Origin: an uncultured Oceanisphaera sp.
GTDB lineage: Bacteria; Pseudomonadota; Gammaproteobacteria; Enterobacterales; Aeromonadaceae
Direction: 5' to 3'
Assembly: GCF_947495715.1 (NCBI RefSeq)
Contig: NZ_CANLZU010000002.1
Location: 124,001-188,000, forward strand
Length of the DNA: 64,000 nucleotides
The notes under the pieces are model-generated. The model was not told the DNA's origin. It saw nothing but the letters and a program-made list of their open reading frames with translations, and made no database searches. Both the position numbers and the translations under genes were made by a program. Shown here one piece after another: positions 1-64,000 of the stretch (its first letter is position 1; each line of letters begins with the position of its first letter).

Positions 1-2
1 CC

Positions 3-95
3 ATCAAGCGCAGTGACTTCGGCATGAGTTATGGCCTGCCCGGCGTGGGTGACGACATTCATATCAAGCTGTTTGTCGAAGGCATTCGTCAGTAA
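3..95 (+). CDS. YceI family protein, C-terminal fragment (5' end outside window)
   Basis: Only the last 30 codons are present, ending in TAA at 93-95. The visible peptide contains KRSDFGM early and ends DDIHIKLFVEGIRQ, which matches the carboxy end of YceI-domain proteins (KRSDFGM followed by a closing beta strand). YceI proteins are lipocalin-like barrels that bind isoprenoid-type ligands and are usually secreted to the periplasm; the signal peptide, if any, lies outside the window. The next gene starts 15 bases downstream behind its own ribosome site, so the two may be co-transcribed. Confidence 0.8.
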   Translation: MKRSDFGMSYGLPGVGDDIHIKLFVEGIRQ

Positions 96-109
96 CGTCG
101 GAGGTTGAT

Positions 110-841
110 ATGGGCGTGGATCTGCTGCTGCAGACACTGCTGCCGGCCTTGTTTGCGGGCGCCATCGGTTGGTGGCGCCCGCCTGCATTCTGGTGGCTGG
201 CCGGGGTGGCGGTATGGGTAACCATGGGCTGGGCATCCGGCTGGTATTTGTTACCGACCAAGGGAACCCAGTGGTTGCCGTTTGCCCTCTGGGCAGTGGC
301 GCTGGCCGAACTGTTACCGGGCCTGTGGCGTCGAATACTGACTCCCGTGCTGGTCAGTGGGGTGTTTCTACTGGCGTTATGGCCCTTGCTCGGTCGCTAT
401 CCAGAGGCGCTGTTCGGCCTGCTGGTGTTCTGGCTATGGCAGGGCTGGCGAGAGTGGCGCGGCGGTAGCGGCCGGGCCGGGTTGGGCTTTGCCGTCGGTG
501 GTGCCGCTTTCGCCATTACCGTGGCCATCGGCGGCAGCCTGCTGCTGGCCCAGCTCGCCGGATCTCTGGCGGTGCTGGCCGGCATCTTGTGGTTGAGTGG
601 CCTGAATCGTGCCGTGTCCGATCGGCACTTTACCGGCGTTTATGTGTTGTTGCTGACCCTGTGCTGGCAGTTTATCCCCATGGACGGGTGGCTGGTGGCG
701 CTGGCGTTGGTACCGCCTCTGGTGGAGCAGGGTCTGCGCCATAAAGGGGCCGGGTGGTCGGCACTGGCGGCGGTGGTGTCGGCGTTGCTGGTGGGGGCGC
801 TAAGCCTCTGGCTGGTGTGGCCGCAGGACTCGTTATACTGA
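110..841 (+). CDS. Hypothetical polytopic inner-membrane protein
   Basis: A 243-residue, extremely hydrophobic and Trp/Leu-rich protein. I count about eight to ten hydrophobic stretches separated by very short loops, for example residues 5-22, 58-75, 80-98, 133-152, 181-195 and 220-238. There is no soluble domain and no motif I recognise. The ATG at 110 sits 5 bases after a good GGAGG (100-104). It follows the YceI-type gene closely, and a perfect stem-loop terminator follows it, so the two may form a short operon. No family can be assigned from the sequence alone; a small integral membrane protein of unknown role is the honest call. A 99-residue ORF from 169 in another frame is a shadow. Confidence 0.75.
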   Translation: MGVDLLLQTLLPALFAGAIGWWRPPAFWWLAGVAVWVTMGWASGWYLLPTKGTQWLPFALWAVALAELLPGLWRRILTPVLVSGVFLLALWPLLGRYPEALFGLLVFWLWQGWREWRGGSGRAGLGFAVGGAAFAITVAIGGSLLLAQLAGSLAVLAGILWLSGLNRAVSDRHFTGVYVLLLTLCWQFIPMDGWLVALALVPPLVEQGLRHKGAGWSALAAVVSALLVGALSLWLVWPQDSLY

Positions 842-853
842 TAGTCATGTTAT

Positions 854-894
854 AAAAAGGGGTCGGCGTCATTTATCGACGCCGACCCCTTTTT
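854..894. terminator. Perfect palindromic bidirectional terminator / dispersed palindrome, copy 1
   Basis: The arms AAAAAGGGGTCGGCGTC (854-870) and its exact complement (878-894) flank a 7-base loop. With A-tracts on one side and T-tracts on the other it can stop transcription in both directions. The same core (GGGGTCGGAGTC or GGGGCCGGAGTC) recurs at 44482-44541 and 53821-53862, so it is probably a dispersed REP-like unit rather than a locally evolved terminator. Confidence 0.8.
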
Positions 895-930
895 CGTTCC
901 GAGACTTTTTATTTTGAGAGAAGGAAAACC

Positions 931-1203
931 ATGAAACCGAGAGTGGAAATTCGCTACTGTTCCCTGTGCCGCTGGCTGTTGCGCTCGGCCTGGCTGGCGC
1001 AGGAAATATTGTCGACCTTCAATGACGAGGTGGGCGAGGTGGCCCTGATCCCGGGTGAAAAAGGCCAGTTCCAGATCCTGGTCGACGGCACCCTGATTTG
1101 GTGTCGGGTGGCCGACGAGGGCTTTCCCGAAGCCAAAGAGGTTAAACAGCGGTTGCGGGATCATATCGCGCCGGACAGAGACCTGGGCCACAGTGACCGT
1201 TAA
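931..1203 (+). CDS. Rdx (SelW/SelT/SelH-like) thioredoxin-fold protein
   Basis: A 90-residue protein opening with a beta strand and a redox motif, C10-S-L-C13, the Cys form of the CxxC/CxxU motif in selenoprotein W-type Rdx proteins. The segment from about 40 to 75 (LIPGEKGQFQILVDG and FPEAKEVKQRLRD) matches the family pattern in which a Gly-rich turn precedes FPExKELKQRLRD. Family members are small cytoplasmic redox proteins with poorly defined substrates. There is no in-frame TGA, so it is a Cys rather than a selenocysteine version. The ATG at 931 follows AAGGA with normal spacing. It sits alone between the palindromic terminator and the patatin gene. Confidence 0.85.
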   Translation: MKPRVEIRYCSLCRWLLRSAWLAQEILSTFNDEVGEVALIPGEKGQFQILVDGTLIWCRVADEGFPEAKEVKQRLRDHIAPDRDLGHSDR

Positions 1204-1359
1204 CCCCGTAATCCGCCCCCACGCGATGGATTGGCTATGATTTTAGTATCGGGTCGAATGCGGGACAGCAGCCTGTCACCCGCATCATAACGTGAATTCC
1301 AATCCGTCCCGATGACGGTGCCATGGCACCATGCATACGGTTTGATGAAGGGAATCACT

Positions 1360-2295
1360 ATGACCAATCATGTTTCGGTCAGCCTTGACCATATCACCCC
1401 CTTGTATGCCGATGCCGGGGGACGCAGCGGCAAGATGGCCCTGGTGTGTGAAGGGGGCGGGCAGCGGGGCATTTTTACCGCCGGGGTGCTGGATGTCTTT
1501 ATGGAAGCCCGTTTCGACCCCTTCGATATTCTGATCGGGACCTCGGCCGGTGCACAGAACCTGTCCGCCTTTGTCTGTGATGCCCGGGGGTACGCCCGCA
1601 CCTTGATTGAGGAATATACCACCCGTGCCGATTTTTTCCGGCCGCTGCACTTTGCCCGTGGCGGTGACCTGGTGGATCTGGACTGGTTTTTCGACGTCCT
1701 GACCCATGGCCTGCCGCTGGATATTCACACCGGTCGCAAGCGGCTGAACGGGCGCGAGCTGCTGTTTTGCAGCACCCGTACCGGGGATTACCAACCCCAT
1801 TATTTTCACCCGGGCGAGAGCGACTGGATGCTGGGGTTGAAGGCGTCCAGCGCGATTCCATTGTTTTACCGGGCCGGAGTGGAGTGGCAGGGAGAACGTT
1901 ATGTGGACGGTGCCGTCGCCGACGCCATTCCGGTGCGCGAGGCCTATCGTCGCGGGGCGCGCACCATAGTGGTGATCCGCACCGTGCCCCAGCACAGCCG
2001 CTTCAGTCCACATTGGGCACGCAAGCTGGAAGGCTGGATAGGCCGGGAACGGCTGGGCGATCTGATGCAGATAGTGGAGGCGCATGAACGCTGCTTCAAC
2101 GACTTTCACGACTTCATCCATTGCCCGCCGAAGGATGCGCAGATCATCGAGATTTTTCCACACCAGCCGTTGCAAAGCCGGGTGCTGGGATCGAGTCGGG
2201 CGCAGCTGGAACAGGACTATGAACTGGGGCGTCATTACGGTCTGCATTTTCTGCATACCCTGGGCTCGTTACTGGAGATACGGGCGGCGCAATAA
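1360..2295 (+). CDS. Patatin-like phospholipase (YjjU-type)
   Basis: A 311-residue serine lipase of the patatin family. Seen in order: the oxyanion-hole loop EGGGQRG (about 31-37), the nucleophile elbow G60-T-S62-A-G64, and the catalytic aspartate in D183-G-A. This Ser/Asp dyad hydrolyses acyl esters of phospholipids or neutral lipids; the physiological substrate is unknown. Overall layout resembles E. coli YjjU rather than RssA. An upstream in-frame ATG at 1312 is open, but the ATG at 1360 has AAGGGA 6-11 bases before it and starts where the family normally starts, so I use 1360. A CCGAGTCT/AGACTCGG hairpin follows the stop. Confidence 0.88.
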   Translation: MTNHVSVSLDHITPLYADAGGRSGKMALVCEGGGQRGIFTAGVLDVFMEARFDPFDILIGTSAGAQNLSAFVCDARGYARTLIEEYTTRADFFRPLHFARGGDLVDLDWFFDVLTHGLPLDIHTGRKRLNGRELLFCSTRTGDYQPHYFHPGESDWMLGLKASSAIPLFYRAGVEWQGERYVDGAVADAIPVREAYRRGARTIVVIRTVPQHSRFSPHWARKLEGWIGRERLGDLMQIVEAHERCFNDFHDFIHCPPKDAQIIEIFPHQPLQSRVLGSSRAQLEQDYELGRHYGLHFLHTLGSLLEIRAAQ

Positions 2296-2330
2296 AATGG
2301 CTGCAAGTGGTTTCATACACTGGTCAGCGC

Positions 2331-2363
2331 CCGAGTCTGTGTGTAGACTCGGCTCCCGTTTTT
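2331..2363 (+). terminator. Weak rho-independent terminator after the patatin gene
   Basis: An 8-bp stem CCGAGTCT (2331-2338) / AGACTCGG (2345-2352) with a 6-base loop, then CTCCCG and five T residues. The gap between stem and T-tract makes it weak; it may instead be a regulatory hairpin in the speA leader. Confidence 0.4.
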
Positions 2364-2534
2364 CAGGACAAGCCATGCCCATGGCCGTTGCCATTAATGT
2401 TGGTATTAATGTTGCGGTGATGCTTGCTGAAGTCGCGGGCGCTCGATACCCTCCGAGCGTCAAAAAATTATCGTACCGGGTCTTACCCAGGCCCGGATCT
2501 TCTATGACCCTTACAATCAAAGGGGACAAAGAAT

Positions 2535-4439
2535 ATGGCTGAATGGTCCGCAAACGACGCGCTCAAAGTATATAACCTGCCTTACTGGGGCGCGGGCTTC
2601 TTTCATCTGGACGATCAGGGACGGGTGGTGGTGACTCCCGATAAAACCCGGCCCGAGGCCAAAGTGGTGGTGTCCGAGGTGGTCGAGCAGCTCAAGGCCG
2701 AAGGCTATGCCGCGCCGGTGTTGTTGCGTTTTCCCGATATTATCAAAAGCCGCATCGATGCCCTGTTCAATGCCTTTAGCGGCGCCATCGAAGATTACGG
2801 TTACGAAGGCGATTACCTGACCGTTTATCCGATCAAGGTCAACCAGCAGCGCGGTGTGCTGGACGCGGTCACCAAGGCCTACAAAGACAAGCCGCGTCTT
2901 GGGCTTGAGGCGGGTTCCAAGCCGGAGCTGCTGGCCGTGCTTGCGCACAGTCATGAAACCGAGTCGGTGATCGTCTGTAACGGTTACAAAGACAAGGAAT
3001 ATATTCGTCTGGCGCTGATGGGCACCAAGATGGGCCATCAGGTGTATATCGTCATCGAGAAGCTGTCCGAGCTGACCATGGTGATGGAGGAGGCCAGGCG
3101 CCTCAACGTGGCCCCTCGCCTCGGTGTGCGGGCCCGATTGGCCTCCCAGGGTGCCGGCAAGTGGCAGTCCAGCGGCGGTGAAAAGTCCAAGTTTGGCTTG
3201 AGCGCGGCTCATGTGCTCAATCTGGTCAAGCAGTTGCGCGATGCAGACTGCCTGGACTGGTTGCAGCTGCTGCACTTTCATCTGGGCTCCCAGATTGCCA
3301 ACATTCGCGACATTCAGAAAGGCGTGCGTGAATGCGGCCGTTTCTATGGCGAGCTGCGCCGCATGGGCGTACCGGTCGACATCGTCGATGTGGGCGGTGG
3401 TCTGGGCGTGGATTACGAAGGAACCCGTTCGCAGAGCTATTGCTCGGCCAACTATAACCTGCGCGAATACGCCAACAATGTGGTGTGGGGTATCGGGGAT
3501 GTGTGCCGCGAATTCGAGCTGCCTTATCCGTTGATCATCAGTGAATCCGGCCGGGCCATTACCGCGCACCATGCCATGCTGATAGCCGATGTGATCAGCA
3601 CCGAGTCGGCCAAACCCCAGGCCGCGAAAGCGCCGGCAGACGACGCCGCCTTTCTGCTGCAGAACATCTGGGAAACCTGGGAAGACCTGTGCCAGGAAGA
3701 TCCGCCATTGCTTGAAATCTACCACGATACCGTGGCCGAGCTGGCCGATGTGCACCAGCAGTACAACATGGGTCTGATGACCCTGGAAGACAGAGCCTGG
3801 GCCGAGGAAATGCACCTCAACATCTGTCTGGGCATCAAGTCACGGCTGGATACGGTTAACCGGGCGCACAGACCCATTATCGACGAGCTGAACGAGAAGC
3901 TGGCAGACAAGTGTTTCGTCAACTTCTCCCTGTTCCAGTCGCTGCCCGATGCCTGGGGTATCGATCAGATTTTCCCGGTATTGCCGCTGGATGGTCTGGA
4001 CAGAGCGCCGACCCGTCGTGCGGTGATCCTGGATATCACCTGTGATTCGGACGGTGCCATCGATCAGTACGTGGATGGCCAGGGGGTGGAAACCACGCTG
4101 CCGATGCCGGAGTTTATTCCCGGTCAGCCCCAGTATCTGGGCTTTTTCCTGGTGGGCGCCTATCAGGAAATTCTGGGCGACATGCACAACCTGTTCGGTG
4201 ATACCCACAGCGCGGAAGTGTCGGTAGACGAGCAGGGCAAGGTGGTGGTCAATAACGTGAAAGCCGGCAGCACGGTAGCCGACATGCTGCGTTATGTGGA
4301 CATAGATCCGTCGGTGATCAACGCCCGTTACGAGGTATTGGTGAATCAGCCGGATCTGGATGAAGAAACCCGCGCCATGCTGATGAAAGAGCTGACCGCC
4401 GGTCTGGAAGGGTATACCTATCTGGAAGAAGAGCTGTAA
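2535..4439 (+). CDS. speA: Biosynthetic arginine decarboxylase
   Basis: A 634-residue PLP enzyme that converts arginine to agmatine, the first step of the agmatine route to putrescine. The N-terminal barrel carries the PLP lysine in VYPIKVNQQR (K101), followed by LHFHLGSQ and the phosphate-binding glycines DVGGGLGVDYEG. The C-terminal domain has the ITCDSDGAIDQYVDG segment, whose Cys and Asp complete the active site across the dimer. It is slightly shorter than the E. coli enzyme (658 residues), the difference lying in the N-terminal extension. The ATG at 2535 is preceded by AGGGGA (2520-2525). It is a single-gene unit with a strong terminator. Confidence 0.97.
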   Translation: MAEWSANDALKVYNLPYWGAGFFHLDDQGRVVVTPDKTRPEAKVVVSEVVEQLKAEGYAAPVLLRFPDIIKSRIDALFNAFSGAIEDYGYEGDYLTVYPIKVNQQRGVLDAVTKAYKDKPRLGLEAGSKPELLAVLAHSHETESVIVCNGYKDKEYIRLALMGTKMGHQVYIVIEKLSELTMVMEEARRLNVAPRLGVRARLASQGAGKWQSSGGEKSKFGLSAAHVLNLVKQLRDADCLDWLQLLHFHLGSQIANIRDIQKGVRECGRFYGELRRMGVPVDIVDVGGGLGVDYEGTRSQSYCSANYNLREYANNVVWGIGDVCREFELPYPLIISESGRAITAHHAMLIADVISTESAKPQAAKAPADDAAFLLQNIWETWEDLCQEDPPLLEIYHDTVAELADVHQQYNMGLMTLEDRAWAEEMHLNICLGIKSRLDTVNRAHRPIIDELNEKLADKCFVNFSLFQSLPDAWGIDQIFPVLPLDGLDRAPTRRAVILDITCDSDGAIDQYVDGQGVETTLPMPEFIPGQPQYLGFFLVGAYQEILGDMHNLFGDTHSAEVSVDEQGKVVVNNVKAGSTVADMLRYVDIDPSVINARYEVLVNQPDLDEETRAMLMKELTAGLEGYTYLEEEL

Positions 4440-4448
4440 ACTTTATAA

Positions 4449-4469
4449 GCCGTAAGCCGTAAGCCGTAA
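4449..4469. repeat. Three tandem GCCGTAA heptads
   Basis: GCCGTAA is repeated three times without interruption directly after speA. Related heptads (GCCATAA, GCCGTAA) occur after pyrF at about 36253-36277, and other 7-bp arrays (GCCTCAC, CTCCTCA) occur in four further spacers. Confidence 0.7.
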
Positions 4470-4474
4470 ATGAC

Positions 4475-4510
4475 CAGCGGGAAGTCGACATCGACTTCCC
4501 GCTGTTTTTA
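4475..4510 (+). terminator. Rho-independent terminator of speA
   Basis: A perfect 14-bp stem CAGCGGGAAGTCGA (4475-4488) / TCGACTTCCCGCTG (4491-4504) with a 2-base loop, followed by TTTTTATTT. Three tandem GCCGTAA heptads (4449-4469) lie between the stop codon and this stem. Confidence 0.95.
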
Positions 4511-4514
4511 TTTC

Positions 4515-4600
4515 AGTACAAACGTCGGACAAATGGCCCGCTCCACCGACTCGCTGTGAATACCTCCCTGATACCAAGGAGTTGCCTCTGGTCTAAGGCC
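4515..4600. repeat. Truncated fragment of the TAATACCAA dispersed element
   Basis: The stretch from CAGTACAAACGTCGGACAAA onward, including a CCGCTCCACCGAC block and an AAGGAGTTGCCTCTGGTCT block, matches segments of the dispersed elements at 15983-16470 and 19386-19883. Both terminal repeats and the middle are missing. It abuts the 3' end of the Lrp-family gene. Confidence 0.6.
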
Positions 4601-4604
4601 GTAC

Positions 4605-5069
4605 CTACAGGCCGAGATCCTTCACACTTTCCATGACCACGAAGGTACTGGTTTGCACCACATGCGGCAGGGTGGAGAGTTTTTCACCCAGCACCATGCG
4701 GTAAGCGACCATATCGTTGGTACGTACCTTCAGCAGATAGTCGTAACCGCCGGCGATCATGTGGCACTGCTCGACTTCTCCGATCTTGCGGACGGCCTTG
4801 TTAAAGGCGGTCAGGGCCTTGCTGCTGGTATCGTTGAGGGTGACCTGGACAAAGGCGATATGATTCATGCCGAGCTTGCCATGATCGACCAGCGCCGTAT
4901 AACCGGTGATATAGCCCTGTTCCTCGAGTCGGCGCATTCGCAGCTGGCAGGGGGTCTTCGACAGGCCGACGCGGGAAGCCAGCTCGGTAAGTGTCATTCG
5001 AGCATCTTCCTGGAGTTCCTTGATGATCTGCAGATCAGCTCTATCCAGATTTCCTGTTTTTTCTGTCAT
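4605..5069 (-). CDS. Lrp/AsnC-family regulator, probable activator of putA
   Basis: A 154-residue protein with an N-terminal winged helix-turn-helix (about residues 10-60; LTELASRVGLSKTPCQLRMRRLEEQGYI) and a C-terminal RAM/AsnC ligand-binding domain (about 70-150). It is divergent from putA across a 372-bp spacer. In several gammaproteobacteria and alphaproteobacteria an Lrp-type protein (PutR) divergent from putA activates proline degradation in response to proline; that role is inferred here from position. A 6+6 inverted repeat CATAAG/CTTATG in the spacer is a candidate site. The ATG at 5069 has no strong Shine-Dalgarno sequence. Confidence 0.85.
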   Translation of the reverse strand: MTEKTGNLDRADLQIIKELQEDARMTLTELASRVGLSKTPCQLRMRRLEEQGYITGYTALVDHGKLGMNHIAFVQVTLNDTSSKALTAFNKAVRKIGEVEQCHMIAGGYDYLLKVRTNDMVAYRMVLGEKLSTLPHVVQTSTFVVMESVKDLGL

Positions 5070-5342
5070 TTTTGGTTTTTATTCCCATTGGGTTGTTTAA
5101 ATATATTCCAATATTCTACATACGTTTATTTATTGGTGAAATGGACTATCGGTTTCAGAGCGGTGGCGGTGTGTGTCAACCCTGATAACGCCCGAGAGCA
5201 GGCGTCTTCATACTCGAAATCCGGTACTTCTCCGGAGAATGTCGTGCCTTGCCGGGACCAGCTTTGGATGGCGAGGTTAGTCTATTTTCCTGTTATTTAT
5301 ATTTTTATGGTGAAAAGTTAAAAATTAACATTAATAAATAGT

Positions 5343-5360
5343 CATAAGGTAAGGCTTATG
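5343..5360. promoter_or_regulatory. Candidate operator in the lrp-putA divergent spacer
   Basis: The inverted repeat CATAAG-N6-CTTATG lies about 80 bases before the putA start, in the AT-rich part of a 372-bp spacer that otherwise holds no gene. Its position fits a regulator site, but nothing proves which protein binds. The lrp-proximal part of the spacer (about 5160-5270) is GC-rich with a short CCGG hairpin and shows nothing else I recognise. Confidence 0.35.
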
Positions 5361-5441
5361 GATTTCATATAGGAAATGTGACTCTCTGTTTGTGGGTAGA
5401 ATGGCGGCAACAAGACTGCATATATCAAGGGAGTAGGTCGG

Positions 5442-8400
5442 ATGAAAGAACAAGCACAATCGATGGCGTCCAGCCGGGAACAGATGCGTAGCCACTATCT
5501 GGCCGATGAGGCCACCGTCGTCAAGGCGTTGGCGGCCAGTGCACAGGTATCCCCCGGTGAGCGTGCCAACATCTCCGCACGGGCGATCGCGCTGGTTAAG
5601 GATGTGCGTGCCAACGCCACGCCAACCATCATGGAAAAATTTCTTGCCCAGTACGGCCTGACCACCAAGGAAGGCGTGGCCCTGATGTGTATGGCCGAGG
5701 CCCTGCTGCGGGTGCCGGACAAGAGCACCATCGACGAGCTTATCGAAGACAAGATTTCATCCGGCAACTGGGCCGAGCACCGTGGCCGCTCCGGCTCCTC
5801 GCTGATCAACAGCTCCACCTGGGCACTGCTGGTGACCGGCAAGCTGCTTTCGCCGGTCGACCGCAAGGGATTGGCGAGCACCCTGCGCGGCATGGTCAAG
5901 CGTCTCGGCGAGCCCGTGGTGCGCACGGCCGTGGCTCAGGCCATGAAGGAAATGGGGCGCCAGTTCGTTTTGGGCCGCAATATCGAAGAAGCACTCAAGC
6001 GTGCGAAAAATTATGAAGCGCGGGGCTATACCTATTCCTACGATATGTTGGGAGAGGCGGCTCGTACCGACGGGGATGCGCTGCGCTATCACCGCGCCTA
6101 TTCCGATGCCATCAAGTCCCTGGCACCGCACTGTGGTCACCAGGAAATTCGCAACAACCCGGGTATTTCGGTCAAGCTGTCCGCACTGCACGCCCGCTAC
6201 GAATTCGGCCAGCAAGATCGGGTCATGAACGAGCTGGTGCCCCGGGCGCTGGAGTTGGCCAGACAGGCCAAGGCCGCCAATATGGGCTTCAATATCGATG
6301 CGGAAGAAGCCGATCGCCTGGACTTGTCTCTGGATGTGATCGAAGCGGTGCTGTCCGATCCCTCGCTGGCGGGCTGGGACGGCTTTGGTGTCGTGGTGCA
6401 GGCCTTCGGCAAGCGGGCGGCGCATGTGCTCGACTGGCTGTATGCACTGTCCGAAAAGCTGGACCGACGCATCATGGTACGCCTGGTCAAAGGCGCCTAC
6501 TGGGATGCGGAGATCAAGCGCGCCCAGGTGATGGGCCTGACCGATTTTCCGGTCTTCACCCGCAAGGTCAACAGCGATCTGTCCTACATTTCCTGCGCCA
6601 GAAAACTGCTGGCGATGACCGATCGTATCTATCCCCAGTTTGCGACCCACAATGCCCACTCGGTATCGGCCATTCTGGAACTGGCTCAGGGTCGCGATTG
6701 CTTCGAATTCCAGCGTCTGCACGGCATGGGCGAATCGCTGCATGATGCGGTGCTCACCAAGCAGGGAACCCGCTGTCGTATCTACGCCCCCGTGGGGGCC
6801 CACCAGGATCTGCTGGCCTATCTGGTACGCCGCCTGCTGGAAAACGGTGCCAACAGCTCCTTCGTCAACCAGATTGTCGATACCCGCATTCAGCCCGAAG
6901 ACATCGCTCGCGACCCCTTCGATACCGTCGCGGCCATGGGGGATGCGGTGTCGAGTAAAATCATTGCCCGCCCGGCGGATCTGTATGGTGCCGAGCGCCT
7001 CAATGCCAAGGGCTGGGACATCACAGATCCGGTGGAAGTGGCCGAGATCGAAGAGGGCCGTGGCCGCTTCAAGCGCCATCAGTGGACCGGCGGCCCCGTG
7101 CTGGCCTGCGCGGTGCAGGGTGGCGAGGTGCAGGAAGTGCGCAACCCGGCCAGGCCGTCCGATCTGGTGGGTCATGTGACCCAGGCCTCGAAGCAAGATA
7201 TCGAAGGTGCCATTCGCGCAGCACAAACGGGCTTCCAGGCCTGGTCCGCCCTGTCGGTAGAAGAGCGGGCCAGCCGCATTCGCCGGGTGGCCGACTTGTT
7301 TGAAGAGCATGTCCACGAGCTGTTCGCCCTGGCGACCCGAGAAGCGGGCAAGAGCCTGCTCGATGGCGTGGCCGAAATTCGCGAAGCCGTCGACTTTGCC
7401 CGTTACTATCCGAACGAAGCGGTACGCAACCAGGAGTTCGGTGCCGGACGCGGTGTCATTGCCTGTATTTCACCCTGGAACTTTCCGCTGGCAATCTTCG
7501 CCGGTCAGGTACTGGCGGGGCTGGCGGCAGGCAATGCCGTTATCGCCAAGCCGGCGGGTCAGACCGCACTGCTCGCCACCCGGGCCGTCGAGCTGATGCA
7601 TCAAGCCGGTATTCCCAAGGGCGCCATTCAGCTGCTGCCCGGTGGCGGCAGCACCGTCGGTGCGGCGCTGACCTCGGATCCGCGTATTGCCGGCGTCTGC
7701 TTCACCGGCTCTACCGCCACGGCCCAGCACATCAACAAGGTGATGGCCGAGACAATGGCGCCGGATGCCCCCCTGGTGGCCGAAACCGGCGGTCTGAACG
7801 CCATGATCGTGGACTCCACCGCCCTGCCGGAGCAGGTGATACGCGATGTACTGGCTTCTTCGTTCCAGAGTGCCGGTCAGCGTTGCTCCGCCCTGCGCAT
7901 GCTCTATGTGCAGAAGGACATCGCCGATCACCTGCTGGAGATGCTGTTCGGTGCCATGGACGAACTGAGCGTGGGTGATCCCTGGTTGCTGTCTACCGAT
8001 GTGGGCCCGGTGATCGACGACAATGCCAAGCAGGGTATCGAAGCCCATTGCAAGAAATTTGCCGCCATGGGGCGGGTGCTCAAGCAACTGCCGGTACCGG
8101 CAGAGGGGCGTTTCGTGGCACCGACGGTGATCCGGCTGGAAGGCATTCATGAGCTGGAAGAAGAAATCTTCGGGCCGGTACTGCACGTGGCCACCTTCGA
8201 GGCGGACGAAATCGAGCAGGTGGTCGATCAGATCAACGCCCAGGGCTTCGGCCTGACCTTCGGCCTGCATACCCGGGTCGACAAGCGGGTTGAGCGCATC
8301 GTCAACCGGGTCAAGGTGGGTAACATCTACGTCAACCGCAATCAGATCGGCGCCATCGTCGGCTCTCAGCCCTTTGGTGGCGAGGGGCTGTCGGGCACGG

Positions 8401-9053
8401 GTCCGAAAGCGGGTGGCCCCCAGTATGTGCGCCGCTTCATGAAAACCGGCGCGGTAGCGACGGTAGACGCCGCCGGGGCAGAAACGGTTACCGCGGATCA
8501 GCTGCAGCGGGCGATCACCCGGCTGGATGTGAAGGCCTGGTCCGTGGCCCGGGATCGGGCGGCGCGGCTGCAGCCCGTTTTTGGTACCGTGCCCGCGGCC
8601 CTCGATGCCGCACCGGAAGAAATGCCGGGACCGACCGGGGAGCTGAACCGGCTGTCTTGCCGTCCTCGTGGTGTTGTGCTCTGTCTGGGGCCGGATCTGG
8701 CCTCGGCCATGAAGCAGGCCGGCATTGCCCTGTCGCAGGGTAACGGCGTGGTCGTGGTAGCGCCGGGCGCACCCGCGGCACTGGCAGGCCTGGCAGGTAT
8801 TCCCGTACTGGGGCTGGAAGGTCTGTTGCAGCCTGCCGCCCTGAAAACCGTTGGCGGATTCGAGGCGCTGGTCAGTGCGGCTGCCGAGCCGACACTGCGG
8901 CAATACCGTGTTGCTCTGGCGAAACGTGACGGTGCCCTGTTGCCGCTGCTGACCAGTCAGGATGCGCCCGAGCGCTTCGTGATCGAGCGCCACCTCTGTG
9001 TCGACACCACGGCAGCCGGCGGCAACGCCAGCCTGATAGCGGCATCCGAGTAA
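5442..9053 (+). CDS. putA: Bifunctional proline dehydrogenase / L-glutamate gamma-semialdehyde dehydrogenase
   Basis: A 1203-residue enzyme that oxidises proline to glutamate in two coupled steps: FAD-dependent proline dehydrogenase, then NAD-dependent aldehyde dehydrogenase. The PRODH barrel spans roughly 180-480 (RLVKGAYWDAEIKRAQ at 347-362, ATHNAHS, FQRLHGMGE). The ALDH domain spans about 560-1040 with NAD-loop FTGSTATA, the general base E781 in ETGG, and nucleophile C815 in AGQRC. A C-terminal ALDH-like domain (about 1050-1203) follows. The first 40 residues do not resemble the ribbon-helix-helix DNA-binding domain of trifunctional E. coli PutA, so it should not repress itself. The ATG at 5442 has GGGAG upstream. 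Confidence 0.97.
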   Translation: MKEQAQSMASSREQMRSHYLADEATVVKALAASAQVSPGERANISARAIALVKDVRANATPTIMEKFLAQYGLTTKEGVALMCMAEALLRVPDKSTIDELIEDKISSGNWAEHRGRSGSSLINSSTWALLVTGKLLSPVDRKGLASTLRGMVKRLGEPVVRTAVAQAMKEMGRQFVLGRNIEEALKRAKNYEARGYTYSYDMLGEAARTDGDALRYHRAYSDAIKSLAPHCGHQEIRNNPGISVKLSALHARYEFGQQDRVMNELVPRALELARQAKAANMGFNIDAEEADRLDLSLDVIEAVLSDPSLAGWDGFGVVVQAFGKRAAHVLDWLYALSEKLDRRIMVRLVKGAYWDAEIKRAQVMGLTDFPVFTRKVNSDLSYISCARKLLAMTDRIYPQFATHNAHSVSAILELAQGRDCFEFQRLHGMGESLHDAVLTKQGTRCRIYAPVGAHQDLLAYLVRRLLENGANSSFVNQIVDTRIQPEDIARDPFDTVAAMGDAVSSKIIARPADLYGAERLNAKGWDITDPVEVAEIEEGRGRFKRHQWTGGPVLACAVQGGEVQEVRNPARPSDLVGHVTQASKQDIEGAIRAAQTGFQAWSALSVEERASRIRRVADLFEEHVHELFALATREAGKSLLDGVAEIREAVDFARYYPNEAVRNQEFGAGRGVIACISPWNFPLAIFAGQVLAGLAAGNAVIAKPAGQTALLATRAVELMHQAGIPKGAIQLLPGGGSTVGAALTSDPRIAGVCFTGSTATAQHINKVMAETMAPDAPLVAETGGLNAMIVDSTALPEQVIRDVLASSFQSAGQRCSALRMLYVQKDIADHLLEMLFGAMDELSVGDPWLLSTDVGPVIDDNAKQGIEAHCKKFAAMGRVLKQLPVPAEGRFVAPTVIRLEGIHELEEEIFGPVLHVATFEADEIEQVVDQINAQGFGLTFGLHTRVDKRVERIVNRVKVGNIYVNRNQIGAIVGSQPFGGEGLSGTGPKAGGPQYVRRFMKTGAVATVDAAGAETVTADQLQRAITRLDVKAWSVARDRAARLQPVFGTVPAALDAAPEEMPGPTGELNRLSCRPRGVVLCLGPDLASAMKQAGIALSQGNGVVVVAPGAPAALAGLAGIPVLGLEGLLQPAALKTVGGFEALVSAAAEPTLRQYRVALAKRDGALLPLLTSQDAPERFVIERHLCVDTTAAGGNASLIAASE

Positions 9054-9083
9054 GCGTTATCGCGTACCTGGCGACAGCAAACC

Positions 9084-9110
9084 AATACGGGCCCAGTGCC
9101 CGTATTTTTA
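9084..9110 (+). terminator. Rho-independent terminator of putA
   Basis: A 9-bp stem AATACGGGC (9084-9092) / GCCCGTATT (9098-9106) with a CCAGT loop, followed by a short T-run. Confidence 0.9.
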
Positions 9111-9246
9111 TGCCCGGGTGTCCGGGATCAGGCTGTGCAGCCACTCCCGCCAGATGGCCACCAGCAGCGCCATCGGTACCGGCCCCACAAAGAGGCCGTC
9201 GATGCATCTGAGCGTATTTTCAATAGACAGAGCCTGAGTTATCGGC

Positions 9247-9411
9247 TTATTGGCCCGGCTGATCGGGCCGTGTCAGTTTGCGCTCACAATCGGTTCTGAC
9301 GATGGCCAGTGCGGCCAGGGCAACAGCCGGATCCACGTCATTGAGCTCCAGTAGTTCAATCAAGTCTACCGCCAGTTGTACTTCTGCCGGGGCATCGGCC
9401 AGGGTCATCAT
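9247..9411 (-). CDS. ybaM: YbaM family (DUF2496) small protein
   Basis: A 54-codon ORF starting MMTLADAPAEVQLAVDLIEL and ending in a CERKLTRPDQ-type tail. It matches E. coli YbaM (53 residues, [20 protein letters not shown] and YEKKLTRDD) in length and order. Function is unknown. On the minus strand GGGAG lies 7-11 bases before the double ATG; translation could start at 9411 or 9408. In E. coli the gene follows priC; no priC is visible here. The 130 bases downstream (9110-9240) contain a short open frame whose peptide (CIDGLFVGPVPMALLVAIWREWL) loosely resembles the end of an AI-2E-type transporter, but it has no start. Confidence 0.8.
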   Translation of the reverse strand: MMTLADAPAEVQLAVDLIELLELNDVDPAVALAALAIVRTDCERKLTRPDQPGQ

Positions 9412-9483
9412 GCTGCTCCCTTGTCATGGGTGGGTACTAGGCGCGTATTGTACGCAAAAGAGCGATTGCAAAGAACGGCGTGC

Positions 9484-9509
9484 AAAAAAATGCCCAGCAA
9501 GCGCTGGGC
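9484..9509 (-). terminator. Orphan rho-independent terminator upstream of ybaM (attenuator or sRNA end)
   Basis: Read on the minus strand, the stem GCCCAGC/GCTGGGC with a 4-base loop is followed by seven T residues. No protein gene on this strand ends here: upstream is only the psrA promoter region, and downstream ybaM begins at 9411. It therefore closes either an untranslated leader before ybaM or a short independent RNA of about 100 nt starting near 9590. Confidence 0.7.
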
Positions 9510-9616
9510 GAAGACTTAGTGCTTAATTGCAGTGGCATTACATTGGAGCAAAGAACGAGCCGAAGGTTCCCGTGATATGCGGTAAAAAAGGAAAAAATTT
9601 ATCGCCGCGGTTTAGC

Positions 9617-9659
9617 TTGACAGTCAGCGGCCATGAAACGTAAATTCAAACAGTTGTTT
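9617..9659 (+). promoter_or_regulatory. psrA promoter with PsrA-like operator
   Basis: A perfect -35 TTGACA (9617-9622) is followed after about 17-18 bases by GTAAAT/TAAATT as a weak -10. Immediately after lies AAACA-GT-TGTTT (9648-9659), a perfect palindrome that fits the published PsrA recognition form (C/G)AAAC-N2-4-GTTT. It lies 17 bases before the psrA start, which suits autorepression. Confidence 0.55.
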
Positions 9660-9676
9660 TATTTTTGAGGTGAGTC

Positions 9677-10327
9677 GTGAGCAAAGCCGCAGGCAAAGTG
9701 GGCAAAAAAGATACCAAGCAGAAGATACTCGATGCCGCCGAGGTGTTGTTCGCCGAGCAGGGGTTCAACGATACCTCGCTGCGGCGGATCACCAGCGCGG
9801 CCGACGTGAATCTGGCCGCGGTCAATTATCATTTCGGCTCCAAGAAAGACCTGATCAAGGCGGTGATGGATCGCTATCTGGCCATCTTCATGCCCCGGGC
9901 CGATGCGGCGCTGCGGCAACTGCTTGTTGATCCCGCCATTACCCTGCACCAGGTATTCGATTGCTTTGTGGCGCCATTGATGGAGCTGACGGTGCTCAAA
10001 CGGCGCGGACCCGAAATCTTTTTACAGTTGCTGGGCCGTGGCTATATCGATAACCAGGGTTTTTTGCGCTGGTTTATCGTCAATCATTATGGCGAGGTGC
10101 TGGAACACTTTACCCGGGCCATTCACAAGGCGGCGCCGGAATTATCGTCGGCCGATGTGTTCTGGCGACTGCACTTCACCCTGGGTACCGTGGTATTCAC
10201 CATGGCGTCCAGTGAAGCGCTGCGGGACATTGCCAAAGTCGATTTTAATGAAGACATCGATGTGGAAGGGCTGGTGCGCAAGGTGATTCCTTATCTGGCC
10301 AGTGGCGTGGGCGCCACACCCTGTTGA
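9677..10327 (+). CDS. psrA: TetR-family transcriptional regulator, PsrA-like
   Basis: A 216-residue TetR regulator. The DNA-binding domain covers about 12-60 (ILDAAEVLFAEQGFNDTSLR, then ITSAADVNLAAVNYHFGSKK), very close to Pseudomonas PsrA, a long-chain fatty-acid-responsive repressor of beta-oxidation genes. The C-terminal part fits the PsrA-type ligand domain. The start is a GTG at 9677 with GAGG 6-9 bases before it. The gene is followed after 31 bases by fadE, so they form one operon: derepression by acyl ligands would raise both the regulator and the dehydrogenase. The operator-like palindrome upstream supports autoregulation. Confidence 0.85.
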   Translation: MSKAAGKVGKKDTKQKILDAAEVLFAEQGFNDTSLRRITSAADVNLAAVNYHFGSKKDLIKAVMDRYLAIFMPRADAALRQLLVDPAITLHQVFDCFVAPLMELTVLKRRGPEIFLQLLGRGYIDNQGFLRWFIVNHYGEVLEHFTRAIHKAAPELSSADVFWRLHFTLGTVVFTMASSEALRDIAKVDFNEDIDVEGLVRKVIPYLASGVGATPC

Positions 10328-10358
10328 GTGACCATATCGGTTAATGAGGAGAGGGAAC

Positions 10359-12629
10359 ATGAGTTTACGCAAGAAGTGGATCAGTGAACCGGCCTTTACC
10401 ACCTTCAAGAAAATTCTGCCGCCGCTGTCGGTGACCGAACGGGAAGCGATGGAGGCCGGCTCCGTCTGGTGGGACGGCGAGCTGTTCGGCGGCAAGCCCG
10501 ACTGGTCACGGCTGATGGCATATGGCCCCTCGACGCTGACCGATGAAGAGCAATACTTTCTCGACAACCAGGTAGAAACCCTGCTGGCCATGCTGGACGA
10601 TCATCAGATCGTCAACGATGAACGCGAACTGCCCGAGCCGGTATGGGACTACATTAAAAAAGAAGGTTTCTTCTCGCTGATCATCCCCAAATCCTATGGC
10701 GGCCGGGATTTTTCCGCCTTTGCCAACTCCACCATAGTGGCGCGCATCGCCTCGCGCAGCGTCAGCGCCGCGGTCACCGTGATGGTGCCGAACTCGCTGG
10801 GCCCCGGCGAGTTGCTGATGCACTACGGCACCGAACAACAGAAAAACCGCTGGTTACCCGATCTGGCCGGGGGGAAAGAAGTGCCCTGTTTCGCCCTGAC
10901 CGGGCCCGAAGCAGGCTCCGATGCGGGGGCCATTCCCGACAGCGGCGTGGTGTGTGAGGGGGAATACCGGGGCGAGCAGGTGCTGGGCATTCGCCTGAAC
11001 TGGGACAAACGTTATATTACCCTGGCGCCGCGCGCTTCCGTGCTGGGGCTGGCGTTCAAGCTGTTCGATCCCGACGGGCTGCTGAGCGATGACCCGGCGC
11101 CGGGCATTACCTGCGCATTGATCCCGACCAGCCACCCGGGGGTGGAAACCGGTGACCGTCACTTTCCCATGGGGCTGGCGTTTCTGAACGGCACCACCCG
11201 TGGCAAGGATGTGTTTATTCCCCTCGACTGGATCATCGGCGGACCGGAATATGCGGGACGGGGCTGGCGCATGCTGGTGGAATGCCTGTCGGCGGGGCGG
11301 GGCATTTCCCTGCCGGCATTGGGTACCGCCAGCGGCCATCTGGCGGTACGCAGCACCAGCGCCTACGCCTATGTACGCAAGCAGTTCGGTTTGTCCATCG
11401 GCAAATTCGAAGGGGTGCAGGAAGCGCTGGCGCGTATTGGTGGCCTGACCTATCAGTTGGAAGCCACCCGGCGTTTGACCGCCCGGGCACTGGATTTGAA
11501 CGAAAGCCCGGCCATCGTGACCGCCATCTCCAAATACCATATGACCGAAATGGCGCGCACCGTGATGGATGACGCCATGGATGTACATGCGGGCAAGGCC
11601 ATTCAGATGGGGCCGAAGAATTATCTGGCGCACAACTACATGGGCATACCGGTGGCGATCACGGTAGAGGGAGCCAACATTCTGACCCGTAATCTGATGA
11701 TCTTCGGTCAGGGCGCCACCCGTTGTCACCCTTATGTGCTGGCCGAGCTGGAGGCGGCGGCCAACCCGAATGAACAGGAAGGGCTGGAGGCGTTTGACCG
11801 GCTGCTGTTCAAACACATCGGCTTTGCCACCGGCAACGTATTCGGTGCGCTCTGGCAAGGGCTGACCGGTGCCCGTTTCAATGGTGCGCCGGTGTCCGGT
11901 GAAACCGCTTGCTATTACAAGCAGCTGGCGCGGATGAGCAAGGCGCTGGCGCTGTGTGCCGATATATCGATGCTGCTGCTGGGCGGCGACCTCAAGCGCA
12001 AGGAGATGATTTCGGCACGGCTGGGCGATGTGCTGAGTCATCTTTACCTAGGCAGCGCCACCCTCAAGTATTTCGAGGACAATGGCCGACCCGCCGATGA
12101 GCTGCCGTTTGTGCATTATGCGCTGACGCGCAACCTGAACCTGATTGGCGAGGCGCTGGACGGTTTCTTCCAGAACTTCCCCAACCGGCCGGTGGCGTTG
12201 ACCCTGAAGGCGCTGATCTTCCCATTGGGTAACCGCTATAAAAAGCCGCTGGACAAAGATGCCCGGGCCATCGGCAAGGTGCTGATGGTGCCGGGTGGCA
12301 TACGCGACCGGTTAACGGCGTTGTGCTATGTGCCGGCAGAAGGCAAGCCGGGGCTGAGTGAGGTGGAAGCCGCCTTTCTGGCCATGATTTCGGTGCAGGC
12401 AGTCGAGAAAAAACTGCATGCGGCGCAAAAGGCCGGCACCCTGCCGCGCAAGCTGGCGTTCGATGAGTTGTTGCTGCAGGCCAAGGCGCAGGGGATCATC
12501 GACGATACCGAGGTGCAGAAGCTGAAGCACGCCGATGAACTGCGCCGCAACGCCATTGCGGTCGACAGCTTCGAACCCGGCGTGTTGAGTCGACAGGCAA
12601 GCAGCAGTAAAACATCCGCGGTGGCTTGA
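10359..12629 (+). CDS. fadE: Acyl-CoA dehydrogenase FadE
   Basis: A 756-residue flavoprotein performing the first beta-oxidation step, acyl-CoA to trans-2-enoyl-CoA. Family hallmarks are LPPLSVTEREAMEAGSVWWD near the start, the acyl-CoA dehydrogenase core with CFALTGPEAGSDAG (substrate/FAD region), an ALGTASGHLAVRSTSAYAYVR helix, and the DUF1974 C-terminal region typical of FadE. E. coli FadE has 814 residues with an N-terminal membrane segment; this protein starts at the soluble part, so it lacks that anchor. The ATG at 10359 has GAGGAGAGGG directly upstream; an in-frame ATG at 10344 overlaps that Shine-Dalgarno and is unlikely. It is transcribed with psrA. Confidence 0.95.
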   Translation: MSLRKKWISEPAFTTFKKILPPLSVTEREAMEAGSVWWDGELFGGKPDWSRLMAYGPSTLTDEEQYFLDNQVETLLAMLDDHQIVNDERELPEPVWDYIKKEGFFSLIIPKSYGGRDFSAFANSTIVARIASRSVSAAVTVMVPNSLGPGELLMHYGTEQQKNRWLPDLAGGKEVPCFALTGPEAGSDAGAIPDSGVVCEGEYRGEQVLGIRLNWDKRYITLAPRASVLGLAFKLFDPDGLLSDDPAPGITCALIPTSHPGVETGDRHFPMGLAFLNGTTRGKDVFIPLDWIIGGPEYAGRGWRMLVECLSAGRGISLPALGTASGHLAVRSTSAYAYVRKQFGLSIGKFEGVQEALARIGGLTYQLEATRRLTARALDLNESPAIVTAISKYHMTEMARTVMDDAMDVHAGKAIQMGPKNYLAHNYMGIPVAITVEGANILTRNLMIFGQGATRCHPYVLAELEAAANPNEQEGLEAFDRLLFKHIGFATGNVFGALWQGLTGARFNGAPVSGETACYYKQLARMSKALALCADISMLLLGGDLKRKEMISARLGDVLSHLYLGSATLKYFEDNGRPADELPFVHYALTRNLNLIGEALDGFFQNFPNRPVALTLKALIFPLGNRYKKPLDKDARAIGKVLMVPGGIRDRLTALCYVPAEGKPGLSEVEAAFLAMISVQAVEKKLHAAQKAGTLPRKLAFDELLLQAKAQGIIDDTEVQKLKHADELRRNAIAVDSFEPGVLSRQASSSKTSAVA

Positions 12630-12681
12630 GGTGTTAACCGGGATACCGAAGGCCGCTTGTTGTTTGCAGACAGGTGCTGGC

Positions 12682-13126
12682 TAATACCTATCTGAATAAA
12701 GATCTGATCTTTCTCGAGTCCGAACTCAGAGGCAACACAGCCGGCTCCCACGACACGCCATGGGCTAAGGCCATCTGCGTTTGGCGATGGCTGCAAACAT
12801 TCACTGGATGTTTGGTCCATCACCGAACTTGATGCAGGCAGCAAGCTGCCCCATGGGGGCTCGGAAATGCCCTCCTTGGCATTTCACGGTCGTGGGAGCT
12901 CGTCTCTGTTGACTCTTTCTGAGCCCCGAGTTGCCTGCAGACAGTGCCAACAGATGACTCTGCAGCATCAAGGAGGACAAAGGGATCTGCTCAGCCGACC
13001 ATCCGCACCATGGATGGTGCGGCTGAGCCCCCAAGGATGGGTTCACGGCGAGTCGGTGGAGCGGACCCTTTGTCCTACTTTTGTAAAGCAACCGAATAGA
13101 TCAGTTATTTAATCAGTTTGGTATAA
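12682..13126. mobile_element. Dispersed TAATACCAA element, copy A (MITE-like)
   Basis: A non-coding 445-bp unit filling most of the fadE-pykA gap. The left end is TAATACCTAT (12682-12691) and the right end TTTGGTATAA (13117-13126). The right subterminal part (AATAGATCAGTTATTTAATC) is the complement of the left ends of copies C and E. Internal hairpins with NGGA loops: CCGCACCA-TGGA-TGGTGCGG (13003-13022) and CCCA-AGGA-TGGG (13030-13041). Short ORFs inside (12801-13112) have no homology I recognise. It encodes no transposase. Confidence 0.8.
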
Positions 13127-13164
13127 CAGCAAAGCTTGGTCCGTAAATGGCGATAGTCCAAAAA

Positions 13165-13193
13165 CAAAAAAGCCGCCCGAAAGGGCGGCTTTT
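13165..13193 (-). terminator. Rho-independent terminator of pykA
   Basis: The stem AAAAGCCGCCC / GGGCGGCTTTT around a GAAA loop; on the minus strand it is followed by T residues. It begins 22 bases after the pykA stop. Confidence 0.93.
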
Positions 13194-13214
13194 AACGTCA
13201 GTCAAGCGGAAGGC

Positions 13215-14654
13215 TTATTCGACGGTCAGGATCTTGCAAGTGTTGGTGCTGCCAACCACTTCCATGGTATCACCATGGGTGAGCAGAACCAGGTCACCGC
13301 TGTTCACGTAACCGGCGGCTTTCAGGGTTGCCAGGGCGGCACGGCTGATTTCTGTGCTGCTCTGGTTGGCATCGTGCTTGAAGTGAACCGGAGTGACACC
13401 GCGGTACAGGTTGCTCCAGGCCAGGGTTGTTTCTTCGCTGGACAGGGAGAAGATCGGCAGACCCGAGCTGATGCGGGACAGCAGCAGCGGTGTGGTGCCG
13501 GAGTGAGTCAGTGCCACGATGGCCTTCACGCCCTGCAGGTGGTTGGCCGCATACATGGTAGACATGGCAACGGTTTCTTCCACCGAGGTGAAGGTGAAGT
13601 TCATGCGGTGGTTGGACACGTTGACGCTGGGGTGCTTTTCGGCGCCCAGGCAGACTTCGGCCATGGCCTTGACGGTTTCAATCGGGAAGTCACCGGCGGC
13701 GGTTTCGGCAGACAGCATCACCGCATCGGTACCATCCAGTACGGCGTTGGCCACGTCCATGACTTCGGCACGGGTCGGCAGCGGCGCCGAGATCATGGAC
13801 TCCATCATCTGGGTGGCGGTGATCACGACCCGGTTCAGGCGACGAGAGGTACGGATCAGCTTCTTCTGTACGCCCACCAGCTCGGGGTCACCGATTTCAA
13901 CACCCAGATCGCCCCGGGCTACCATGACCACGTCGGAGGCCAGGATCACGTCTTCCATGGCGGCATCGGTGGCCACGGCTTCGGCACGCTCTACCTTGGC
14001 CACCAGCTTGGCATTGCTGCCGGCGGCACGGGCCAGTTCACGCGCAACCTGCATGTCGGCACCGGTACGGGGGAAAGACACGGCCAGGTAGTCGACGCCG
14101 ATTTTGGCGGCGGTGATGATGTCTTCCTTATCTTTTTCGGTCAGGGCCGGCGCGGAAAGACCGCCGCCTTTCTTGTTGATGCCCTTGTTGTTGGACAGGG
14201 GGCCGGCCACGGTGACTTCGGTCAGTACCTTGTTGCCGTCTACGCCTTCAACCCGCAGCTGTACCCGACCATCGTCGAGCAGCAGAATGTCGCCGGTTTT
14301 TACGTCTCTCGGCAGGTCTTTATAGTCGATGCCTACCTGTTGCTGGCAGCCTTCACCCTTGGGCAGATCGGCATCCAGCAGGAACTTGTCGCCGATGTTG
14401 AGATGAATTTTGCCGTCTTTAAAGGTAGATACGCGAATCTTCGGACCCTGAAGGTCGCCCAGAATAGCCACATGCTTGCCCAGCTTTTTGGCGATTTCCC
14501 GCACCTGATTGGCGCGCGCCAAATGGTCTTCTGCGGTGCCGTGGGAAAAGTTCATACGTACCACGTTGGCACCGGCCTTGATAATGCCTTCGAGATTATT
14601 GTCGCGATCGGTAGCCGGACCCAGGGTAGTAACTATCTTGGTACGTCTTAACAT
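13215..14654 (-). CDS. pykA: Pyruvate kinase II
   Basis: A 479-residue glycolytic enzyme transferring phosphate from phosphoenolpyruvate to ADP. It tracks E. coli PykA almost throughout: [20 protein letters not shown], the metal/substrate segments [11 protein letters not shown] and [21 protein letters not shown], the signature [10 protein letters not shown], and the effector domain ending [13 protein letters not shown]. The longer reading from 14666 would use TTG and would consume the GGAG that serves as Shine-Dalgarno for the ATG at 14654, so 14654 is chosen. It is adjacent to hexR, whose product controls pyruvate kinase genes in many gammaproteobacteria. The 287-bp spacer shows an AT-rich region but no clear HexR box to my eye. 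Confidence 0.97.
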
Positions 14655-14941
14655 AAGAGACTCCAATTGAGAGGTAGATCACATAAAAAGGGGGACGTTG
14701 CGCTGCGTTTGAAACGGGCAGGGCGCAAGCGATATCAGAACAAAGGATGTCTGCAGCAAAGAGGGTGGCAGCCGGAGAAAACGAGGTGGTGACAACTTCT
14801 CTATGGGTGTTGAATGGCTTGCTCACGGTTTGACGCTGCACTCTTGGTTTATTTAATTGTTATCGATAGTAACTGAAGAAAATGGAAAAGTGTAGGCTAG
14901 GTCACAAAAATGGCCGGTGTTTTACGGCCATTTGATCAAAA

Positions 14942-15793
14942 TCAAAGATGGGGGTTATCGAAGCGTGAATTTTTGATCCCTTCTTTAACCTTTCTTAAAT
15001 TCTCGCGGAATTTGCTGCCACGACGCAAAATAAAGCCGGTCGCCAGTACGTCGATCAGTACCATTTGAGCCAAACGTGAGGCCATCGGCAGGTAAACGTC
15101 GGTGTCTTCCGGCACTTCCATCGACAACACCATGGTGCATTCTCGTGCCAGGGGCGAGTCTCTGGCGGTCAGACCGATGACGATGGCATCATTCTGGCGG
15201 GCCAGCTGGGCGATTTCGACCAGCGCCTTGGTGCGGCCGGTATGAGAAATCAATACCACCACATCGCCTTCTGCGCTGTTGATGCAGCTCATGCGCATCA
15301 TGACCACGTCGTCGAAACACAGCACCGGTACATTGAAGCGAAAAAACTTGTTCATGGCATCGTGGGCCACGGCCGACGAGGCACCCAGCCCGAAGAACGA
15401 CAGTTTCTTGGCCTGGGTCAGCAGGTCGACGCAGCGATTGACGGCCTGTGGGTCCAGGGTATTACGGGCGGAGTCCAGACAGGCCATGCTGGATTCGAAA
15501 ATCTTGGCGGTATAAGACTCGGGGCTGTCGTCTTCTTCTACATGACGGTTTGCATAGGGAGTGCCGTTGGCCAGGCTCTGGGCCAGATGCAGCTTGAAGT
15601 CCGGAAAGCCCTTGGTGTCGAGCCGGCGACAAAAGCGATTGACGGTCGGCTCGCTCACATCCGCCAGTTTGGCCAGGGTGGCAATGCTGGAATGGATGGC
15701 GGTTTGTGGCGAGGCGAGGATCACTTCTGCCACTTTTCTTTCAGACTTGCTGAAACTCTCGATACTTTTTGTAATTTTTTCTAATGTATTCAT
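14942..15793 (-). CDS. hexR: HexR, RpiR-family regulator of central carbon metabolism
   Basis: A 283-residue protein with an N-terminal RpiR helix-turn-helix domain (about 1-77; SKSERKVAEVILASPQTAIH, then VSEPTVNRFCRRLDTKGFPDFK) and a C-terminal SIS sugar-isomerase domain (about 125-260; FFGLGASSAVAHDAMNKFFR, ISHTGRTKALVE). HexR senses 2-keto-3-deoxy-6-phosphogluconate and regulates Entner-Doudoroff and lower glycolytic genes. Its position next to pykA, on the same strand and transcribed towards it, is typical. The frame is open upstream to 15997, but the ATG at 15793 aligns with the family start (MNTLEKI), so the 68-residue extension is rejected. Confidence 0.96.
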   Translation of the reverse strand: MNTLEKITKSIESFSKSERKVAEVILASPQTAIHSSIATLAKLADVSEPTVNRFCRRLDTKGFPDFKLHLAQSLANGTPYANRHVEEDDSPESYTAKIFESSMACLDSARNTLDPQAVNRCVDLLTQAKKLSFFGLGASSAVAHDAMNKFFRFNVPVLCFDDVVMMRMSCINSAEGDVVVLISHTGRTKALVEIAQLARQNDAIVIGLTARDSPLARECTMVLSMEVPEDTDVYLPMASRLAQMVLIDVLATGFILRRGSKFRENLRKVKEGIKNSRFDNPHL

Positions 15794-15982
15794 CTGGACT
15801 ACCGGGCTCGATGAAACGGGCCAGGACTGACCCTGGACGGCGTAAAAACAGGATCTACTATACAGGACAATCGATTGGCTGAAGAGTCTCACTCGACCAA
15901 AGTATGACTGCAGCCGAGAAAAAGCCTTTTTGGTTGAAAGCCGCAGCAACAGAAATGTTGCTGAGTAACAAATGAGGTGAAT

Positions 15983-16470
15983 TAATACCAATAACATTAA
16001 ACAAATGATCTATTTCATTTCTGTATAAACGTCGGACAAAGGGTCTGCCCCACCGACCCGCTGCTAGCACATCCATGTGACGCTCAGCACATGACATCCT
16101 TGTCATGTGACGGTCGCTGGAGCAGATCCCTTTGCCCTCCTTGATGCAGCTGAATCGTCTGTTGGCGCCGTCTGCGGGCAACTCGGTGTTCCAGAAGAGG
16201 CAACAGAGAACGGCTCCCACGACCGTGAAATGCCATGGCCGAAAAATGCTCCTGCTGTTCCGGCATTCCCGCCGTCCCTGGCGGTCAGACGGCATTTCCG
16301 AGCCCCCATGGGGCAGCTTGCTGCCTGCATCAAGTTCGGTGATGGACCAAACATCCAGTGAATGTTTGCAGCCGCAGATGGCCTTAGCCCATGGCGTGTC
16401 GAGGGCGGCGGCTGTGTTGCCTCTGGTCTGGGGCCTCAATATGACCAGATCATTACTGGGATTGGTATTA
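15983..16470. mobile_element. Dispersed TAATACCAA element, copy B (complete, MITE-like)
   Basis: A 488-bp unit with perfect 10-bp terminal inverted repeats TAATACCAAT (15983-15992) and ATTGGTATTA (16461-16470). Subterminal AAATGATCTATTT and CCAGATCATTACTGGG also recur in other copies. Inside are hairpins CACA-TCCA-TGTG (16068-16079), CACATGACA-TCCT-TGTCATGTG (16088-16109) and CCGCCG-TCCC-TGGCGG (16269-16284). It lies in the hexR-rimO spacer. ORFs of up to 170 codons inside it differ in frame between copies and look non-coding. No target duplication is clear. Confidence 0.85.
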
Positions 16471-16503
16471 GCTACCAGCTTATGGATACAAAAAAGCGGA
16501 CAC

Positions 16504-16530
16504 AAAAAAGCCCCGTTGCCGGGGCTTTTG
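16504..16530 (-). terminator. Rho-independent terminator of rimO
   Basis: The stem AAAAGCCCC / GGGGCTTTT with a GTTGCC loop, followed on the minus strand by T residues, 18 bases after the rimO stop. Confidence 0.92.
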
Positions 16531-16547
16531 CAGAAGGTGGGCGGCTA

Positions 16548-17867
16548 TCAGGCCAGTTCACCCCAGAGATCGTACTCGTCTGAATGGGTGATGGTCACGG
16601 GTACCATCTGGCCGGGAGTGAGGTCGGTTTCACCGTTCAGGTAGACAACGCCGTCGATTTCGGGAGCATCGGCGCTGGAACGACCGATGGCGCCTTCTTC
16701 GTCTACCTCGTCGATCAGCACCTGCATCACCTTGCCGACTTTCTGGGCCAGCTTGCGAGTGGAGATTGCCTGCTGCAGCGACATGAAACGCTCAAACCGC
16801 TCCTGCTTGACCTCTTCCGGCACCGGATCGGCCAGCTCGTTGGCGCGAGCGCCTTCCACCGGGCTGTAGGTGAAGCAACCGACCCGATCCAGCTCGGCCT
16901 GCTCGATGAAGTCGAGCAGCATCTGGAAGTCTTCTTCGGTTTCACCGGGAAAGCCGACGATGAAGGTAGAGCGAATGGTGATCTCCGGGCAGACTTCACG
17001 CCAGCTGCGAATACGTTCCAGGGTGCGATCCACGGCACCGGGGCGCTTCATCAGCTTGAGGATGCGGGGGCTGGCATGCTGCAGCGGAATATCCAGATAA
17101 GGCAGTATCTTGCCGTCACGCATCAGCGGGATCAGGTTATCCACACTCGGGTAGGGGTAGACATAATGCAACCGCACCCAGACGCCCATCTTGCCCAGTT
17201 CTTCGCACAGGGCCTGAATCTGGGTCTTGACCGGCATGCCGTCGGCGAAACCGGTCTTGTGCTTCACATCCACGCCGTAGGCGGAGGTGTCCTGGGAGAT
17301 AACCAGCAGCTCTTTCACGCCGGCATTTACCAGGCGGCGAGCTTCGCTCAGCACATCACCGATGGGACGGCTGTCCAGATCGCCGCGCATCGAGGGGATG
17401 ATGCAGAAGGTGCACTTGTGGTTGCAGCCTTCGGAAATCTTGAGATAAGCGAAATGCTTGGGTGTCAGTTTAACGCCCTGCTCGGGTACCAGGTTGACGA
17501 AGGGGTTGTATTGCGGGCGCGGTACATAACGATGCACGTGCTCCAGTACCTGCTCGTAGGAATGGGGGCCGGTAATTTCCAGTACCTTGGGGTGCACTTC
17601 ACGGATTTGATCTTCCTTGGCACCCAGACAACCGGTGACGATCACCTTGCCGTTTTCGCTCAGGGCTTCGCCTACCGCTTCCAGCGATTCCTGCACGGCG
17701 CTGTCGATAAAGCCACAGGTATTGACGATCACCAGATCGGCATCATCGTAGGAAGGCACCACATCATAACCTTCGATACGCAGCTGGGTCAGAATTCGCT
17801 CGGAATCGACCAGGTTTTTAGGGCAACCGAGAGACACAAAGCCGATACGGGGAACAGTCATACTCAC
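16548..17867 (-). CDS. rimO: Ribosomal protein S12 methylthiotransferase RimO
   Basis: A 439-residue radical-SAM enzyme that adds a methylthio group to the conserved aspartate of ribosomal protein S12. The N-terminal UPF0004 domain has its cluster cysteines in LGCPKN, NTCGF and TGCLG. The radical-SAM domain has GCNHKCTFC (CxxxCxxC) at about residue 150, and a C-terminal TRAM domain ends the protein ([12 protein letters not shown]). It follows E. coli RimO closely, not MiaB. The frame starts with GTG at 17867, two codons before an ATG at 17861; both are possible and neither has a strong Shine-Dalgarno. Confidence 0.96.
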
Positions 17868-17952
17868 TGGGCTTAACTCACTTTAAAGAGACAAAAATAA
17901 AAGAGGGCGCATTTTACACCCAAACAGGCTGTATAAAAAAGATTCAGTAACA

Positions 17953-17982
17953 AAAACACCCCGGCAAGCCGGGGTGTTTTTA
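17953..17982 (-). terminator. Rho-independent terminator of sodB
   Basis: A 12-bp stem AAAACACCCCGG (17953-17964) / CCGGGGTGTTTT (17969-17980). A- and T-tracts on both sides let it work in either direction; on the minus strand it ends the sodB transcript. Confidence 0.92.
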
Positions 17983-17994
17983 GCTAACCAGGAC

Positions 17995-18576
17995 TTACTT
18001 GGCGAAGTTTTCTGCCACGAATTCCCAGTTGACCAGAGACCAGAAGGCCTTCACATAGTCGGGACGCACGTTGCGATAGTCGATGTAGTAGGCGTGTTCC
18101 CACACATCACAAGTCAGCAGCGGGGTCGTAGCGTCGGTCAGCGGGCAACCGGCATTGGACGTGTTGGCGATGGCCACGGAGCCGTCGGCCTTTTTCACCA
18201 GCCAGGTCCAGCCGGAGCCGAAGTTGGTCACACAGGATTTGGTGAACGCTTCCTTGAAGGCATCGAAAGAGCCGAAGGCGGCATTGATGGCATCGGCCAG
18301 GGCGCCGGTAGGTTCGCCGCCACCGTTGGGAGCCAGACAGTTCCAGTAGAAGGTGTGGTTCCAGATCTGGGCGGCGTTGTTGAAGATGCCACCGGTAGAA
18401 GTGGTGATGATCTCTTCCAGAGACTTGCCTTCGAACTCGGTGCCGGGAACCAGGTTGTTCAGGTTGACCACGTAGGAGTTGTGGTGCTTGCCGTGGTGAT
18501 ATTCCAGGGTTTCCTGAGAGATATGCGGTTCCAGCGCGTTTTTGGCGTAGGGCAGAGCGGGAAGTTCAAATGCCAT
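17995..18576 (-). CDS. sodB: Superoxide dismutase [Fe]
   Basis: A 193-residue cytoplasmic enzyme that dismutates superoxide. Metal ligands are visible in [11 protein letters not shown] (first His), [14 protein letters not shown] (second His) and the DVWEHAYY signature (Asp and His). The Gln in AAQ preceding WNH is the second-sphere residue typical of iron rather than manganese enzymes. The frame is open to 18669, but the ATG at 18576 gives the family-standard start ([10 protein letters not shown]) and has GGAG about 10 bases before it. The 358-bp spacer upstream holds the divergent sodB and grxD promoters and an isolated AATACCAAT at about 18831, the only trace of the dispersed element there. 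Confidence 0.97.
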
Positions 18577-18856
18577 TATTATATTCTCCATTTTGATGGT
18601 GCCAGCCTGAGGCTGGTCTCGACATTGCTGACTTGCTTTCTTTCCATGGCGGGGCGGCCGACATTTCATAGCCGCAAACCGCTAAATTGCTGAAAGGATT
18701 GTAGCAGTTTGCCGGACGGCGAAACAACAATAGCTTTTGTAGGGGTACACAGGGGCGTGAAGACGCTGAAAAACGGCGACTTTTAACCGGAACATCGAGG
18801 GCAGGGGCCTGATCCGGGTTAATATATTGCCAATACCAATTTATGGTGTCCCGCTC

Positions 18857-18884
18857 TTGTGACGAGGAAGGGATAAAGTAGAAT
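18857..18884 (+). promoter_or_regulatory. Candidate sigma-70 promoter of grxD
   Basis: -35 TTGTGA (18857-18862) and -10 TAGAAT (18879-18884), separated by 16 bases and located 50 bases before the grxD ATG. Confidence 0.5.
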
Positions 18885-18934
18885 GGGGCCTTTAACAAAT
18901 CCCGTTTTCTAACCGTCGTCTGCCGAGGTGCCCC

Positions 18935-19273
18935 ATGGACACAATTGAAAAAATCAAAACCCAAATCAGTGAAAACCCAATTCTGCTCTACATGAAAGGG
19001 TCACCCAAGTTTCCCAGCTGTGGTTTTTCTGCCCAGGCCTCTCAGGCATTGATGAATTGTGGCGAACCCTTCGCCTACGTGGATATTCTGCAGAACCCGG
19101 AAATTCGTGCCGAACTGCCGAAGTACGCCAACTGGCCGACCTTTCCCCAGCTGTGGGTTGACGGTGAGCTGGTCGGCGGTTGCGACATCATCATGGAAAT
19201 GTTCCAGCAGGGCGAACTGCAGCCGCTGATCAAGGAAACGGCTGCCAAGTATCCCAAGTCCGAGCAAGAATAA
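18935..19273 (+). CDS. grxD: Monothiol glutaredoxin GrxD (Grx4)
   Basis: A 112-residue CGFS-type glutaredoxin that binds a [2Fe-2S] cluster with glutathione and takes part in iron-sulfur cluster delivery. Visible are MKGSPKFPSCGFSAQ with the CGFS motif near residue 29, WPTFPQLWVDGELVGGCDI (cis-Pro and GSH-binding region) and the usual acidic tail. The ATG at 18935 has GAGG upstream. In E. coli grxD and sodB are also close neighbours, both linked to iron and oxidative stress. A terminator follows within 40 bases. Confidence 0.96.
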   Translation: MDTIEKIKTQISENPILLYMKGSPKFPSCGFSAQASQALMNCGEPFAYVDILQNPEIRAELPKYANWPTFPQLWVDGELVGGCDIIMEMFQQGELQPLIKETAAKYPKSEQE

Positions 19274-19310
19274 GCTCGAAGGACAGCGGTAAGCTTTCAA
19301 GTGATAAGAA

Positions 19311-19338
19311 AAAGCCCGAATTGATTCGGGCTTTTTTG
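19311..19338 (+). terminator. Rho-independent terminator of grxD
   Basis: An 11-bp stem AAAGCCCGAAT (19311-19321) / ATTCGGGCTTT (19324-19334) followed by a T-run. Confidence 0.93.
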
Positions 19339-19385
19339 TGCCTGGCACCGGCTGAAGCGGCTGCTGTAATCTGGCCTCACGCCTC

Positions 19386-19883
19386 ATACCAATCCCAGTA
19401 ATGATCTGGTTATATCAAGGCCTCAGATCAGAGGCAACACAGCCGCCTCCCACGACACGCCACTGATAAATGACACTCACAGTTGCAGCCTACTGCGAAC
19501 ATCCACTGGATGTTCGGTCAGGCTGCAACCGTTCGTCACGGCGAGACAAGCTCGCCCCCTGAGGGCTCAGGAAATGCCGTCTGACCGCCAGGGACGGCGG
19601 GAATGCCGGAACAGCAGGAGCATTTTTCGGCCATGGCATTTCATGGTCGTGGCAGTCGATCTCTGTTGCCTCTTCTCGAGCACCGAGTTGCCTGTAAACA
19701 ACGCCAACAGGCAACTCCTTGGTATCAGAGAGGATAAAGGGATCTGCTCCGCCGACCCTCCGCGCCAAGGATGGCGCGGCGGAGCCTACATGGATGTACT
19801 TGCAGCGTGTCGGCGGAGCGGGGCCTTTGTCCGATCTTTGCAGAGCAACCAAATAGATCAGTTATTTAATCCCTTTGGTATTA
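19386..19883. mobile_element. Dispersed TAATACCAA element, copy C (inverted relative to B)
   Basis: About 498 bp with ends ATACCAATCCC (19386 on) and TTTGGTATTA (19874-19883). Read on the minus strand it aligns with copy B over most of its length, including a common block running from GCCATGGCCGAAAAATGCTC to the CCGTCCCTGGCGG hairpin. Two hairpins have stems different from B but the same loop class: CGCGCCA-AGGA-TGGCGCG (19761-19778) and TACA-TGGA-TGTA (19787-19798). Its last three bases are the stop codon of tusE. Confidence 0.85.
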
Positions 19884-20210
19884 GATGCATTTCACCGGTT
19901 TGGGCAGGCCGGCGAGCTTGGTCGCCTGCTTGGCCGGGCCCTTGGGGAACAACCGGTACAGGTAGCGACTGTTGCCTTTTTCTTCGCCCAGCTCTTTGGC
20001 CATGGCCTTGACCAGGGCGCGCATGGCCGGTGAGGTGTTGTACTTGAGATAAAAGTCGCGCACAAACTGGATCACTTCCCGGTGCTCGGGGGTCAGCGTG
20101 ATGCCTTCCTGCCCGGCCAGAATAGTCACCATCTCCGGCTGCCAGTCCTGATGCTGTTTAAGATAGCCCTGAGCATCGGTATCTATGGTGCGGCCTTCAA
20201 ACTCGAACAT
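19881..20210 (-). CDS. tusE: TusE/DsrC-family sulfur relay protein
   Basis: A 109-residue protein that accepts persulfide sulfur from TusBCD and passes it to MnmA for 2-thiolation of tRNA wobble uridine. It ends GLPKPVKCI with the conserved penultimate Cys (C108) that carries the sulfur, and contains [16 protein letters not shown] and the [21 protein letters not shown] region. It is the TusE rather than the DsrC type because the second C-terminal Cys is absent. Its TAA stop (minus strand, 19881-19883) coincides with the terminal bases of dispersed element C. yccS ends 37 bases upstream on the same strand, so both may be one transcript. Confidence 0.95.
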
Positions 20211-20247
20211 ATTTACTCATCTTCTTTATCCTCTGGAGTCGGCGATT

Positions 20248-22401
20248 TTACCCAAGTCCCGGACCGGGTGCATCTTTCTCCGGCGTTTGCTGCTGAAAGC
20301 CGCGAGCCAGCTGATAGAGATCGTTGACCAGCAGGGTGATATGCCCCAGCAACTGCCGACTGAGGATCAGCCATTCGTCGTCGCTATCGGCGTCGAGGGC
20401 GCCGGTCGGCAGTGGCGGATAGACCGGCAAGGTGTCTGCGCTGCGCAAGGCACGAGCCGAGGCCAGCAGGCGGGATACCAGCTGTTGTATCTGTTCGTCC
20501 TGCAGAGGAGCGCTGTGTCTGCGATGGGCACCCAGGGTCGACAGATACGACAGCAGCGCATGGTTGCGATAGGCAATATCGAAACACAGGTTCAGCCAGT
20601 ATCTGGGCACCGGCTCGACTCGAATATTTTGCCAGGCCAGTGCCAGCTGATTGTCCGCCAGATGCGCCTGTTTGCGCGGCAGCCGGTAGTCGAGTTCATC
20701 ATCCCGGCCCTGGGCAAACTGGCGGGCAATGGCTGAGAGATAATGGGCATTGGCTTCCATGGCATCGGCCATCAACCGGGGCAGATGGCGGCGCTGCCAG
20801 TCGGGCCAGATAAACCAGACCGCCACAAAGGCCAGGGCACAACCGGCCAGGGTGTCGAATAACCGGGGCAGAAATACCGGCTCGACAACGCCGGCCTGCA
20901 GGTTGAAGGCCAGCAGTACGAACAGGGTAACAAAGCCCACCGCCCAGCTGTAATAGACCTTGACCTGGGTAAAGAAGATAAAAATGCACAGCAGCAGTAT
21001 CACCAGTTGGGCGCCGACCGAGGGAAAGAGGTAGAGCAGCGGAATGCCGGCCACTATGCCGCCCAGGGTACCCAGCGTTCGTTGCACCAGTCGCTTGCGG
21101 GTGGCGCTGAAGCTGGGCTGACAGACAAAAAGAATGGTCAGCAGTATCCAGTAGCCGCGTTCCAGCTCCAGGCTGGCGATCAGGCTGTAGCCGAGGGCAA
21201 AGCACAGGCTCAGGCGTACGCCGTGGCGAAACAACAGCGAATTGGGATGCAGCAGCGCCTTGAGCTTGGGCCAGAACGGCACCGGCTCCGGGCGGGCCAG
21301 TTCAACGGAGACCGCTTCGGACAGCGGCTGGCGCCGGGTCAGCGCCTCGGCCCGTAACAGAGCCTGATGCAGGTGTGCCATGTTGCGGCCCAGAAATTTC
21401 ATCGGGCTGAGCAGGGAGCGGGGATAGTGCCGCTTGAGGTGGCTATAATCCAGCTGATCCTGCAGGGCACTCAGTTCCCAGCTGATGCGTTTGCTGTGTT
21501 GATAGTCATTATGGGTGAGAATGGCATAGCCGAGCCGGTAGCAGGCTTCGCCCAGCTCCACCAGCAGGGTCTGATAACCGGCCAGCACATCCACCTGTTT
21601 CAGATCCCGGTTCAGTTGCTGATAGGAATAATGACTGGAAGTGGCGCGTTCGTGCATCTCCTGCACCAGCAGATAGAGTGCCAGCAGACGGCCCAGTTCC
21701 CGCTCCTGTTTTTCCCTGCCCTGAATACGGCGATTCAGTATCAGTTTGGTGGTTTCCAGGGCGCTGACCAGCTGGATATTGAGCTGGGCCAGCTGATGGC
21801 GCAAATGCTGATGCTGCTCTTCGGGGCTGTCGAAGAAGCGGGATTTTTCCAGCAGATAGCGGGACAGGGCAAAGTAGCACTGGGCCAGTTGTTCGTGCAC
21901 CTGCTTGTAGGGCCAGACCAGCAGCACCAACCACGACAGCAGACCGTACCAGGCCGCCCCCAGGGTCAGCAGCAGCGGCTGATACCAGAACGAAGGACTG
22001 TCGGCGTGGCCCTGCATGGCATAGAGCGACACCAGCAGGGTGCCGAATCCCAGAGTACCGGCACCGGGCCCCCAGGCTCCCATCAGGATCAGCACCAAGG
22101 TACTGAGCACCAGCAGCGGGCCGAACAATAGGGGACTGTCGATGAACAGGTTCACCAGGGTGATGGCGCCGAAAAAGCACAACAGGCTCAGCAGCAGATG
22201 GCGCAGTCGGCCTTTGGGATCCTGATCCACTTCGCTCAGGGCACCGGCCATGGCGCCCAGGGTCAGGGTGACGGCGGCAGGCGTCTGCTCCAGCCACCAG
22301 CCGGGTAACAGCAGGCTGGTCATGGCCAGCAGCACTTTCAGGGCAAAGAAGAAATGGCTGTCAGTAAAGACGCGCCTGATCCAGAGGGTTGCGGGAGACA
22401 T
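20248..22401 (-). CDS. yccS: YccS/YhfK family putative inner-membrane transporter (FUSC superfamily)
   Basis: A 717-residue membrane protein with two hydrophobic halves, about residues 15-170 and 395-530, each with a cluster of transmembrane helices followed by a long cytoplasmic helical region (about 175-380 and 540-700). This duplicated layout, with the LGAMAGALSEVDQDPKGR segment in the first half and FVCQPSFSATRKRLVQRTLGT in the second, is that of YccS and related FUSC proteins, thought to be exporters of unknown substrate. The minus-strand ATG at 22401 has only a weak Shine-Dalgarno. It lies between yccA and tusE, a neighbourhood shared with E. coli. Confidence 0.88.
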   Translation of the reverse strand: MSPATLWIRRVFTDSHFFFALKVLLAMTSLLLPGWWLEQTPAAVTLTLGAMAGALSEVDQDPKGRLRHLLLSLLCFFGAITLVNLFIDSPLLFGPLLVLSTLVLILMGAWGPGAGTLGFGTLLVSLYAMQGHADSPSFWYQPLLLTLGAAWYGLLSWLVLLVWPYKQVHEQLAQCYFALSRYLLEKSRFFDSPEEQHQHLRHQLAQLNIQLVSALETTKLILNRRIQGREKQERELGRLLALYLLVQEMHERATSSHYSYQQLNRDLKQVDVLAGYQTLLVELGEACYRLGYAILTHNDYQHSKRISWELSALQDQLDYSHLKRHYPRSLLSPMKFLGRNMAHLHQALLRAEALTRRQPLSEAVSVELARPEPVPFWPKLKALLHPNSLLFRHGVRLSLCFALGYSLIASLELERGYWILLTILFVCQPSFSATRKRLVQRTLGTLGGIVAGIPLLYLFPSVGAQLVILLLCIFIFFTQVKVYYSWAVGFVTLFVLLAFNLQAGVVEPVFLPRLFDTLAGCALAFVAVWFIWPDWQRRHLPRLMADAMEANAHYLSAIARQFAQGRDDELDYRLPRKQAHLADNQLALAWQNIRVEPVPRYWLNLCFDIAYRNHALLSYLSTLGAHRRHSAPLQDEQIQQLVSRLLASARALRSADTLPVYPPLPTGALDADSDDEWLILSRQLLGHITLLVNDLYQLARGFQQQTPEKDAPGPGLG

Positions 22402-22477
22402 AGGACACTTTCACAATACCGGGCTTTACGTCCGATAATACGCGAGTCGGCCCCGAACAACAGACATTGCGGCCACA

Positions 22478-22502
22478 AAAAAGCCCCATGAAGGGGCTTT
22501 TT
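22478..22502 (-). terminator. Rho-independent terminator of yccA
   Basis: The stem AAAAAGCCCC / GGGGCTTTTT with a short loop, 22 bases after the yccA stop on the minus strand. Confidence 0.92.
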
Positions 22503-22524
22503 ACACTCGATGAGCGGGGAAGCA

Positions 22525-23184
22525 TTAATCCCGGCTCAGACCCAGCAGTTGCAGCAGGCTGAGGAAGATGTTGAAGATGGACACATAGAGCGTCACGGTG
22601 GCGGAGATATAGTTCTGCTCGCCGCCGTGGATGATGGCGCTGGTCTGCATCAGGATGGCGCCGGACGAGAACAGAATGAACAGCGCGCTCAGGGCCAGGC
22701 TCAGCGCCGGCAGGGCCAGGAAGATATTGGCGACGATACCGACCAGCAGTACTACGAAGCCCGCCATCATCATGCCGCCGAGGAAGGACATGTCCTTCTT
22801 GGTGGTCAGCACATAGGCCGACAGCGACAGGAAGGTCAGGGCAGTACCACCCAGCGCCAGCATCACGGTTTCGGTACCGGAGGCGGTGCTCAGGTAATAG
22901 TTGATGATGGGCCCTATGGTGTAACCGGTGAAGGCGGTAAAGGCGAAGATGAACAGCAGACCCAGGCTGCTGTTGCGGTTACGCTCGGTCAGGTACATCA
23001 AGCCGTAAAAACCGACCAGGGTAATGATGAGGCCCGGGCGGGGCAGGGCCAGCATGGCACTGACGCCGGCCGACAAGGAGGCCACCACCAGCGTCAGGCC
23101 CAGCAGCATATAGGTGTTGCGCAGTACCTTGTTGGTCGCCAGTGCGCTCGACTGGGCACGGGACAGAGTATCGTTATATCGCAT
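22525..23184 (-). CDS. yccA: Bax inhibitor-1/YccA family membrane protein
   Basis: A 219-residue protein with seven hydrophobic segments and the BI-1 features NTYMLLGLTLVVASLSAG at the first helix, GYTIGPIINYY in the middle and SIFNIFLSLLQLLG at the end. E. coli YccA is an inner-membrane substrate and modulator of the FtsH protease. It is adjacent to tRNA-Ser, which is divergent from it, and near tusE, as in E. coli. The ATG at 23184 is followed by MRYNDTLSRAQSSAL, the usual cytoplasmic N-terminus. Confidence 0.93.
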   Translation of the reverse strand: MRYNDTLSRAQSSALATNKVLRNTYMLLGLTLVVASLSAGVSAMLALPRPGLIITLVGFYGLMYLTERNRNSSLGLLFIFAFTAFTGYTIGPIINYYLSTASGTETVMLALGGTALTFLSLSAYVLTTKKDMSFLGGMMMAGFVVLLVGIVANIFLALPALSLALSALFILFSSGAILMQTSAIIHGGEQNYISATVTLYVSIFNIFLSLLQLLGLSRD

Positions 23185-23411
23185 CGTTCAGACTCCTTTA
23201 GTGTCTAAAACCTGTTTCCGGCCTGCCTTCGAGTCAACCATCTTCGAGTCAATCATAGAAGAACAGGGCGGCTAAAAAATAATTCCGGTCATTTGGACAT
23301 AACATGACCCGGTTGTCGAGCTTTCTATTCCCGAATTCAAGGGCTTGCCCCGTGAATTTGCGGTGAAGTGATCACAAAATGCCCACTCGCACCAATATTG
23401 GTATTTATCAG

Positions 23412-23441
23412 TTTACAAGACAGTCCGGCCTTGGGTAGTAT
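23412..23441 (+). promoter_or_regulatory. Candidate promoter of tRNA-Ser
   Basis: -35 TTTACA (23412-23417) and -10 TAGTAT (23436-23441), 18 bases apart, followed by a GC-rich discriminator (GCACGGCG) as is common for growth-rate-controlled stable RNA genes. Confidence 0.5.
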
Positions 23442-23451
23442 GCACGGCGTC

Positions 23452-23542
23452 GGAGGGGTGGCAGAGTGGTTGAATGCACCGGTCTTGAAAACCGGCATGG
23501 GTTTATAGCCCATCCAGGGTTCAAATCCCTGCTCCTCCGCCA
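23452..23542 (+). tRNA. serT: tRNA-Ser (anticodon UGA)
   Basis: A 91-nt class II tRNA. The acceptor stem GGAGGGG pairs with CTCCTCC (one G-U), followed by the discriminator G and an encoded CCA (23540-23542). The anticodon loop CTTGAAA at 23484-23490 reads UGA. A long variable arm (CATGGGTTTATAGCCCATC) and the T-loop GGTTCAAATCC are present. The same isoacceptor follows yccA in E. coli. Confidence 0.98.
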
Positions 23543-23550
23543 GACCACAG

Positions 23551-23586
23551 AAAAGCCCGCTGCGTTTATTCGCAGCGGGCTTTTTG
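23551..23586 (+). terminator. Rho-independent terminator of tRNA-Ser
   Basis: A 14-bp stem AAAAGCCCGCTGCG (23551-23564) / CGCAGCGGGCTTTT (23571-23584) with a TTTATT loop and a T-tract. Confidence 0.95.
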
Positions 23587-23622
23587 CATTCAAGCGCTAC
23601 AGACCCTGGCTCAGAGGCCCTC

Positions 23623-24285
23623 ATGGACATTCTGCTGGAACATCGCGATTACCTCGTTATCAACAAGGCCGCCGGCATCGGCATGCATCAGGAAGGGGAA
23701 CAGTCCGGGCTGGTACGCCAGCTCGGCGAAACCCTGGGCGAGGCCCTGTATCCGGTACATCGGCTGGACAAGATCACCACCGGCGTTCTGCTGCTGGCGC
23801 GTAACCCGGACGCCAACCGCGAACTCAGCCGCCAGTTTGCCGAACGCAGCACCCGCAAATGGTATCTGGCGCTGTCGGATAAAAAACCGAACAAAAAGCA
23901 GGGCCTGATCAAGGGCGACATGGAAAAAGCACGCGGCGGCAGCTGGAAGCTGTGTCGCACCCAGCACAATCCGGCCATTACCCGTTTTCACAGCGGCTTG
24001 CTGGGCGAGGGTTTGCGCGGTTTTCTGCTGCAGCCGCAGACCGGCAAGACGCATCAGTTACGAGTCGCGCTGAAAAGCCAGGGTAGTCCCATTCTGGGGG
24101 ACAGCCGCTACGGTGGTAGCGCGGCCGACCGAGGCTATCTGCATGCCTGGCAGTTAAGCTTCTCCTATCAGGGCGAGCAGATCACGGTAAGGGCGCCACT
24201 GAGCGAAGGCGAGCAGTTCATCAGCCACGCCGCCGAGCTGGAAAGCTGGGCTACGTCATTGATGGCGGTAACAAAAGTCGACTAA
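23623..24285 (+). CDS. RluA-family RNA pseudouridine synthase
   Basis: A 220-residue enzyme of the RluA/RluC family that isomerises uridine in RNA. The catalytic motif HRLD is at 46-49 (VHRLDKITTGVLLLAR, aspartate D49), the N-terminal strand DYLVINKAAGIGMH and the QTGKTHQLRV motif typical of the family are present, and there is no S4 domain. It fits the short subgroup annotated as RluA-like (TIGR01621-type). The target RNA cannot be assigned. A TTG at 23584 would extend the frame into the tRNA terminator, so the ATG at 23623 is used although its Shine-Dalgarno is weak. The SDR gene follows after 45 bases. Confidence 0.88.
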   Translation: MDILLEHRDYLVINKAAGIGMHQEGEQSGLVRQLGETLGEALYPVHRLDKITTGVLLLARNPDANRELSRQFAERSTRKWYLALSDKKPNKKQGLIKGDMEKARGGSWKLCRTQHNPAITRFHSGLLGEGLRGFLLQPQTGKTHQLRVALKSQGSPILGDSRYGGSAADRGYLHAWQLSFSYQGEQITVRAPLSEGEQFISHAAELESWATSLMAVTKVD

Positions 24286-24330
24286 ACTCGGTCATCCTTC
24301 ACAACGAATGTGAACACAGGGAGAGACCGA

Positions 24331-25020
24331 ATGGACTATTGGATCATGGGCGGCGGCGGCATCGGTTGCGCGCTGGCGCAGGCCTGCCTTGAACGTGGCG
24401 ATACAGTGTCGCTGTTCAGTCGAACCGACCCCGGTATGGCGGGCGCAGACTGGCTGGCGGTGGACAACACGGATCTCGAGGCGCTGGCTGAAGCCACTCG
24501 GGAGCTGCCGTTACCGGATCGGGTCATCAATACCCTGGGCATGCTTCATCAGGATGAACAGCAGCCGGAAAAGCGCATCGAACAATGCACCGAGGCGGCG
24601 CTGACCAACAGTATTCACATCAACACCTGGCCCACTCTGGCCATGGCCCGGTTACTTTCTTCCCGTCTGTCACGCCGGCAACCACTGCAGTTTGCCGCCC
24701 TGTCGGCACGGGTGGGCAGCATCAGCGACAACCGGGCCGGCGGCTGGTACAGCTACCGTATCAGCAAGGCGGCACTCAACATGGCGATCAAAACTCTGGG
24801 CATAGAGTGGCAACGGCGCTTTCCCGCCGCTTCTGTGGTGGGGCTGCATCCGGGCACCGTCGCCACCGGCTTGTCGGCGCCGTTTCGGGCCGGTTTGGCC
24901 GAGGGCCAACTGCATAGCCCGCAACAAACGGCGCAACACCTACTGGCGGTACTCGACGGCCTTGGGCCCGAGCAGTCCGGCCGAATCTTCGCCTGGGACG
25001 GGCAGGAAATTCAGCCCTGA
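24331..25020 (+). CDS. SDR family oxidoreductase (CsgA/C-factor-like)
   Basis: A 229-residue short-chain dehydrogenase/reductase with a glycine-rich NAD(P)-binding loop (MGGGGIG, residues 6-12), a catalytic Ser region (ALSARVGSISDN) and the active-site YRISKAALNM with the Tyr-x-x-x-Lys motif. The C-terminal HPGTVATGLSAPFR is typical of the C-factor-like subgroup. The substrate is unknown. The ATG at 24331 has GGGAGAG upstream; an in-frame GTG at 24310 is less likely. It probably shares a transcript with the pseudouridine synthase gene. Confidence 0.88.
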   Translation: MDYWIMGGGGIGCALAQACLERGDTVSLFSRTDPGMAGADWLAVDNTDLEALAEATRELPLPDRVINTLGMLHQDEQQPEKRIEQCTEAALTNSIHINTWPTLAMARLLSSRLSRRQPLQFAALSARVGSISDNRAGGWYSYRISKAALNMAIKTLGIEWQRRFPAASVVGLHPGTVATGLSAPFRAGLAEGQLHSPQQTAQHLLAVLDGLGPEQSGRIFAWDGQEIQP

Positions 25021-25025
25021 TGGTA

Positions 25026-25051
25026 CCGAGTCGTTGTTTGCAACGAGTCGG
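25026..25051 (+). promoter_or_regulatory. Stem-loop between the SDR gene and fruB
   Basis: A perfect 11-bp stem CCGAGTCGTTG (25026-25036) / CAACGAGTCGG (25041-25051) with a 4-base loop. There is no T-tract after it, so it is not a standard terminator; it could be an RNA 3' end with Rho, or an operator-like repeat. It starts 6 bases after the SDR stop and lies 50 bases before fruB. Confidence 0.45.
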
Positions 25052-25102
25052 CAGTTGTGATGTTGAACATCCGTTCTTCTTTGTTCATCAGCGAGTGACG
25101 CC

Positions 25103-27979
25103 ATGCTTTCACTGACGGCACAAGATGTAAAAACCGGTGTGCCCCTGGCCGACAAGGCCGCGGTCATTCAGGCCCTGGCCGACTGGCTGCAACAGGACGG
25201 CCATGTGGCTGCCGGTTACGGTGCCGGCCTGCTGGCGCGTGAGGCACAAGCCGCCACCTACCTGGGCCAGGGGATTGCCATTCCCCACGGTACGCAGGAG
25301 AGTCGCCATCTGATCAAAAAAACCGGCATCAAGGTGATGCATCTGCCCGATGGGGTCCCCTGGGATGATGGCGAAAAAGCCTACCTGGTGCTGGGTATTG
25401 CCGCCCGCTCCGACGAGCACCTGGACCTGCTTAAACAACTGGCCCGCACCCTGTCGCGAGACGGCTTGCTTGAACGGGTCAAGGCCATTCGGGAGCCGCA
25501 GCAAGTATTGCAACTGTTGCAGGACGACAGCGGGTCGAGTACCGAAACGGAGCTGATGCTCAGTGTCGAGCAGCTGGCCGTCAAGGCCGATGCCGGCTCA
25601 CTGGAGCAACTGCTCGAACAGGCCGCGACGCTGATGTCATTGATCCCGAGTGAAGCGACGGCGTTGCAGCAGAGCGATGCCATGCATATCGGTCAGGGCT
25701 GGTGGCTGCAGCAGACTCCGACCGGTGAGCAGCCCCGAATGGCGTTGCTGACCGCCGCCAGCACTGACATTGTTCATCGCCGACAGCCGGTGAACGGTGT
25801 GCTGGCCCTGGCGGTCAAGGGCATGGCACACAAGACGCTGCTGAACCGAATCGCCGACTGGCTGGCGGCGGGCCGAGGGGCAGAGCTGGCGGGGTTGGGC
25901 TCGGCCGAGGAGCTGTTGAACGCGCTACAACGAGGTCCTGGCTCCGCCAACCGCCATCAACGGTTGGCGGTGGTGCGCAATAGCCACGGCCTGCATGCCC
26001 GCCCCGGCGCCATGCTGGTCCAGGCCGCCAAGTCATTCGAGACGGATATTCAGGTCTGCAATCTCGACGGTGACCAACACTGGGTATCGGCCAAGAGCCT
26101 GATGCAGGTGATAGGGCTGGGCGTCAAGCACGGGCACCGGCTGCTGTTCAAAGCCGAAGGCCCCGATGCCGATTCGGCCCTTAATGCCTTGACGGAAGCG
26201 GTAAGCGGAGGCTTGGGGGAGAAGCTGGTGTCGCCGGAGCCGAAGGCCGACGCGGTGGAGGTGCGTGAACCGCAAGGCATAGCGCTCAATACTCGGGTGC
26301 AAGGGGTGGCCGCCTCACCCGGCGTGGCCATAGGGCCGATATTCGTGGACGCCCCTGTGCCGTTCGATTATCCGCAACAGGCCGGAGATGCCGAGGCCGA
26401 ACAGCAAAAGCTTGAAGGTGCCATCAAGCAGGCCGGCGAGGAGTTGAATGCCACCTTGCGCCAGACTCGTGATACCCAGGCGCGGGATATGATGCGCATG
26501 CATGGAGAGTTGCTGGCCGACGCGTCCCTGATGCAGGGCGTGACCGGCCGTATCAAACAGGGCCTGTCTGCCGCCGCCGCCTGGTGGAGCGAAATTGACG
26601 CCGCCGCTGCCCGGCAGGCGGCCAGCGATGATGCCTTGCTGGCGGAGCGGGCCGCCGATATTCGTGATATTGGCCGTCGAGTGATGGCGATGTTGTGTCA
26701 TCGCCGTTTGCCATCCCCACCTACACATCCTTACCTTTGGCTGGCGCAGGATATTGGCCCCTCGCAGTTGGTCAATCTGGATACGAGTCGGGTGCTTGGG
26801 CTGGTAACCGTGGGCGGTGGTGCCTCCTCGCACAGCATGATTCTGGCTCGTGCGCTGGGTATTCCGGCATTGGTGGCGGTGGATGAGGCGGTGATGACCT
26901 TGCCGTCGGGCACCGAAGCCATGCTTAATGGCGATGACGGTACGCTCTGGATTGCGCCCGAGGCGGCGGTGCTGGAACAGGCTCGTGCCCGCCAACAAGA
27001 AGAGCAGGAACGGGCGGAGCAGGACTGGACGCATCGACACGACGCCGCCATCACCCGGGACGGGCATCGGGTGGCGGTGGCCGCCAACCTGGGCGATACC
27101 GCCCGGGCACAAGAGGTGGCGGATGCGGGTGCCGCCGGGGTAGGGCTGCTGCGTACCGAGTTTATGTTTATGGCCCGGCGCAGCGCACCGGATTTAACAG
27201 AGCAATTGGCGCTTTACCGGCAAGCGTTTGATGCCCTGGAGGGCAAGCCGCTGCTGGTGCGTACCCTGGATGTGGGCGGCGACAAACCCCTGCCTTACTG
27301 GCCGATGCCCAAAGAAGACAATCCTTTTCTCGGCGTACGCGGTATTCGGCTGTGCATGCAAAAGTCCGAGGTGCTGGAAACCCAGTTGCGCGCCTTGTTG
27401 ATGGCGGCCGGCGACAAACCGCTGCGGATTATGTTTCCGATGGTGGCCGACTGGTCGGAGTGGCGCTGGGCCAAGGCCCGGTTCGATACCATTCAGGCCG
27501 AGGTGCAGGCAACGAATGTACAGCTCGGTATCATGGTGGAGGTGCCTGCCGTTGCCCTCAATGCCGCTGTATTTGCCGAAGAGGTCGACTTTTTCAGTAT
27601 CGGCACCAACGATTTGACCCAGTACACCCTGGCGATGGACAGGGGAAACGGCGGGCTGGCCAGACTCTCGGATGGTCTTCATCCCTCGGTGCTGCGCTTG
27701 ATCAAGATGACGGTGAATGCCGCTCATGCCAAGGGTAAATGGGTAGGTATCTGTGGGGAGCTGGGCTCGGATCCGCAGGCGCTGCCGTTGTTGCTGGGAT
27801 TGGGGGTGGACGAACTATCGGTCAGTCTCAAGCGGGTGCCGTTTATCAAGGCGCAAGTACGTGACTGGCGCCTGAGTCGCTGCCGGCAGCTGGCCGAACA
27901 GGCCTTGCGGGCAGTCGATGCTCCGGCGGTACGACGACTGGTAGCCGCAGCGCAACGCGAGCCGGGAACAGCGCAATGA
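25103..27979 (+). CDS. fruB: Fructose PTS multiphosphoryl transfer protein (EIIA-HPr-EI fusion)
   Basis: A 958-residue fusion that carries phosphate from PEP to the fructose permease. Order: EIIA-Fru domain (about 1-145, His62 in AIPHGT), a second degenerate EIIA-like stretch (about 150-280), HPr (about 285-375; NSHGLHARPGAML, phospho-His298), then enzyme I (about 395-958; phospho-His577 in GGGASSHSMI, PEP-binding LLRTEFMFM, and catalytic Cys near VGICGELG). This is the Pseudomonas/Xanthomonas-type fusion, longer than E. coli FruB. Its stop overlaps the fruA start by 4 bases, so translation is coupled. fruK, normally between fruB and fruA, is absent. Confidence 0.95.
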   Translation: MLSLTAQDVKTGVPLADKAAVIQALADWLQQDGHVAAGYGAGLLAREAQAATYLGQGIAIPHGTQESRHLIKKTGIKVMHLPDGVPWDDGEKAYLVLGIAARSDEHLDLLKQLARTLSRDGLLERVKAIREPQQVLQLLQDDSGSSTETELMLSVEQLAVKADAGSLEQLLEQAATLMSLIPSEATALQQSDAMHIGQGWWLQQTPTGEQPRMALLTAASTDIVHRRQPVNGVLALAVKGMAHKTLLNRIADWLAAGRGAELAGLGSAEELLNALQRGPGSANRHQRLAVVRNSHGLHARPGAMLVQAAKSFETDIQVCNLDGDQHWVSAKSLMQVIGLGVKHGHRLLFKAEGPDADSALNALTEAVSGGLGEKLVSPEPKADAVEVREPQGIALNTRVQGVAASPGVAIGPIFVDAPVPFDYPQQAGDAEAEQQKLEGAIKQAGEELNATLRQTRDTQARDMMRMHGELLADASLMQGVTGRIKQGLSAAAAWWSEIDAAAARQAASDDALLAERAADIRDIGRRVMAMLCHRRLPSPPTHPYLWLAQDIGPSQLVNLDTSRVLGLVTVGGGASSHSMILARALGIPALVAVDEAVMTLPSGTEAMLNGDDGTLWIAPEAAVLEQARARQQEEQERAEQDWTHRHDAAITRDGHRVAVAANLGDTARAQEVADAGAAGVGLLRTEFMFMARRSAPDLTEQLALYRQAFDALEGKPLLVRTLDVGGDKPLPYWPMPKEDNPFLGVRGIRLCMQKSEVLETQLRALLMAAGDKPLRIMFPMVADWSEWRWAKARFDTIQAEVQATNVQLGIMVEVPAVALNAAVFAEEVDFFSIGTNDLTQYTLAMDRGNGGLARLSDGLHPSVLRLIKMTVNAAHAKGKWVGICGELGSDPQALPLLLGLGVDELSVSLKRVPFIKAQVRDWRLSRCRQLAEQALRAVDAPAVRRLVAAAQREPGTAQ

Positions 27980-29712
27980 AAATATTGATTATGACGGCCT
28001 GCCCCTGTGGCATGGCCAGCAGTTATCTGGCGGCCCGCTTATTGCGTCAGGCGGCACAGGATCTGGGCTGGCAGGTGAACGTGGAATGTTACAGCCGGCT
28101 TGAACCGGTGACCAGCTTCACCCAGACGCAGCTTGATGAGGCCGAGCTGGTGCTGGTGGCGGCGGATACCTTACTGGACGTGTCCCGTTTCATCGGCAAG
28201 CCATTGTATCGCAGTGATATTCAATCGGCACTTAACGATCCCAAAGCCTGGCTGCAGCAGGGCAGGACGCAGGCGGTGGTGCAGAAAAAAGGTGAATCGA
28301 TGGCCGGGGTAAAGCTGGTGGCGATTACTGCCTGTCCGACCGGGGTGGCGCATACCTTTATGTGTGCCGAAGCATTGACTGGGGCCGCCACCGCCATGGA
28401 AATTCAGCTCAAGGTGGAAACCCGGGGCTCGGTGGGTGCCCAGCACGCACTGACTGCCGCCGACATCAAAGCCGCGGATGCGGTGATAATAGCGGCGGAC
28501 ATCGAGGTGGATTTGAGCCGATTTGACGGTAAACGGGTGTATCGCACCAGCACCGGCATGGCACTGAAAAAACCGCAATACACCCTGGAGTGCGCCCAGG
28601 CCGAAGCCCGATTGTATCGGCACAAGGAGAAGAGCCCGGCGGGAACGGACGGAACCTGCCGGCAAGACGACATTCAACAAGACGTTAAGCAGGCCGGTCC
28701 TTATCGGCACCTGCTGACCGGCGTGTCATTCATGTTGCCGATGGTGGTGGCCGGCGGCCTGATCATCGCGCTGTCATTCGTGTTTGGTATCGAGGCCTTT
28801 CAGCAGCAAGACAGCCTGGCGGCGGCGTTGATGCAAATTGGCGGCGGCTCGGCCTTTGCTCTGATGATCCCGGTGCTGTCCGGCTACATCGCTTATTCCA
28901 TTGCCGACCGGCCGGGCATTGCTCCCGGCATGATTGGCGGCATGCTGGCCAGCACCCTGGGTGCCGGTTTTCTTGGTGGCATCATCGGCGGTTTTCTCGC
29001 CGGTTACAGCGCGCGAGCTCTGGTGCAGAAGGTACCGATGCCAACCAGCCTGTCGGCACTTAAACCCATATTGATCATTCCGTTGTTTGCCAGCCTCTTT
29101 ACCGGCCTGGTGATGATTTATGTGGTCGGTGGTCCGGTGGCCTGGGTGATGACCACCCTGACCGAGTTTCTCAATAACATGGGCTCGGCCAACGCGGTAC
29201 TGCTCGGTATCATCATCGGTGCCATGATGTGTTTCGACATGGGCGGGCCGGTCAACAAGGCGGCCTATGCGTTTTCGGTGGGATTGCTGGCGTCACACAC
29301 CTATGGTCCCATGGCCGCAGCCATGGCCGCCGGTATGGTGCCGGCACTGGGCATGGGCATCGCCACCCTGTTGGCCCGGCGCAAGTTCAATGTGAGCGAG
29401 CGGGAGGCGGGCAAGGCGGCATTGGTGCTGGGGCTGTGCTTTATTTCCGAAGGCGCGATTCCCTTTGCCGCAAGGGATCCGCTGCGAGTGATCCCCAGTT
29501 GCATGCTCGGGGGGGCTCTCACCGGGGCTCTGTCCATGTTCTTTGGCGCCAGACTGTTGACGCCCCACGGCGGCATCTTCGTGTTTTTTATCCCCAATGC
29601 CATTCAGCCGTTGCTGTGGTACGGGCTGGCCATTGCCGTTGGCGCCATTATGACCGGTGTGCTGTATTCGGTGCTGAAACGCAGCGATGCCCAGCTGCTG
29701 GCGGGAAAATAA
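27976..29712 (+). CDS. fruA: Fructose-specific PTS permease, EIIB'BC
   Basis: A 578-residue membrane permease that imports fructose as fructose-1-phosphate. Two tandem EIIB domains come first: B' (about 1-100, TACPCGMASSYL) and B (about 112-210, active Cys in TACPTGVAHTFM). The EIIC domain (about 235-570) has about eight or more membrane segments and conserved PMVVAGGLIIALSF, MMCFDMGGPVNKAAY and FISEGAIPFAA. The start ATG overlaps the fruB stop (ATGA). The fructose-1-phosphate it makes needs 1-phosphofructokinase, which is not encoded nearby. Confidence 0.95.
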   Translation: MKILIMTACPCGMASSYLAARLLRQAAQDLGWQVNVECYSRLEPVTSFTQTQLDEAELVLVAADTLLDVSRFIGKPLYRSDIQSALNDPKAWLQQGRTQAVVQKKGESMAGVKLVAITACPTGVAHTFMCAEALTGAATAMEIQLKVETRGSVGAQHALTAADIKAADAVIIAADIEVDLSRFDGKRVYRTSTGMALKKPQYTLECAQAEARLYRHKEKSPAGTDGTCRQDDIQQDVKQAGPYRHLLTGVSFMLPMVVAGGLIIALSFVFGIEAFQQQDSLAAALMQIGGGSAFALMIPVLSGYIAYSIADRPGIAPGMIGGMLASTLGAGFLGGIIGGFLAGYSARALVQKVPMPTSLSALKPILIIPLFASLFTGLVMIYVVGGPVAWVMTTLTEFLNNMGSANAVLLGIIIGAMMCFDMGGPVNKAAYAFSVGLLASHTYGPMAAAMAAGMVPALGMGIATLLARRKFNVSEREAGKAALVLGLCFISEGAIPFAARDPLRVIPSCMLGGALTGALSMFFGARLLTPHGGIFVFFIPNAIQPLLWYGLAIAVGAIMTGVLYSVLKRSDAQLLAGK

Positions 29713-29715
29713 ATC

Positions 29716-29826
29716 GTGAGGGGTGAAGGGGGAAGGGTGAGGGGTGAGGGGTGAGGGGGTATCTTTTACTCCTTACTCCTTACTCCTCACTCCTTACTCC
29801 TCACTCCTCACTCCTCACTCCTCACG
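29716..29826. repeat. Intergenic 7-bp repeat arrays in inverted arrangement
   Basis: Left block: G-rich heptads of the GTGAGGG type (about 29716-29758). Right block: about eight heptads of the ACTCCTC/ACTCCTT type (29767-29826). The outermost bases ATCGTGAGG and CCTCACGAT are exact complements, so the two blocks form a long imperfect hairpin after fruA. Similar heptads occur at 35403-35485, 49636-49731, 59361-59423 and about 60595-60615. Confidence 0.8.
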
Positions 29827-29837
29827 ATCTAGCACCC

Positions 29838-29870
29838 ACAAAAAAGCTCCGGGCAATGGCCCGGAGCTTT
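29838..29870 (-). terminator. Rho-independent terminator of ribA
   Basis: A 12-bp stem AAAGCTCCGGGC (29843-29854) / GCCCGGAGCTTT (29859-29870) with an AATG loop; T-tract on the minus strand. Confidence 0.93.
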
Positions 29871-29892
29871 GGTAGCCGCAGAAGCGTTAGCG

Positions 29893-30486
29893 TCACTCTT
29901 TGAGCATATGGCCCAGCTTGCCGGCCTTGGTGTTCAGGTAATCTTCGTTGAAGGGATTGCGACCTTCCTGCAGCGGTATCCGCTCTACCACGTCAATACC
30001 GAAGTTTTCCATCGCCTTGACCTTGCGCGGGTTGTTGGTCATCAGCTTCATCTGCTTGACACCCAGACCGTGCAGCATATCGGCACAGATGGTGTAGTCG
30101 CGCATGTCGGCAGCAAAGCCCAGTGCGACATTGGCTTCCACCGTGTCCTTGCCCTGATCCTGCAGATGATAGGCATGGATCTTGTTAAGCAGGCCGATGC
30201 CTCGTCCTTCCTGACGCACATAGAGCAGTATGCCGCGTCCTTCCTTGGCGATCATTTCCAGCGCCGCCTGCAGCTGAAAGCCGCAGTCGCAACGCAGACT
30301 GAACAAGGCGTCACCGGTCAGGCACTCGGAGTGAATGCGGCCCAGTACCGGCTGTCCGTCGTCGATATTTCCCATCACCAGGGCGGCATGATCCTTGCCG
30401 GTGCCTTTTTCTTCAAACCCGATCAGGGTAAAGGTGCCCCAGGGTGTTGGCAGTTTTGAGTTTGCCATCCGGGTAACACTGCTCAT
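29893..30486 (-). CDS. ribA: GTP cyclohydrolase II
   Basis: A 197-residue stand-alone enzyme opening the GTP imidazole ring, the first step of riboflavin synthesis. The zinc site is visible in [20 protein letters not shown] (three Cys), followed by [11 protein letters not shown] and the LTNNPRKV-type segment [11 protein letters not shown]. It matches E. coli RibA in length. The frame is open to 30564, but the ATG at 30486 follows AGAGGAACGCC, a good ribosome site. No FMN riboswitch motif is visible in the leader. Confidence 0.96.
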
Positions 30487-30640
30487 GGCGTTCCTCTTAT
30501 GGTTATCAAGTAACAAAAAATGGCGGCCATTGTAAAGCGGATGGGCGTGTAGGTATAGGCGCAATATCGGCGGCGCGCGAACGACTTTCTTTTTGTCGTG
30601 TTAATGAATTGTAAGTTATGCCTTTATCTCTCAACTCGGG

Positions 30641-30662
30641 TATAATGCCGGCCGCGCGGCAT
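30641..30662 (+). promoter_or_regulatory. -10 element upstream of cmk with GC-rich hairpin discriminator
   Basis: A perfect TATAAT (30641-30646) preceded by weak -35 candidates (TTATGC 19 bases upstream). It is followed by a GC-rich palindromic stretch ATGCCG-N6-CGGCAT (30645-30662). It directs transcription into the 267-bp inverted-repeat element and cmk. Confidence 0.45.
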
Positions 30663-30663
30663 C

Positions 30664-30930
30664 AGGGTCTGTTGACCTTTCGCGGTTAAGTTTTGTTCGA
30701 GTTAAACGCGTTTTTATCGCGGCGAGTGGGATGTAGCCTAGTTGTTCTAAGCAAACTCCCACTCAACAAAGAGAAAAATGCGTTTAGCCGAACCCGAAGG
30801 GCAGCATTTGTGGCGCCTTTCTACGGCGTTATCGCTTATTGATGGAGAATGACTCCATGGCACAAGCGATGCCTTGTATAAAGCCCCCACAAACTGCTGC
30901 AAAAATCATCTCGAAAGGTCAACAGACCCT
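30664..30930. mobile_element. 267-bp element with perfect 19-bp terminal inverted repeats (MITE or structured RNA)
   Basis: AGGGTCTGTTGACCTTTCG (30664-30682) is exactly complementary to 30912-30930. Inside, two further long stems can form: 30701-30715 with 30774-30788 (15 bp, two G-T pairs), capped by GAGTGGGA/TCCCACTC (724-731/757-764); and 30801-30813 with 30887-30900 (13 bp, one bulge), continued by ATCGCTT/AAGCGAT (831-837/864-870) and ATGGAG/CTCCAT (842-847/853-858). The result is a closed two-arm fold. No TSD and no transposase are visible. It lies between the TATAAT box and the cmk ribosome site. Confidence 0.75.
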
Positions 30931-30964
30931 CGGTGCCCAGACTCATTATTCACTGGAGAATGCC

Positions 30965-31642
30965 ATGACTGAACAAGCTCCCGTCATTACCGTGGATGGC
31001 CCAGGCGGCGCCGGCAAGGGCACCCTTTGTCAGTTGCTGGCCGAAAAACTGGAATGGCACCTGCTTGATTCCGGCGCTATCTATCGCGTACTGGCCCTGG
31101 CGGCCCGGCATCACAATGTGGCGCTGGACGATGAAGCCGGGCTGATGCCGTTGGCGGCGCATCTGGATGTTCAGTTCCCGGTCGAAGATGGCCATATCAA
31201 GACCATCCTCGAGGGAGAAGACGTTTCCCGTGCCATTCGCACCGAACAAATGGGAGACGCCGCCAGCAAGGTGGCCGCCTTTCCCCGGGTGCGAGAAGCC
31301 CTGCTGCGTCGTCAGCGCGCTTTTCGGTCCGGCCCCGGTTTGATTGCCGACGGTCGGGACATGGGCACGGTGGTTTTCCCCGATGCACCGGTCAAAATAT
31401 TTCTCGATGCCAGCGCCGAAGAAAGGGCGCAGCGACGGCTTATTCAGTTGCAAGACAAGGGCTTTGATGTTAGTTTTGACCGTCTTTTAAGCGAAATTCA
31501 GACCCGTGACGAGCGCGATCGCAATCGCGCCGTGGCGCCGCTCAAAGCCGCAGCCGATGCGCTGGTGATTGATTCGACGGATTTGTCTATTACACAAGTA
31601 CTGGACAAAGTGCTGGGTCATACTAGAGTTAAGCTCGGTTAA
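30965..31642 (+). CDS. cmk: Cytidylate kinase
   Basis: A 225-residue nucleoside monophosphate kinase converting (d)CMP to (d)CDP. The P-loop GPGGAGKGT is at 12-20, the CMP-binding region has [12 protein letters not shown], and [15 protein letters not shown] is the cytidylate-kinase signature, followed by the arginine-rich lid [13 protein letters not shown]. The frame is open upstream to 30839, inside the inverted-repeat element, but GGAG 7-10 bases before the ATG at 30965 and family length support 30965. It lies upstream of rpsA as in E. coli. Confidence 0.96.
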
Positions 31643-31681
31643 GCGTTATTTCGGTTAAAAATTTGAAAAGATGACTTAAGC

Positions 31682-31800
31682 CAAGTTGCTTGTGCAACTT
31701 GGCCCTGCCCGCCCCAGGGAAGGGACGGGTCTATACTAATCACCCCATCGGTGCCGGATTGCCCTGTGGATGTTCAACTTAAAAAGTGTATTCATTAAAC
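31682..31800 (+). promoter_or_regulatory. rpsA leader: hairpin, -10-like element and untranslated region without Shine-Dalgarno
   Basis: A perfect 9-bp stem CCAAGTTGC/GCAACTTGG (31682-31703) lies in the cmk-rpsA gap, then TATACT (about 31733) as a possible -10, then an AT-rich segment to the rpsA ATG with no purine-rich ribosome site. E. coli rpsA likewise lacks a canonical Shine-Dalgarno and uses a folded leader recognised by S1 for autoregulation; the same is inferred here. Confidence 0.5.
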
Positions 31801-33474
31801 ATGATTGAATCTTTTGCCCAACTCTTTGAAGAGTCTCTGAAAGAACTGGAAACCCGTCCGGGTTCCATTGTTAAAGGTACTGTAGTAGCCATCGAGAACG
31901 GTATCGTTCTGGTTGACGCAGGCCTGAAGTCTGAATCCGCTGTCCCTGCCGAGCAGTTTAAAAATGCTCAGGGCGAGCTGGAAGTCAGCGTTGGCGACGT
32001 AGTAGACGTAGCGCTGGACGCGGTAGAAGACGGTTTCGGTGAGACTCTGCTTTCCCGTGAAAAAGCGAAGCGCCACGAGTCATGGCTGCAACTGGAAAAA
32101 GCCTACGAAGATCAGGAAACCGTTATCGGTGTGATCAACGGCAAGGTCAAGGGTGGCTTCACTGTTGAAGTGAACACCATTCGTGCCTTCCTGCCTGGTT
32201 CGCTGGTTGACGTACGCCCGGTACGCGACACGCTGCACCTGGAAGGTAAAGAGCTTGAGTTCAAAGTAATCAAGCTGGATCAGAAGCGCAACAACGTTGT
32301 TGTTTCTCGTCGTGCCGTTATCGAAACCGAAAACAGTGCAGAGCGCGAGCAGCTGCTCGAAAATCTGCAGGAAGGCCAGGAAGTCAAGGGTATCGTCAAG
32401 AACCTGACCGACTACGGCGCTTTCGTAGACCTGGGCGGCGTAGACGGCCTGCTGCACATCACCGACATGGCTTGGAAGCGCGTTAAGCATCCTTCCGAAA
32501 TCGTGAACGTGGGTGACGAAATCAACGTTAAGGTGCTGAAGTTCGACCGTGAGCGCACTCGTGTGTCTCTGGGTCTGAAGCAGCTGGGCGAAGATCCGTG
32601 GGTTGATATCGCTAACCGTTACCCGGAAGGCACTCGTCTGTCTGGCCGCGTGACCAACCTGACCGACTACGGCTGCTTCGTTGAAATCGAAGAAGGCGTT
32701 GAAGGCCTGGTACACGTGTCCGAAATGGACTGGACCAACAAGAACATCCACCCGTCCAAAGTGGTTTCCGTTGGCGACAGCGTAGACGTGATGGTGCTGG
32801 ATATCGACGAAGAACGTCGTCGTATCTCTCTGGGTCTGAAGCAGTGCAAATCCAACCCGTGGCAGCTGTTTGCGGAAACCCACAACAAGGGTGACCGTGT
32901 TTCCGGCAAGATCAAGTCTATCACCGACTTCGGTATCTTCATCGGTCTGGACGGCGGCATCGACGGTCTGGTTCACCTGTCCGACATTTCCTGGAACGCC
33001 AACGGTGACGAAGCCGTTCGTGAATTCAAGAAAGGCGACGAGATTGACGCCGTTGTTCTGCAGGTCGATCCCGAGCGCGAGCGCATCAGCCTGGGCGTGA
33101 AGCAAATCGACGAAGACCCGTTCAACAAGTACCTGTCTGACAACAAGAAAGGTGCTATCGTTAAGGGTACCATCACTGCCGTTGACGCCAAAGGCGCCGT
33201 GGTTGAGATGGAAGAAGGCGTTGAAGGTTATGTCCGCGTTGCCGACATCTCCCGCGACCGCATCGAAGACGCATCCACCGTACTGAAAGTGGGTGAAGAA
33301 ATCGAAGCGCGTTTCATGGGCGTTGATCGCAAGAACCGCACTCTGAGCCTGTCTATCCGTGCGAAAGACGAAGCTGAAGAGAAAGTGGTAATGGATAGCC
33401 TGAACCAGCAACAACCTGAAGATGTTGGTTTGAGTGCCATGGCCGAAGCTTTCAAGGCGGCTAAAGGCGAATAA
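31801..33474 (+). CDS. rpsA: 30S ribosomal protein S1
   Basis: A 557-residue RNA-binding protein needed for initiation on structured or leaderless-type mRNAs. Six S1/OB-fold repeats are visible, each with the pattern GxVxxxxDyGxFV (for example [60 protein letters not shown]); the first two bind the ribosome via S2. The N-terminus [20 protein letters not shown] matches E. coli S1. An in-frame start at 31786 is rejected. A terminator lies between it and ihfB. Confidence 0.98.
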
Positions 33475-33488
33475 GCCTGTCCGAGTTC

Positions 33489-33516
33489 AAAAGGGGGCCT
33501 TCGCGCCCCCTTTTTG
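33489..33516 (+). terminator. Rho-independent terminator of rpsA
   Basis: A 10-bp stem AAAAGGGGGC (33489-33498) / GCCCCCTTTT (33505-33514) followed by further T. Confidence 0.93.
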
Positions 33517-33543
33517 TTGTCTGATGATCAGGAGAAACACATC

Positions 33544-33825
33544 ATGACCAAATCCGATCTCATTGAAAGACTGTCAGAACAGTACAGCCATCTCTCCGCC
33601 AAGGAGGTGGAAAATGCCATCAAGGAAATTCTTGAACAGATGGCATCGACGCTGCAAACAGGGGATCGCATTGAAATCAGAGGTTTTGGCAGCTTTTCAT
33701 TGCATTATCGGGCCCCCCGTCAGGGCCGTAATCCGAAAACCGGTGAAAAAGTTGAATTGACCGGTAAATATGTACCGCATTTCAAACCCGGTAAAGAATT
33801 GCGCGAGCGGGTTAATCCGGCCTGA
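33544..33825 (+). CDS. ihfB: Integration host factor subunit beta
   Basis: A 93-residue HU/IHF-family DNA-bending protein. It starts [10 protein letters not shown] and contains [24 protein letters not shown], the beta-arm with the conserved proline and the RNPKTG tip that intercalates into DNA. The beta subunit is recognised from the N-terminus and the [20 protein letters not shown] pattern. The ATG at 33544 has AGGAG upstream; the longer frame from 33514 starts in the rpsA terminator. It has the same position as in E. coli, downstream of rpsA. Confidence 0.97.
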
Positions 33826-33933
33826 GCCTATACCGGCTTGTTCCATATCACTTTTTGTGGCAACTCGACTGGCGAGCATTCGGCTTTTACGGGATAATGC
33901 CAACACTCGAAATCAGGAAGTTGAGAGGGTAAG

Positions 33934-34221
33934 GTGAAAATTATTTTTGGCCTGGTAATCCTGGCAATTTTGTTTGCGGTAGGACTGACACTGGGCTCGC
34001 AAAATGACCAGTTGGTGCATGTGAACTATCTGCTGGCTCAAGGCGACTATCGTCTTTCCACATTACTGGCAGTGGTATTTGTCGCCGGCTTTTTTATCGG
34101 TTGGTTGGTGTTCGGTCTGGTATTGCTGCGTCTCAAGATGAACAACAGTGGTTTGCGCAAGAAAGTCGAGCGTCAACAAAGGGAATTGGAAGAGCTCAGA
34201 GCATTGCCCATTAAGGATTGA
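33934..34221 (+). CDS. lapA: LapA family membrane protein (DUF1049)
   Basis: A 95-residue protein with two membrane helices (about 1-20 and 42-65) and a short cytoplasmic coiled-coil tail (VERQQRELEELRALP). In E. coli LapA and LapB act together in controlling lipopolysaccharide synthesis through FtsH-mediated turnover of LpxC. The start is GTG at 33934 with AGAGGG about 5-10 bases before. lapB starts 9 bases after its stop, so both are one operon. Confidence 0.93.
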   Translation: MKIIFGLVILAILFAVGLTLGSQNDQLVHVNYLLAQGDYRLSTLLAVVFVAGFFIGWLVFGLVLLRLKMNNSGLRKKVERQQRELEELRALPIKD

Positions 34222-34229
34222 CGAGCCCT

Positions 34230-35399
34230 ATGCTGGAATTGCTGTTTCTGCTGCTTCCGGTCGCAGCTGCCTATGGCTGGTATATGGGGCGCAGAGGAGT
34301 CCGGCAGGATGCTCAAAACAAATCCAATCATTTCTCCCGGCAATACGTTGCCGGGCTGAATTTTCTGCTTTCCGATGAGCCTGACAAGGCCGTTGACCTG
34401 TTTATTCAATTGCTGCAGGTCGACAGTGAAACCATTGAAACCCACCTTGCTCTCGGTAACCTGTTTCGTTCCCGGGGCGAAGTCGATCGTGCCATTCGCA
34501 TACATCAGAACCTGATCGCCCGTCCGAACCTGTTACTGGAGCAGCGTCATCTGGCGATGCTGGAGCTGGCTCGCGATTTTTTGGCTGCGGGTCTGCTGGA
34601 CAGAGCCGAACATATTCTGCTGGAGCTGAAAAACGACCCGGATTATGAAGAAGAAGCCCTGAGCCAGCTGATGCAAATCTATCAGCAGTTAAAAGACTGG
34701 GAGCAGGCCATTATCGTGGCCGAGCGGCTCAAGAAACGACAGGGTGTCAAGGCCCTGGTTCCCATTGGGCATTTCTACTGCGAGCTGGCCGAACAGCAAT
34801 GGCGTCGGCAGGACACCAAGGCTGCCATCGCTCAGCTAAAGAAGGCGCTGAAGGCCGACGCTGGCTGTGTCAGGGCCAATATGCGTCTGGCTGCTATTTA
34901 TATGACACAGCAACAATGGTCGCAGGCGGCTGTTTGTCTGCTGCAGGTAACCGAGCAGGATGCGGACTTTACCAGCGAGGTATTGGCAGACTTGCAACAT
35001 TGTTACCAAATGCTGGGTAATGAGGCGGAGTTTGTACAGCGGCTGGAACAGTGGGTTGCCGCCGATAGTGGTGCTACTGCCGTACTGATGCTGGCCGACA
35101 AGGTAAGCGAAACACAAGGCGCGCTTGATGCCGAGCAACTGGTATTGTCGCAGCTGCAGCGGCACCCGACCATGAAAGGCTTTTACCGATTGATGTCGTA
35201 TCATGCGGCCAATGCAGAGCAGGGCAGGGCGCGGGAAAGTCTGGAAATGCTGAAATCGCTGGTGTCCGAGCAAATCAGGCTCAAGCCCAGCCATCGTTGT
35301 GGCCAATGCGGCTTTTCTTCACAAACGTTATTCTGGCAATGTCCTTCCTGCAAGCAGTGGGGCAGTATCAAACCGGTGCGTGGTCTCGACGGTGAGTGA
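34230..35399 (+). CDS. lapB: Lipopolysaccharide assembly protein LapB (YciM)
   Basis: A 389-residue inner-membrane-anchored TPR protein. The N-terminal helix (about 1-20, MLELLFLLLPVAAAYGWYMG) anchors it; TPR-like repeats follow from about 35 to 340 (NLFRSRGEVDRAIRIHQNL is typical). The C-terminal rubredoxin-like metal site has C357-x-x-C360 and C371-x-x-C374. It recruits LpxC to FtsH and so limits lipid A production. A TTG at 34218 would overlap lapA, but the ATG at 34230 aligns with E. coli LapB. Confidence 0.96.
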   Translation: MLELLFLLLPVAAAYGWYMGRRGVRQDAQNKSNHFSRQYVAGLNFLLSDEPDKAVDLFIQLLQVDSETIETHLALGNLFRSRGEVDRAIRIHQNLIARPNLLLEQRHLAMLELARDFLAAGLLDRAEHILLELKNDPDYEEEALSQLMQIYQQLKDWEQAIIVAERLKKRQGVKALVPIGHFYCELAEQQWRRQDTKAAIAQLKKALKADAGCVRANMRLAAIYMTQQQWSQAAVCLLQVTEQDADFTSEVLADLQHCYQMLGNEAEFVQRLEQWVAADSGATAVLMLADKVSETQGALDAEQLVLSQLQRHPTMKGFYRLMSYHAANAEQGRARESLEMLKSLVSEQIRLKPSHRCGQCGFSSQTLFWQCPSCKQWGSIKPVRGLDGE

Positions 35400-35402
35400 A
35401 TG

Positions 35403-35485
35403 ATAGTGAGGTGAGGGGTGAGGAGAGCCCACATGGGAACCTTGTTTTGCTCTTTACCCCTCACCTCTTACTCCTCACGCCTTAC
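35403..35485. repeat. Degenerate 7-bp repeat arrays between lapB and pyrF
   Basis: GTGAGGGG-type heptads (35405-35425) and their approximate complements, including CCCCTCACCTCTTACTCCTC (from 35457), flank about 30 unrelated bases. This is the same arrangement as at 29716-29826, degenerate. Confidence 0.65.
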
Positions 35486-35515
35486 AATCTGTTATAAAAA
35501 TCAAAAGGTAACCCC

Positions 35516-36229
35516 ATGCAAGACTCAAAAAAACTCGATCCCAAGATCCTGATCGCCCTGGATTTTGCCGATGAACAGCAGGCGCGGGCGCTGATTGCCA
35601 AGCTCGATCCGGCCAGCTGCCGACTAAAAGTCGGTAAGGAAATGTTCACCCTGTTCGGACCAGACTTTGTACGGTCTCTGGTGCAGGCCGGATTCGATGT
35701 TTTTCTCGATCTCAAGTTTCACGATATTCCCAATACCGTCGCCAAGGCGGTGGCCGCCGCGGCAGAGTTGGGGGTCTGGATGGTGAATGTGCATGCCAGT
35801 GGTGGCCCGCGCATGATGCAGGCGGCCCGTGAGGCCTTGTTGCCTTATGGTGACAAGGCGCCCTTGCTGATAGCGGTCACGGTATTGACCAGTATGACCG
35901 CCGAAGAGCTGGCACAGGTTGGGGTGCAGAGATCTCCGGCAGAGCACGTGCTGTCTCTGGCGCGGTTGACGCAGGCCGCCGGGCTTGACGGCGTGGTGTG
36001 CTCGGCTCAGGAAGCCAGCCTGCTGAAGGCGGAGCTGGGACCCGACTTCAAGCTGATCACGCCCGGTATTCGCCCGGCCGGCAGCGACGCAGGTGATCAA
36101 CGTCGTATCATGACGCCAGAGCAGGCGGTGAGTGCAGGCAGTGATTATCTGGTGATTGGCCGACCGATCACGCAGGCGGCCGATCCGGCGGCCGTACTGG
36201 ACCAGATCAATCTTGGCCTGACGGCATAA
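35516..36229 (+). CDS. pyrF: Orotidine 5'-phosphate decarboxylase
   Basis: A 237-residue TIM-barrel enzyme making UMP from OMP, the last step of pyrimidine synthesis. The catalytic charge network is in D65-L-K67-F-H-D70-IPNT, and the phosphate-binding strands include [26 protein letters not shown] and [10 protein letters not shown]. The ATG at 35516 follows AAAAGGT. In E. coli pyrF also lies after lapAB. Confidence 0.97.
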
Positions 36230-36278
36230 TCATTATTAAAACCGAGCTGTAAGCCATAACCAGCCGTAAGCCATAAGT

Positions 36279-36547
36279 CTGTCTCTTAGTCACAAGTTTT
36301 TGTTGAACTTAATGAGGCCATCAGGCAAAGCGCACTGCTCAGCCGACACGCCGTAAACCCCTCCCTGGGGGCTCAAACCGCGCCATCCCTGGCGCGGATG
36401 GCCGGTTGAGCAGACACCCTTTGCCCTCCCGTCGGCAGCGGAGTGGTCTGTCAGTGGTACTCAGCGAAGGCTCTAAGCCCGAAAAGAGGCGGCTGGGTAG
36501 CCTCTGAGCATATCTTATGGGCTGACAGAGTAGTGACTAAGAGACAG
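36279..36547. mobile_element. 269-bp non-autonomous element with Tn5/IS50-like ends and 9-bp target duplication
   Basis: 15-bp inverted ends CTGTCTCTTAGTCAC (36279-36293) and GTGACTAAGAGACAG (36533-36547) are flanked on both sides by GCCATAAGT (36270-36278 and 36548-36556). The end sequence resembles the IS50 outside end (CTGACTCTTATACACAAGT), and 9 bp is the IS50/IS4-group duplication size. Inside, about 36335-36430, it carries the core found in the TAATACCAA elements, with the hairpin CCGCGCCA-TCCC-TGGCGCGG (36378-36397). No ORF of note. Confidence 0.88.
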
Positions 36548-36599
36548 GCCATAAGTTGTCAGCTTTAAGTTAAAGACAGGCACTATGGCAGTAGAGACG

Positions 36600-36696
36600 G
36601 CGTTATTTCTGCAGGTATGGCGTGTTGTGGGAGGTGGCTCTGTTTCCTCGAGTATCCAGTTTCAAATAGATCACATTTTTGCTTAGATTGGTATCA
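36600..36696. repeat. Right-end fragment of a TAATACCAA element
   Basis: GGCGTGTTGTGGGAGGTGGC, a decayed TGTTTCCTC block, AATAGATCA and the terminal ATTGGTATCA (36687-36696) line up with the right ends of elements B and C. The left two thirds are missing. The remainder of the 590-bp pyrF-DUF3820 spacer is heptad-like GCCATAA repeats, the Tn5-like element and the palindrome at 36703. Confidence 0.6.
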
Positions 36697-36702
36697 CAGG
36701 CT

Positions 36703-36737
36703 CGTCATACCGTTACTGAATCAAGCTCAGCATGACG
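36703..36737. repeat. 35-bp imperfect palindrome, copy 1
   Basis: Begins CGTCATAC and ends GCATGACG, with an inner CTGAATCAAGCTCAG fold. It is the reverse complement of 60464-60498 with only two or three differences, so it is a dispersed REP-like unit. Confidence 0.65.
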
Positions 36738-36821
36738 ATCCAGTTAACACCGATTGTTCTGGCACCGCACATATTGTGTGCTCAAGAGCATAATGATTAA
36801 CCTGCTCGATAGGGACTTTTC

Positions 36822-37043
36822 ATGACACTACAGTCGTCAGAGCTGCTGAGCATTATCCAAAAGCCGATGCCATTCGGTAAATACCGGGGCCAGCCGTTGC
36901 TCCGGCTGCCCATGGCCTATCTGTGTTGGCTGGAGCGCAAAGGCTGGCCTGCCGGCGCCTTGGGGGCCGAGCTGGCGCTGGTATACGAGCTGAAGCTGAA
37001 CGGCATCGATCAGTCGTTGTATCGATTACTGGAGCGGCGTTAA
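36822..37043 (+). CDS. DUF3820 family protein
   Basis: A 73-residue protein with the DUF3820 signature MPFGKYRGQPLLRLPMAYLC near residue 16, followed by a Trp-Leu-rich helix. Pseudomonas relatives are described as quorum-sensing-regulated; no biochemical role is known to me. The ATG at 36822 is preceded by AGGGA. A palindromic terminator shared with the convergent hns-like gene follows. Confidence 0.85.
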   Translation: MTLQSSELLSIIQKPMPFGKYRGQPLLRLPMAYLCWLERKGWPAGALGAELALVYELKLNGIDQSLYRLLERR

Positions 37044-37080
37044 CGGCAGTATATTTTCCGGTGCGAAAAAGCATAAACAA

Positions 37081-37104
37081 AAAAAGGGCCATATGGCCCT
37101 TTTT
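37081..37104. terminator. Bidirectional terminator between DUF3820 gene and hns
   Basis: A perfect 24-bp palindrome, AAAAAGGGCCAT followed by ATGGCCCTTTTT, serving convergent genes. Confidence 0.92.
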
Positions 37105-37124
37105 AATAATAAGTAAACGGCTGC

Positions 37125-37535
37125 TTACTTGCTGATAAGAAAGTCTTCCAGCGTCTTTTCACCGTTGTCCAGTGCCTGCTGGATCACGGAAGGCTTGCGA
37201 CCCTGGCCGGTCCAGGTTTTGTATTCGCCATTTTCATCGTGATATTCGTATTTGGCCGGGCGCTTGCTGCGGGGCGCACTGGCTTTTTTGGCCGGCTCGG
37301 CCAGTTCAATCAACTCGCTGATATCAATACCTTCTGCGGCCATTTGCTCCATCAGCTCTTTCACTTTACGCTCGCGCTCTTGGGCTGCAGCCTGTTCGGC
37401 GGCTTTGGATTCACGCTGCTCTTCAATAACGGAAGCCAGCTTGGCCAGGCCTTCTTCCATCTGATCAAGGGTCAGTTCACGAGTAGCTGCACGAAGACTA
37501 CGGATATTAAGCAGTGTTTTCAAAAAGTCAGACAT
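37125..37535 (-). CDS. hns: H-NS family nucleoid-associated protein
   Basis: A 136-residue protein with the H-NS layout: N-terminal oligomerisation helices (about 1-65, NIRSLRAATRELTLDQMEEG and a Gln/Glu/Lys-rich coiled coil), a linker, and the C-terminal DNA-binding domain with TWTGQGRKP (107-115), the minor-groove-binding loop that selects AT-rich DNA. The ATG at 37535 has AGGTGA upstream; three more codons upstream are open. The 300 bp upstream is distinctly AT-rich compared with the rest of the window, as expected for an autoregulated hns promoter. Confidence 0.94.
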   Translation of the reverse strand: MSDFLKTLLNIRSLRAATRELTLDQMEEGLAKLASVIEEQRESKAAEQAAAQERERKVKELMEQMAAEGIDISELIELAEPAKKASAPRSKRPAKYEYHDENGEYKTWTGQGRKPSVIQQALDNGEKTLEDFLISK

Positions 37536-37881
37536 TAGATTCACCTGTTGGTCTATCTTGTTTTTTTAATAAATTAAATTTACATCTTCATTTTAAATGA
37601 AGCAAGGTAATTAATGATTTCATTTCAGTAATATTAATTATAAAGCCGGATTATGTGTAAATTAATGTATATATCGTTGCATTTTGCGAATGTCGCTTGC
37701 CGATTAAAAAAGACAAACTTTTTTATTGAAATGTCATATTTCGAGGGTGATTCGACCTCTCTTTCATGCCTGAACATTGTTCCACGGGAACGGACGGTGG
37801 CAGGCTGAATCTTATCGTTGATTAAAGTCCGGAAATAGAATTTGGTTAAAAATGAAGCTGCTATTTTTTTGGTCAAATGTG

Positions 37882-37909
37882 TTGATTTTTGTCTTTTTGG
37901 CAGTAAAAT
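37882..37909 (+). promoter_or_regulatory. Promoter of the lysine riboswitch transcript
   Basis: -35 TTGATT (37882-37887) and -10 TAAAAT (37904-37909) with a 16-base spacer, ending about 10 bases before the aptamer. Confidence 0.6.
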
Positions 37910-37918
37910 CTCCCGCCT

Positions 37919-38106
37919 TACCTGCGTAGAGGTGCATAACTTATCAGTAGATCAGCTCAGGGTGATGCCGTTTATCCTGATCGAAAGGAGGTTATGCCGA
38001 AGTCATGTCATTTATCCAATGGCCTGGCTGGGATCGGTACCGAAAGGGCCGATACTGTCATGAATACTTATTCATGATGCGCTATAGCTGGGAAAGAGAA
38101 GACGAT
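37919..38106 (+). ncRNA. Lysine riboswitch (L box)
   Basis: All conserved blocks of the lysine aptamer appear in order: AGAGGTGC (37928-37935), a loop-E-like CAGTAGA (about 37945-37951), GAAAGG (37983 on), GCCGAAG (37996-38002), GGCTGGGATCGG (from 38026), ACTGTCATGA (from 38054) and the closing GCTGGGAAAGAGAAG (38087-38101). No T-tract terminator follows within the leader, so control is probably at translation: a CCTCCTGCTCCTGG stretch (about 38118-38131) could pair near the AGG before the GTG start. It precedes an NhaC-type carrier, the gene known as lysW in other gammaproteobacteria. Confidence 0.95.
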
Positions 38107-38165
38107 CTAGATATCGGCCTCCTGCTCCTGGTAGTTATGTTGTCAATTCAGAATCAGGTATTGCC

Positions 38166-39725
38166 GTGGAATCTCATCCTTTTATTCAGACCTTCTGGTC
38201 TCTGCTCCCCCCCCTGCTGGCCATTGTGTTGGCTATTTTCACCCGTCGTGTGCTGTTGTCGCTGGGACTGGGAATCATCCTTGGCGCGCTGTTGTTACAG
38301 CAATTCAATCCCCTGACGGCCATCACGCATCTGGGGGGCAATATTACCGGTCTGTTCTGGTCCGACAATGCCGTTAATGAATGGAATGTTAATATATTGC
38401 TGTTTTTGCTGCTATTAGGTTGCATTATCAGCATGCTGAGTCGTACCGGTGCCACGCTGGCGTTTGCGGAATGGGCGCAGTCACGTATTAAAAACCGCCG
38501 ACAGGCCAAGGTAATGACCGGATTGCTGGTCTTTATCTTCTTTATCGATGATTATTTTCACAGTCTGTCGGTGGGTACCATCTGTCGGCCGGTGACGGAT
38601 CGGTTTCATATTTCACGTGCCAAACTCGCCTATTTACTGGATTCGACGGCGGCCCCCATTTGCGTGCTGATGCCTATTTCTTCCTGGGGGGCTTATATCA
38701 TCGCCCTGGTGGGAGGCATACTCGCCAGCCATGGCTTCACCGGACAAAGTGCGCTGAGTACTTTTCTGATGATGGGAGCAATGAATTTTTATGCCATTTT
38801 CACCCTGCTGATGGTGCTGCTGGTGATCCGGGGTGGTTGGGATCTGGGCGCCATGGCACGGCATGAACAACAGGCGCTGAACGGCGAGCTGTTTGACAAG
38901 GCCAAAGGCACGCCGCCTGGCGTGGCCGACAGCAGTGTTACCGTGGGCCGCGTCGGCGATCTGTTGCTGGCAATTAGCACCCTGACGCTGGTCACGGTGG
39001 CGAGTCTGTTGCTGACCGGCGCGCAGGCGTTGGCCCAAAAGCAGATGGACTTTGCGCTGCTGGCGGCCCTTGAAAATACCAATGTGGGTCGGTCTCTGGT
39101 ATTTGGTGGTATGGCGGGATTACTGGTTTGTGCCCTTGCCATGTTCAAGCACAAGGCATCTGCATCAGACTGGGGCCACACTCTTAAGGTCGGGCTCAAG
39201 GGGATGCTGCCGGCGATATATATTCTGTTGTTTGCCTGGACCATTGCCGGACTGATTGGCGAGCTGCAAACCGGTAAATACCTGGCGTCCTTGATCCAGC
39301 AAAATATTCCCTTGTTTATGCTGCCGGCCATTCTGTTTCTGCTGGCGGGAGTCATGGCCTTTGCTACGGGCACCAGTTGGGGAACCTTTGGCGTGATGCT
39401 CCCCATTGCCGCCGATATGACCATGGCGATTGATGCCTCCTTGCTGTTGCCGGGTATGTCGGCGGTCATGGCAGGGGCGGTATTTGGTGACCATTGTTCG
39501 CCTATTTCGGACACCACGATTCTGTCTTCTACCGGTGCCTCCTGTCACCATATCGATCATGTGATCACTCAGCTGCCTTACGCGCTCTCCATCGCCCTGG
39601 TCAGTGTTATTGGCTATCTGGCCCTCGGATACAGCGCCTCAGTGGGTATGGGGCTGCTGGCGGCGTTAGCCTGCTTTATGCTGGTGCTGGCAGGCTGGGC
39701 CTGGCAACAGCAGCGGGCTCATTGA
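38166..39725 (+). CDS. lysW: NhaC-type antiporter-family protein, probable lysine transporter (LysW-type)
   Basis: A 519-residue membrane protein of the Na+/H+ antiporter NhaC superfamily with about eleven or twelve helices. Family motifs: FIDDYFHSLSVGTICRPVTDR and DSTAAPICVLMPISSWGAY in the first half, and FATGTSWGTFGVMLPIAADM and FGDHCSPISDTTILSSTGA in the second. Comparative genomics has proposed that NhaC-type genes under a lysine riboswitch carry lysine; that assignment is adopted from the riboswitch, not from the protein alone. The start is GTG at 38166 with a weak AGGT 7 bases upstream, which fits a riboswitch-limited ribosome site. It ends in a 19-bp palindromic terminator. Confidence 0.85.
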   Translation: MESHPFIQTFWSLLPPLLAIVLAIFTRRVLLSLGLGIILGALLLQQFNPLTAITHLGGNITGLFWSDNAVNEWNVNILLFLLLLGCIISMLSRTGATLAFAEWAQSRIKNRRQAKVMTGLLVFIFFIDDYFHSLSVGTICRPVTDRFHISRAKLAYLLDSTAAPICVLMPISSWGAYIIALVGGILASHGFTGQSALSTFLMMGAMNFYAIFTLLMVLLVIRGGWDLGAMARHEQQALNGELFDKAKGTPPGVADSSVTVGRVGDLLLAISTLTLVTVASLLLTGAQALAQKQMDFALLAALENTNVGRSLVFGGMAGLLVCALAMFKHKASASDWGHTLKVGLKGMLPAIYILLFAWTIAGLIGELQTGKYLASLIQQNIPLFMLPAILFLLAGVMAFATGTSWGTFGVMLPIAADMTMAIDASLLLPGMSAVMAGAVFGDHCSPISDTTILSSTGASCHHIDHVITQLPYALSIALVSVIGYLALGYSASVGMGLLAALACFMLVLAGWAWQQQRAH

Positions 39726-39767
39726 CAGGCTGTCCATTACGTTTAAAGAATACATAAAGACAGATCA

Positions 39768-39807
39768 TCAAACAGGCCCGGTATCAAATGATACCGGGCC
39801 TGTTTGA
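39768..39807. terminator. Bidirectional terminator between lysW and the EAL-HDOD gene
   Basis: Complementary 19-base arms TCAAACAGGCCCGGTATCA (39768-39786) and 39789-39807 with a 2-base loop, between convergent genes. Confidence 0.9.
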
Positions 39808-39829
39808 TTAACAGCTGCTGGTCGTTGTT

Positions 39830-41056
39830 TTACCGAGGAGAGTGAATGTCGTTCAGGCGCTGACACCATTGCACCGCTTCTTCATAACACTGGCTGCTGG
39901 TGGCTTCACTCAGGCTAATGAAGTCCAGACGTTGCTGTAATCTTGGCCATTCCGCCTGTTCATGATCGTGCATCATGCTCATCAGAAAGCCAAGCTGCCC
40001 CTTGCGTTCAAGTAATGCCAGACTAACCGGCTCAGTAATCGATATATGCGGCAAAATTTCGGCCATGGGTCGTTCCAGCAGCGCATCCAGCAGAGAAAAC
40101 AAGCCGCACATAAATGCGTCTTCCTGCAGCTCCGGGCACACCTTTTCAGCCAGCAGCTCACACCACTTTGCTCGAATCATCGATAACCGATAAAGTTCTA
40201 TATTTTTGTTTTTACTGACATAAGCGGTCATTACCAGGGCAGTAAAGCGTCTAAGTTGCTGATGGCCAAGATAAACAATGGCACTGCGCAGATTAGCAAT
40301 GCTCTGATGACGATATCCGATATAAAGACTGTTGACATAACGCAGCAGATTATAGGTCAGCGACAGATCACGGCTGAACAATTCGGTGAGTCGGTCATAA
40401 TCAATATCGGTACCGTTGACGGTAGATAACAATTCGAAGGCGGTTATTTCATCGGTGGTCAGAATGCGCCGGCTGATGACCTGGGGCTGCTGAAAATAGT
40501 AGCCCTGAAAGTAAGAGAATCCAGCCGCCTGGGCGTCGGCGAACTCTTGTTGCGTTTCCACTTTTTCGGCAATGAAGCTGAGTTGTGGATAACAATGGCA
40601 GCGTTTGATGAAACGGGCACAGTCGGCAATGGAAGTCTGACGTAAATCCAGTTTGATAAAATCCATCAGCGGCAGAAAGTCATCCCACTCGTCGTTTGGA
40701 ATATGATCGTCGAGGGCAACCTTGAGTCCGAGTTTTTTAAGGTGTTTTACGCTGTCAAGCAGGGCCTGATCCGGGGTCGCATCTTCAAGAATTTCAATCA
40801 CCAGCTTATGCTGATGAAAAGCATCTGCCATACCTTCGCGCAGCAAGGTGTCGGGAAAGTTCACGAAACACAATGAATCACCGACCAGATCCTCTATTTT
40901 CTGGCTTAAAAATTGTTCGGCCATCAAACGACGAGTCGCCAGTTCGGCTTCGATATCGGGAAAGCGATTATCAAGACCAAGACGGAATAACAGCTCATAT
41001 CCCAACGGGTTACCCTGAGTATTCAGGATAGCTTGCCTGGCCACAAAACAGTGCAT
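39830..41056 (-). CDS. EAL-HDOD signalling protein (YuxH/CdgJ-like)
   Basis: A 408-residue cytoplasmic protein with an N-terminal EAL domain (about 1-200) and a C-terminal HDOD domain (about 205-390; LLRYVNSLYIGYRHQSIANL, IVYLGHQQLRRFTALVM). The EAL signature is altered: the usual E(A/V)L(L/V)R reads YELLFR (20-25), while the later FIAEKVET is kept. It resembles Vibrio CdgJ-type proteins that affect motility and c-di-GMP. Whether it still hydrolyses c-di-GMP cannot be told from the sequence. It is a single-gene unit. Confidence 0.88.
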   Translation of the reverse strand: MHCFVARQAILNTQGNPLGYELLFRLGLDNRFPDIEAELATRRLMAEQFLSQKIEDLVGDSLCFVNFPDTLLREGMADAFHQHKLVIEILEDATPDQALLDSVKHLKKLGLKVALDDHIPNDEWDDFLPLMDFIKLDLRQTSIADCARFIKRCHCYPQLSFIAEKVETQQEFADAQAAGFSYFQGYYFQQPQVISRRILTTDEITAFELLSTVNGTDIDYDRLTELFSRDLSLTYNLLRYVNSLYIGYRHQSIANLRSAIVYLGHQQLRRFTALVMTAYVSKNKNIELYRLSMIRAKWCELLAEKVCPELQEDAFMCGLFSLLDALLERPMAEILPHISITEPVSLALLERKGQLGFLMSMMHDHEQAEWPRLQQRLDFISLSEATSSQCYEEAVQWCQRLNDIHSPR

Positions 41057-41131
41057 TGTAAAGCCCCGATATATTTATAGATAGCCGCCAAATATACAGG
41101 ATGTGGTTTGCATTAACAAAGTCGTACCGGG

Positions 41132-41155
41132 AAAAAAGCGCCCGAACGGGCGCTT
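41132..41155 (-). terminator. Rho-independent terminator of fadL
   Basis: The stem AAGCGCCCG (41136-41144) / CGGGCGCTT (41147-41155); on the minus strand it is followed by six T residues. Confidence 0.9.
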
Positions 41156-41181
41156 GATGACAGCATGTATTTACTGACATA

Positions 41182-42429
41182 TCAGAAGAGGTAGTTCAGC
41201 TGTAAACCGAACAAATAGGCGTCGCCGCCGGAAGTCATATCGTAATCTGTTCCGAATTTGCTCTCTTCCTGTTCTACGGCCACATTGCTACCATCCAGAA
41301 AGGCAAAGGCGGCATCGACACTCAGATTCTGGCTATAGGCGTAGGTAGCACCCAGGCTGTACCAGGTGCGATCCACGTCGGGAATCGATATGGAACGAAA
41401 TTCTTCAGGAACTGGCGATTTGTCGTAGGCCAGGCCGCCGCGCAGCGTCCACCGATCGTTCAGCTGATGGGTGGCGCCCAGGCTCATGCGCCAACTGTTT
41501 TCAAAGTTTTCGTCTTTTTGTAACTGCTCATTACCTTGTGGCCCTAGTGCTTTTAGTTCTTTAAAGCTGCTCCACTCGGTCCACATGATGCCGTAATGTA
41601 TCGCCCAGTCGGGTTGCACCTGATGAAAGCCGGACACTTCGGCGATGGCTGGCAGAGTGAGATCCAGCTTTCCTGGTTCAGTCATGCCTGGCGTGACTGA
41701 ACTCAACCCTGAATATTGCCCTTCAAGTGTCAAGTCGACTTCGGATCTGTAGGTCAGCGCCCAACGATTATTTTTATCCGCTTCCAGCAGCAGTCCGATA
41801 TTCCAGCCATAGCCCCAGTCGTCACCCGCGAGGTTGGCTATCTCGGTGGACCGCTGTAAACCCAAAGGCGCATCAGCACCTTTTTGACCTGCATAGCGAA
41901 TAAACTCGGCATCGGCATACACGGCGTTAACACCGGCACCTAATGACACGTGTTCATTGGCCTTGAAGGCGATATTGGGGTTCAGGTTAATGGTTTCCAG
42001 CGAGGTTTTTCCGCCGATTTCACCGGCCGAGAACTCGGGAGAGTAAGAAGTTGCCAAGCCATAGTTGGTTAAGGCGCCAAAACCGGCTACCCATTGTTTG
42101 TTGATGGGGTGCACGTAGTAGAAGAACGGGACTACCGCTTCGTCGGCAATATCGTTGGCCTGCTCGCCGGTTTCGTTATCGGTAACATCCACATCCGGAT
42201 TGATGTAAATGGCACCGGTCGACAGGGCAGGGCGGTCAAACAGCGTCATGGCGGCCGGGTTGCGGCCCAGCACGGCAGCATTATCGCCGATGGCGCCTTC
42301 ACCGGCATAGGCGCGACCCAGGCCGGTTGTATTCTGCTCCGCCAGCTGAAAAGCGGCGGAATGAGCTTGCCCTGCTACCACTGCAATGGAAGCGGCGAGC
42401 ATGGACAATGTTAACGTCTTTTTGCTCAT
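41182..42429 (-). CDS. fadL: Long-chain fatty acid outer-membrane transporter FadL
   Basis: A 415-residue outer-membrane barrel. A signal peptide (about 1-26, ending AHSA) precedes the mature N-terminus AFQLAEQNTTGLGRAYAGEG, the hatch region with the NPA motif (LGRNPAAMTLFDRPA) of the FadL family. The C-terminus is a terminal beta strand ending in Phe (LNYLF), as for BAM-assembled barrels. It takes up long-chain fatty acids for the FadE/FadIJ pathway. The start is ATG 42429; the frame extends six codons further upstream. The promoter region holds an AAAC-N4-GTTT site and a CTCTTACCA/TGGTAGAG repeat. Confidence 0.95.
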   Translation of the reverse strand: MSKKTLTLSMLAASIAVVAGQAHSAAFQLAEQNTTGLGRAYAGEGAIGDNAAVLGRNPAAMTLFDRPALSTGAIYINPDVDVTDNETGEQANDIADEAVVPFFYYVHPINKQWVAGFGALTNYGLATSYSPEFSAGEIGGKTSLETINLNPNIAFKANEHVSLGAGVNAVYADAEFIRYAGQKGADAPLGLQRSTEIANLAGDDWGYGWNIGLLLEADKNNRWALTYRSEVDLTLEGQYSGLSSVTPGMTEPGKLDLTLPAIAEVSGFHQVQPDWAIHYGIMWTEWSSFKELKALGPQGNEQLQKDENFENSWRMSLGATHQLNDRWTLRGGLAYDKSPVPEEFRSISIPDVDRTWYSLGATYAYSQNLSVDAAFAFLDGSNVAVEQEESKFGTDYDMTSGGDAYLFGLQLNYLF

Positions 42430-42500
42430 GGAAGACTCTCTCGTCATGATGATTTGGTTCGGGCGCCACTACGACCAGCGCAGTCGATAAGAGGTATGAA

Positions 42501-42519
42501 CTCTTACCAGTTGGTAGAG
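42501..42519. promoter_or_regulatory. Inverted repeat upstream of fadL
   Basis: CTCTTACCAGTTGGTAGAG (42501-42519) is a near-perfect palindrome about 72-90 bases before the fadL start. It partly resembles FadR half-sites (ACCA/TGGT), but the match is not decisive. Confidence 0.35.
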
Positions 42520-42542
42520 TAAAAAGACGTAACTGAAAAGTA

Positions 42543-42554
42543 AAACGCTTGTTT
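42543..42554. promoter_or_regulatory. PsrA-like site upstream of fadL
   Basis: AAACGCTTGTTT (42543-42554) fits AAAC-N4-GTTT, the core of PsrA sites, as does the palindrome before psrA at 9648-9659. It lies about 115 bases before the fadL start. Confidence 0.35.
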
Positions 42555-42555
42555 A

Positions 42556-42582
42556 TAAAAAAGGAGCCTGTCGGCTCCTTTT
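42556..42582 (-). terminator. Rho-independent terminator of putP
   Basis: The stem AAAAGGAGCC / GGCTCCTTTT with a TGTC loop and an A-tract that becomes T on the minus strand, 18 bases after the putP stop. Confidence 0.9.
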
Positions 42583-42599
42583 GTGAGGGCAATCAAAGA

Positions 42600-44063
42600 T
42601 TAAAGCTCGGACTCCATGCGTCTGAAACCAAGAATCACGGTTTTAACGGGCGGAGTATCCAGTCGGCTGATCAGGATGCAGGCCAGGCCGCAGACCAGGA
42701 AGCCGGGGACGATTTCGTACAGGTCGAACAGACCACCAGTCAGCTGCTTCCAGCCGATGACGGTCAGGGCACCGAACACGATACCGGCAAGCGCCCCGTT
42801 GCGGGTAAGGCGTGGCCAGTACACGGAAAGAATAATGACGGGGCCAAAGGCGGCACCAAAACCGGCCCAGGCATAACTGACCAGACCAAGCACGGTAGAT
42901 TGCGGATCAAGCGCTATCAGCATGGAGCAGACCGCCACGCCCAGTACCGCAAATCGGCCTACCCATACCAGTTCGTTATCTCCGGCGGCAGGACGCAACC
43001 AGCGCTTGTAAAAGTCTTCGGTGATGGCGGAAGAACATACCAGCAGCTGGGAGTCGATGGTGCTCATGATGGCCGACATGATGGCGGCAATCAGCAAACC
43101 GGCCACCCAGGGGTTGAATACCGCATTGGCCAGTGCCAGAAACACGGTTTCCGGATTGTTCAGCGGGGCATCGGCAAAATAAACGGCGCCGGCCAGGCCC
43201 ACACCCAAAGAGCCAATCAGTGACAGTAGCATCCAGCTCATGGCAATACGGCGAGACAGAGGGACGGATTTGGGCGAGTCGATGGCCATAAAGCGCGCCA
43301 GAATATGTGGCTGGCCAAAATAGCCCAGTCCCCAGGCCAGCAGGCTGATGCCGCCGAGTAGCGAAAAGTCGTGGAACAAATCCAGTTTGGACGCGTCCAT
43401 GGTGTTCAGGGTAGTCAGGGTCTGATCGATGCCGCCCAGCTCGTTCATCACCGCCCAGGGCAAGGCAATCAATGCCAACAACATCAATATGCCCTGGAAA
43501 AAGTCGGTCCAGGATACCGCCAGAAAGCCGCCCATAAAGGTATAAGCCACGATGACGCCACCACCGATAATCAGGGCAGTGAGGTAGGGCAGGCCAAAGA
43601 CTTTTTCAAACAGAATGGCGCCACCCACCAGGCCGGAGGCGGTATAGAAAATAAAGAACACCAGTATGGTAATGGCGGCAACCACGCGGAGCAGGCCGCT
43701 GTGATCGGCCAGGCGATTTTCCAGAAAATCGGGCAGGGTAAGAGAGTCGTTGGCCTGTTCGGTATACACCCGCAGTCGTTTGGCCACGAACAGCCAGTTC
43801 AACCAGGCGCCCAACACCAGACCGATGCCAATCCATGCCTGATTGATGCCATAAAGGTAGACGGCACCGGGCAAACCGAGTAATAACCAGCCGCTCATGT
43901 CGGAGGCGCCCACGCTCAGTGCCGCCACGCCAGGGCCCAGACGGCGTCCGCCCAGAATATAATCACTCAGTGAACTGGTGGCTTTATAGGCCACCAGGCC
44001 GATAAGCATGGTCAGCAGCAGATAGCCGACAAAGGTAATCAGAATAGGGAGTTCTATGGTCAT
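42600..44063 (-). CDS. putP: Sodium/proline symporter PutP
   Basis: A 487-residue sodium:solute symporter with thirteen predicted helices. SSS-family and PutP marks: DYILGGRRLGPGVAALSVGASDMSGW compressed at 34-60, LLLGLPGAVYLYG, LGYFGQPHILARFMA and IAAIMSAIMSTIDSQLL. It imports proline with Na+ and would feed PutA, which is encoded 33 kb away rather than adjacent as in E. coli. The minus-strand ATG at 44063 has AGGAA upstream. It is a single-gene unit. Confidence 0.96.
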   Translation of the reverse strand: MTIELPILITFVGYLLLTMLIGLVAYKATSSLSDYILGGRRLGPGVAALSVGASDMSGWLLLGLPGAVYLYGINQAWIGIGLVLGAWLNWLFVAKRLRVYTEQANDSLTLPDFLENRLADHSGLLRVVAAITILVFFIFYTASGLVGGAILFEKVFGLPYLTALIIGGGVIVAYTFMGGFLAVSWTDFFQGILMLLALIALPWAVMNELGGIDQTLTTLNTMDASKLDLFHDFSLLGGISLLAWGLGYFGQPHILARFMAIDSPKSVPLSRRIAMSWMLLSLIGSLGVGLAGAVYFADAPLNNPETVFLALANAVFNPWVAGLLIAAIMSAIMSTIDSQLLVCSSAITEDFYKRWLRPAAGDNELVWVGRFAVLGVAVCSMLIALDPQSTVLGLVSYAWAGFGAAFGPVIILSVYWPRLTRNGALAGIVFGALTVIGWKQLTGGLFDLYEIVPGFLVCGLACILISRLDTPPVKTVILGFRRMESEL

Positions 44064-44217
44064 AAGCGGGTTCCTGTTGTTCCGAACAGCATGTTCGCCT
44101 TCCGTGTGGGCGAAGTCAGCAAATGTTACATCATAAAACCGAAGAACTCCCGATTCCTGTCACCTTATGGTGGAATAGCATAATAAATAGACAGGTTTCA
44201 CATAGAACTGTCTGATG

Positions 44218-44460
44218 ATACCAAACTGCTTAACTAACTGATCTACTCGGTGCTCTGCAAAGGTCGGACAAATGGCCCGCTCCTCCGACACGCCGTGAAC
44301 CCATCCATGGGGGCTCCACCGCGCCATCCCTGGCGCGGAGGGTCGGCGGAGCAGATCCCTTTATCCTCCCTGATGCCAAGGAGTTGCCTGTTGGCGTTGT
44401 TTACAGGCAGCTCGGTGCTCGGGTTTAAAAATGATCAGATCTTTATTCAAATTGGTATTA
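44218..44460. mobile_element. Dispersed TAATACCAA element, copy E (about half length)
   Basis: About 243 bp from ATACCAAACTG (44218) to ATTGGTATTA (44451-44460), so both ends are kept but the middle is deleted. Hairpins CCCA-TCCA-TGGG (44300-44311) and CCGCGCCA-TCCC-TGGCGCGG (44319-44338). It is followed 21 bases later by the GGGGCCGGAGTC palindrome. Confidence 0.8.
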
Positions 44461-44481
44461 AATGTGAGTTTATTGCAAAAG

Positions 44482-44541
44482 AAAAGGGGCCGGAGTCAAT
44501 TTGGAATTCAGTATTCCGAAAAATTGACTCCGACCCCTTTT
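44482..44541. terminator. Dispersed AAAAGGGG palindrome, copy 2 (terminator of the sigma/anti-sigma operon)
   Basis: Arms 44482-44502 and 44521-44541 (21 bases, complementary except one G-T position) enclose a smaller GGAAT/ATTCC hairpin. It lies 18 bases after the stop of the DUF3379 gene and ends in T on the minus strand. Confidence 0.8.
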
Positions 44542-44558
44542 ATCCACATATGCTGTGG

Positions 44559-45287
44559 TTATATCGCTCTTTTAAGCGAGGCCTTTATCTTGCTGGCCAT
44601 CTTGCCAACATCTTCTTCCAGCTCGCTGACCACCACCAGGCGGTTGAGGGTCATGGGAATGACCTCACCGTGGTATTGAGCACCGGAGAAGCTGTTGACC
44701 AGTTGCAAGGCCCGGTCGGCCGGCACAATAAACACGTGCACCCTGTCGTGCTCTCCCTGGATCACCAGATGCGCCGCCGGCCCGCCGGCAAACATGCAGT
44801 GGTTGGCGTAATACACCTTGCCTACACCGCTCATGTCGTTGATGCGGGTACCGTAAGGCGCTAATTTGGCATTGATGGTGGTCAGGCTGACTTCTTCATC
44901 CACATAATGGGTAAAGGGCATTTCAAACTGTACATGATGCATGGCCACACTGGCGACTGATGGCGCCAGATTATCTGCTCCTGCCGTCAGGGGAAGAAAG
45001 CGGGTAGAAAAACCCAGCACGAAGGTAACGGAAGCGGCGAGTGCCAGATGGCGCCAGCCGAAGCCTTTTGATTGCTCCGGTTGACGCAAAAGGTGCGACA
45101 GCATCAGCTTGTCGGGCAGGGCAGAAGGCACCGGCTCCTGCAGTGCGTGGGCCAGTTTGTGATTGAAATCCTTGATTTCACTTACAAACTGCCGGTTACC
45201 GGCATTGGCGGTTGAGGCACTAATAAAGTCAGAACTCGTGTCGTTGGGATCGGCATAAGCCCGACGTCTGAACTCCAGGTCATCCAT
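44559..45287 (-). CDS. DUF3379 membrane protein, putative anti-sigma partner
   Basis: A 242-residue protein with one membrane helix (about 81-97), a short cytoplasmic N-terminus (MDDLEFRRRAYADP) and a 140-residue periplasmic part. The topology and its translational overlap (8 bases) with the preceding ECF sigma gene are those of DUF3379 proteins, which are regularly paired with this sigma group and are presumed anti-sigma factors. No ZAS zinc motif is seen. The sensed signal is unknown. Confidence 0.82.
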   Translation of the reverse strand: MDDLEFRRRAYADPNDTSSDFISASTANAGNRQFVSEIKDFNHKLAHALQEPVPSALPDKLMLSHLLRQPEQSKGFGWRHLALAASVTFVLGFSTRFLPLTAGADNLAPSVASVAMHHVQFEMPFTHYVDEEVSLTTINAKLAPYGTRINDMSGVGKVYYANHCMFAGGPAAHLVIQGEHDRVHVFIVPADRALQLVNSFSGAQYHGEVIPMTLNRLVVVSELEEDVGKMASKIKASLKRAI

Positions 45288-45849
45288 TGCTTTGGCCTCG
45301 CGACGATTTATCTTGGTCCATGGCCTCTTTCAGCTTGTTGCGGGCACGAAAGAGACGGGTCATTACGGTGTTCTTGTTCAATTCCAGTATCTCGGCTATT
45401 TCTTCACCACTGAAACCGCCCAGTACCTGCAGTAACAGTGGTTCGCGATATTCTTCAGCCAGCTCGGCAATATGCCGACGCAGCCATTCGGTTTCCATAT
45501 CCTGCTCCGGCCCCGGGCTTTGCTTGTCGGGTACCGGCACGCTGTCAAGATCGACCAGGTCGAACTGTTTGCGCTCGAAACGGCGGGCATTTTCTCGCCG
45601 TAATATGGTAATCAGCCATGCCTTGGCGGCTTTTTCGTCTTTCAGACTGTCCAGTGCTTTCCAGGCACGCAAAAACGTCTCTTGTACCAGATCCTCGGCT
45701 ACCTGCCGGTCATGACACAACCAGAAAGCATAACGAAACAGGTCGCCATGCAAGGTATACACCAGCGCCTCATAGCGCTTTTGTTTTATTACCATGCTTT
45801 TAGAGACCGCATCCGGCTTGGTCTTCTTTCGCCCGAATAAAGAAATCAT
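45280..45849 (-). CDS. ECF-type RNA polymerase sigma factor
   Basis: A 189-residue sigma factor with region 2 (about 26-92; LFRYAFWLCHDRQVAEDLVQ, ETFLRAWKAL) and region 4 (about 122-175; YREPLLLQVLGGFSGEEIAE, ILELNKNTVMTRLFRARNKL). The N-terminus MISLFGRKKTKP is lysine-rich. It is co-transcribed with the overlapping DUF3379 gene. The regulon is unknown. The minus-strand ATG at 45849 follows GGTGA. Confidence 0.93.
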   Translation of the reverse strand: MISLFGRKKTKPDAVSKSMVIKQKRYEALVYTLHGDLFRYAFWLCHDRQVAEDLVQETFLRAWKALDSLKDEKAAKAWLITILRRENARRFERKQFDLVDLDSVPVPDKQSPGPEQDMETEWLRRHIAELAEEYREPLLLQVLGGFSGEEIAEILELNKNTVMTRLFRARNKLKEAMDQDKSSRGQSNG

Positions 45850-46170
45850 TGTTCACCGTTCAAATAGGGTGGCTAAATTCAGTCTACTCACTCTTAAAGT
45901 CTGGTGCGAGTAATGTTGATCACGAACTGTGGGGTTAACGAAGCTGAGGTTGCCGTAATAACGTCATTGTCATGACAGATATACCATTATTTGTTGCCTA
46001 TCAATATTTTCAATCAGCTGTTTTAAACCGGTAATGCCGTTGTTAGTATACCGGTGAGGTCAGACCTGTTTTGGGTCAGGTTTATCAGCTGAAGCCAGTC
46101 ACTGATGGCCCATACCTGGTGGCTGACAACTTACGGCTGATAACTTACTGCCGATGAACAAGGAGCGTAC
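45850..46170. other. Divergent spacer between the sigma operon and fadI
   Basis: 321 bp with the two divergent promoter regions. I see ACCGGTA ... TACCGGT (about 46027-46055) as a spaced inverted repeat and AGGTCAGACCT near 46058, but no certain -35/-10 pair and no clear PsrA site. No gene. Confidence 0.4.
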
Positions 46171-47484
46171 ATGTCGCCGACGAATCCACTCATTACCCGC
46201 CATGGCGACCGGATCGCCATTGTTTCCGGGCTAAGAACGCCATTCGCCCGTCAGTCCACCGCCTTGCGTGGCATACCGGCACTGGAACTGGGCACCATGG
46301 TGGTGAACGAGCTGCTGGCACGTACGCCGATGGCGGCGAGTGAGGTGCAGCAACTGGTGTTCGGCCAGGTGATCCAAATGCCCAAGGCGCCCAACATTGC
46401 CCGGGAAATCGTGCTGGGTACCGCACTGCCGGTCGGCACCGACGCCTACAGCGTCACCCGCGCCTGCGCCACCAGCTTTCAGGCCGTGTCCAGCCTGGCC
46501 GAATCGATGCTGGCGGGGCAGGTGCAGGTGGGCATTGCCGGTGGCGCCGACTCTGCTTCCGTGTTGCCTATCGGGGTGTCGACGCCACTGGCCGAGGCCT
46601 TGCTGGATTTGAGTAAGGCCCGCTCTTTTGGCGCCAAACTGGCGATACTGCGGGGTCTAAAGCTCAAGGATCTGGCCCCGGTGCCGCCGGCGGTGGCGGA
46701 ATACTCCACCGGTCTGTCGATGGGGCAGACCGCCGAGCAGATGGCCAAGAGTCACGGCATCGGCCGACAGGCCCAGGATGAACTGGCACATCGCTCTCAT
46801 CAACTGGCCACCGGCGCCTGGCAGCGGGGGGAGCTGGATGCTGAGGTGATGGTGGCCTATGTACCGCCGTGCAAGGCCGCCTTTGAGCAGGATAATAATA
46901 TCCGCACCGAATCCAGCCTGGGCGATTATGGCAAACTCAAGCCCGCCTTTGACCGTCGCCACGGCACCGTGACCGCCGCCAACAGCACGCCGCTGACCGA
47001 CGGTGCCGCCGCGGTACTGATGATGACCGAAAGTCGGGCGAAAGAGCTGGGCCTGCAGCCGCTCGGCTACCTGCGCAGTTATGCCTATTCGGCAATAGAG
47101 GTACGCCACGACATGCTGCTGGGCCCGGCCTACGCCACCCCCATGGCGTTGGAGCGCGCCGGCTGCACCCTGGCGGACATGGATCTGATTGACATGCACG
47201 AGGCGTTTGCCGCCCAGACCCTTGCCAACCTCAAGATGTTTGCCAGCACCACCTTTGCCGAGCGTGAACTCAACCGCTCCCGGGCCATTGGCGAGGTGGA
47301 CATGAGCAAGTTCAACGTGCTGGGCGGCTCGCTGGCCTATGGTCATCCCTTTGCCGCCACCGGCGCCCGCATGATCACCCAAACCCTGAGAGCGCTTAAC
47401 CGCCGTGGTGGCGGTCTGGCGCTGACCACCGCCTGCGCCGCCGGCGGTCTGGGTGTGGCCATGGTACTGGAGGCCGCACAATGA
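46171..47484 (+). CDS. fadI: 3-ketoacyl-CoA thiolase FadI
   Basis: A 437-residue thiolase, the beta subunit of the fadIJ complex, which cleaves 3-ketoacyl-CoA to acetyl-CoA and a shortened acyl-CoA. The acyl-enzyme Cys is C99 in [20 protein letters not shown] gives the active His, and a second Cys lies in [11 protein letters not shown] near the C-terminus. Length and the N-terminal [15 protein letters not shown] match FadI rather than FadA. AAGGAG lies 7 bases before the ATG. Its stop overlaps the fadJ start (ATGA). Confidence 0.96.
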
Positions 47485-49631
47485 GCGACGTTATGACCGA
47501 GACAGGAACCGAGCAGATGACTTCTTCCACCTTTACCCTGCGTATTGAGGACGGCATCGGCATCATTACCATGGACGTACCGGGCGAGCGCATGAATACG
47601 CTGCGTGCCAGCTTTGTTGACGAAATACAGGCGCTGCTGAGCGATATTAGCGCCGACAACAATATCAAGGGGCTGGTGCTGTGCTCGGGCAAACCCGACT
47701 CCTTCATTGCCGGCGCCGATGTCCGCATGCTGGACGAATGCAAAACCGCCAAACAGGCCGAAGCGCTGGCCCGGGCCGGGCAGCAGATATTCAACCGTCT
47801 GGAAGCGCTCGAGATACCCTTGATTGCCGCCATTCACGGCGCTTGTCTGGGAGGCGGGCTGGAGCTGGCGCTGACCTGTCATGGCCGGGTGTGCAGTGAC
47901 GACGACAAAACCCGCCTGGGACTGCCGGAAGTGCAATTGGGGCTTATTCCCGGCTCCGGCGGTACCCAGCGGCTGCCTCGCCTGGTGGGGCTGACCCGGG
48001 CGCTGGACATGATGCTGACCGGCAAGCAGTTGCGAGCCAGGCAGGCGCTGAAAGCCGGGCTGGTGGACGACATGGTGCCTCACAGCATACTGCTTCAAAC
48101 GGCCATCGAGCTGGCGCGCCGGGGCAAGCCGAAGCGCACCCGTAAAAAAGACATGAAAACCCTGCTGCTTACAGCCAATCCTCTTGGCCGCAAGCTGGTG
48201 TTCGACAAGGCGCTCAGTACCCTGCGCCATAAAACCCGCGGCAAATACCCGGCGCCGGAACGCCTGCTGGCGGTGGTGCGTACCGGCCAGGACCAGGGGA
48301 TTAATCAGGGCTTGGCCGCCGAAGCACAAGCCTTTGGCGAGCTGGTGATGAGCCCCGAATCGGCGGCCTTGCGTCAGCTGTTTTTCGCCACCACCGAGAT
48401 GAAGAAGGAAACCCGCTGGCAGGGCGAGGCGCCAAACCGGCTTGCCCGCATCGGCGTGCTGGGCGGCGGCCTCATGGGCGGCGGTATTGCCTTCGTTACC
48501 GCCACCAAGGCCGGGCTGCCGGTGCGCATCAAGGACATTTCCCATCAGGGCATCAATCAGGCCATGGCCAATGCTCACGGTTTGCTGGCGCCGAAGGTGA
48601 AGAAGAAACAGCTGCGGGACACGCAAATGCAACAGCAGCTGGCGCGGATCACCGGCACCCTGGATTACAGCGGCTTCGAGCGCGTCGATCTGGTGGTGGA
48701 GGCGGTGTTCGAGGATCTGGAGGTCAAGCGGCAGATGGTGGCCGAGGTGGAGGCGAACTGCCCGGCACACACCCTCTTTGCCACCAATACTTCGTCGCTG
48801 CCCATTCATCAGATCGCCGACGGCGCCGCCCGGCCCGGGCAGCTGGTGGGGCTGCATTACTTCAGCCCGGTGCACAAGATGCCGCTGGCGGAAGTCATTC
48901 CCCACGCGGGCACCAGCCCTGTTACCGTGGCCACGGCGCTGAAGCTGGCCCGTGCCCAGGGCAAGAGGCCCATCGTGGTACAGGACAAGGCCGGTTTTTA
49001 CGTGAACCGCATTCTGGCGCCCTATCTCAACGAGGCGGCGCGGCTGCTGCTGGAAGGCGAGCCGATAGAAGCGATCGACCGGGCGCTGCTGGATTACGGT
49101 TTTCCGGTAGGTCCTTTTACCTTGCTGGATGAAGTGGGTATCGATGTGGCCGCCAAAATCTCGCCCATTCTGGCGCGAGAGCTGGGTGAACGCTTCACCG
49201 CCCCCGACGCATTTGGCACGCTGCTGGAGGACGAACGCTTTGGGAAGAAGAACGGGCGTGGTTTTTATCGTCATGACAAGAAAGGCAAGCACAAACCGGT
49301 GGACGACAGCCTGTACCCGCTGCTGGGCATCAAGCCCCGGCACCGATTGCCGGCCCAGGATCTGGCCGAGCGCTGCGTACTGTTGATGCTGAACGAGGCG
49401 GCGCTGGCGCTGGACGAGAGCGTGATTGCCTCGGCCCGGGACGGCGATATCGGCGCTGTCTTCGGCATCGGTTTCCCGCCCTTCAGCGGCGGTCCCTTCT
49501 TTTACATGCACCAGCAGGGTATTCAAGTCGTGGTGGATAAGATGGAAGAATACGCCCGCAAATACGGCCAGCGTTTCGCGCCCTGCGAGCCATTGCAGAA
49601 GCTGGCGGAAAGCGGCGGCAGTTATTACTGA
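47481..49631 (+). CDS. fadJ: Fatty acid oxidation complex subunit alpha FadJ
   Basis: A 716-residue multifunctional protein. Enoyl-CoA hydratase/isomerase domain about 15-200 (oxyanion-hole GADVRM and [14 protein letters not shown]); NAD-binding 3-hydroxyacyl-CoA dehydrogenase domain from about 325 ([16 protein letters not shown]) with the catalytic His in [14 protein letters not shown]-terminal dehydrogenase domains to about 700 ([18 protein letters not shown] and FPPFSGGPF). It forms the hydratase/dehydrogenase half of the complex with FadI. An antisense ORF of 792 codons overlaps it and is a composition artefact. Confidence 0.97.
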
Positions 49632-49635
49632 TTTT

Positions 49636-49731
49636 ACGTAAGGGGTGAAGGGTGAGGGGAAAGGGTCTGCGAGCTTGCGCCGTATGAAGGCGCTTCTACC
49701 CTGTATCGCCTCACGCCTCACGCCTCACGTT
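49636..49731. repeat. 7-bp repeats between fadJ and htpG
   Basis: GGGGTGA/GGGTGAGGG-type units (49640-49660) and, 45 bases later, three GCCTCAC heptads (about 49707-49728) in the complementary sense. A GC-rich GGCGC hairpin region lies between. Same family as the arrays after fruA and lapB. Confidence 0.65.
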
Positions 49732-49810
49732 TTTTCCTCCAGCCCTTGAAATCCTCCCGGCCAGCCCCATCTTTCTGTACATAAGTCAAACCCAAGCAAG
49801 GAACATGAAG

Positions 49811-51727
49811 ATGTCAGAAGCTGTGCATACCGAAACTCATGGTTTTCAAACCGAAGTCAAACAACTGCTCAACCTGATGGCCCATAGCCTCTATTCCAAT
49901 AAAGAGGTGTTTCTGCGCGAGCTGGTGTCCAACGCCGCCGATGCCGCCGACAAGCTGCGCTTCAAGGCGCTGTCCGACAGCGCCCTCTATGAAGCGGACG
50001 GCAACCTGCGGGTGCGGCTGGTACTGGACAAAGACAACAAGACCCTGACCATCTCCGATAACGGCATCGGCATGAGCCGTGACGAGGTGATCGAGCACCT
50101 GGGCACCATCGCCAAGTCCGGCACCAAGGCCTTTTTCGGTCAGCTGTCGGGTGATCAGGCCAAGGACTCCCAGCTGATCGGTCAGTTCGGCGTGGGTTTC
50201 TACTCCGCCTTTATCGTGGCCGACAAGGTGACCGTGCTCAGCCGCGCCGCCGGCCAGCCTACCGACCGGGGCGTGCGTTGGGAGTCCGACGGTGACGGCA
50301 GCTTCACCGTGGCCGACATCGAAAAGCCGGGCCGCGGCACCGACGTGATACTGCACTTGCGTGAAAGCGAAGAAGAATTTCTCGACGACTGGCGTCTGCG
50401 CAGCATCATCGGCAAATATTCCGATCACATCAGCATCGCCGTGGAAATGTGGAAAGACGGCGAGCCCGAGCAAACCGACGAAGACGGCACCGTTACCTCT
50501 GCCGCCACCGAAGGCGAGTGGGAGCAGGTGAACAAGGCCACCGCCCTGTGGACCCGCGCCAAGGGCGAGGTGAGCGACGAAGAGTACCAGGAATTCTACA
50601 AGCACATTTCCCACGACTGGCAGGACGCCCTGACCTGGAGTCACAACAAGGTAGAAGGCAACCAGGAATACACCAGCCTGCTGTATGTGCCGGCCAAGGC
50701 ACCGTTCGACATGTGGAACCGGGACCAGAGTCACGGCCTCAAGCTGTATGTGCAGCGGGTGTTTATCATGGATGATGCCGAGCAGTTTATGCCAACATAC
50801 CTGCGGTTCGTGAAAGGGGTGCTCGACTCCAACGATCTGCCGCTGAACGTATCGCGCGAAATCCTGCAGGACAACAAGATCACCGCCCAGCTGCGCAAGG
50901 CCTGCAGCAAGCGGGTACTGACCATGCTGGAGCAGATGGCGAAGAACGACGCCGACAAATACCAGGGCTTCTGGAAAGAATTCGGCAATGTGCTGAAAGA
51001 AGGCCCGGCCGAAGACTACGGCAACCGCGAGCAAATCGCCGGCCTGCTGCGTTTTGCCAGCACCCACAACGACGCCGATGCCCAGACCGTGTCGTTGGAA
51101 GACTATCTCGGCCGCATGAAGGAAGGTCAGGACAAGATCTACTACATCACCGCCGACAGCTATGCCGCCGCCAGCCACAGCCCGCACCTGGAAATCTTCA
51201 AGAAGAAGGGCATCGAGGTGCTGCTGATGTGGGAGCGGGTAGACGAGTGGCTGATGAACCACCTGAGCGACTTCAAGGACAAGCAGTTCGTGTCCGTCAC
51301 CAAGGGCGAACTGGATCTGGGCGAGCTGGACGACGAAGAAACCAAGAAGGCCCAGGAAGAAGCCAAGGAAGCCCTGAAGCCGCTGCTGGAGCGGGTGCAG
51401 ACTGCCCTGGGCGAAGAGGTGAAGGAAGTGCGTCTGACCCATCGTCTGACCAGCACGCCTTCTTGTGTGGTCGCCGGTGAGCACGACATGAGTACCCAGA
51501 TGATCAAGCTGATGCGCTCTGCCGGTCAGCCGGTACCGGAGCAGAAGTACATTCTGGAGCTGAACCCCGAGCACACCCTGGTGAAAAAACTGGAAACCCT
51601 GGCAGAAGGCGACCAGTTCAACGAGTGGTCCCAGCTGCTGCTGGAGCAGGCTCAGCTGGCCGAGCAGGGCGGTCTGAAAGATCCCGCCGCCTTCGTGGCG
51701 CGGGTCAACCGCCTGCTGCTGGGTTAA
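49811..51727 (+). CDS. htpG: Molecular chaperone HtpG (Hsp90)
   Basis: A 638-residue homodimeric chaperone. The N-terminal GHKL ATPase has [37 protein letters not shown] and [16 protein letters not shown]; the middle domain has [20 protein letters not shown] and [11 protein letters not shown]; the C-terminal dimerisation domain ends [10 protein letters not shown]. Two ATGs are possible, 49805 and 49811; AAGGA at 49798-49802 is too close to the first and well spaced from the second, so I use 49811. A strong terminator follows. Confidence 0.97.
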
Positions 51728-51746
51728 TCATCCCTGTGGAATAACC

Positions 51747-51776
51747 AAAAAACCCGGCCAGGTGCCGGGTTTTTTA
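51747..51776 (+). terminator. Rho-independent terminator of htpG
   Basis: A 12-bp stem AAAAAACCCGGC / GCCGGGTTTTTT around CAGGT, with continuing T. Confidence 0.93.
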
Positions 51777-52676
<900 letters not shown>

Positions 52677-52689
52677 GGTCATTGCTACC

Positions 52690-52719
52690 AACCGGGCGCG
52701 TCTTGCGCCCGGTTTTTTT
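52690..52719 (+). terminator. Rho-independent terminator of adk
   Basis: The stem ACCGGGCGC / GCGCCCGGT with a short loop and seven T, 15 bases after the adk stop. Confidence 0.92.
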
Positions 52720-52756
52720 CCGCTTTTTCTCCGCTTTCCCTCCGTTTTTTTCAGAT

Positions 52757-53737
52757 ATGGATAACAAAGTGAAAACAGGCGTTTTACTGGTTAACCTGGG
52801 TACTCCTACCGCTCCCACCGCCAAGGCGGTCAAAACCTTCCTCGGTCAGTTTCTGCATGATTATCGCGTCGTCGATATTCCCAGAATGCTATGGTGCCCG
52901 CTGTTGCACGGCATTATTCTGCCGTTTCGCTCTCCCAAGGTCGCCAAGCTGTATCAGTCTATCTGGTGGGAAGAGGGCTCGCCGCTGATGGTGGTCAGTC
53001 GTCGTCAGCAGGCGGGTTTGAGTGCCGCCTTGCAGGAAGCGGGTATCGACATGCCGGTGGCCCTGGGCATGAGCTACGGCGAGCCGTCGATGGCGACAGC
53101 CTGGCAGGAGCTGAAGGATCAGGGGGTTGACCGGGTCATACTGTTGCCCATGTATCCGCAGTATTCGGTGAGTACCACCGCCTCGGTATTCGACAGCTGG
53201 GCCCGGCTGATGAAAAACGAGCGGCGTCTGCCGGCGTTCCGCTTTATTCACGATTATCATGACAGCCACGGCTATATTCAGGCACTGGCGGAGTCGGTAC
53301 GCGAGCACTGGGAAGCCAGGGGCCGCACCGATTTACTGCTGTTGTCTTACCACGGCATTCCCAAGCGCTTCGAAGACGAAGGCGACCCCTATGGCCACCA
53401 GTGCCATCGCACCTCCGAGTTGCTGGCCGCCGAGCTTGGGCTGGAGCGCCATGAATGGCGTACCACCTTTCAGTCTCGTTTTGGCCGCGAGCCCTGGCTG
53501 CAGCCCTACACCGACGAAACCATGAAGGCGCTGCCGGGCGAAGACATCAAGAGCGTGAGCGTGATTTGCCCCGCCTTTTCGGCCGATTGCCTCGAAACGC
53601 TGGAGGAAATTGCCGAGCAGAACAAAGAGATCTTCATGGAAGCCGGTGGTGAGGCCTATCATTATATTCCCGCATTGAATGACAACCCGGCCCATATTCG
53701 CATGATGATGGATCTGGTCTGCCGCGAGCTGGGATAA
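52757..53737 (+). CDS. hemH: Ferrochelatase
   Basis: A 326-residue enzyme inserting Fe2+ into protoporphyrin IX, the last step of protoheme synthesis. Conserved parts: [13 protein letters not shown] at the N-terminus, [23 protein letters not shown], the proton-accepting H199 in [11 protein letters not shown], and the C-terminal [15 protein letters not shown] with the second metal-site Glu. The frame is open back to 52682 through the adk terminator, but the ATG at 52757 ([11 protein letters not shown]) fits the family. Its Shine-Dalgarno is weak. Confidence 0.96.
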
Positions 53738-53767
53738 CGGCACTTTGTGGGGAGTGGGATTGGCTCT

Positions 53768-53808
53768 TGTAGCTGCCACTTCAGTCGGCAGGGCCTGCGC
53801 AGCAGGCC
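53768..53808. repeat. TGTAG-type intergenic repeat with GGCCTGC hairpin
   Basis: TGTAGCTGCCACTTCAGTCG followed by the hairpin GGCCTGC-GCA-GCAGGCC (53792-53808). The first part resembles the ends of the units at 59262-59353 and 60515-60584. Confidence 0.45.
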
Positions 53809-53820
53809 ATTAACTTGAAT

Positions 53821-53862
53821 AAAAGGGGTCGGAGTCATTTAAAAATGACTCCGACCCCTTTT
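53821..53862. terminator. Dispersed AAAAGGGG palindrome, copy 3 (bidirectional terminator)
   Basis: Exact 20-base inverted arms AAAAGGGGTCGGAGTCATTT (53821-53840) and 53843-53862 separated by two bases, between the convergent hemH and Kef-like genes. Confidence 0.88.
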
Positions 53863-53867
53863 TCTTT

Positions 53868-55457
53868 TTACGCGGATTGTAACTGTGGGCTGGTATTTTC
53901 GATCACGTGGCGAGCAAAGCCGCTGCCGGCCTCTTCGTAGATATTGAAGATATCGTCCGCCCCCATGTCACGCAGCTGAGCGCCTTCTTCCGGATAGCAG
54001 ATAATGGCAGCCACCTGGCCCTTGAACTGGTTGTGGCGAATCTGCTCCAGGGCGTAGAGGTTACCCGCATGATTCGGCATGGCGAGAAAGATGTATTCCA
54101 GCTGTGTACTGATATTGGCTTTGTCCCAGAAGTCCGAATCCGAGGCATCGCCTTCGATGGCGTTGATATTCAGTTCCTGCAGCAGCGTGATTTTTTTCTT
54201 GTCGCTGTCGATCCCCAGTAACTGGCCCGGATAGTGTTGTTCCAGCTCCATGTAGGCGCCCTGACCGATACGACCCATGCCGATCACCAGCACCCGGGCG
54301 TCGCCCAGCTGAATGGGGGTGTCGTCCGGGTGCAGCTGCGGGTTTTCCCGAGGCTGAAAGCGGTTCATCAGGCGGCGATAGATATTTTCATTTTCGGCGT
54401 TCAGCGGGGCCGACACCATAAATGAAACCGCCAGCGCAATGGAGGCGACAATGGCCCAGTCGTTGCTAAGCAACCCCTGCTTGGCCGCCAGAGCGGCCAC
54501 GATAAGACCGAACTCCGAATAGTTGGTCAGGCTGAAGGTCGCCAGCAGCGAGGTACGGATCCGCAGGCCGCAGCGGCTGTAAAACAGGTAGTAGAGCAGG
54601 CTTTTCAGCGGCAGCACCAGCAACAGTATGGCGGCAATCCACAGGGCGTCCATGGTCGGCATGCCGTTCAGGCCGATGCTCAGGAAAAACGCCACCAGAA
54701 ACAGCTCTTTCATGTTGAACAGGGACTTGGCCAGTGAAGAGGCGCTGTAGTGAGAGGCCAGCATCATGCCGATGATCAGGGCACCAAGGTCGCCCTTGAG
54801 TCCGACCAGCTCGAAGCCGCCGACACCCACCACCAGGGCCAGAAACACCGCAAACAGGGTTTGCAGCTCGCCGTGACCGCTTCGTTCCAGCATCTTGAAA
54901 AACAATGGCCGCAGCAATGGCAGCAGCACCAGCAGGCCCAGCGCCCAGGGGCTGGGCACCTTGCCGCTGGAGATGGTTAAAAACGCCACCGCAAACAGAT
55001 CCTGCATCACCAGCACACCGATGGCGATGCGACCATAGAAGGTGTTCATGTCGCTGCGCTCTTCGAGCACCTTGACCGCAAAGACGGTGCTGGAAAAACT
55101 GAGCGCAAAGCCCATCAGCATGGCCTGACGCCATTCCAGCTCCAGCGCCAGGCTGAAACCGATGGTTTTCACCGCCAGCAGCACCCCGGTAAACAGCAGG
55201 GTCGAAAACAGGATATGGCCGGTGGCCGTGCCCCAGACTTCTCTCTTGAGCAGGGTCTTGATGTCCAGCTTGAGCCCGATGCTGAACAACAGCAGGGTGA
55301 CCCCCAGGTTGGCGAGGGTGTCGAGGGTAGCGTTGCTTTCATAGCCCATGGCGTTGAGCACGAAGCCCGCTGCCAGAAAACCAATCAGCGGGGGCAGGTT
55401 AATCAGATAAACAGCCAGGCCGCAGCCAAAGGCAATAGCGATAAAAATGGGATCCAT
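53868..55457 (-). CDS. Kef-like monovalent cation:proton antiporter (CPA2) with RCK domain
   Basis: A 529-residue protein. Residues about 1-350 form the CPA2 membrane domain (LLLFSIGLKLDIKTLLKREV, ALSFSSTVFAVKVLEE, and the ion-site pair Q152-D153 in VMQDLFAVAFL). From about 388 a Rossmann/RCK_N nucleotide-binding domain follows (VLVIGMGRIGQGAYMELEQ, with LLGIDSDKKK). It resembles KefB/YbaL-type K+/H+ antiporters but is shorter at the C-terminus than KefB/KefC (about 600) and has no neighbouring KefF/G. K+ efflux or pH homeostasis is inferred. Confidence 0.88.
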   Translation of the reverse strand: MDPIFIAIAFGCGLAVYLINLPPLIGFLAAGFVLNAMGYESNATLDTLANLGVTLLLFSIGLKLDIKTLLKREVWGTATGHILFSTLLFTGVLLAVKTIGFSLALELEWRQAMLMGFALSFSSTVFAVKVLEERSDMNTFYGRIAIGVLVMQDLFAVAFLTISSGKVPSPWALGLLVLLPLLRPLFFKMLERSGHGELQTLFAVFLALVVGVGGFELVGLKGDLGALIIGMMLASHYSASSLAKSLFNMKELFLVAFFLSIGLNGMPTMDALWIAAILLLVLPLKSLLYYLFYSRCGLRIRTSLLATFSLTNYSEFGLIVAALAAKQGLLSNDWAIVASIALAVSFMVSAPLNAENENIYRRLMNRFQPRENPQLHPDDTPIQLGDARVLVIGMGRIGQGAYMELEQHYPGQLLGIDSDKKKITLLQELNINAIEGDASDSDFWDKANISTQLEYIFLAMPNHAGNLYALEQIRHNQFKGQVAAIICYPEEGAQLRDMGADDIFNIYEEAGSGFARHVIENTSPQLQSA

Positions 55458-55480
55458 TGGTGCTTCTTATTATTACTGGG

Positions 55481-56233
55481 TCAGAACAGGTCGATATCGG
55501 CGACGGATGAATAAACATGCTGCGGACGGAAGGGCATCTTGTCAATGTCTGCGACCTGACTGACACCGGTCAGCACCAGTACGGTTTCGAGTCCGGCCTG
55601 AAACCCCGCCAGAATGTCGGTTTTCAGGTTGTCACCCACGATCAGGGTGTTTTCGGAATGGGCGTCCATGTGATTCAGTGCGGCCCGTACTATCCAGGCG
55701 CTGGGTTTGCCGACGTAAAACGGTTTCTTGCCGGTCATCCGCTCTATGGGGGCACAGAGCGCGCCACAGGCCGGGTGCATGTTCGGGCCGTGGGTATCCG
55801 GATTGGTGGCAATAAAGCTGGCACCGTCGGCCACGAAGCGGGCCGCCATCTGGATCATGCTCCAGTTGTAGTTGCGGGTTTCGCCCACCACCACAAAGTC
55901 CGGGTCGATATCGGTAATGGTAAAGCCGGCCTTGTACAGTTCGTGGATCAGCGCCCCTTCACCGATGACATAGGCTTTTTCGCCGTTCTGGCGTTTCAGA
56001 AAGTCGGCGGTGGCCATGGCCGAGGTATAGAAACTGCTTTCCGGTACTTCGATGCCGGCGGAATAAAAACGGTTTTGCAGATCCTTGGGCGTCTGGGCCG
56101 GATAGTTGGTCAGAAACAGCAGGTTGATGTCCTGCTCCAGTACCCGGCGTATAAAGGCGTCGGCGCCGGGGATCAAGTCGTTGTTATGCAGAATGACGCC
56201 GTCGATGTCACAAATCAGATTTTTCTTATGCAC
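55481..56233 (-). CDS. umpH: HAD-family nucleotide phosphatase UmpH/NagD
   Basis: A 250-residue HAD IIA phosphatase, same length as E. coli NagD/UmpH, which prefers UMP and other nucleoside monophosphates. Motif I is D9-I-D11-G-V, motif II LTNYPAQT, the cap has VGEGALIHELYKAGFTITD, and motif III/IV are FYVGKPS and IVGDNLKTDILAG. The start is GTG at 56233, with AAGGAG 7 bases before it on the minus strand. Confidence 0.94.
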   Translation of the reverse strand: MHKKNLICDIDGVILHNNDLIPGADAFIRRVLEQDINLLFLTNYPAQTPKDLQNRFYSAGIEVPESSFYTSAMATADFLKRQNGEKAYVIGEGALIHELYKAGFTITDIDPDFVVVGETRNYNWSMIQMAARFVADGASFIATNPDTHGPNMHPACGALCAPIERMTGKKPFYVGKPSAWIVRAALNHMDAHSENTLIVGDNLKTDILAGFQAGLETVLVLTGVSQVADIDKMPFRPQHVYSSVADIDLF

Positions 56234-56354
56234 TCATGCTCTCCTTGAGGCCCGTATTGAGTAGGCCCTTGTCTAGTAGGCCAGAGCCCGCTATGGCTTT
56301 ATGCCTACTGTCATCGCAGCTTATGACAAATTGATGACCAGCGTCACCGTTTTA

Positions 56355-57029
56355 TTACTTTTCTATGCAGCTTAACAGGGGGCCGAGTTGATTGATGCGA
56401 TAGCCAATGGTGCTGGCGCGGCCTTGTACGTAAGCCGAGGGCCGCCCGGCATGGTACTGTCGCGGATTAGGCAGCACCGCGGCCAGCAAGGCGGCCTGAT
56501 GGCGAGTGAGATTGGCGGCGGAGCTATTGAAATAGGCTCGTGCCGCCGCCTCGGCACCGTAGATGCCGGGGCCGAATTCGGCGATGTTCAGATACAGGGT
56601 CATGATGCGGTCTTTCGGCAAGATCAGCTCCAGCATGGGGGTATAAATGGCCTCCAGTAGCTTGCGGGTAATGCTGCGTCCCGGCCACAGATAGAGGTTT
56701 TTGGCGGTCTGCATGGTAATGGTGCTGCCGCCGCGTAACCGGCCCTGGTCCCTAAATTCGTTGAAGACATCATTGAAGGCGCCCCAGTCAAAGCCCCGGT
56801 GGCGACAGAACTTGTTGTCTTCGGAGGCGATCACCGCCTTCTTCAGGTGGTGGGAAAGCCGGGAGGACGCTTGCCAGTCTTTGGCCAGGGACTCACCTTC
56901 AAACAGCCGGATCACCATCAGCGGCGTCACCGGCACCGGAACGTAGCGATAGAGGAATGTCAGCAGCAGGGGGCCCAGGATCACCAGGCCCAGCAACCAG
57001 AGTACACAGCGTTTTAAAAAAGCAATCAT
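56355..57029 (-). CDS. mtgA: Monofunctional biosynthetic peptidoglycan transglycosylase
   Basis: A 224-residue glycosyltransferase family 51 enzyme polymerising lipid II. A single N-terminal membrane anchor (about 8-27) precedes the GT51 domain. The catalytic Glu is E70 in ASEDNKFCRHRG; RGGSTITMQTAKNLYLWPGR, RKLLEAIYTPMLEL and LYLNIAEFGPGIYG are the other family motifs. There is no penicillin-binding domain. It is divergent from the deaminase gene. Confidence 0.95.
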   Translation of the reverse strand: MIAFLKRCVLWLLGLVILGPLLLTFLYRYVPVPVTPLMVIRLFEGESLAKDWQASSRLSHHLKKAVIASEDNKFCRHRGFDWGAFNDVFNEFRDQGRLRGGSTITMQTAKNLYLWPGRSITRKLLEAIYTPMLELILPKDRIMTLYLNIAEFGPGIYGAEAAARAYFNSSAANLTRHQAALLAAVLPNPRQYHAGRPSAYVQGRASTIGYRINQLGPLLSCIEK

Positions 57030-57250
57030 CGATAGGGCATTCCCATGGTGGCGTTGATATCACCGAGCGAGCTTTGGCCTGTTTGAGCCCGATTTGTGAC
57101 CATTCGGTTATTTTGTGGCGGCAGCGGCGATGGAATCTTTGTTATCTTTAACCTTATTGGTTTCAGCATCCTGCTTTCATGACCGGTTTATCCGCTTTCG
57201 GTTGATAAATAGTCGGTTAACAAGCGGTGTATAAACAGCGGAGAAACGCC

Positions 57251-58273
57251 ATGTCCACGTTTATCAGTGAATTGCCCAAGGTGGAATTGCACCTGCATAT
57301 AGAGGGAACCCTGGAGCCTGAAATGGTGTTCGCCCTGGCCAGGCGCAATGGTATCACCCTCGATTACCCGGATGAAAGCGCCCTCAAGGCGGCCTATCGG
57401 TTTGAAGATCTGCAATCGTTTCTCGATGTCTATTACCAGGGCATGCAGGTATTGCTGACCGAGCAGGACTTTTTCGATCTGACCTGGGCCTATCTGCGCC
57501 GGGCACATGCCGAGCGGGTACGCCATGTGGAGATCTTCTTCGACCCCCAGGCGCACACCGGGCGCGGCGTGCCCCTGGCGGTGGTGGTGGGGGGCATAGG
57601 GCGAGCATTGGAGCAGGCCCGCCGGCAGTGGGGGCTGACCAGCCGGCTGATCATGTCGTTCTTGCGTCATCTGTCTCAGGAGTCGGCCTTCGACACCCTG
57701 CATCATGCCGAACCCTTCCGCCAGCAACTGTCGGGCATCGGCCTCGATTCGGCCGAAAAGGGCAATCCGCCCACCAAATTCACCCAGGTGTATGCCGCCG
57801 CCCGGGAGCAGGGCTATCGGCTGGTGGCCCACGCCGGTGAAGAGGGCCCGGCCAGCTATATTCGCGATGCGCTGGATGTGCTCGAGGTGGAACGCATCGA
57901 CCACGGGGTGGCGGCCATTACCGACACGCCCCTGATGGCGCGACTGGCGCAGGAGCGTATTCCGCTTACGGTGTGTCCGCTGTCCAATCTCAAGCTCAAG
58001 GTTGTCGAGACCATGGCCGAACACCCCATGCTCCAGCTGCTGCATGCGGGTCTGTGCGTGACGGTCAACTCCGATGATCCGGCCTATTTCGGCGGTTACA
58101 TGAACGCCAACTACCAGGCGCTGCAGCAGGGGCTGGGTGCCAGCAACGAGGAGTTGTTGCAGCTGGCGCTGAACGGGGTGGAAGCCTGCTGGTTGTCACC
58201 GGAAGAAAAGGCGGTGCTGACACGGGAGCTCAAGGTATATGGAGAGCAGGCCGGCATCCGGTTAAATCATTAA
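57251..58273 (+). CDS. Adenine/adenosine deaminase family protein
   Basis: A 340-residue metal-dependent amidohydrolase. Zinc ligands are H14 and H16 (LHLHIEGTLEP), H194 and catalytic E197 (AHAGEEGP), and D275/D276 (VNSDDPAYFGGYM). In adenosine deaminase proper the last motif reads TDDP with different following residues; the DPAYFGGY form and the short IEGTLEPEM start are those of bacterial/fungal adenine deaminases (Aah1 type, Pseudomonas PA0148-like). I therefore favour adenine as substrate, though many databases label the family 'add'. GGAG precedes the ATG at 57251; an open frame to 57227 is rejected. Confidence 0.88.
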   Translation: MSTFISELPKVELHLHIEGTLEPEMVFALARRNGITLDYPDESALKAAYRFEDLQSFLDVYYQGMQVLLTEQDFFDLTWAYLRRAHAERVRHVEIFFDPQAHTGRGVPLAVVVGGIGRALEQARRQWGLTSRLIMSFLRHLSQESAFDTLHHAEPFRQQLSGIGLDSAEKGNPPTKFTQVYAAAREQGYRLVAHAGEEGPASYIRDALDVLEVERIDHGVAAITDTPLMARLAQERIPLTVCPLSNLKLKVVETMAEHPMLQLLHAGLCVTVNSDDPAYFGGYMNANYQALQQGLGASNEELLQLALNGVEACWLSPEEKAVLTRELKVYGEQAGIRLNH

Positions 58274-58326
58274 AGAGTTGGGGCCGACCGCCGATAACCT
58301 GCGTAACGATGATCAGGAGAGCTGAC

Positions 58327-59196
58327 GTGCGCATTATTTCTGTAGTGGCAGGGCTGACCCTGTGCGCCGGGGCCTGGGCCCAACCCCGTACCTATATGGC
58401 GAATATGGATCAGTCTCTGTGGCGGCTCACCTCGGATTCGGCGGTGCAATGCCGGCTGGAACACCCCATTCCCGGTTTTGGCACCGGTGCCTTTACCAGC
58501 CGGGCGTCCAAAAACATCAATCTGGTGTTTGAACTCAAACCACTGCGGGCCCAGCCGCGTACCCAGTCGGCGATGCTGAAAAGTGTGCCGCCGCAATGGC
58601 AGCCGGGCCGGGTTGCCAACAACCTGACCCGGGTGACCTTTTATCAGCAGTTCGATGCCATGGTCGAGCAGCAGTCGGCCTGGGTGATGCTGGAGGAGCT
58701 GAGTGAAGGACATTGGCCGACCTTCTATTTTGATGACTGGTATCGCAATGGCCAGCCGACCGGGGTGGGACTGTCGTCGGTCAACTTTCGTGCCCGTTAT
58801 GTCGCCTTTCTCGACTGTCAGGCCAATTTGCTGCCCTACAGTTTTGAGGATATCGCCTTCAGCGTGCTCAATTACGTCAACAACGACGACGTGCTGACGA
58901 TTCATTCCAGCCAGCGACTGGCGATGATTGCCGAGTATGTGAAGGCCGACCCCAACATCGGCGAAGTGGTGATCAACACCTATACCGACAGCTTCGGTAC
59001 CGCCGGTCACAACAAACAGTTGTCGCAACGCCGTGCCGAAGCCATCAAGACCCATTTCATGAACCTCGGCCTGCCGGAAGACACCATCAGCCTGGAAGGG
59101 CATGGCGAGCGTCGGCCCATCGCCGACAACCGCACCCCCGAAGGACGCGACACCAACCGTCGGGTGGTCATCAGCCTCGGCCACGACAGGCTCTGA
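58327..59196 (+). CDS. motY: Sodium-type flagellar motor protein MotY
   Basis: A 289-residue protein with a signal peptide (about 1-18, cleaved after AWA), an N-terminal MotY domain (about 20-150; TYMANMDQSLWRL and CRLEHPIPGFGTG) and a C-terminal OmpA-like peptidoglycan-binding domain (about 160-280; NTYTDSFGTAGHN, LSQRRAEAIKTHF, GRDTNRRVVISL). MotY forms the T ring around the basal body in Na+-driven polar flagella. No other flagellar gene is nearby. The start is GTG 58327 with AGGAGA upstream; an ATG at 58309 would contain this ribosome site. Confidence 0.93.
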   Translation: MRIISVVAGLTLCAGAWAQPRTYMANMDQSLWRLTSDSAVQCRLEHPIPGFGTGAFTSRASKNINLVFELKPLRAQPRTQSAMLKSVPPQWQPGRVANNLTRVTFYQQFDAMVEQQSAWVMLEELSEGHWPTFYFDDWYRNGQPTGVGLSSVNFRARYVAFLDCQANLLPYSFEDIAFSVLNYVNNDDVLTIHSSQRLAMIAEYVKADPNIGEVVINTYTDSFGTAGHNKQLSQRRAEAIKTHFMNLGLPEDTISLEGHGERRPIADNRTPEGRDTNRRVVISLGHDRL

Positions 59197-59261
59197 GAGA
59201 GGATATCTACAGCTTTATCCGGACATGCGGGCTCTTTTTGATATGGCCTTGCCGTGGGTTT

Positions 59262-59353
59262 TGTAGCCGGCGCTTCAGCTGCCGGAGCAGACGGTGCCGA
59301 ATCATCAGGCACAGCGCCGTTTGCAGGTTTGCGTCGGCTAAAGCGGCGCCTAC
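59262..59353. repeat. TGTAG...CTAC inverted-repeat unit
   Basis: The left end TGTAGCCGGCGCTTCAGC (59262 on) and right end GGCTAAAGCGGCGCCTAC (to 59353) are approximate complements (core CGCCGCTTTAGC). A similar unit is at 60515-60584. It is followed directly by the GCCTCAC array. Confidence 0.5.
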
Positions 59354-59360
59354 CATTTTT

Positions 59361-59423
59361 GCCTCACGCCTCACGCCTCACGCCTCACGCCTCACGCCTC
59401 ACGCCTCACGCCTCACGCCTCAC
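59361..59423. repeat. Nine perfect GCCTCAC heptads
   Basis: Nine uninterrupted, identical copies of the 7-mer GCCTCAC in the motY-TSUP spacer, 69 bases before the next start codon. The uniformity suggests a recently expanded, length-variable array. Confidence 0.95.
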
Positions 59424-59491
59424 GCCTTTCTGGTTGGCTTTTACCACCGTCTTAGGTAGTTTATGGCCTTTGTCTTTTTTAGGGATTCAAT

Positions 59492-60283
59492 ATGACCTGG
59501 TTGATGTATCTGGCTCTGGGCGCCTTCGCCGGCACTCTGGCCGGACTGTTTGGCGTGGGCGGCGGCCTTATTATTGTGCCTGTGCTGATTATCAGCTTTA
59601 AATTGCAGGGCATCGGCGGCGATCTGATCACCCACATGGCGGTGGGCACCTCGCTGGCCACCATCATGTTTACCTCGCTGAGTGCCATTCATACCCACCA
59701 TGGTCGCAAAGCCATCGACTGGCGCCTGGCGGCGCTGTTGTCTGTCGGCATTGTCGTGGGGGCCTGGATGGGCGGTTATACCGCTGACAAGCTCTCTGGC
59801 CCGCTGCTGCAGCGGCTGATCGGCCTGTTTGCCTGGCTGATGGCGGCGCAGATGCTGTTTGGCCTGGCGCCCAGCGGCGGCGCTAAACTGCCCGGCAAGC
59901 CGGTGCAGGTGGCGGTGGGCGGTGTGATTGGCTGGGCCTCGGGTATTTTCGGTATCGGCGGTGGCTCGCTGACGGTGCCGTTTCTCAGCTGGTGTTCTGT
60001 GCCCATGCAGCGGGCGGTGGCGGTGTCGTCGGTCTGTGGTTTTCCCATCGCGCTGGTGGGGGCGTTGAGCTATGTGGTGCACGGCATGGCGCATCAGGGG
60101 CTGCCGGCCGAGGCCTGGGGTTATGTTTACCTGCCGGCGATGCTCGGCATCAGTCTGGCCAGCATGCCCTTCGCCCGTTTCGGCGCCATTCTGGCGCATA
60201 AACTGTCGGCGCCGGTACTGAAACGCGCCTTTGCGGTATTCCTGTTGCTGGTTGGCGCCAAGTTCCTGTTTTTTCCGGGATAA
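59492..60283 (+). CDS. TSUP family (TauE/SafE-like) membrane transporter
   Basis: A 263-residue protein with eight hydrophobic helices in two repeats. Each repeat starts with the TSUP glycine motif: LAGLFGVGGGLIIVPVL near residue 16 and GWASGIFGIGGGSLTVPFL near 150. Family members export sulfite, sulfoacetate or related anions, or import thiosulfate; the substrate here is unknown. AGGGA precedes the ATG at 59492. It is a single gene between repeat-rich spacers. Confidence 0.9.
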   Translation: MTWLMYLALGAFAGTLAGLFGVGGGLIIVPVLIISFKLQGIGGDLITHMAVGTSLATIMFTSLSAIHTHHGRKAIDWRLAALLSVGIVVGAWMGGYTADKLSGPLLQRLIGLFAWLMAAQMLFGLAPSGGAKLPGKPVQVAVGGVIGWASGIFGIGGGSLTVPFLSWCSVPMQRAVAVSSVCGFPIALVGALSYVVHGMAHQGLPAEAWGYVYLPAMLGISLASMPFARFGAILAHKLSAPVLKRAFAVFLLLVGAKFLFFPG

Positions 60284-60302
60284 AGCAGAATCAGCCCGCG
60301 TT

Positions 60303-60362
60303 GTAGGGTCGATTTCAATCGACCAGCGAGCCACGCCTTTGGTCGAATAAATTCGACCCTAC
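60303..60362. repeat. GTAGGGTCGA inverted-repeat unit
   Basis: The arms 60303-60325 (starts GTAGGGTCGA, ends CGACCA) and 60340-60362 (starts TGGTCG, ends TCGACCCTAC) are complementary with a few mismatches, giving a long hairpin after the TSUP gene. Probably a REP/MITE-type unit; no other copy in the window. Confidence 0.6.
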
Positions 60363-60463
60363 GACTACCAGAAAACACGACGCCAAACGTTTTGTGCCGT
60401 CATCCTGACGAAGGTCAGGATCTTGTTTTGGTTTCGATGCTATTTGCAAGAAGATACCGGGGC

Positions 60464-60498
60464 CGTCATGCTGAACTTGATTCAGTACCGGTATGACG
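60464..60498. repeat. 35-bp imperfect palindrome, copy 2
   Basis: Begins CGTCATGCTGAACTTG and ends GGTATGACG. It matches the complement of 36703-36737 except for two or three bases. A related GTCATCCTGACGAAGGTCAG hairpin lies just upstream (about 60399-60420). Confidence 0.65.
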
Positions 60499-60514
60499 AA
60501 GGTCACTCTGCACC

Positions 60515-60584
60515 TGTAGGCGCCCATTTATGCGGCGCAAACCCACAGGCGTTGCCTGCTCCGCCAGCTAAAGCGGCGGCTACA
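60515..60584. repeat. TGTAG...CTACA inverted-repeat unit, second copy
   Basis: Left TGTAGGCGCC and right GCTAAAGCGGCGGCTACA (to 60584) mirror the ends of 59262-59353. With the two preceding units and degenerate heptads (CCCCTCACG, CCCCTTACG; about 60593-60615) it fills the 320-bp TSUP-lpxM spacer, which holds no gene. Confidence 0.5.
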
Positions 60585-60603
60585 ACACCTCCCCCCTCAC
60601 GCT

Positions 60604-60708
60604 TTACCCCTTACGTTCTTTCTCGATCAACCAGTCGTCGATACGAGCCACCAGCCAGATGATGAGCAGACCGATGGCGATGGTCAGCAGATATTCCAGC
60701 CAGCTCAT
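60604..60708 (-). CDS. 34-residue single-pass membrane peptide coupled to the acyltransferase gene
   Basis: A short ORF, MSWLEYLLTIAIGLLIIWLV followed by ARIDDWLIEKERKG. One membrane helix (about 4-22) is followed by a charged cytoplasmic tail. Its ATG overlaps the TGA of the upstream acyltransferase gene (ATGA, 60705-60708), which argues for translational coupling and real expression. I do not recognise a family. Confidence 0.6.
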   Translation of the reverse strand: MSWLEYLLTIAIGLLIIWLVARIDDWLIEKERKG

Positions 60709-61673
60709 TGTTTTCTTATCTCCCTGATCCCCGCCTCGTAACGGCCCTCGTTGCTGTCGACCTGGGTCTGAAAATATTTCAGGAACCACATGTACTGCTC
60801 GGGCCAGTCACCGAGCAGGGCTTCTATTTCCGCGTTCATTGCCCGGGTGTCGGCGGTGATGTCGGCGGTGGGGTAGGGCGCCATGGGCGGGCGCAGGATC
60901 AGCTCGTAGCGATGCTGCTCCATGTTGTAGACGCTGAGCACGGGAATCACCTTGGCCCCGGTGAGCTTTACCAGCTTGGGCAGAGCCGGCAGGGTGGCCT
61001 TGAGTTCGGCGAAGAAGGGCACAAACAGGCTGGCTTCCCGGCCGTGATCCTGATCCGGCAGATAGAAGAAATGCTTGCCGCTCTTGATGGTCTTGATCAC
61101 CGCCTTGATGCCGGCGTCGCGCTCGTAGACGATGCCGTTGAAACGTGCCCGCTGACGATTGATAAACCAGTCAAACACCGGGTTCTTGGCGCTGTGCATC
61201 ATGGTACACATGGGCAGCCCCAGTGACGTCAGGTAAAGGCCGCCGGCGTCGATGGCCCAGGTATGAGGGATCATGAAGATGATTTTTTCATCATTAGCCA
61301 GGCAGGTATCCAGATGTTCCCGGCCCTGCACCACGAAGCGGCCCTGCAGATAGTCACGGCTGCGGGCGGTCCACTCGCCGTAGCCCATAAAGGTCATCAG
61401 GCCGGCACGAATGGAATTCAGCAGCATGCGCTCTACGTCATCGGCAGGCAATTCGGGAAAACACAGCCGAATATTGGTGCGGGCTATGTAGCACTGCTTC
61501 CTGGCCAGCCTTACCAGCAAGGGCGCCAAGGCGCCGGCAATCGCATCGCGCGCGCGCGCCGGCAACCAGGCCAGCAACCACAGCGCGCCGATGGCCAGCC
61601 AGGTTGGCCAGTATCTGGGGTGCAGATAATGACGTTTGAATTCAAGGTCATAAACGGGGTCGGACCCGGACAT
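60705..61673 (-). CDS. lpxM: LpxL/LpxM-type lipid A acyltransferase
   Basis: A 322-residue Kdo-dependent late acyltransferase of lipid A. An N-terminal membrane helix (about 22-40), the catalytic H137-x4-D142 (PHTWAIDAGG), an Arg-rich region (NRQRARFNGIVYERD) and LPDQDHGREASLFVPFF at 205-220 with the LpxM-favoured DQDHG motif are visible. It is closer to LpxM (MsbB, myristoyl) than LpxL by that motif, but chain length specificity cannot be read. The ATG at 61673 has GAGG upstream; a TTG start at 61703 is rejected. Confidence 0.9.
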   Translation of the reverse strand: MSGSDPVYDLEFKRHYLHPRYWPTWLAIGALWLLAWLPARARDAIAGALAPLLVRLARKQCYIARTNIRLCFPELPADDVERMLLNSIRAGLMTFMGYGEWTARSRDYLQGRFVVQGREHLDTCLANDEKIIFMIPHTWAIDAGGLYLTSLGLPMCTMMHSAKNPVFDWFINRQRARFNGIVYERDAGIKAVIKTIKSGKHFFYLPDQDHGREASLFVPFFAELKATLPALPKLVKLTGAKVIPVLSVYNMEQHRYELILRPPMAPYPTADITADTRAMNAEIEALLGDWPEQYMWFLKYFQTQVDSNEGRYEAGIREIRKQ

Positions 61674-61727
61674 AACAACATCCTCTTTCTGATAAGGCGG
61701 CAAGTGTAAGAAAAAACAGGCGTTAAA

Positions 61728-62501
61728 TCACCTGTTACGCCGAGGGCGGAAGTAATCCCGGTTCTGATAAAAGTCCGGATTCTCATTGGCCGGCCACCAG
61801 CCGGGGATGCCCAGCAACGGCAGCGGCAGCAGCGGGCGTGGCCGATCGAACAGGGCATACTGCGCCAGATGGTCGGCCAGCCTTGCATCCAGCAGCGGAT
61901 AACGGGCCGCGATGGGCAGCTCAAAAAAGGCGGCAGGCATCTCCAGCACCACACATTTGCCGGTCATGCCGATAAACGGCGCCAGCGCCTGTTCATACAG
62001 CGCATGGCCGAAGATAAAGGGCTGCCAATCCCGATTCCAGCGTTTGCGTTCGGTGATAAACAGCCGTTGCCAGTCGTGCTCGCGCAACCAGTGCTCCGTC
62101 TCGGTTTTATCCGGCACTGCCAGCACCAGGCCACATTCGTCGAAATGGGTGATTCTGTCGCGTCGGGGCGTGCGTTTACCGAGGCCGTTGGCCGCAATAT
62201 CTTCCATGTGCAGCCGGTTGAGTAACCCCTTGGTGCGGGGAAACAGCGCCCAGATCACGGCGCCGAAAAAGTCATGCCAGTTATTGGCCCGCGTCGGCAC
62301 CATGCCCTGCGCCACCGCCTGCTCGTAGTAGCAGTTCAGCTCGGCAAAACGGTCATCATCGATAAATTCCACCGGCAAGTCGGCGGCCAGTTGCCGGTTA
62401 AGCTCAATCAGGGTCGGCCATTGCGCCGTAGTGATATCGACCAGACCGGCCAGCTGCGCCAGCACACCATTGCGCCCGGTAACATGGGGATCCCAGTCCA
62501 T
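61728..62501 (-). CDS. DUF3025 family protein
   Basis: A 257-residue soluble protein of unknown function with the DUF3025 features NWHDFFGAVIWALFPRTKGLLN in the first half and GHALYEQALAPFIGMTGKCV in the second. The C-terminal tail is rich in Pro/Trp/Arg (GIPGWWPANENPDFYQNRDY). The frame continues upstream to 62747, but that part is translated element G; the ATG at 62501 (MDWDPHV) has AGGTAG upstream. lpxM starts 54 bases downstream on the same strand, so the two may be co-transcribed. Confidence 0.85.
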   Translation of the reverse strand: MDWDPHVTGRNGVLAQLAGLVDITTAQWPTLIELNRQLAADLPVEFIDDDRFAELNCYYEQAVAQGMVPTRANNWHDFFGAVIWALFPRTKGLLNRLHMEDIAANGLGKRTPRRDRITHFDECGLVLAVPDKTETEHWLREHDWQRLFITERKRWNRDWQPFIFGHALYEQALAPFIGMTGKCVVLEMPAAFFELPIAARYPLLDARLADHLAQYALFDRPRPLLPLPLLGIPGWWPANENPDFYQNRDYFRPRRNR

Positions 62502-62604
62502 GATGACTACCTGTATGAATGAAAACGCGCAAGCATACCCGGAGTCGCGGCCGAGATCACCTTCGGGGACATGTTCAGGTGTATGAGGTGGCCTGGTGGC
62601 AGCC

Positions 62605-62765
62605 TGTACGTCGGGCAAAGGGCCCGCTCCGCCGACCCGCTTCGAGCACATCCTTGTGACGCTCAGCACATAACGTCCGACCGTCCGCTTCAGGGATGAA
62701 GCGGCTGAGCGTACACGGATGTATTTACAGCGTGTCGGAAGAGGCAACTGTGTTGTCTCTGGATT
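62605..62765. repeat. Partial TAATACCAA element, copy G (ends missing)
   Basis: The core from CTGTACGTCGGGCAAAGGGC to TGTTGTCTCTGG matches copies B and C. It has hairpins CACA-TCCT-TGTG (62647-62658) and CCGCTTCA-GGGA-TGAAGCGG (62685-62704), again with constant loop class and different stems. The TAATACCAA ends are not present. Confidence 0.7.
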
Positions 62766-62789
62766 GCGGGGACTGGCTTATACAAGGCC

Positions 62790-62818
62790 GAAAAAAAAGG
62801 CAGCCTGTCGGCTGCCCT
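62790..62818 (-). terminator. Rho-independent terminator of metS
   Basis: A 7-bp stem GGCAGCC (62799-62805) / GGCTGCC (62810-62816); eight T follow on the minus strand. Confidence 0.9.
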
Positions 62819-62824
62819 GGTGCG

Positions 62825-62926
62825 TTATTTTGCTTTGGACTTCATCGCCCGGCGAATACAGAGGGCGGCACCGCCCCAGGTAATGCCGAGTCCGATCAGC
62901 ATCATGATGATGGCTCCGGTGCTCAT
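62825..62926 (-). CDS. metS: MetS family NSS transporter small subunit
   Basis: A 33-residue single-helix peptide (MSTGAIIMMLIGLGITWGGA, then ALCIRRAMKSKAK) matching the MetS small subunits that accompany neurotransmitter:sodium symporter-family amino-acid importers such as Corynebacterium MetPS (methionine, alanine). Its ATG overlaps the TGA of the transporter gene (62923-62926), so translation is coupled. AAGGAG precedes it. Confidence 0.88.
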   Translation of the reverse strand: MSTGAIIMMLIGLGITWGGAALCIRRAMKSKAK

Positions 62927-63999
62927 GCGGTGGTCTCCTTCTTGCTGCTGAGGTTGATGACGATGGCCACAACCAGCATCAGTGCAATCATGCCCCAACC
63001 GATAAAGGTCACGTCATTATCGGAGTAACCGCCGTAGTTTTCGCGGAAGGCACTCAGAATATTGTTGAACAGGATCACCACCAGAATGCCGATAGAGACA
63101 AACTTGATGCAGATGGCCCACCAGCCGCCGATGGTGAACTCGGACAAACGGTTGGCATGGGCACGGAAGTCCTGCAGTTTGCACAACCAGCCCACCAGCA
63201 GCAGCTCAAGCAGGCAAGAGCCGAGCAGGGCGATGTTGTTGATGAAGTAATCCACCAGATCCAGCAGCAGCAGGCCACCCTGGGTGATGAACATCAGGCT
63301 GACCACCAGGCCGGTCGAGCAGAAGATGGTGGCGGTTTTCGGACGGCTCCAGCCCAGCTTGTCCATCAGGCCGGTGGTCACCGCCTCGGCGATGGAAATG
63401 TGCGAGCTGATACCGGCAAACACCAGCGCCAGGAAGAACAGCGGCCCCATCACGCCGGGGGCGGGCAGCAGGTTGATGGCGGTCGGCAGGGTCACGAAGG
63501 CCAGACCCACACCGGAGCTCACCACCTCGGTCAGTTCCTTGCCCTGGGCGTTGGCCATGTAGCCGAGCGCGCCGAAGATCATGATACCGGCCAGCATGGA
63601 GAAGCCGCAGTTCATCAGCACCGTCATGAAGGCGTTGTTGTTGATGTCGGACTTTTCCGGCAGGTAGCTGGCGTAAGACAGCATGATGGCGAAGCCGACA
63701 CTCAGGGTGAAGAAAATCTGGCCGTAGGCGGCAGACCATACCTTGAGATCCCAGATCTTGCTGAAGTCGGGCTCCAGCAGCCAGTTGATGCCGTTCAGGG
63801 CACCGGGCAGGAAGGCGATGCGGCCAATCAGCAGCAGTACCATCACGAACAGCAACGGCATCAGCACCTTGTTGACCTTCTCTATGCCGCCTTTCACGCC
63901 ACGGAAGGTGGCGAAGTAGGTCGCGGCCCAGGCCAGGCACAGCGGCAGCAGCAGGTGCCACTGCAGGCCACCCAGGTTGGAAGGTGCACTGTCATCCCC
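62923..63999 (-). CDS. Neurotransmitter:sodium symporter (NSS) family transporter, partial
   Basis: The C-terminal about 358 residues of an NSS (SNF) transporter; the start is beyond the window end. The frame is open to the edge, so an internal Met near 63897 is not the start. Visible: FRGVKGGIEKVNKVLMPLLF, FFTLSVGFAIMLSYASYLP (TM6), the large LAFVTLPTAINLLP and FFLALVFAGISSHISIAEAV segments, and a final helix followed by SSKKETTA. With MetS downstream it is probably a Na+-coupled amino-acid importer of the MetP type. Confidence 0.92.
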   Translation of the reverse strand, partial: GDDSAPSNLGGLQWHLLLPLCLAWAATYFATFRGVKGGIEKVNKVLMPLLFVMVLLLIGRIAFLPGALNGINWLLEPDFSKIWDLKVWSAAYGQIFFTLSVGFAIMLSYASYLPEKSDINNNAFMTVLMNCGFSMLAGIMIFGALGYMANAQGKELTEVVSSGVGLAFVTLPTAINLLPAPGVMGPLFFLALVFAGISSHISIAEAVTTGLMDKLGWSRPKTATIFCSTGLVVSLMFITQGGLLLLDLVDYFINNIALLGSCLLELLLVGWLCKLQDFRAHANRLSEFTIGGWWAICIKFVSIGILVVILFNNILSAFRENYGGYSDNDVTFIGWGMIALMLVVAIVINLSSKKETTA

Positions 64000-64000
64000 C

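Follow-up and report, generated by a model that had tools for sequence, protein, structure and literature searches.

Here, we describe a family of mobile repeats in a 64,000-nucleotide stretch of Oceanisphaera DNA (the window, to which all positions refer unless a locus is named). Element B, a complete MITE at 15983-16470, lies between a gene at 16548-17867, which we take to be rimO, and the next gene; it is flanked by TAA on the left and TTA on the right and is absent at this site in relatives. A scan of the window with Rfam returned only a lysine riboswitch (37919-38092, plus strand, scoring 111.3 bits and preceding the ORF at 38166-39725) and a tRNA gene (23452-23539, plus strand), and no family on the repeats. 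Four copies had been named in a preliminary description of this DNA, and all four were present with both ends when the sequence was checked: element A (12682-13126) and element C (19386-19883), read from the sequence, element B, and the shortened element E (44218-44460), recognized by its end matches. The string TAATACCAA occurs 5 times in the window (0.19 expected), with 4 of the 5 matches at element ends; it takes in the target duplication, and the element proper is TACCAAT...ATTGGTA with a TNA duplication. Three partial copies are also found in the window. One of them, at 62605-62765, does hold a domain match (62664-62755, plus strand, 47 bits, degenerate), whereas 4515-4600 is only an outer-stem fragment without a covariance-model match at E ≤ 1. 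The third, a remnant with a TTGGTAT terminus read from the sequence at 36600-36696, lies where it had been placed and is probably the end of a further copy, whose domain (36324-36425, minus strand, 78.4 bits) had been missed.

The ends TACCAAT and ATTGGTA, with subterminal TGATC, form terminal inverted repeats, as in MITEs. Among 30 loci read, 16 copies show both ends; 13 of them have one and the same TNA triplet at left and right, and the other three (L001, L014 and L020) differ. The site of element B was compared across 17 loci: 15 syntenic relatives carry no R1 match (E ≤ 0.001; model R1 is defined below), L370 reads as the uninterrupted site that a MITE insertion leaves empty in relatives, L374 has a domain beyond the gene neighbouring the site, and L380 is without the neighbour gene. 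No parent transposase with matching ends was found among six PF01609 loci. Terminal repeats like TACCAAT with a TNA duplication are typical of DDE transposases, not of single-strand ones. The family consists of small non-autonomous DNA transposons with these ends and this duplication; its earlier portrayal as dispersed, MITE-like and present in many copies is borne out by the ends, the TNA duplication, the empty sites and the genome matches. Beside an element in one relative within the genus there is a group II intron match (L070, 1804-1975, minus strand).

Copy B, searched against its own genome by BLAST, gave 59 matching places among the matches listed (best 40 of 220 candidates scored). The best conserved part of 28 copies served to build a covariance model, R1, which gave at least 150 domain matches in the same genome (150 of 150 scored, from 2388 first-look candidates). 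In 130 loci, R1 found 160 + 49 = 209 matches; the 199 that were aligned (150 of the 160 from the first round among them) all lie at different places. Further copies, whose absence would have spoken against a family, are thus plentiful, and the projected hundreds of copies per genome hold for domains, though not for elements, of which well over a hundred carry the domain. All 22 other examined genomes of the genus have R1 matches, from 2 to at least 65 each, and 35 of 61 genomes overall are positive.

The double-hairpin domain and its paired layout

The unit within the elements is a domain about 100 nt long, in which an extended outer stem (GGACAAAGGG...CCCTTTGTCC) encloses two hairpins, H2 and then H1. 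Both loops read A-N-GGA-N and are closed by C-G, on the strand opposite to copy B. A kept loop with differing stems had been noted before; the loop is better written in this form and on this strand than as TCCN or NGGA, and the presence of two hairpins in each domain had been overlooked. The domain of element B (16034-16137, minus strand) scores 112.1 bits with R1 and 25.3 bits on the opposite strand; its hairpins, read from the sequence on the minus strand, are H2 (16088-16109), CACATGAC [AAGGAT] GTCATGTG, and H1 (16068-16079), CAC [ATGGAT] GTG. The corresponding domains score 101.9 bits in element A (12975-13075, plus strand), 103.8 bits in element C (19732-19832, plus strand) and 97.3 bits in element E (44266-44366, minus strand), so that the four main copies give 97 to 112 bits in sense and 22 to 30 bits on the other strand.

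In about half of the units there are two domains in divergent orientation, a layout that the preliminary description did not recognize. Among the aligned domains of the genome, with sequence duplicates removed, there are 64 close pairs, of which 63 are divergent and 60 have 59-62 bp between the two domains, and 69 domains without an aligned partner. In element A, the partner (12731-12913, minus strand, 39.2 bits with model R2) contains an insert; in element B, both GGA loops of the partner are broken by inserts, and its position (about 16199-16421, plus strand) was set by eye, with no R1 or R2 match. The GTCCAT-loop hairpin of short elements is H2 of the divergent partner domain, and the objection that this third hairpin contradicts a one-strand RNA was dropped on that ground. 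Divergent close pairs are also found in records of other genera, Halopseudomonas among them (L257, 7372-7635; L229, L245, L259, L263 and L270), and the paired layout therefore extends beyond Oceanisphaera. A Saccharophagus MAG (L208, 3110-3747) has four domains in tandem, all on one strand and spaced by about 180 bp.

Inserted palindromes split the loops of the partner domain in long elements, copy B among them. Across the 30 best loci, the partner H2 loop is split in 13, intact in 6 and unrecognized by the pattern in 11, the partner H1 loop is split in 16, intact in none and unrecognized in 14, and both are split in 10. The inserts are unrelated palindromes, about 47-50 bp or about 75-95 bp long, sitting in the GGA loops of partner H2 and H1 (in the window at about 16238-16286 and 16312-16388; also in locus L027). 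The GGA loops of partner domains thus look as if they were insertion targets for palindromes.

Loop conservation, covariation and spread

H1 is exactly CANGGANG in 189 of 193 domains of the genome and H2 in 157, while GGA is present in H1 in 192 and in H2 likewise in 192. Twenty-one of the 36 H2 departures are CAGGACG, a CsrB-like form, and with CAGGANG allowed both hairpins fit in 177 of the 193 domains; in 178 domains, H1 and H2 are spaced 22-26 nt start to start. Column conservation in 146 distinct domains (alignment A2) is 1.0 for A, 0.42-0.58 at the first N, 1.0 and 0.99-1.0 for the two G, 0.99-1.0 for the second A, and 0.64-0.71 at the last N. The loop letters are selected, and by their sequence they fit a loop fixed at positions that CsrA would read and free elsewhere.

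The stems had been said to change in a compensatory way, with the fold itself under selection, and the covariation counts agree. For 28 copies from the genome (27 distinct), 96.9% of alignment cells pair, compared with 90.4% in shuffles and 32-44% in slid controls, and both-sided changes occur in 16 of 38 pairs, compared with 8.3 in shuffles. For 91 model-aligned domains from across the class, 95.1% of cells pair (58.7% in shuffles, 32-47% slid) and 1157 cells are changed on both sides (309 in shuffles); random, non-compensatory stem differences were thus absent from both sets. Doubly changed pairs in this wider set, 35 of 38 compared with 32.7 in shuffles, are nearly equal, and the argument therefore rests on the other measures.

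Wobble pairs give the fold a strand. The 193 distinct domains hold 6568 Watson-Crick, 352 G.U, 46 A.C and 287 other cells, where a single pair whose commonest state is U.G supplies 98 of the G.U cells; by class, G.U to A.C is 87:9 in stronger, 137:18 in partner and 139:19 in single domains. A G.U pair becomes A.C when read from the complementary strand, so unstranded DNA would give equal counts, and the large excess of G.U shows selection on a single-strand fold. Both strands of an element have the excess when each domain is read in its sense orientation. The rows of alignments A2, A3 and A5 were placed according to the model structure; since the copies are related, these counts are not independent events. 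We regard it as almost certain that the fold is selected in a single strand, and quite likely that this strand acts as RNA, the simpler reading, and not as DNA. Whole elements B and C are predicted to fold very stably (z of -4.75 and -8.71).

Outside Oceanisphaera, the core was sought with the pattern GCCYACANGGANGTATTYACGGCG, which fixes H1 and leaves H2 and the outer stem free. Across the genome collection, at least 119 stretches match it, including some from Stenotrophomonas, Methylomonas, Rheinheimera, Alcanivorax, Shewanella, Yersinia similis and Oceanisphaera arctica, and the 80 titles among the matches listed are, judging from their names, presumably all gammaproteobacterial. Of 85 records found by H1 alone, 58 have an ANGGAN hexaloop in their best upstream hairpin; the remaining 27 have GGA otherwise in the loop (14), another loop (8) or no hairpin (5), some of those without H2 being cut by contig ends. 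GGA therefore lies within the H2 loop in 72 of 85, a test independent of the search pattern. Outer stems vary widely between genomes yet are complementary (at least 10 of 18 positions Watson-Crick, in a register that is the best of 128, picked on Watson-Crick pairs alone and without its own shuffle) in 73 of the 85, with 6 lacking sequence and 6 below threshold. These 73 stems from other genomes hold 66 G.U, 12 A.C and 77 other cells. As judged from sequence, the core is class-wide in Gammaproteobacteria, with unrelated but complementary stems, an extent, YPAL included, that the preliminary description had overlooked.

CsrA as the putative ligand

The CsrA site has a longer SELEX form and a C-G closing pair, and a spacing of 22-26 nt lies in the range permitted for the bridging of two sites by CsrA/RsmA. 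The consensus for CsrA/RsmA is given as A(N)GGA in two papers (PMC4066749; PMC11882435). Two features expected of a CsrA/RsmA-binding RNA, A(N)GGA in hairpin loops and paired sites 22-26 nt apart, are both found in the domain, and that its loops are ANGGA sites of this type had previously escaped notice. Because the loop, the closing pair and the doubled sites fit CsrA/RsmA recognition, we read the element as a mobile, putatively CsrA-binding RNA, and CsrA is the probable ligand of the domain. Among the open-licence papers listed, none was found that links the repeat to CsrA/RsmA.

The genome has one csrA gene and three CsrB (RF00018) matches, two above and one below the cut-off, with 4 to 6 CAGGANG motifs each. 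Both matches above the cut-off adjoin an element on their 3'-end side, about 73 and about 416 bp from the model match (elements at L192, 1162-1427, and L191, 985-1084, in C17 and C3 of this genome); the weaker third match (L193) has no such element. A survey with R2 (completeness of at least 95% asked) found the element in 78 of 377 genomes of the class and csrA in 330. The csrA gene is present in 77 of the 78 element-positive genomes versus 253 of the 299 negative ones (Fisher p 1.8e-4, with ancestry ignored), and the exception, G255, is an assembly in about 270 contigs. A first survey, overlapping with this one in its genomes, had 34 of 185 positive; 31 of these had csrA, the other three being 67-88% complete. 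In these genome searches with R2, at most 21 or 10 candidates per genome were scored, under stricter filters. Among 38 classifiable records, 19 domains lie sense and 19 antisense to the upstream gene (of 85, another 29 fall in crude ORF calls and 18 at contig edges); so even a split argues against a role in cis that depends on placement in 3' untranslated regions.

On balance, we favour a mobile element with a putative CsrA-binding RNA payload that would act through transcripts as a sponge or tag. Weighing against this reading are the even orientation to genes, the broken GGA loops of many partner domains, the H2 loops other than ANGGAN in other genomes, the opposite strand of Rfam Ysr224 (below), the sub-threshold score with RF01731 and the few element-positive genomes with no csrA match. 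The DNA transposon would carry one or two RNA domains of about 100 nt as its payload and would be transcribed mostly by read-through from neighbouring genes. Its two C-ANGGAN-G hairpins, 22-26 nt apart start to start, could both be held by one CsrA/RsmA dimer, making each transcript a minor sponge and marking that same transcript for CsrA-dependent stability. The two divergent domains in about half of the units would let the element work on either strand. That sponging or tagging is the reason for the spread of the family is a conjecture we put at somewhat below even chances.

Other explanations account for parts of the data. The fold may act as single-stranded DNA, with a RAYT/IS200-type transposase recognizing both loops during replication, which we think unlikely. 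In its favour, G.T wobble pairs in DNA would outnumber A.C just as G.U does, two Y1_Tnp (PF01797) matches are present in the genome, and the palindromes inserted in GGA loops and the lack of orientation bias also suit this explanation. Against it, a mobile unit with TACCAAT ends and a TNA duplication is DDE-like, the two domains of a pair are on opposite strands and each shows the G.U excess, and A-N-GGA-N with a C-G closure is a CsrA-type site. A structured RNA with another partner (ribosomes through GGA), or a terminator or mRNA 3' end protector, is less probable still; it would draw on the very stable fold of elements B and C, but terminators and end protectors need no fixed hexaloops, and the free first N would break a fixed Shine-Dalgarno match.

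Template switching in quasi-palindromes might keep hairpins perfect without selection, and stems are indeed replaced as units and often perfect; the G.U excess and the fixed A and GGA beside a free N are not predicted by it, and we consider this explanation, already disfavoured, very improbable. The same objection meets the alternative offered earlier, a mechanism copying both arms together, which predicts neither the G.U excess (352 to 46 here, 66 to 12 elsewhere) nor the fixed A and GGA beside the free loop N.

Should the domain bind CsrA, a global regulator, some 200 to 400 CsrA sites as yet unlisted would exist in each such genome, a mobile element would prove to be spreading the binding site of a regulatory protein, and CsrA cross-linking and RNA-seq data would be open to re-reading at once. 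Tentatively, selfish or domesticated repeats may scatter paired putative sites, often strand-symmetric, as a class-wide mobile network of CsrA sites that would titrate CsrA and subject transcripts to it, the number of copies in a species tuning its Csr system. A repeat taken for mere palindromic DNA may thus be a scattered control network.

Known relatives and comparable systems

YPAL-type repeats were described in 2006-2007, without an agreed function in the accounts available. RU-2, a 168-nt YPAL repeat of Yersinia printed in Delihas 2007 (PMC2759123), holds the same core, CCGCGCC AAGGAT GGCGCGG, then GAGCC TACATGGATGTA TTTACGGCG. The copy in Yersinia similis (L252), also found by pattern, scores 52.4 bits with R1 and shares core and fold with YPAL/RU-2. 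In a review, YPAL is described as a DNA repeat and open reading frame with 3-26 bp duplications and no TA termini, and might affect the stability of upstream transcripts (PMC2229807). With its own ends, TNA duplication and outer stem, the Oceanisphaera family departs from the 168-bp YPAL unit, whose ends are different and whose duplications span 3-26 bp. Rfam Ysr224 (RF02770), which scores 126.5 bits on L252, is the opposite strand of the core, so the RNA reported in Yersinia may be the antisense of the domain; several Ysr224 copies are reported to be expressed in Yersinia ruckeri (PMC12112432). No paper with both YPAL and CsrA was found in the open-licence literature. With Rfam 15 on 38 loci, a gathering score was reached on the repeat only by the Yersinia copy, on the other strand, and the family as a class-wide RNA thus appears uncatalogued there.

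TwoAYGGAY RNA (RF01731) has two AYGGAY hairpins and is a proposed CsrA binder (PMC4333381). Membership was rejected, as copy B reaches 22.8 of 43 bits (E 0.56, same strand), below the gathering score, and no match at that score was found among 18 other loci. Identity with the CsrB gene (RF00018) was also rejected: its three matches in the genome overlap no R1 match, and none lies in the window. The sponge RNAs CsrB/CsrC and RsmX/Y/Z have several GGA-loop hairpins, as does the domain. Each of them comes from one gene that has a promoter and a terminator of its own; unlike such sponges, the Oceanisphaera family has two sites per domain in about 200 dispersed mobile domains and keeps an outer stem. 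The ERIC, RUP and Correia/NEMIS MITEs are likewise short and non-coding, with terminal repeats and a target duplication; a paired protein-site RNA payload does not figure in the available part of their review description, whereas a putative one is present in the Oceanisphaera family.
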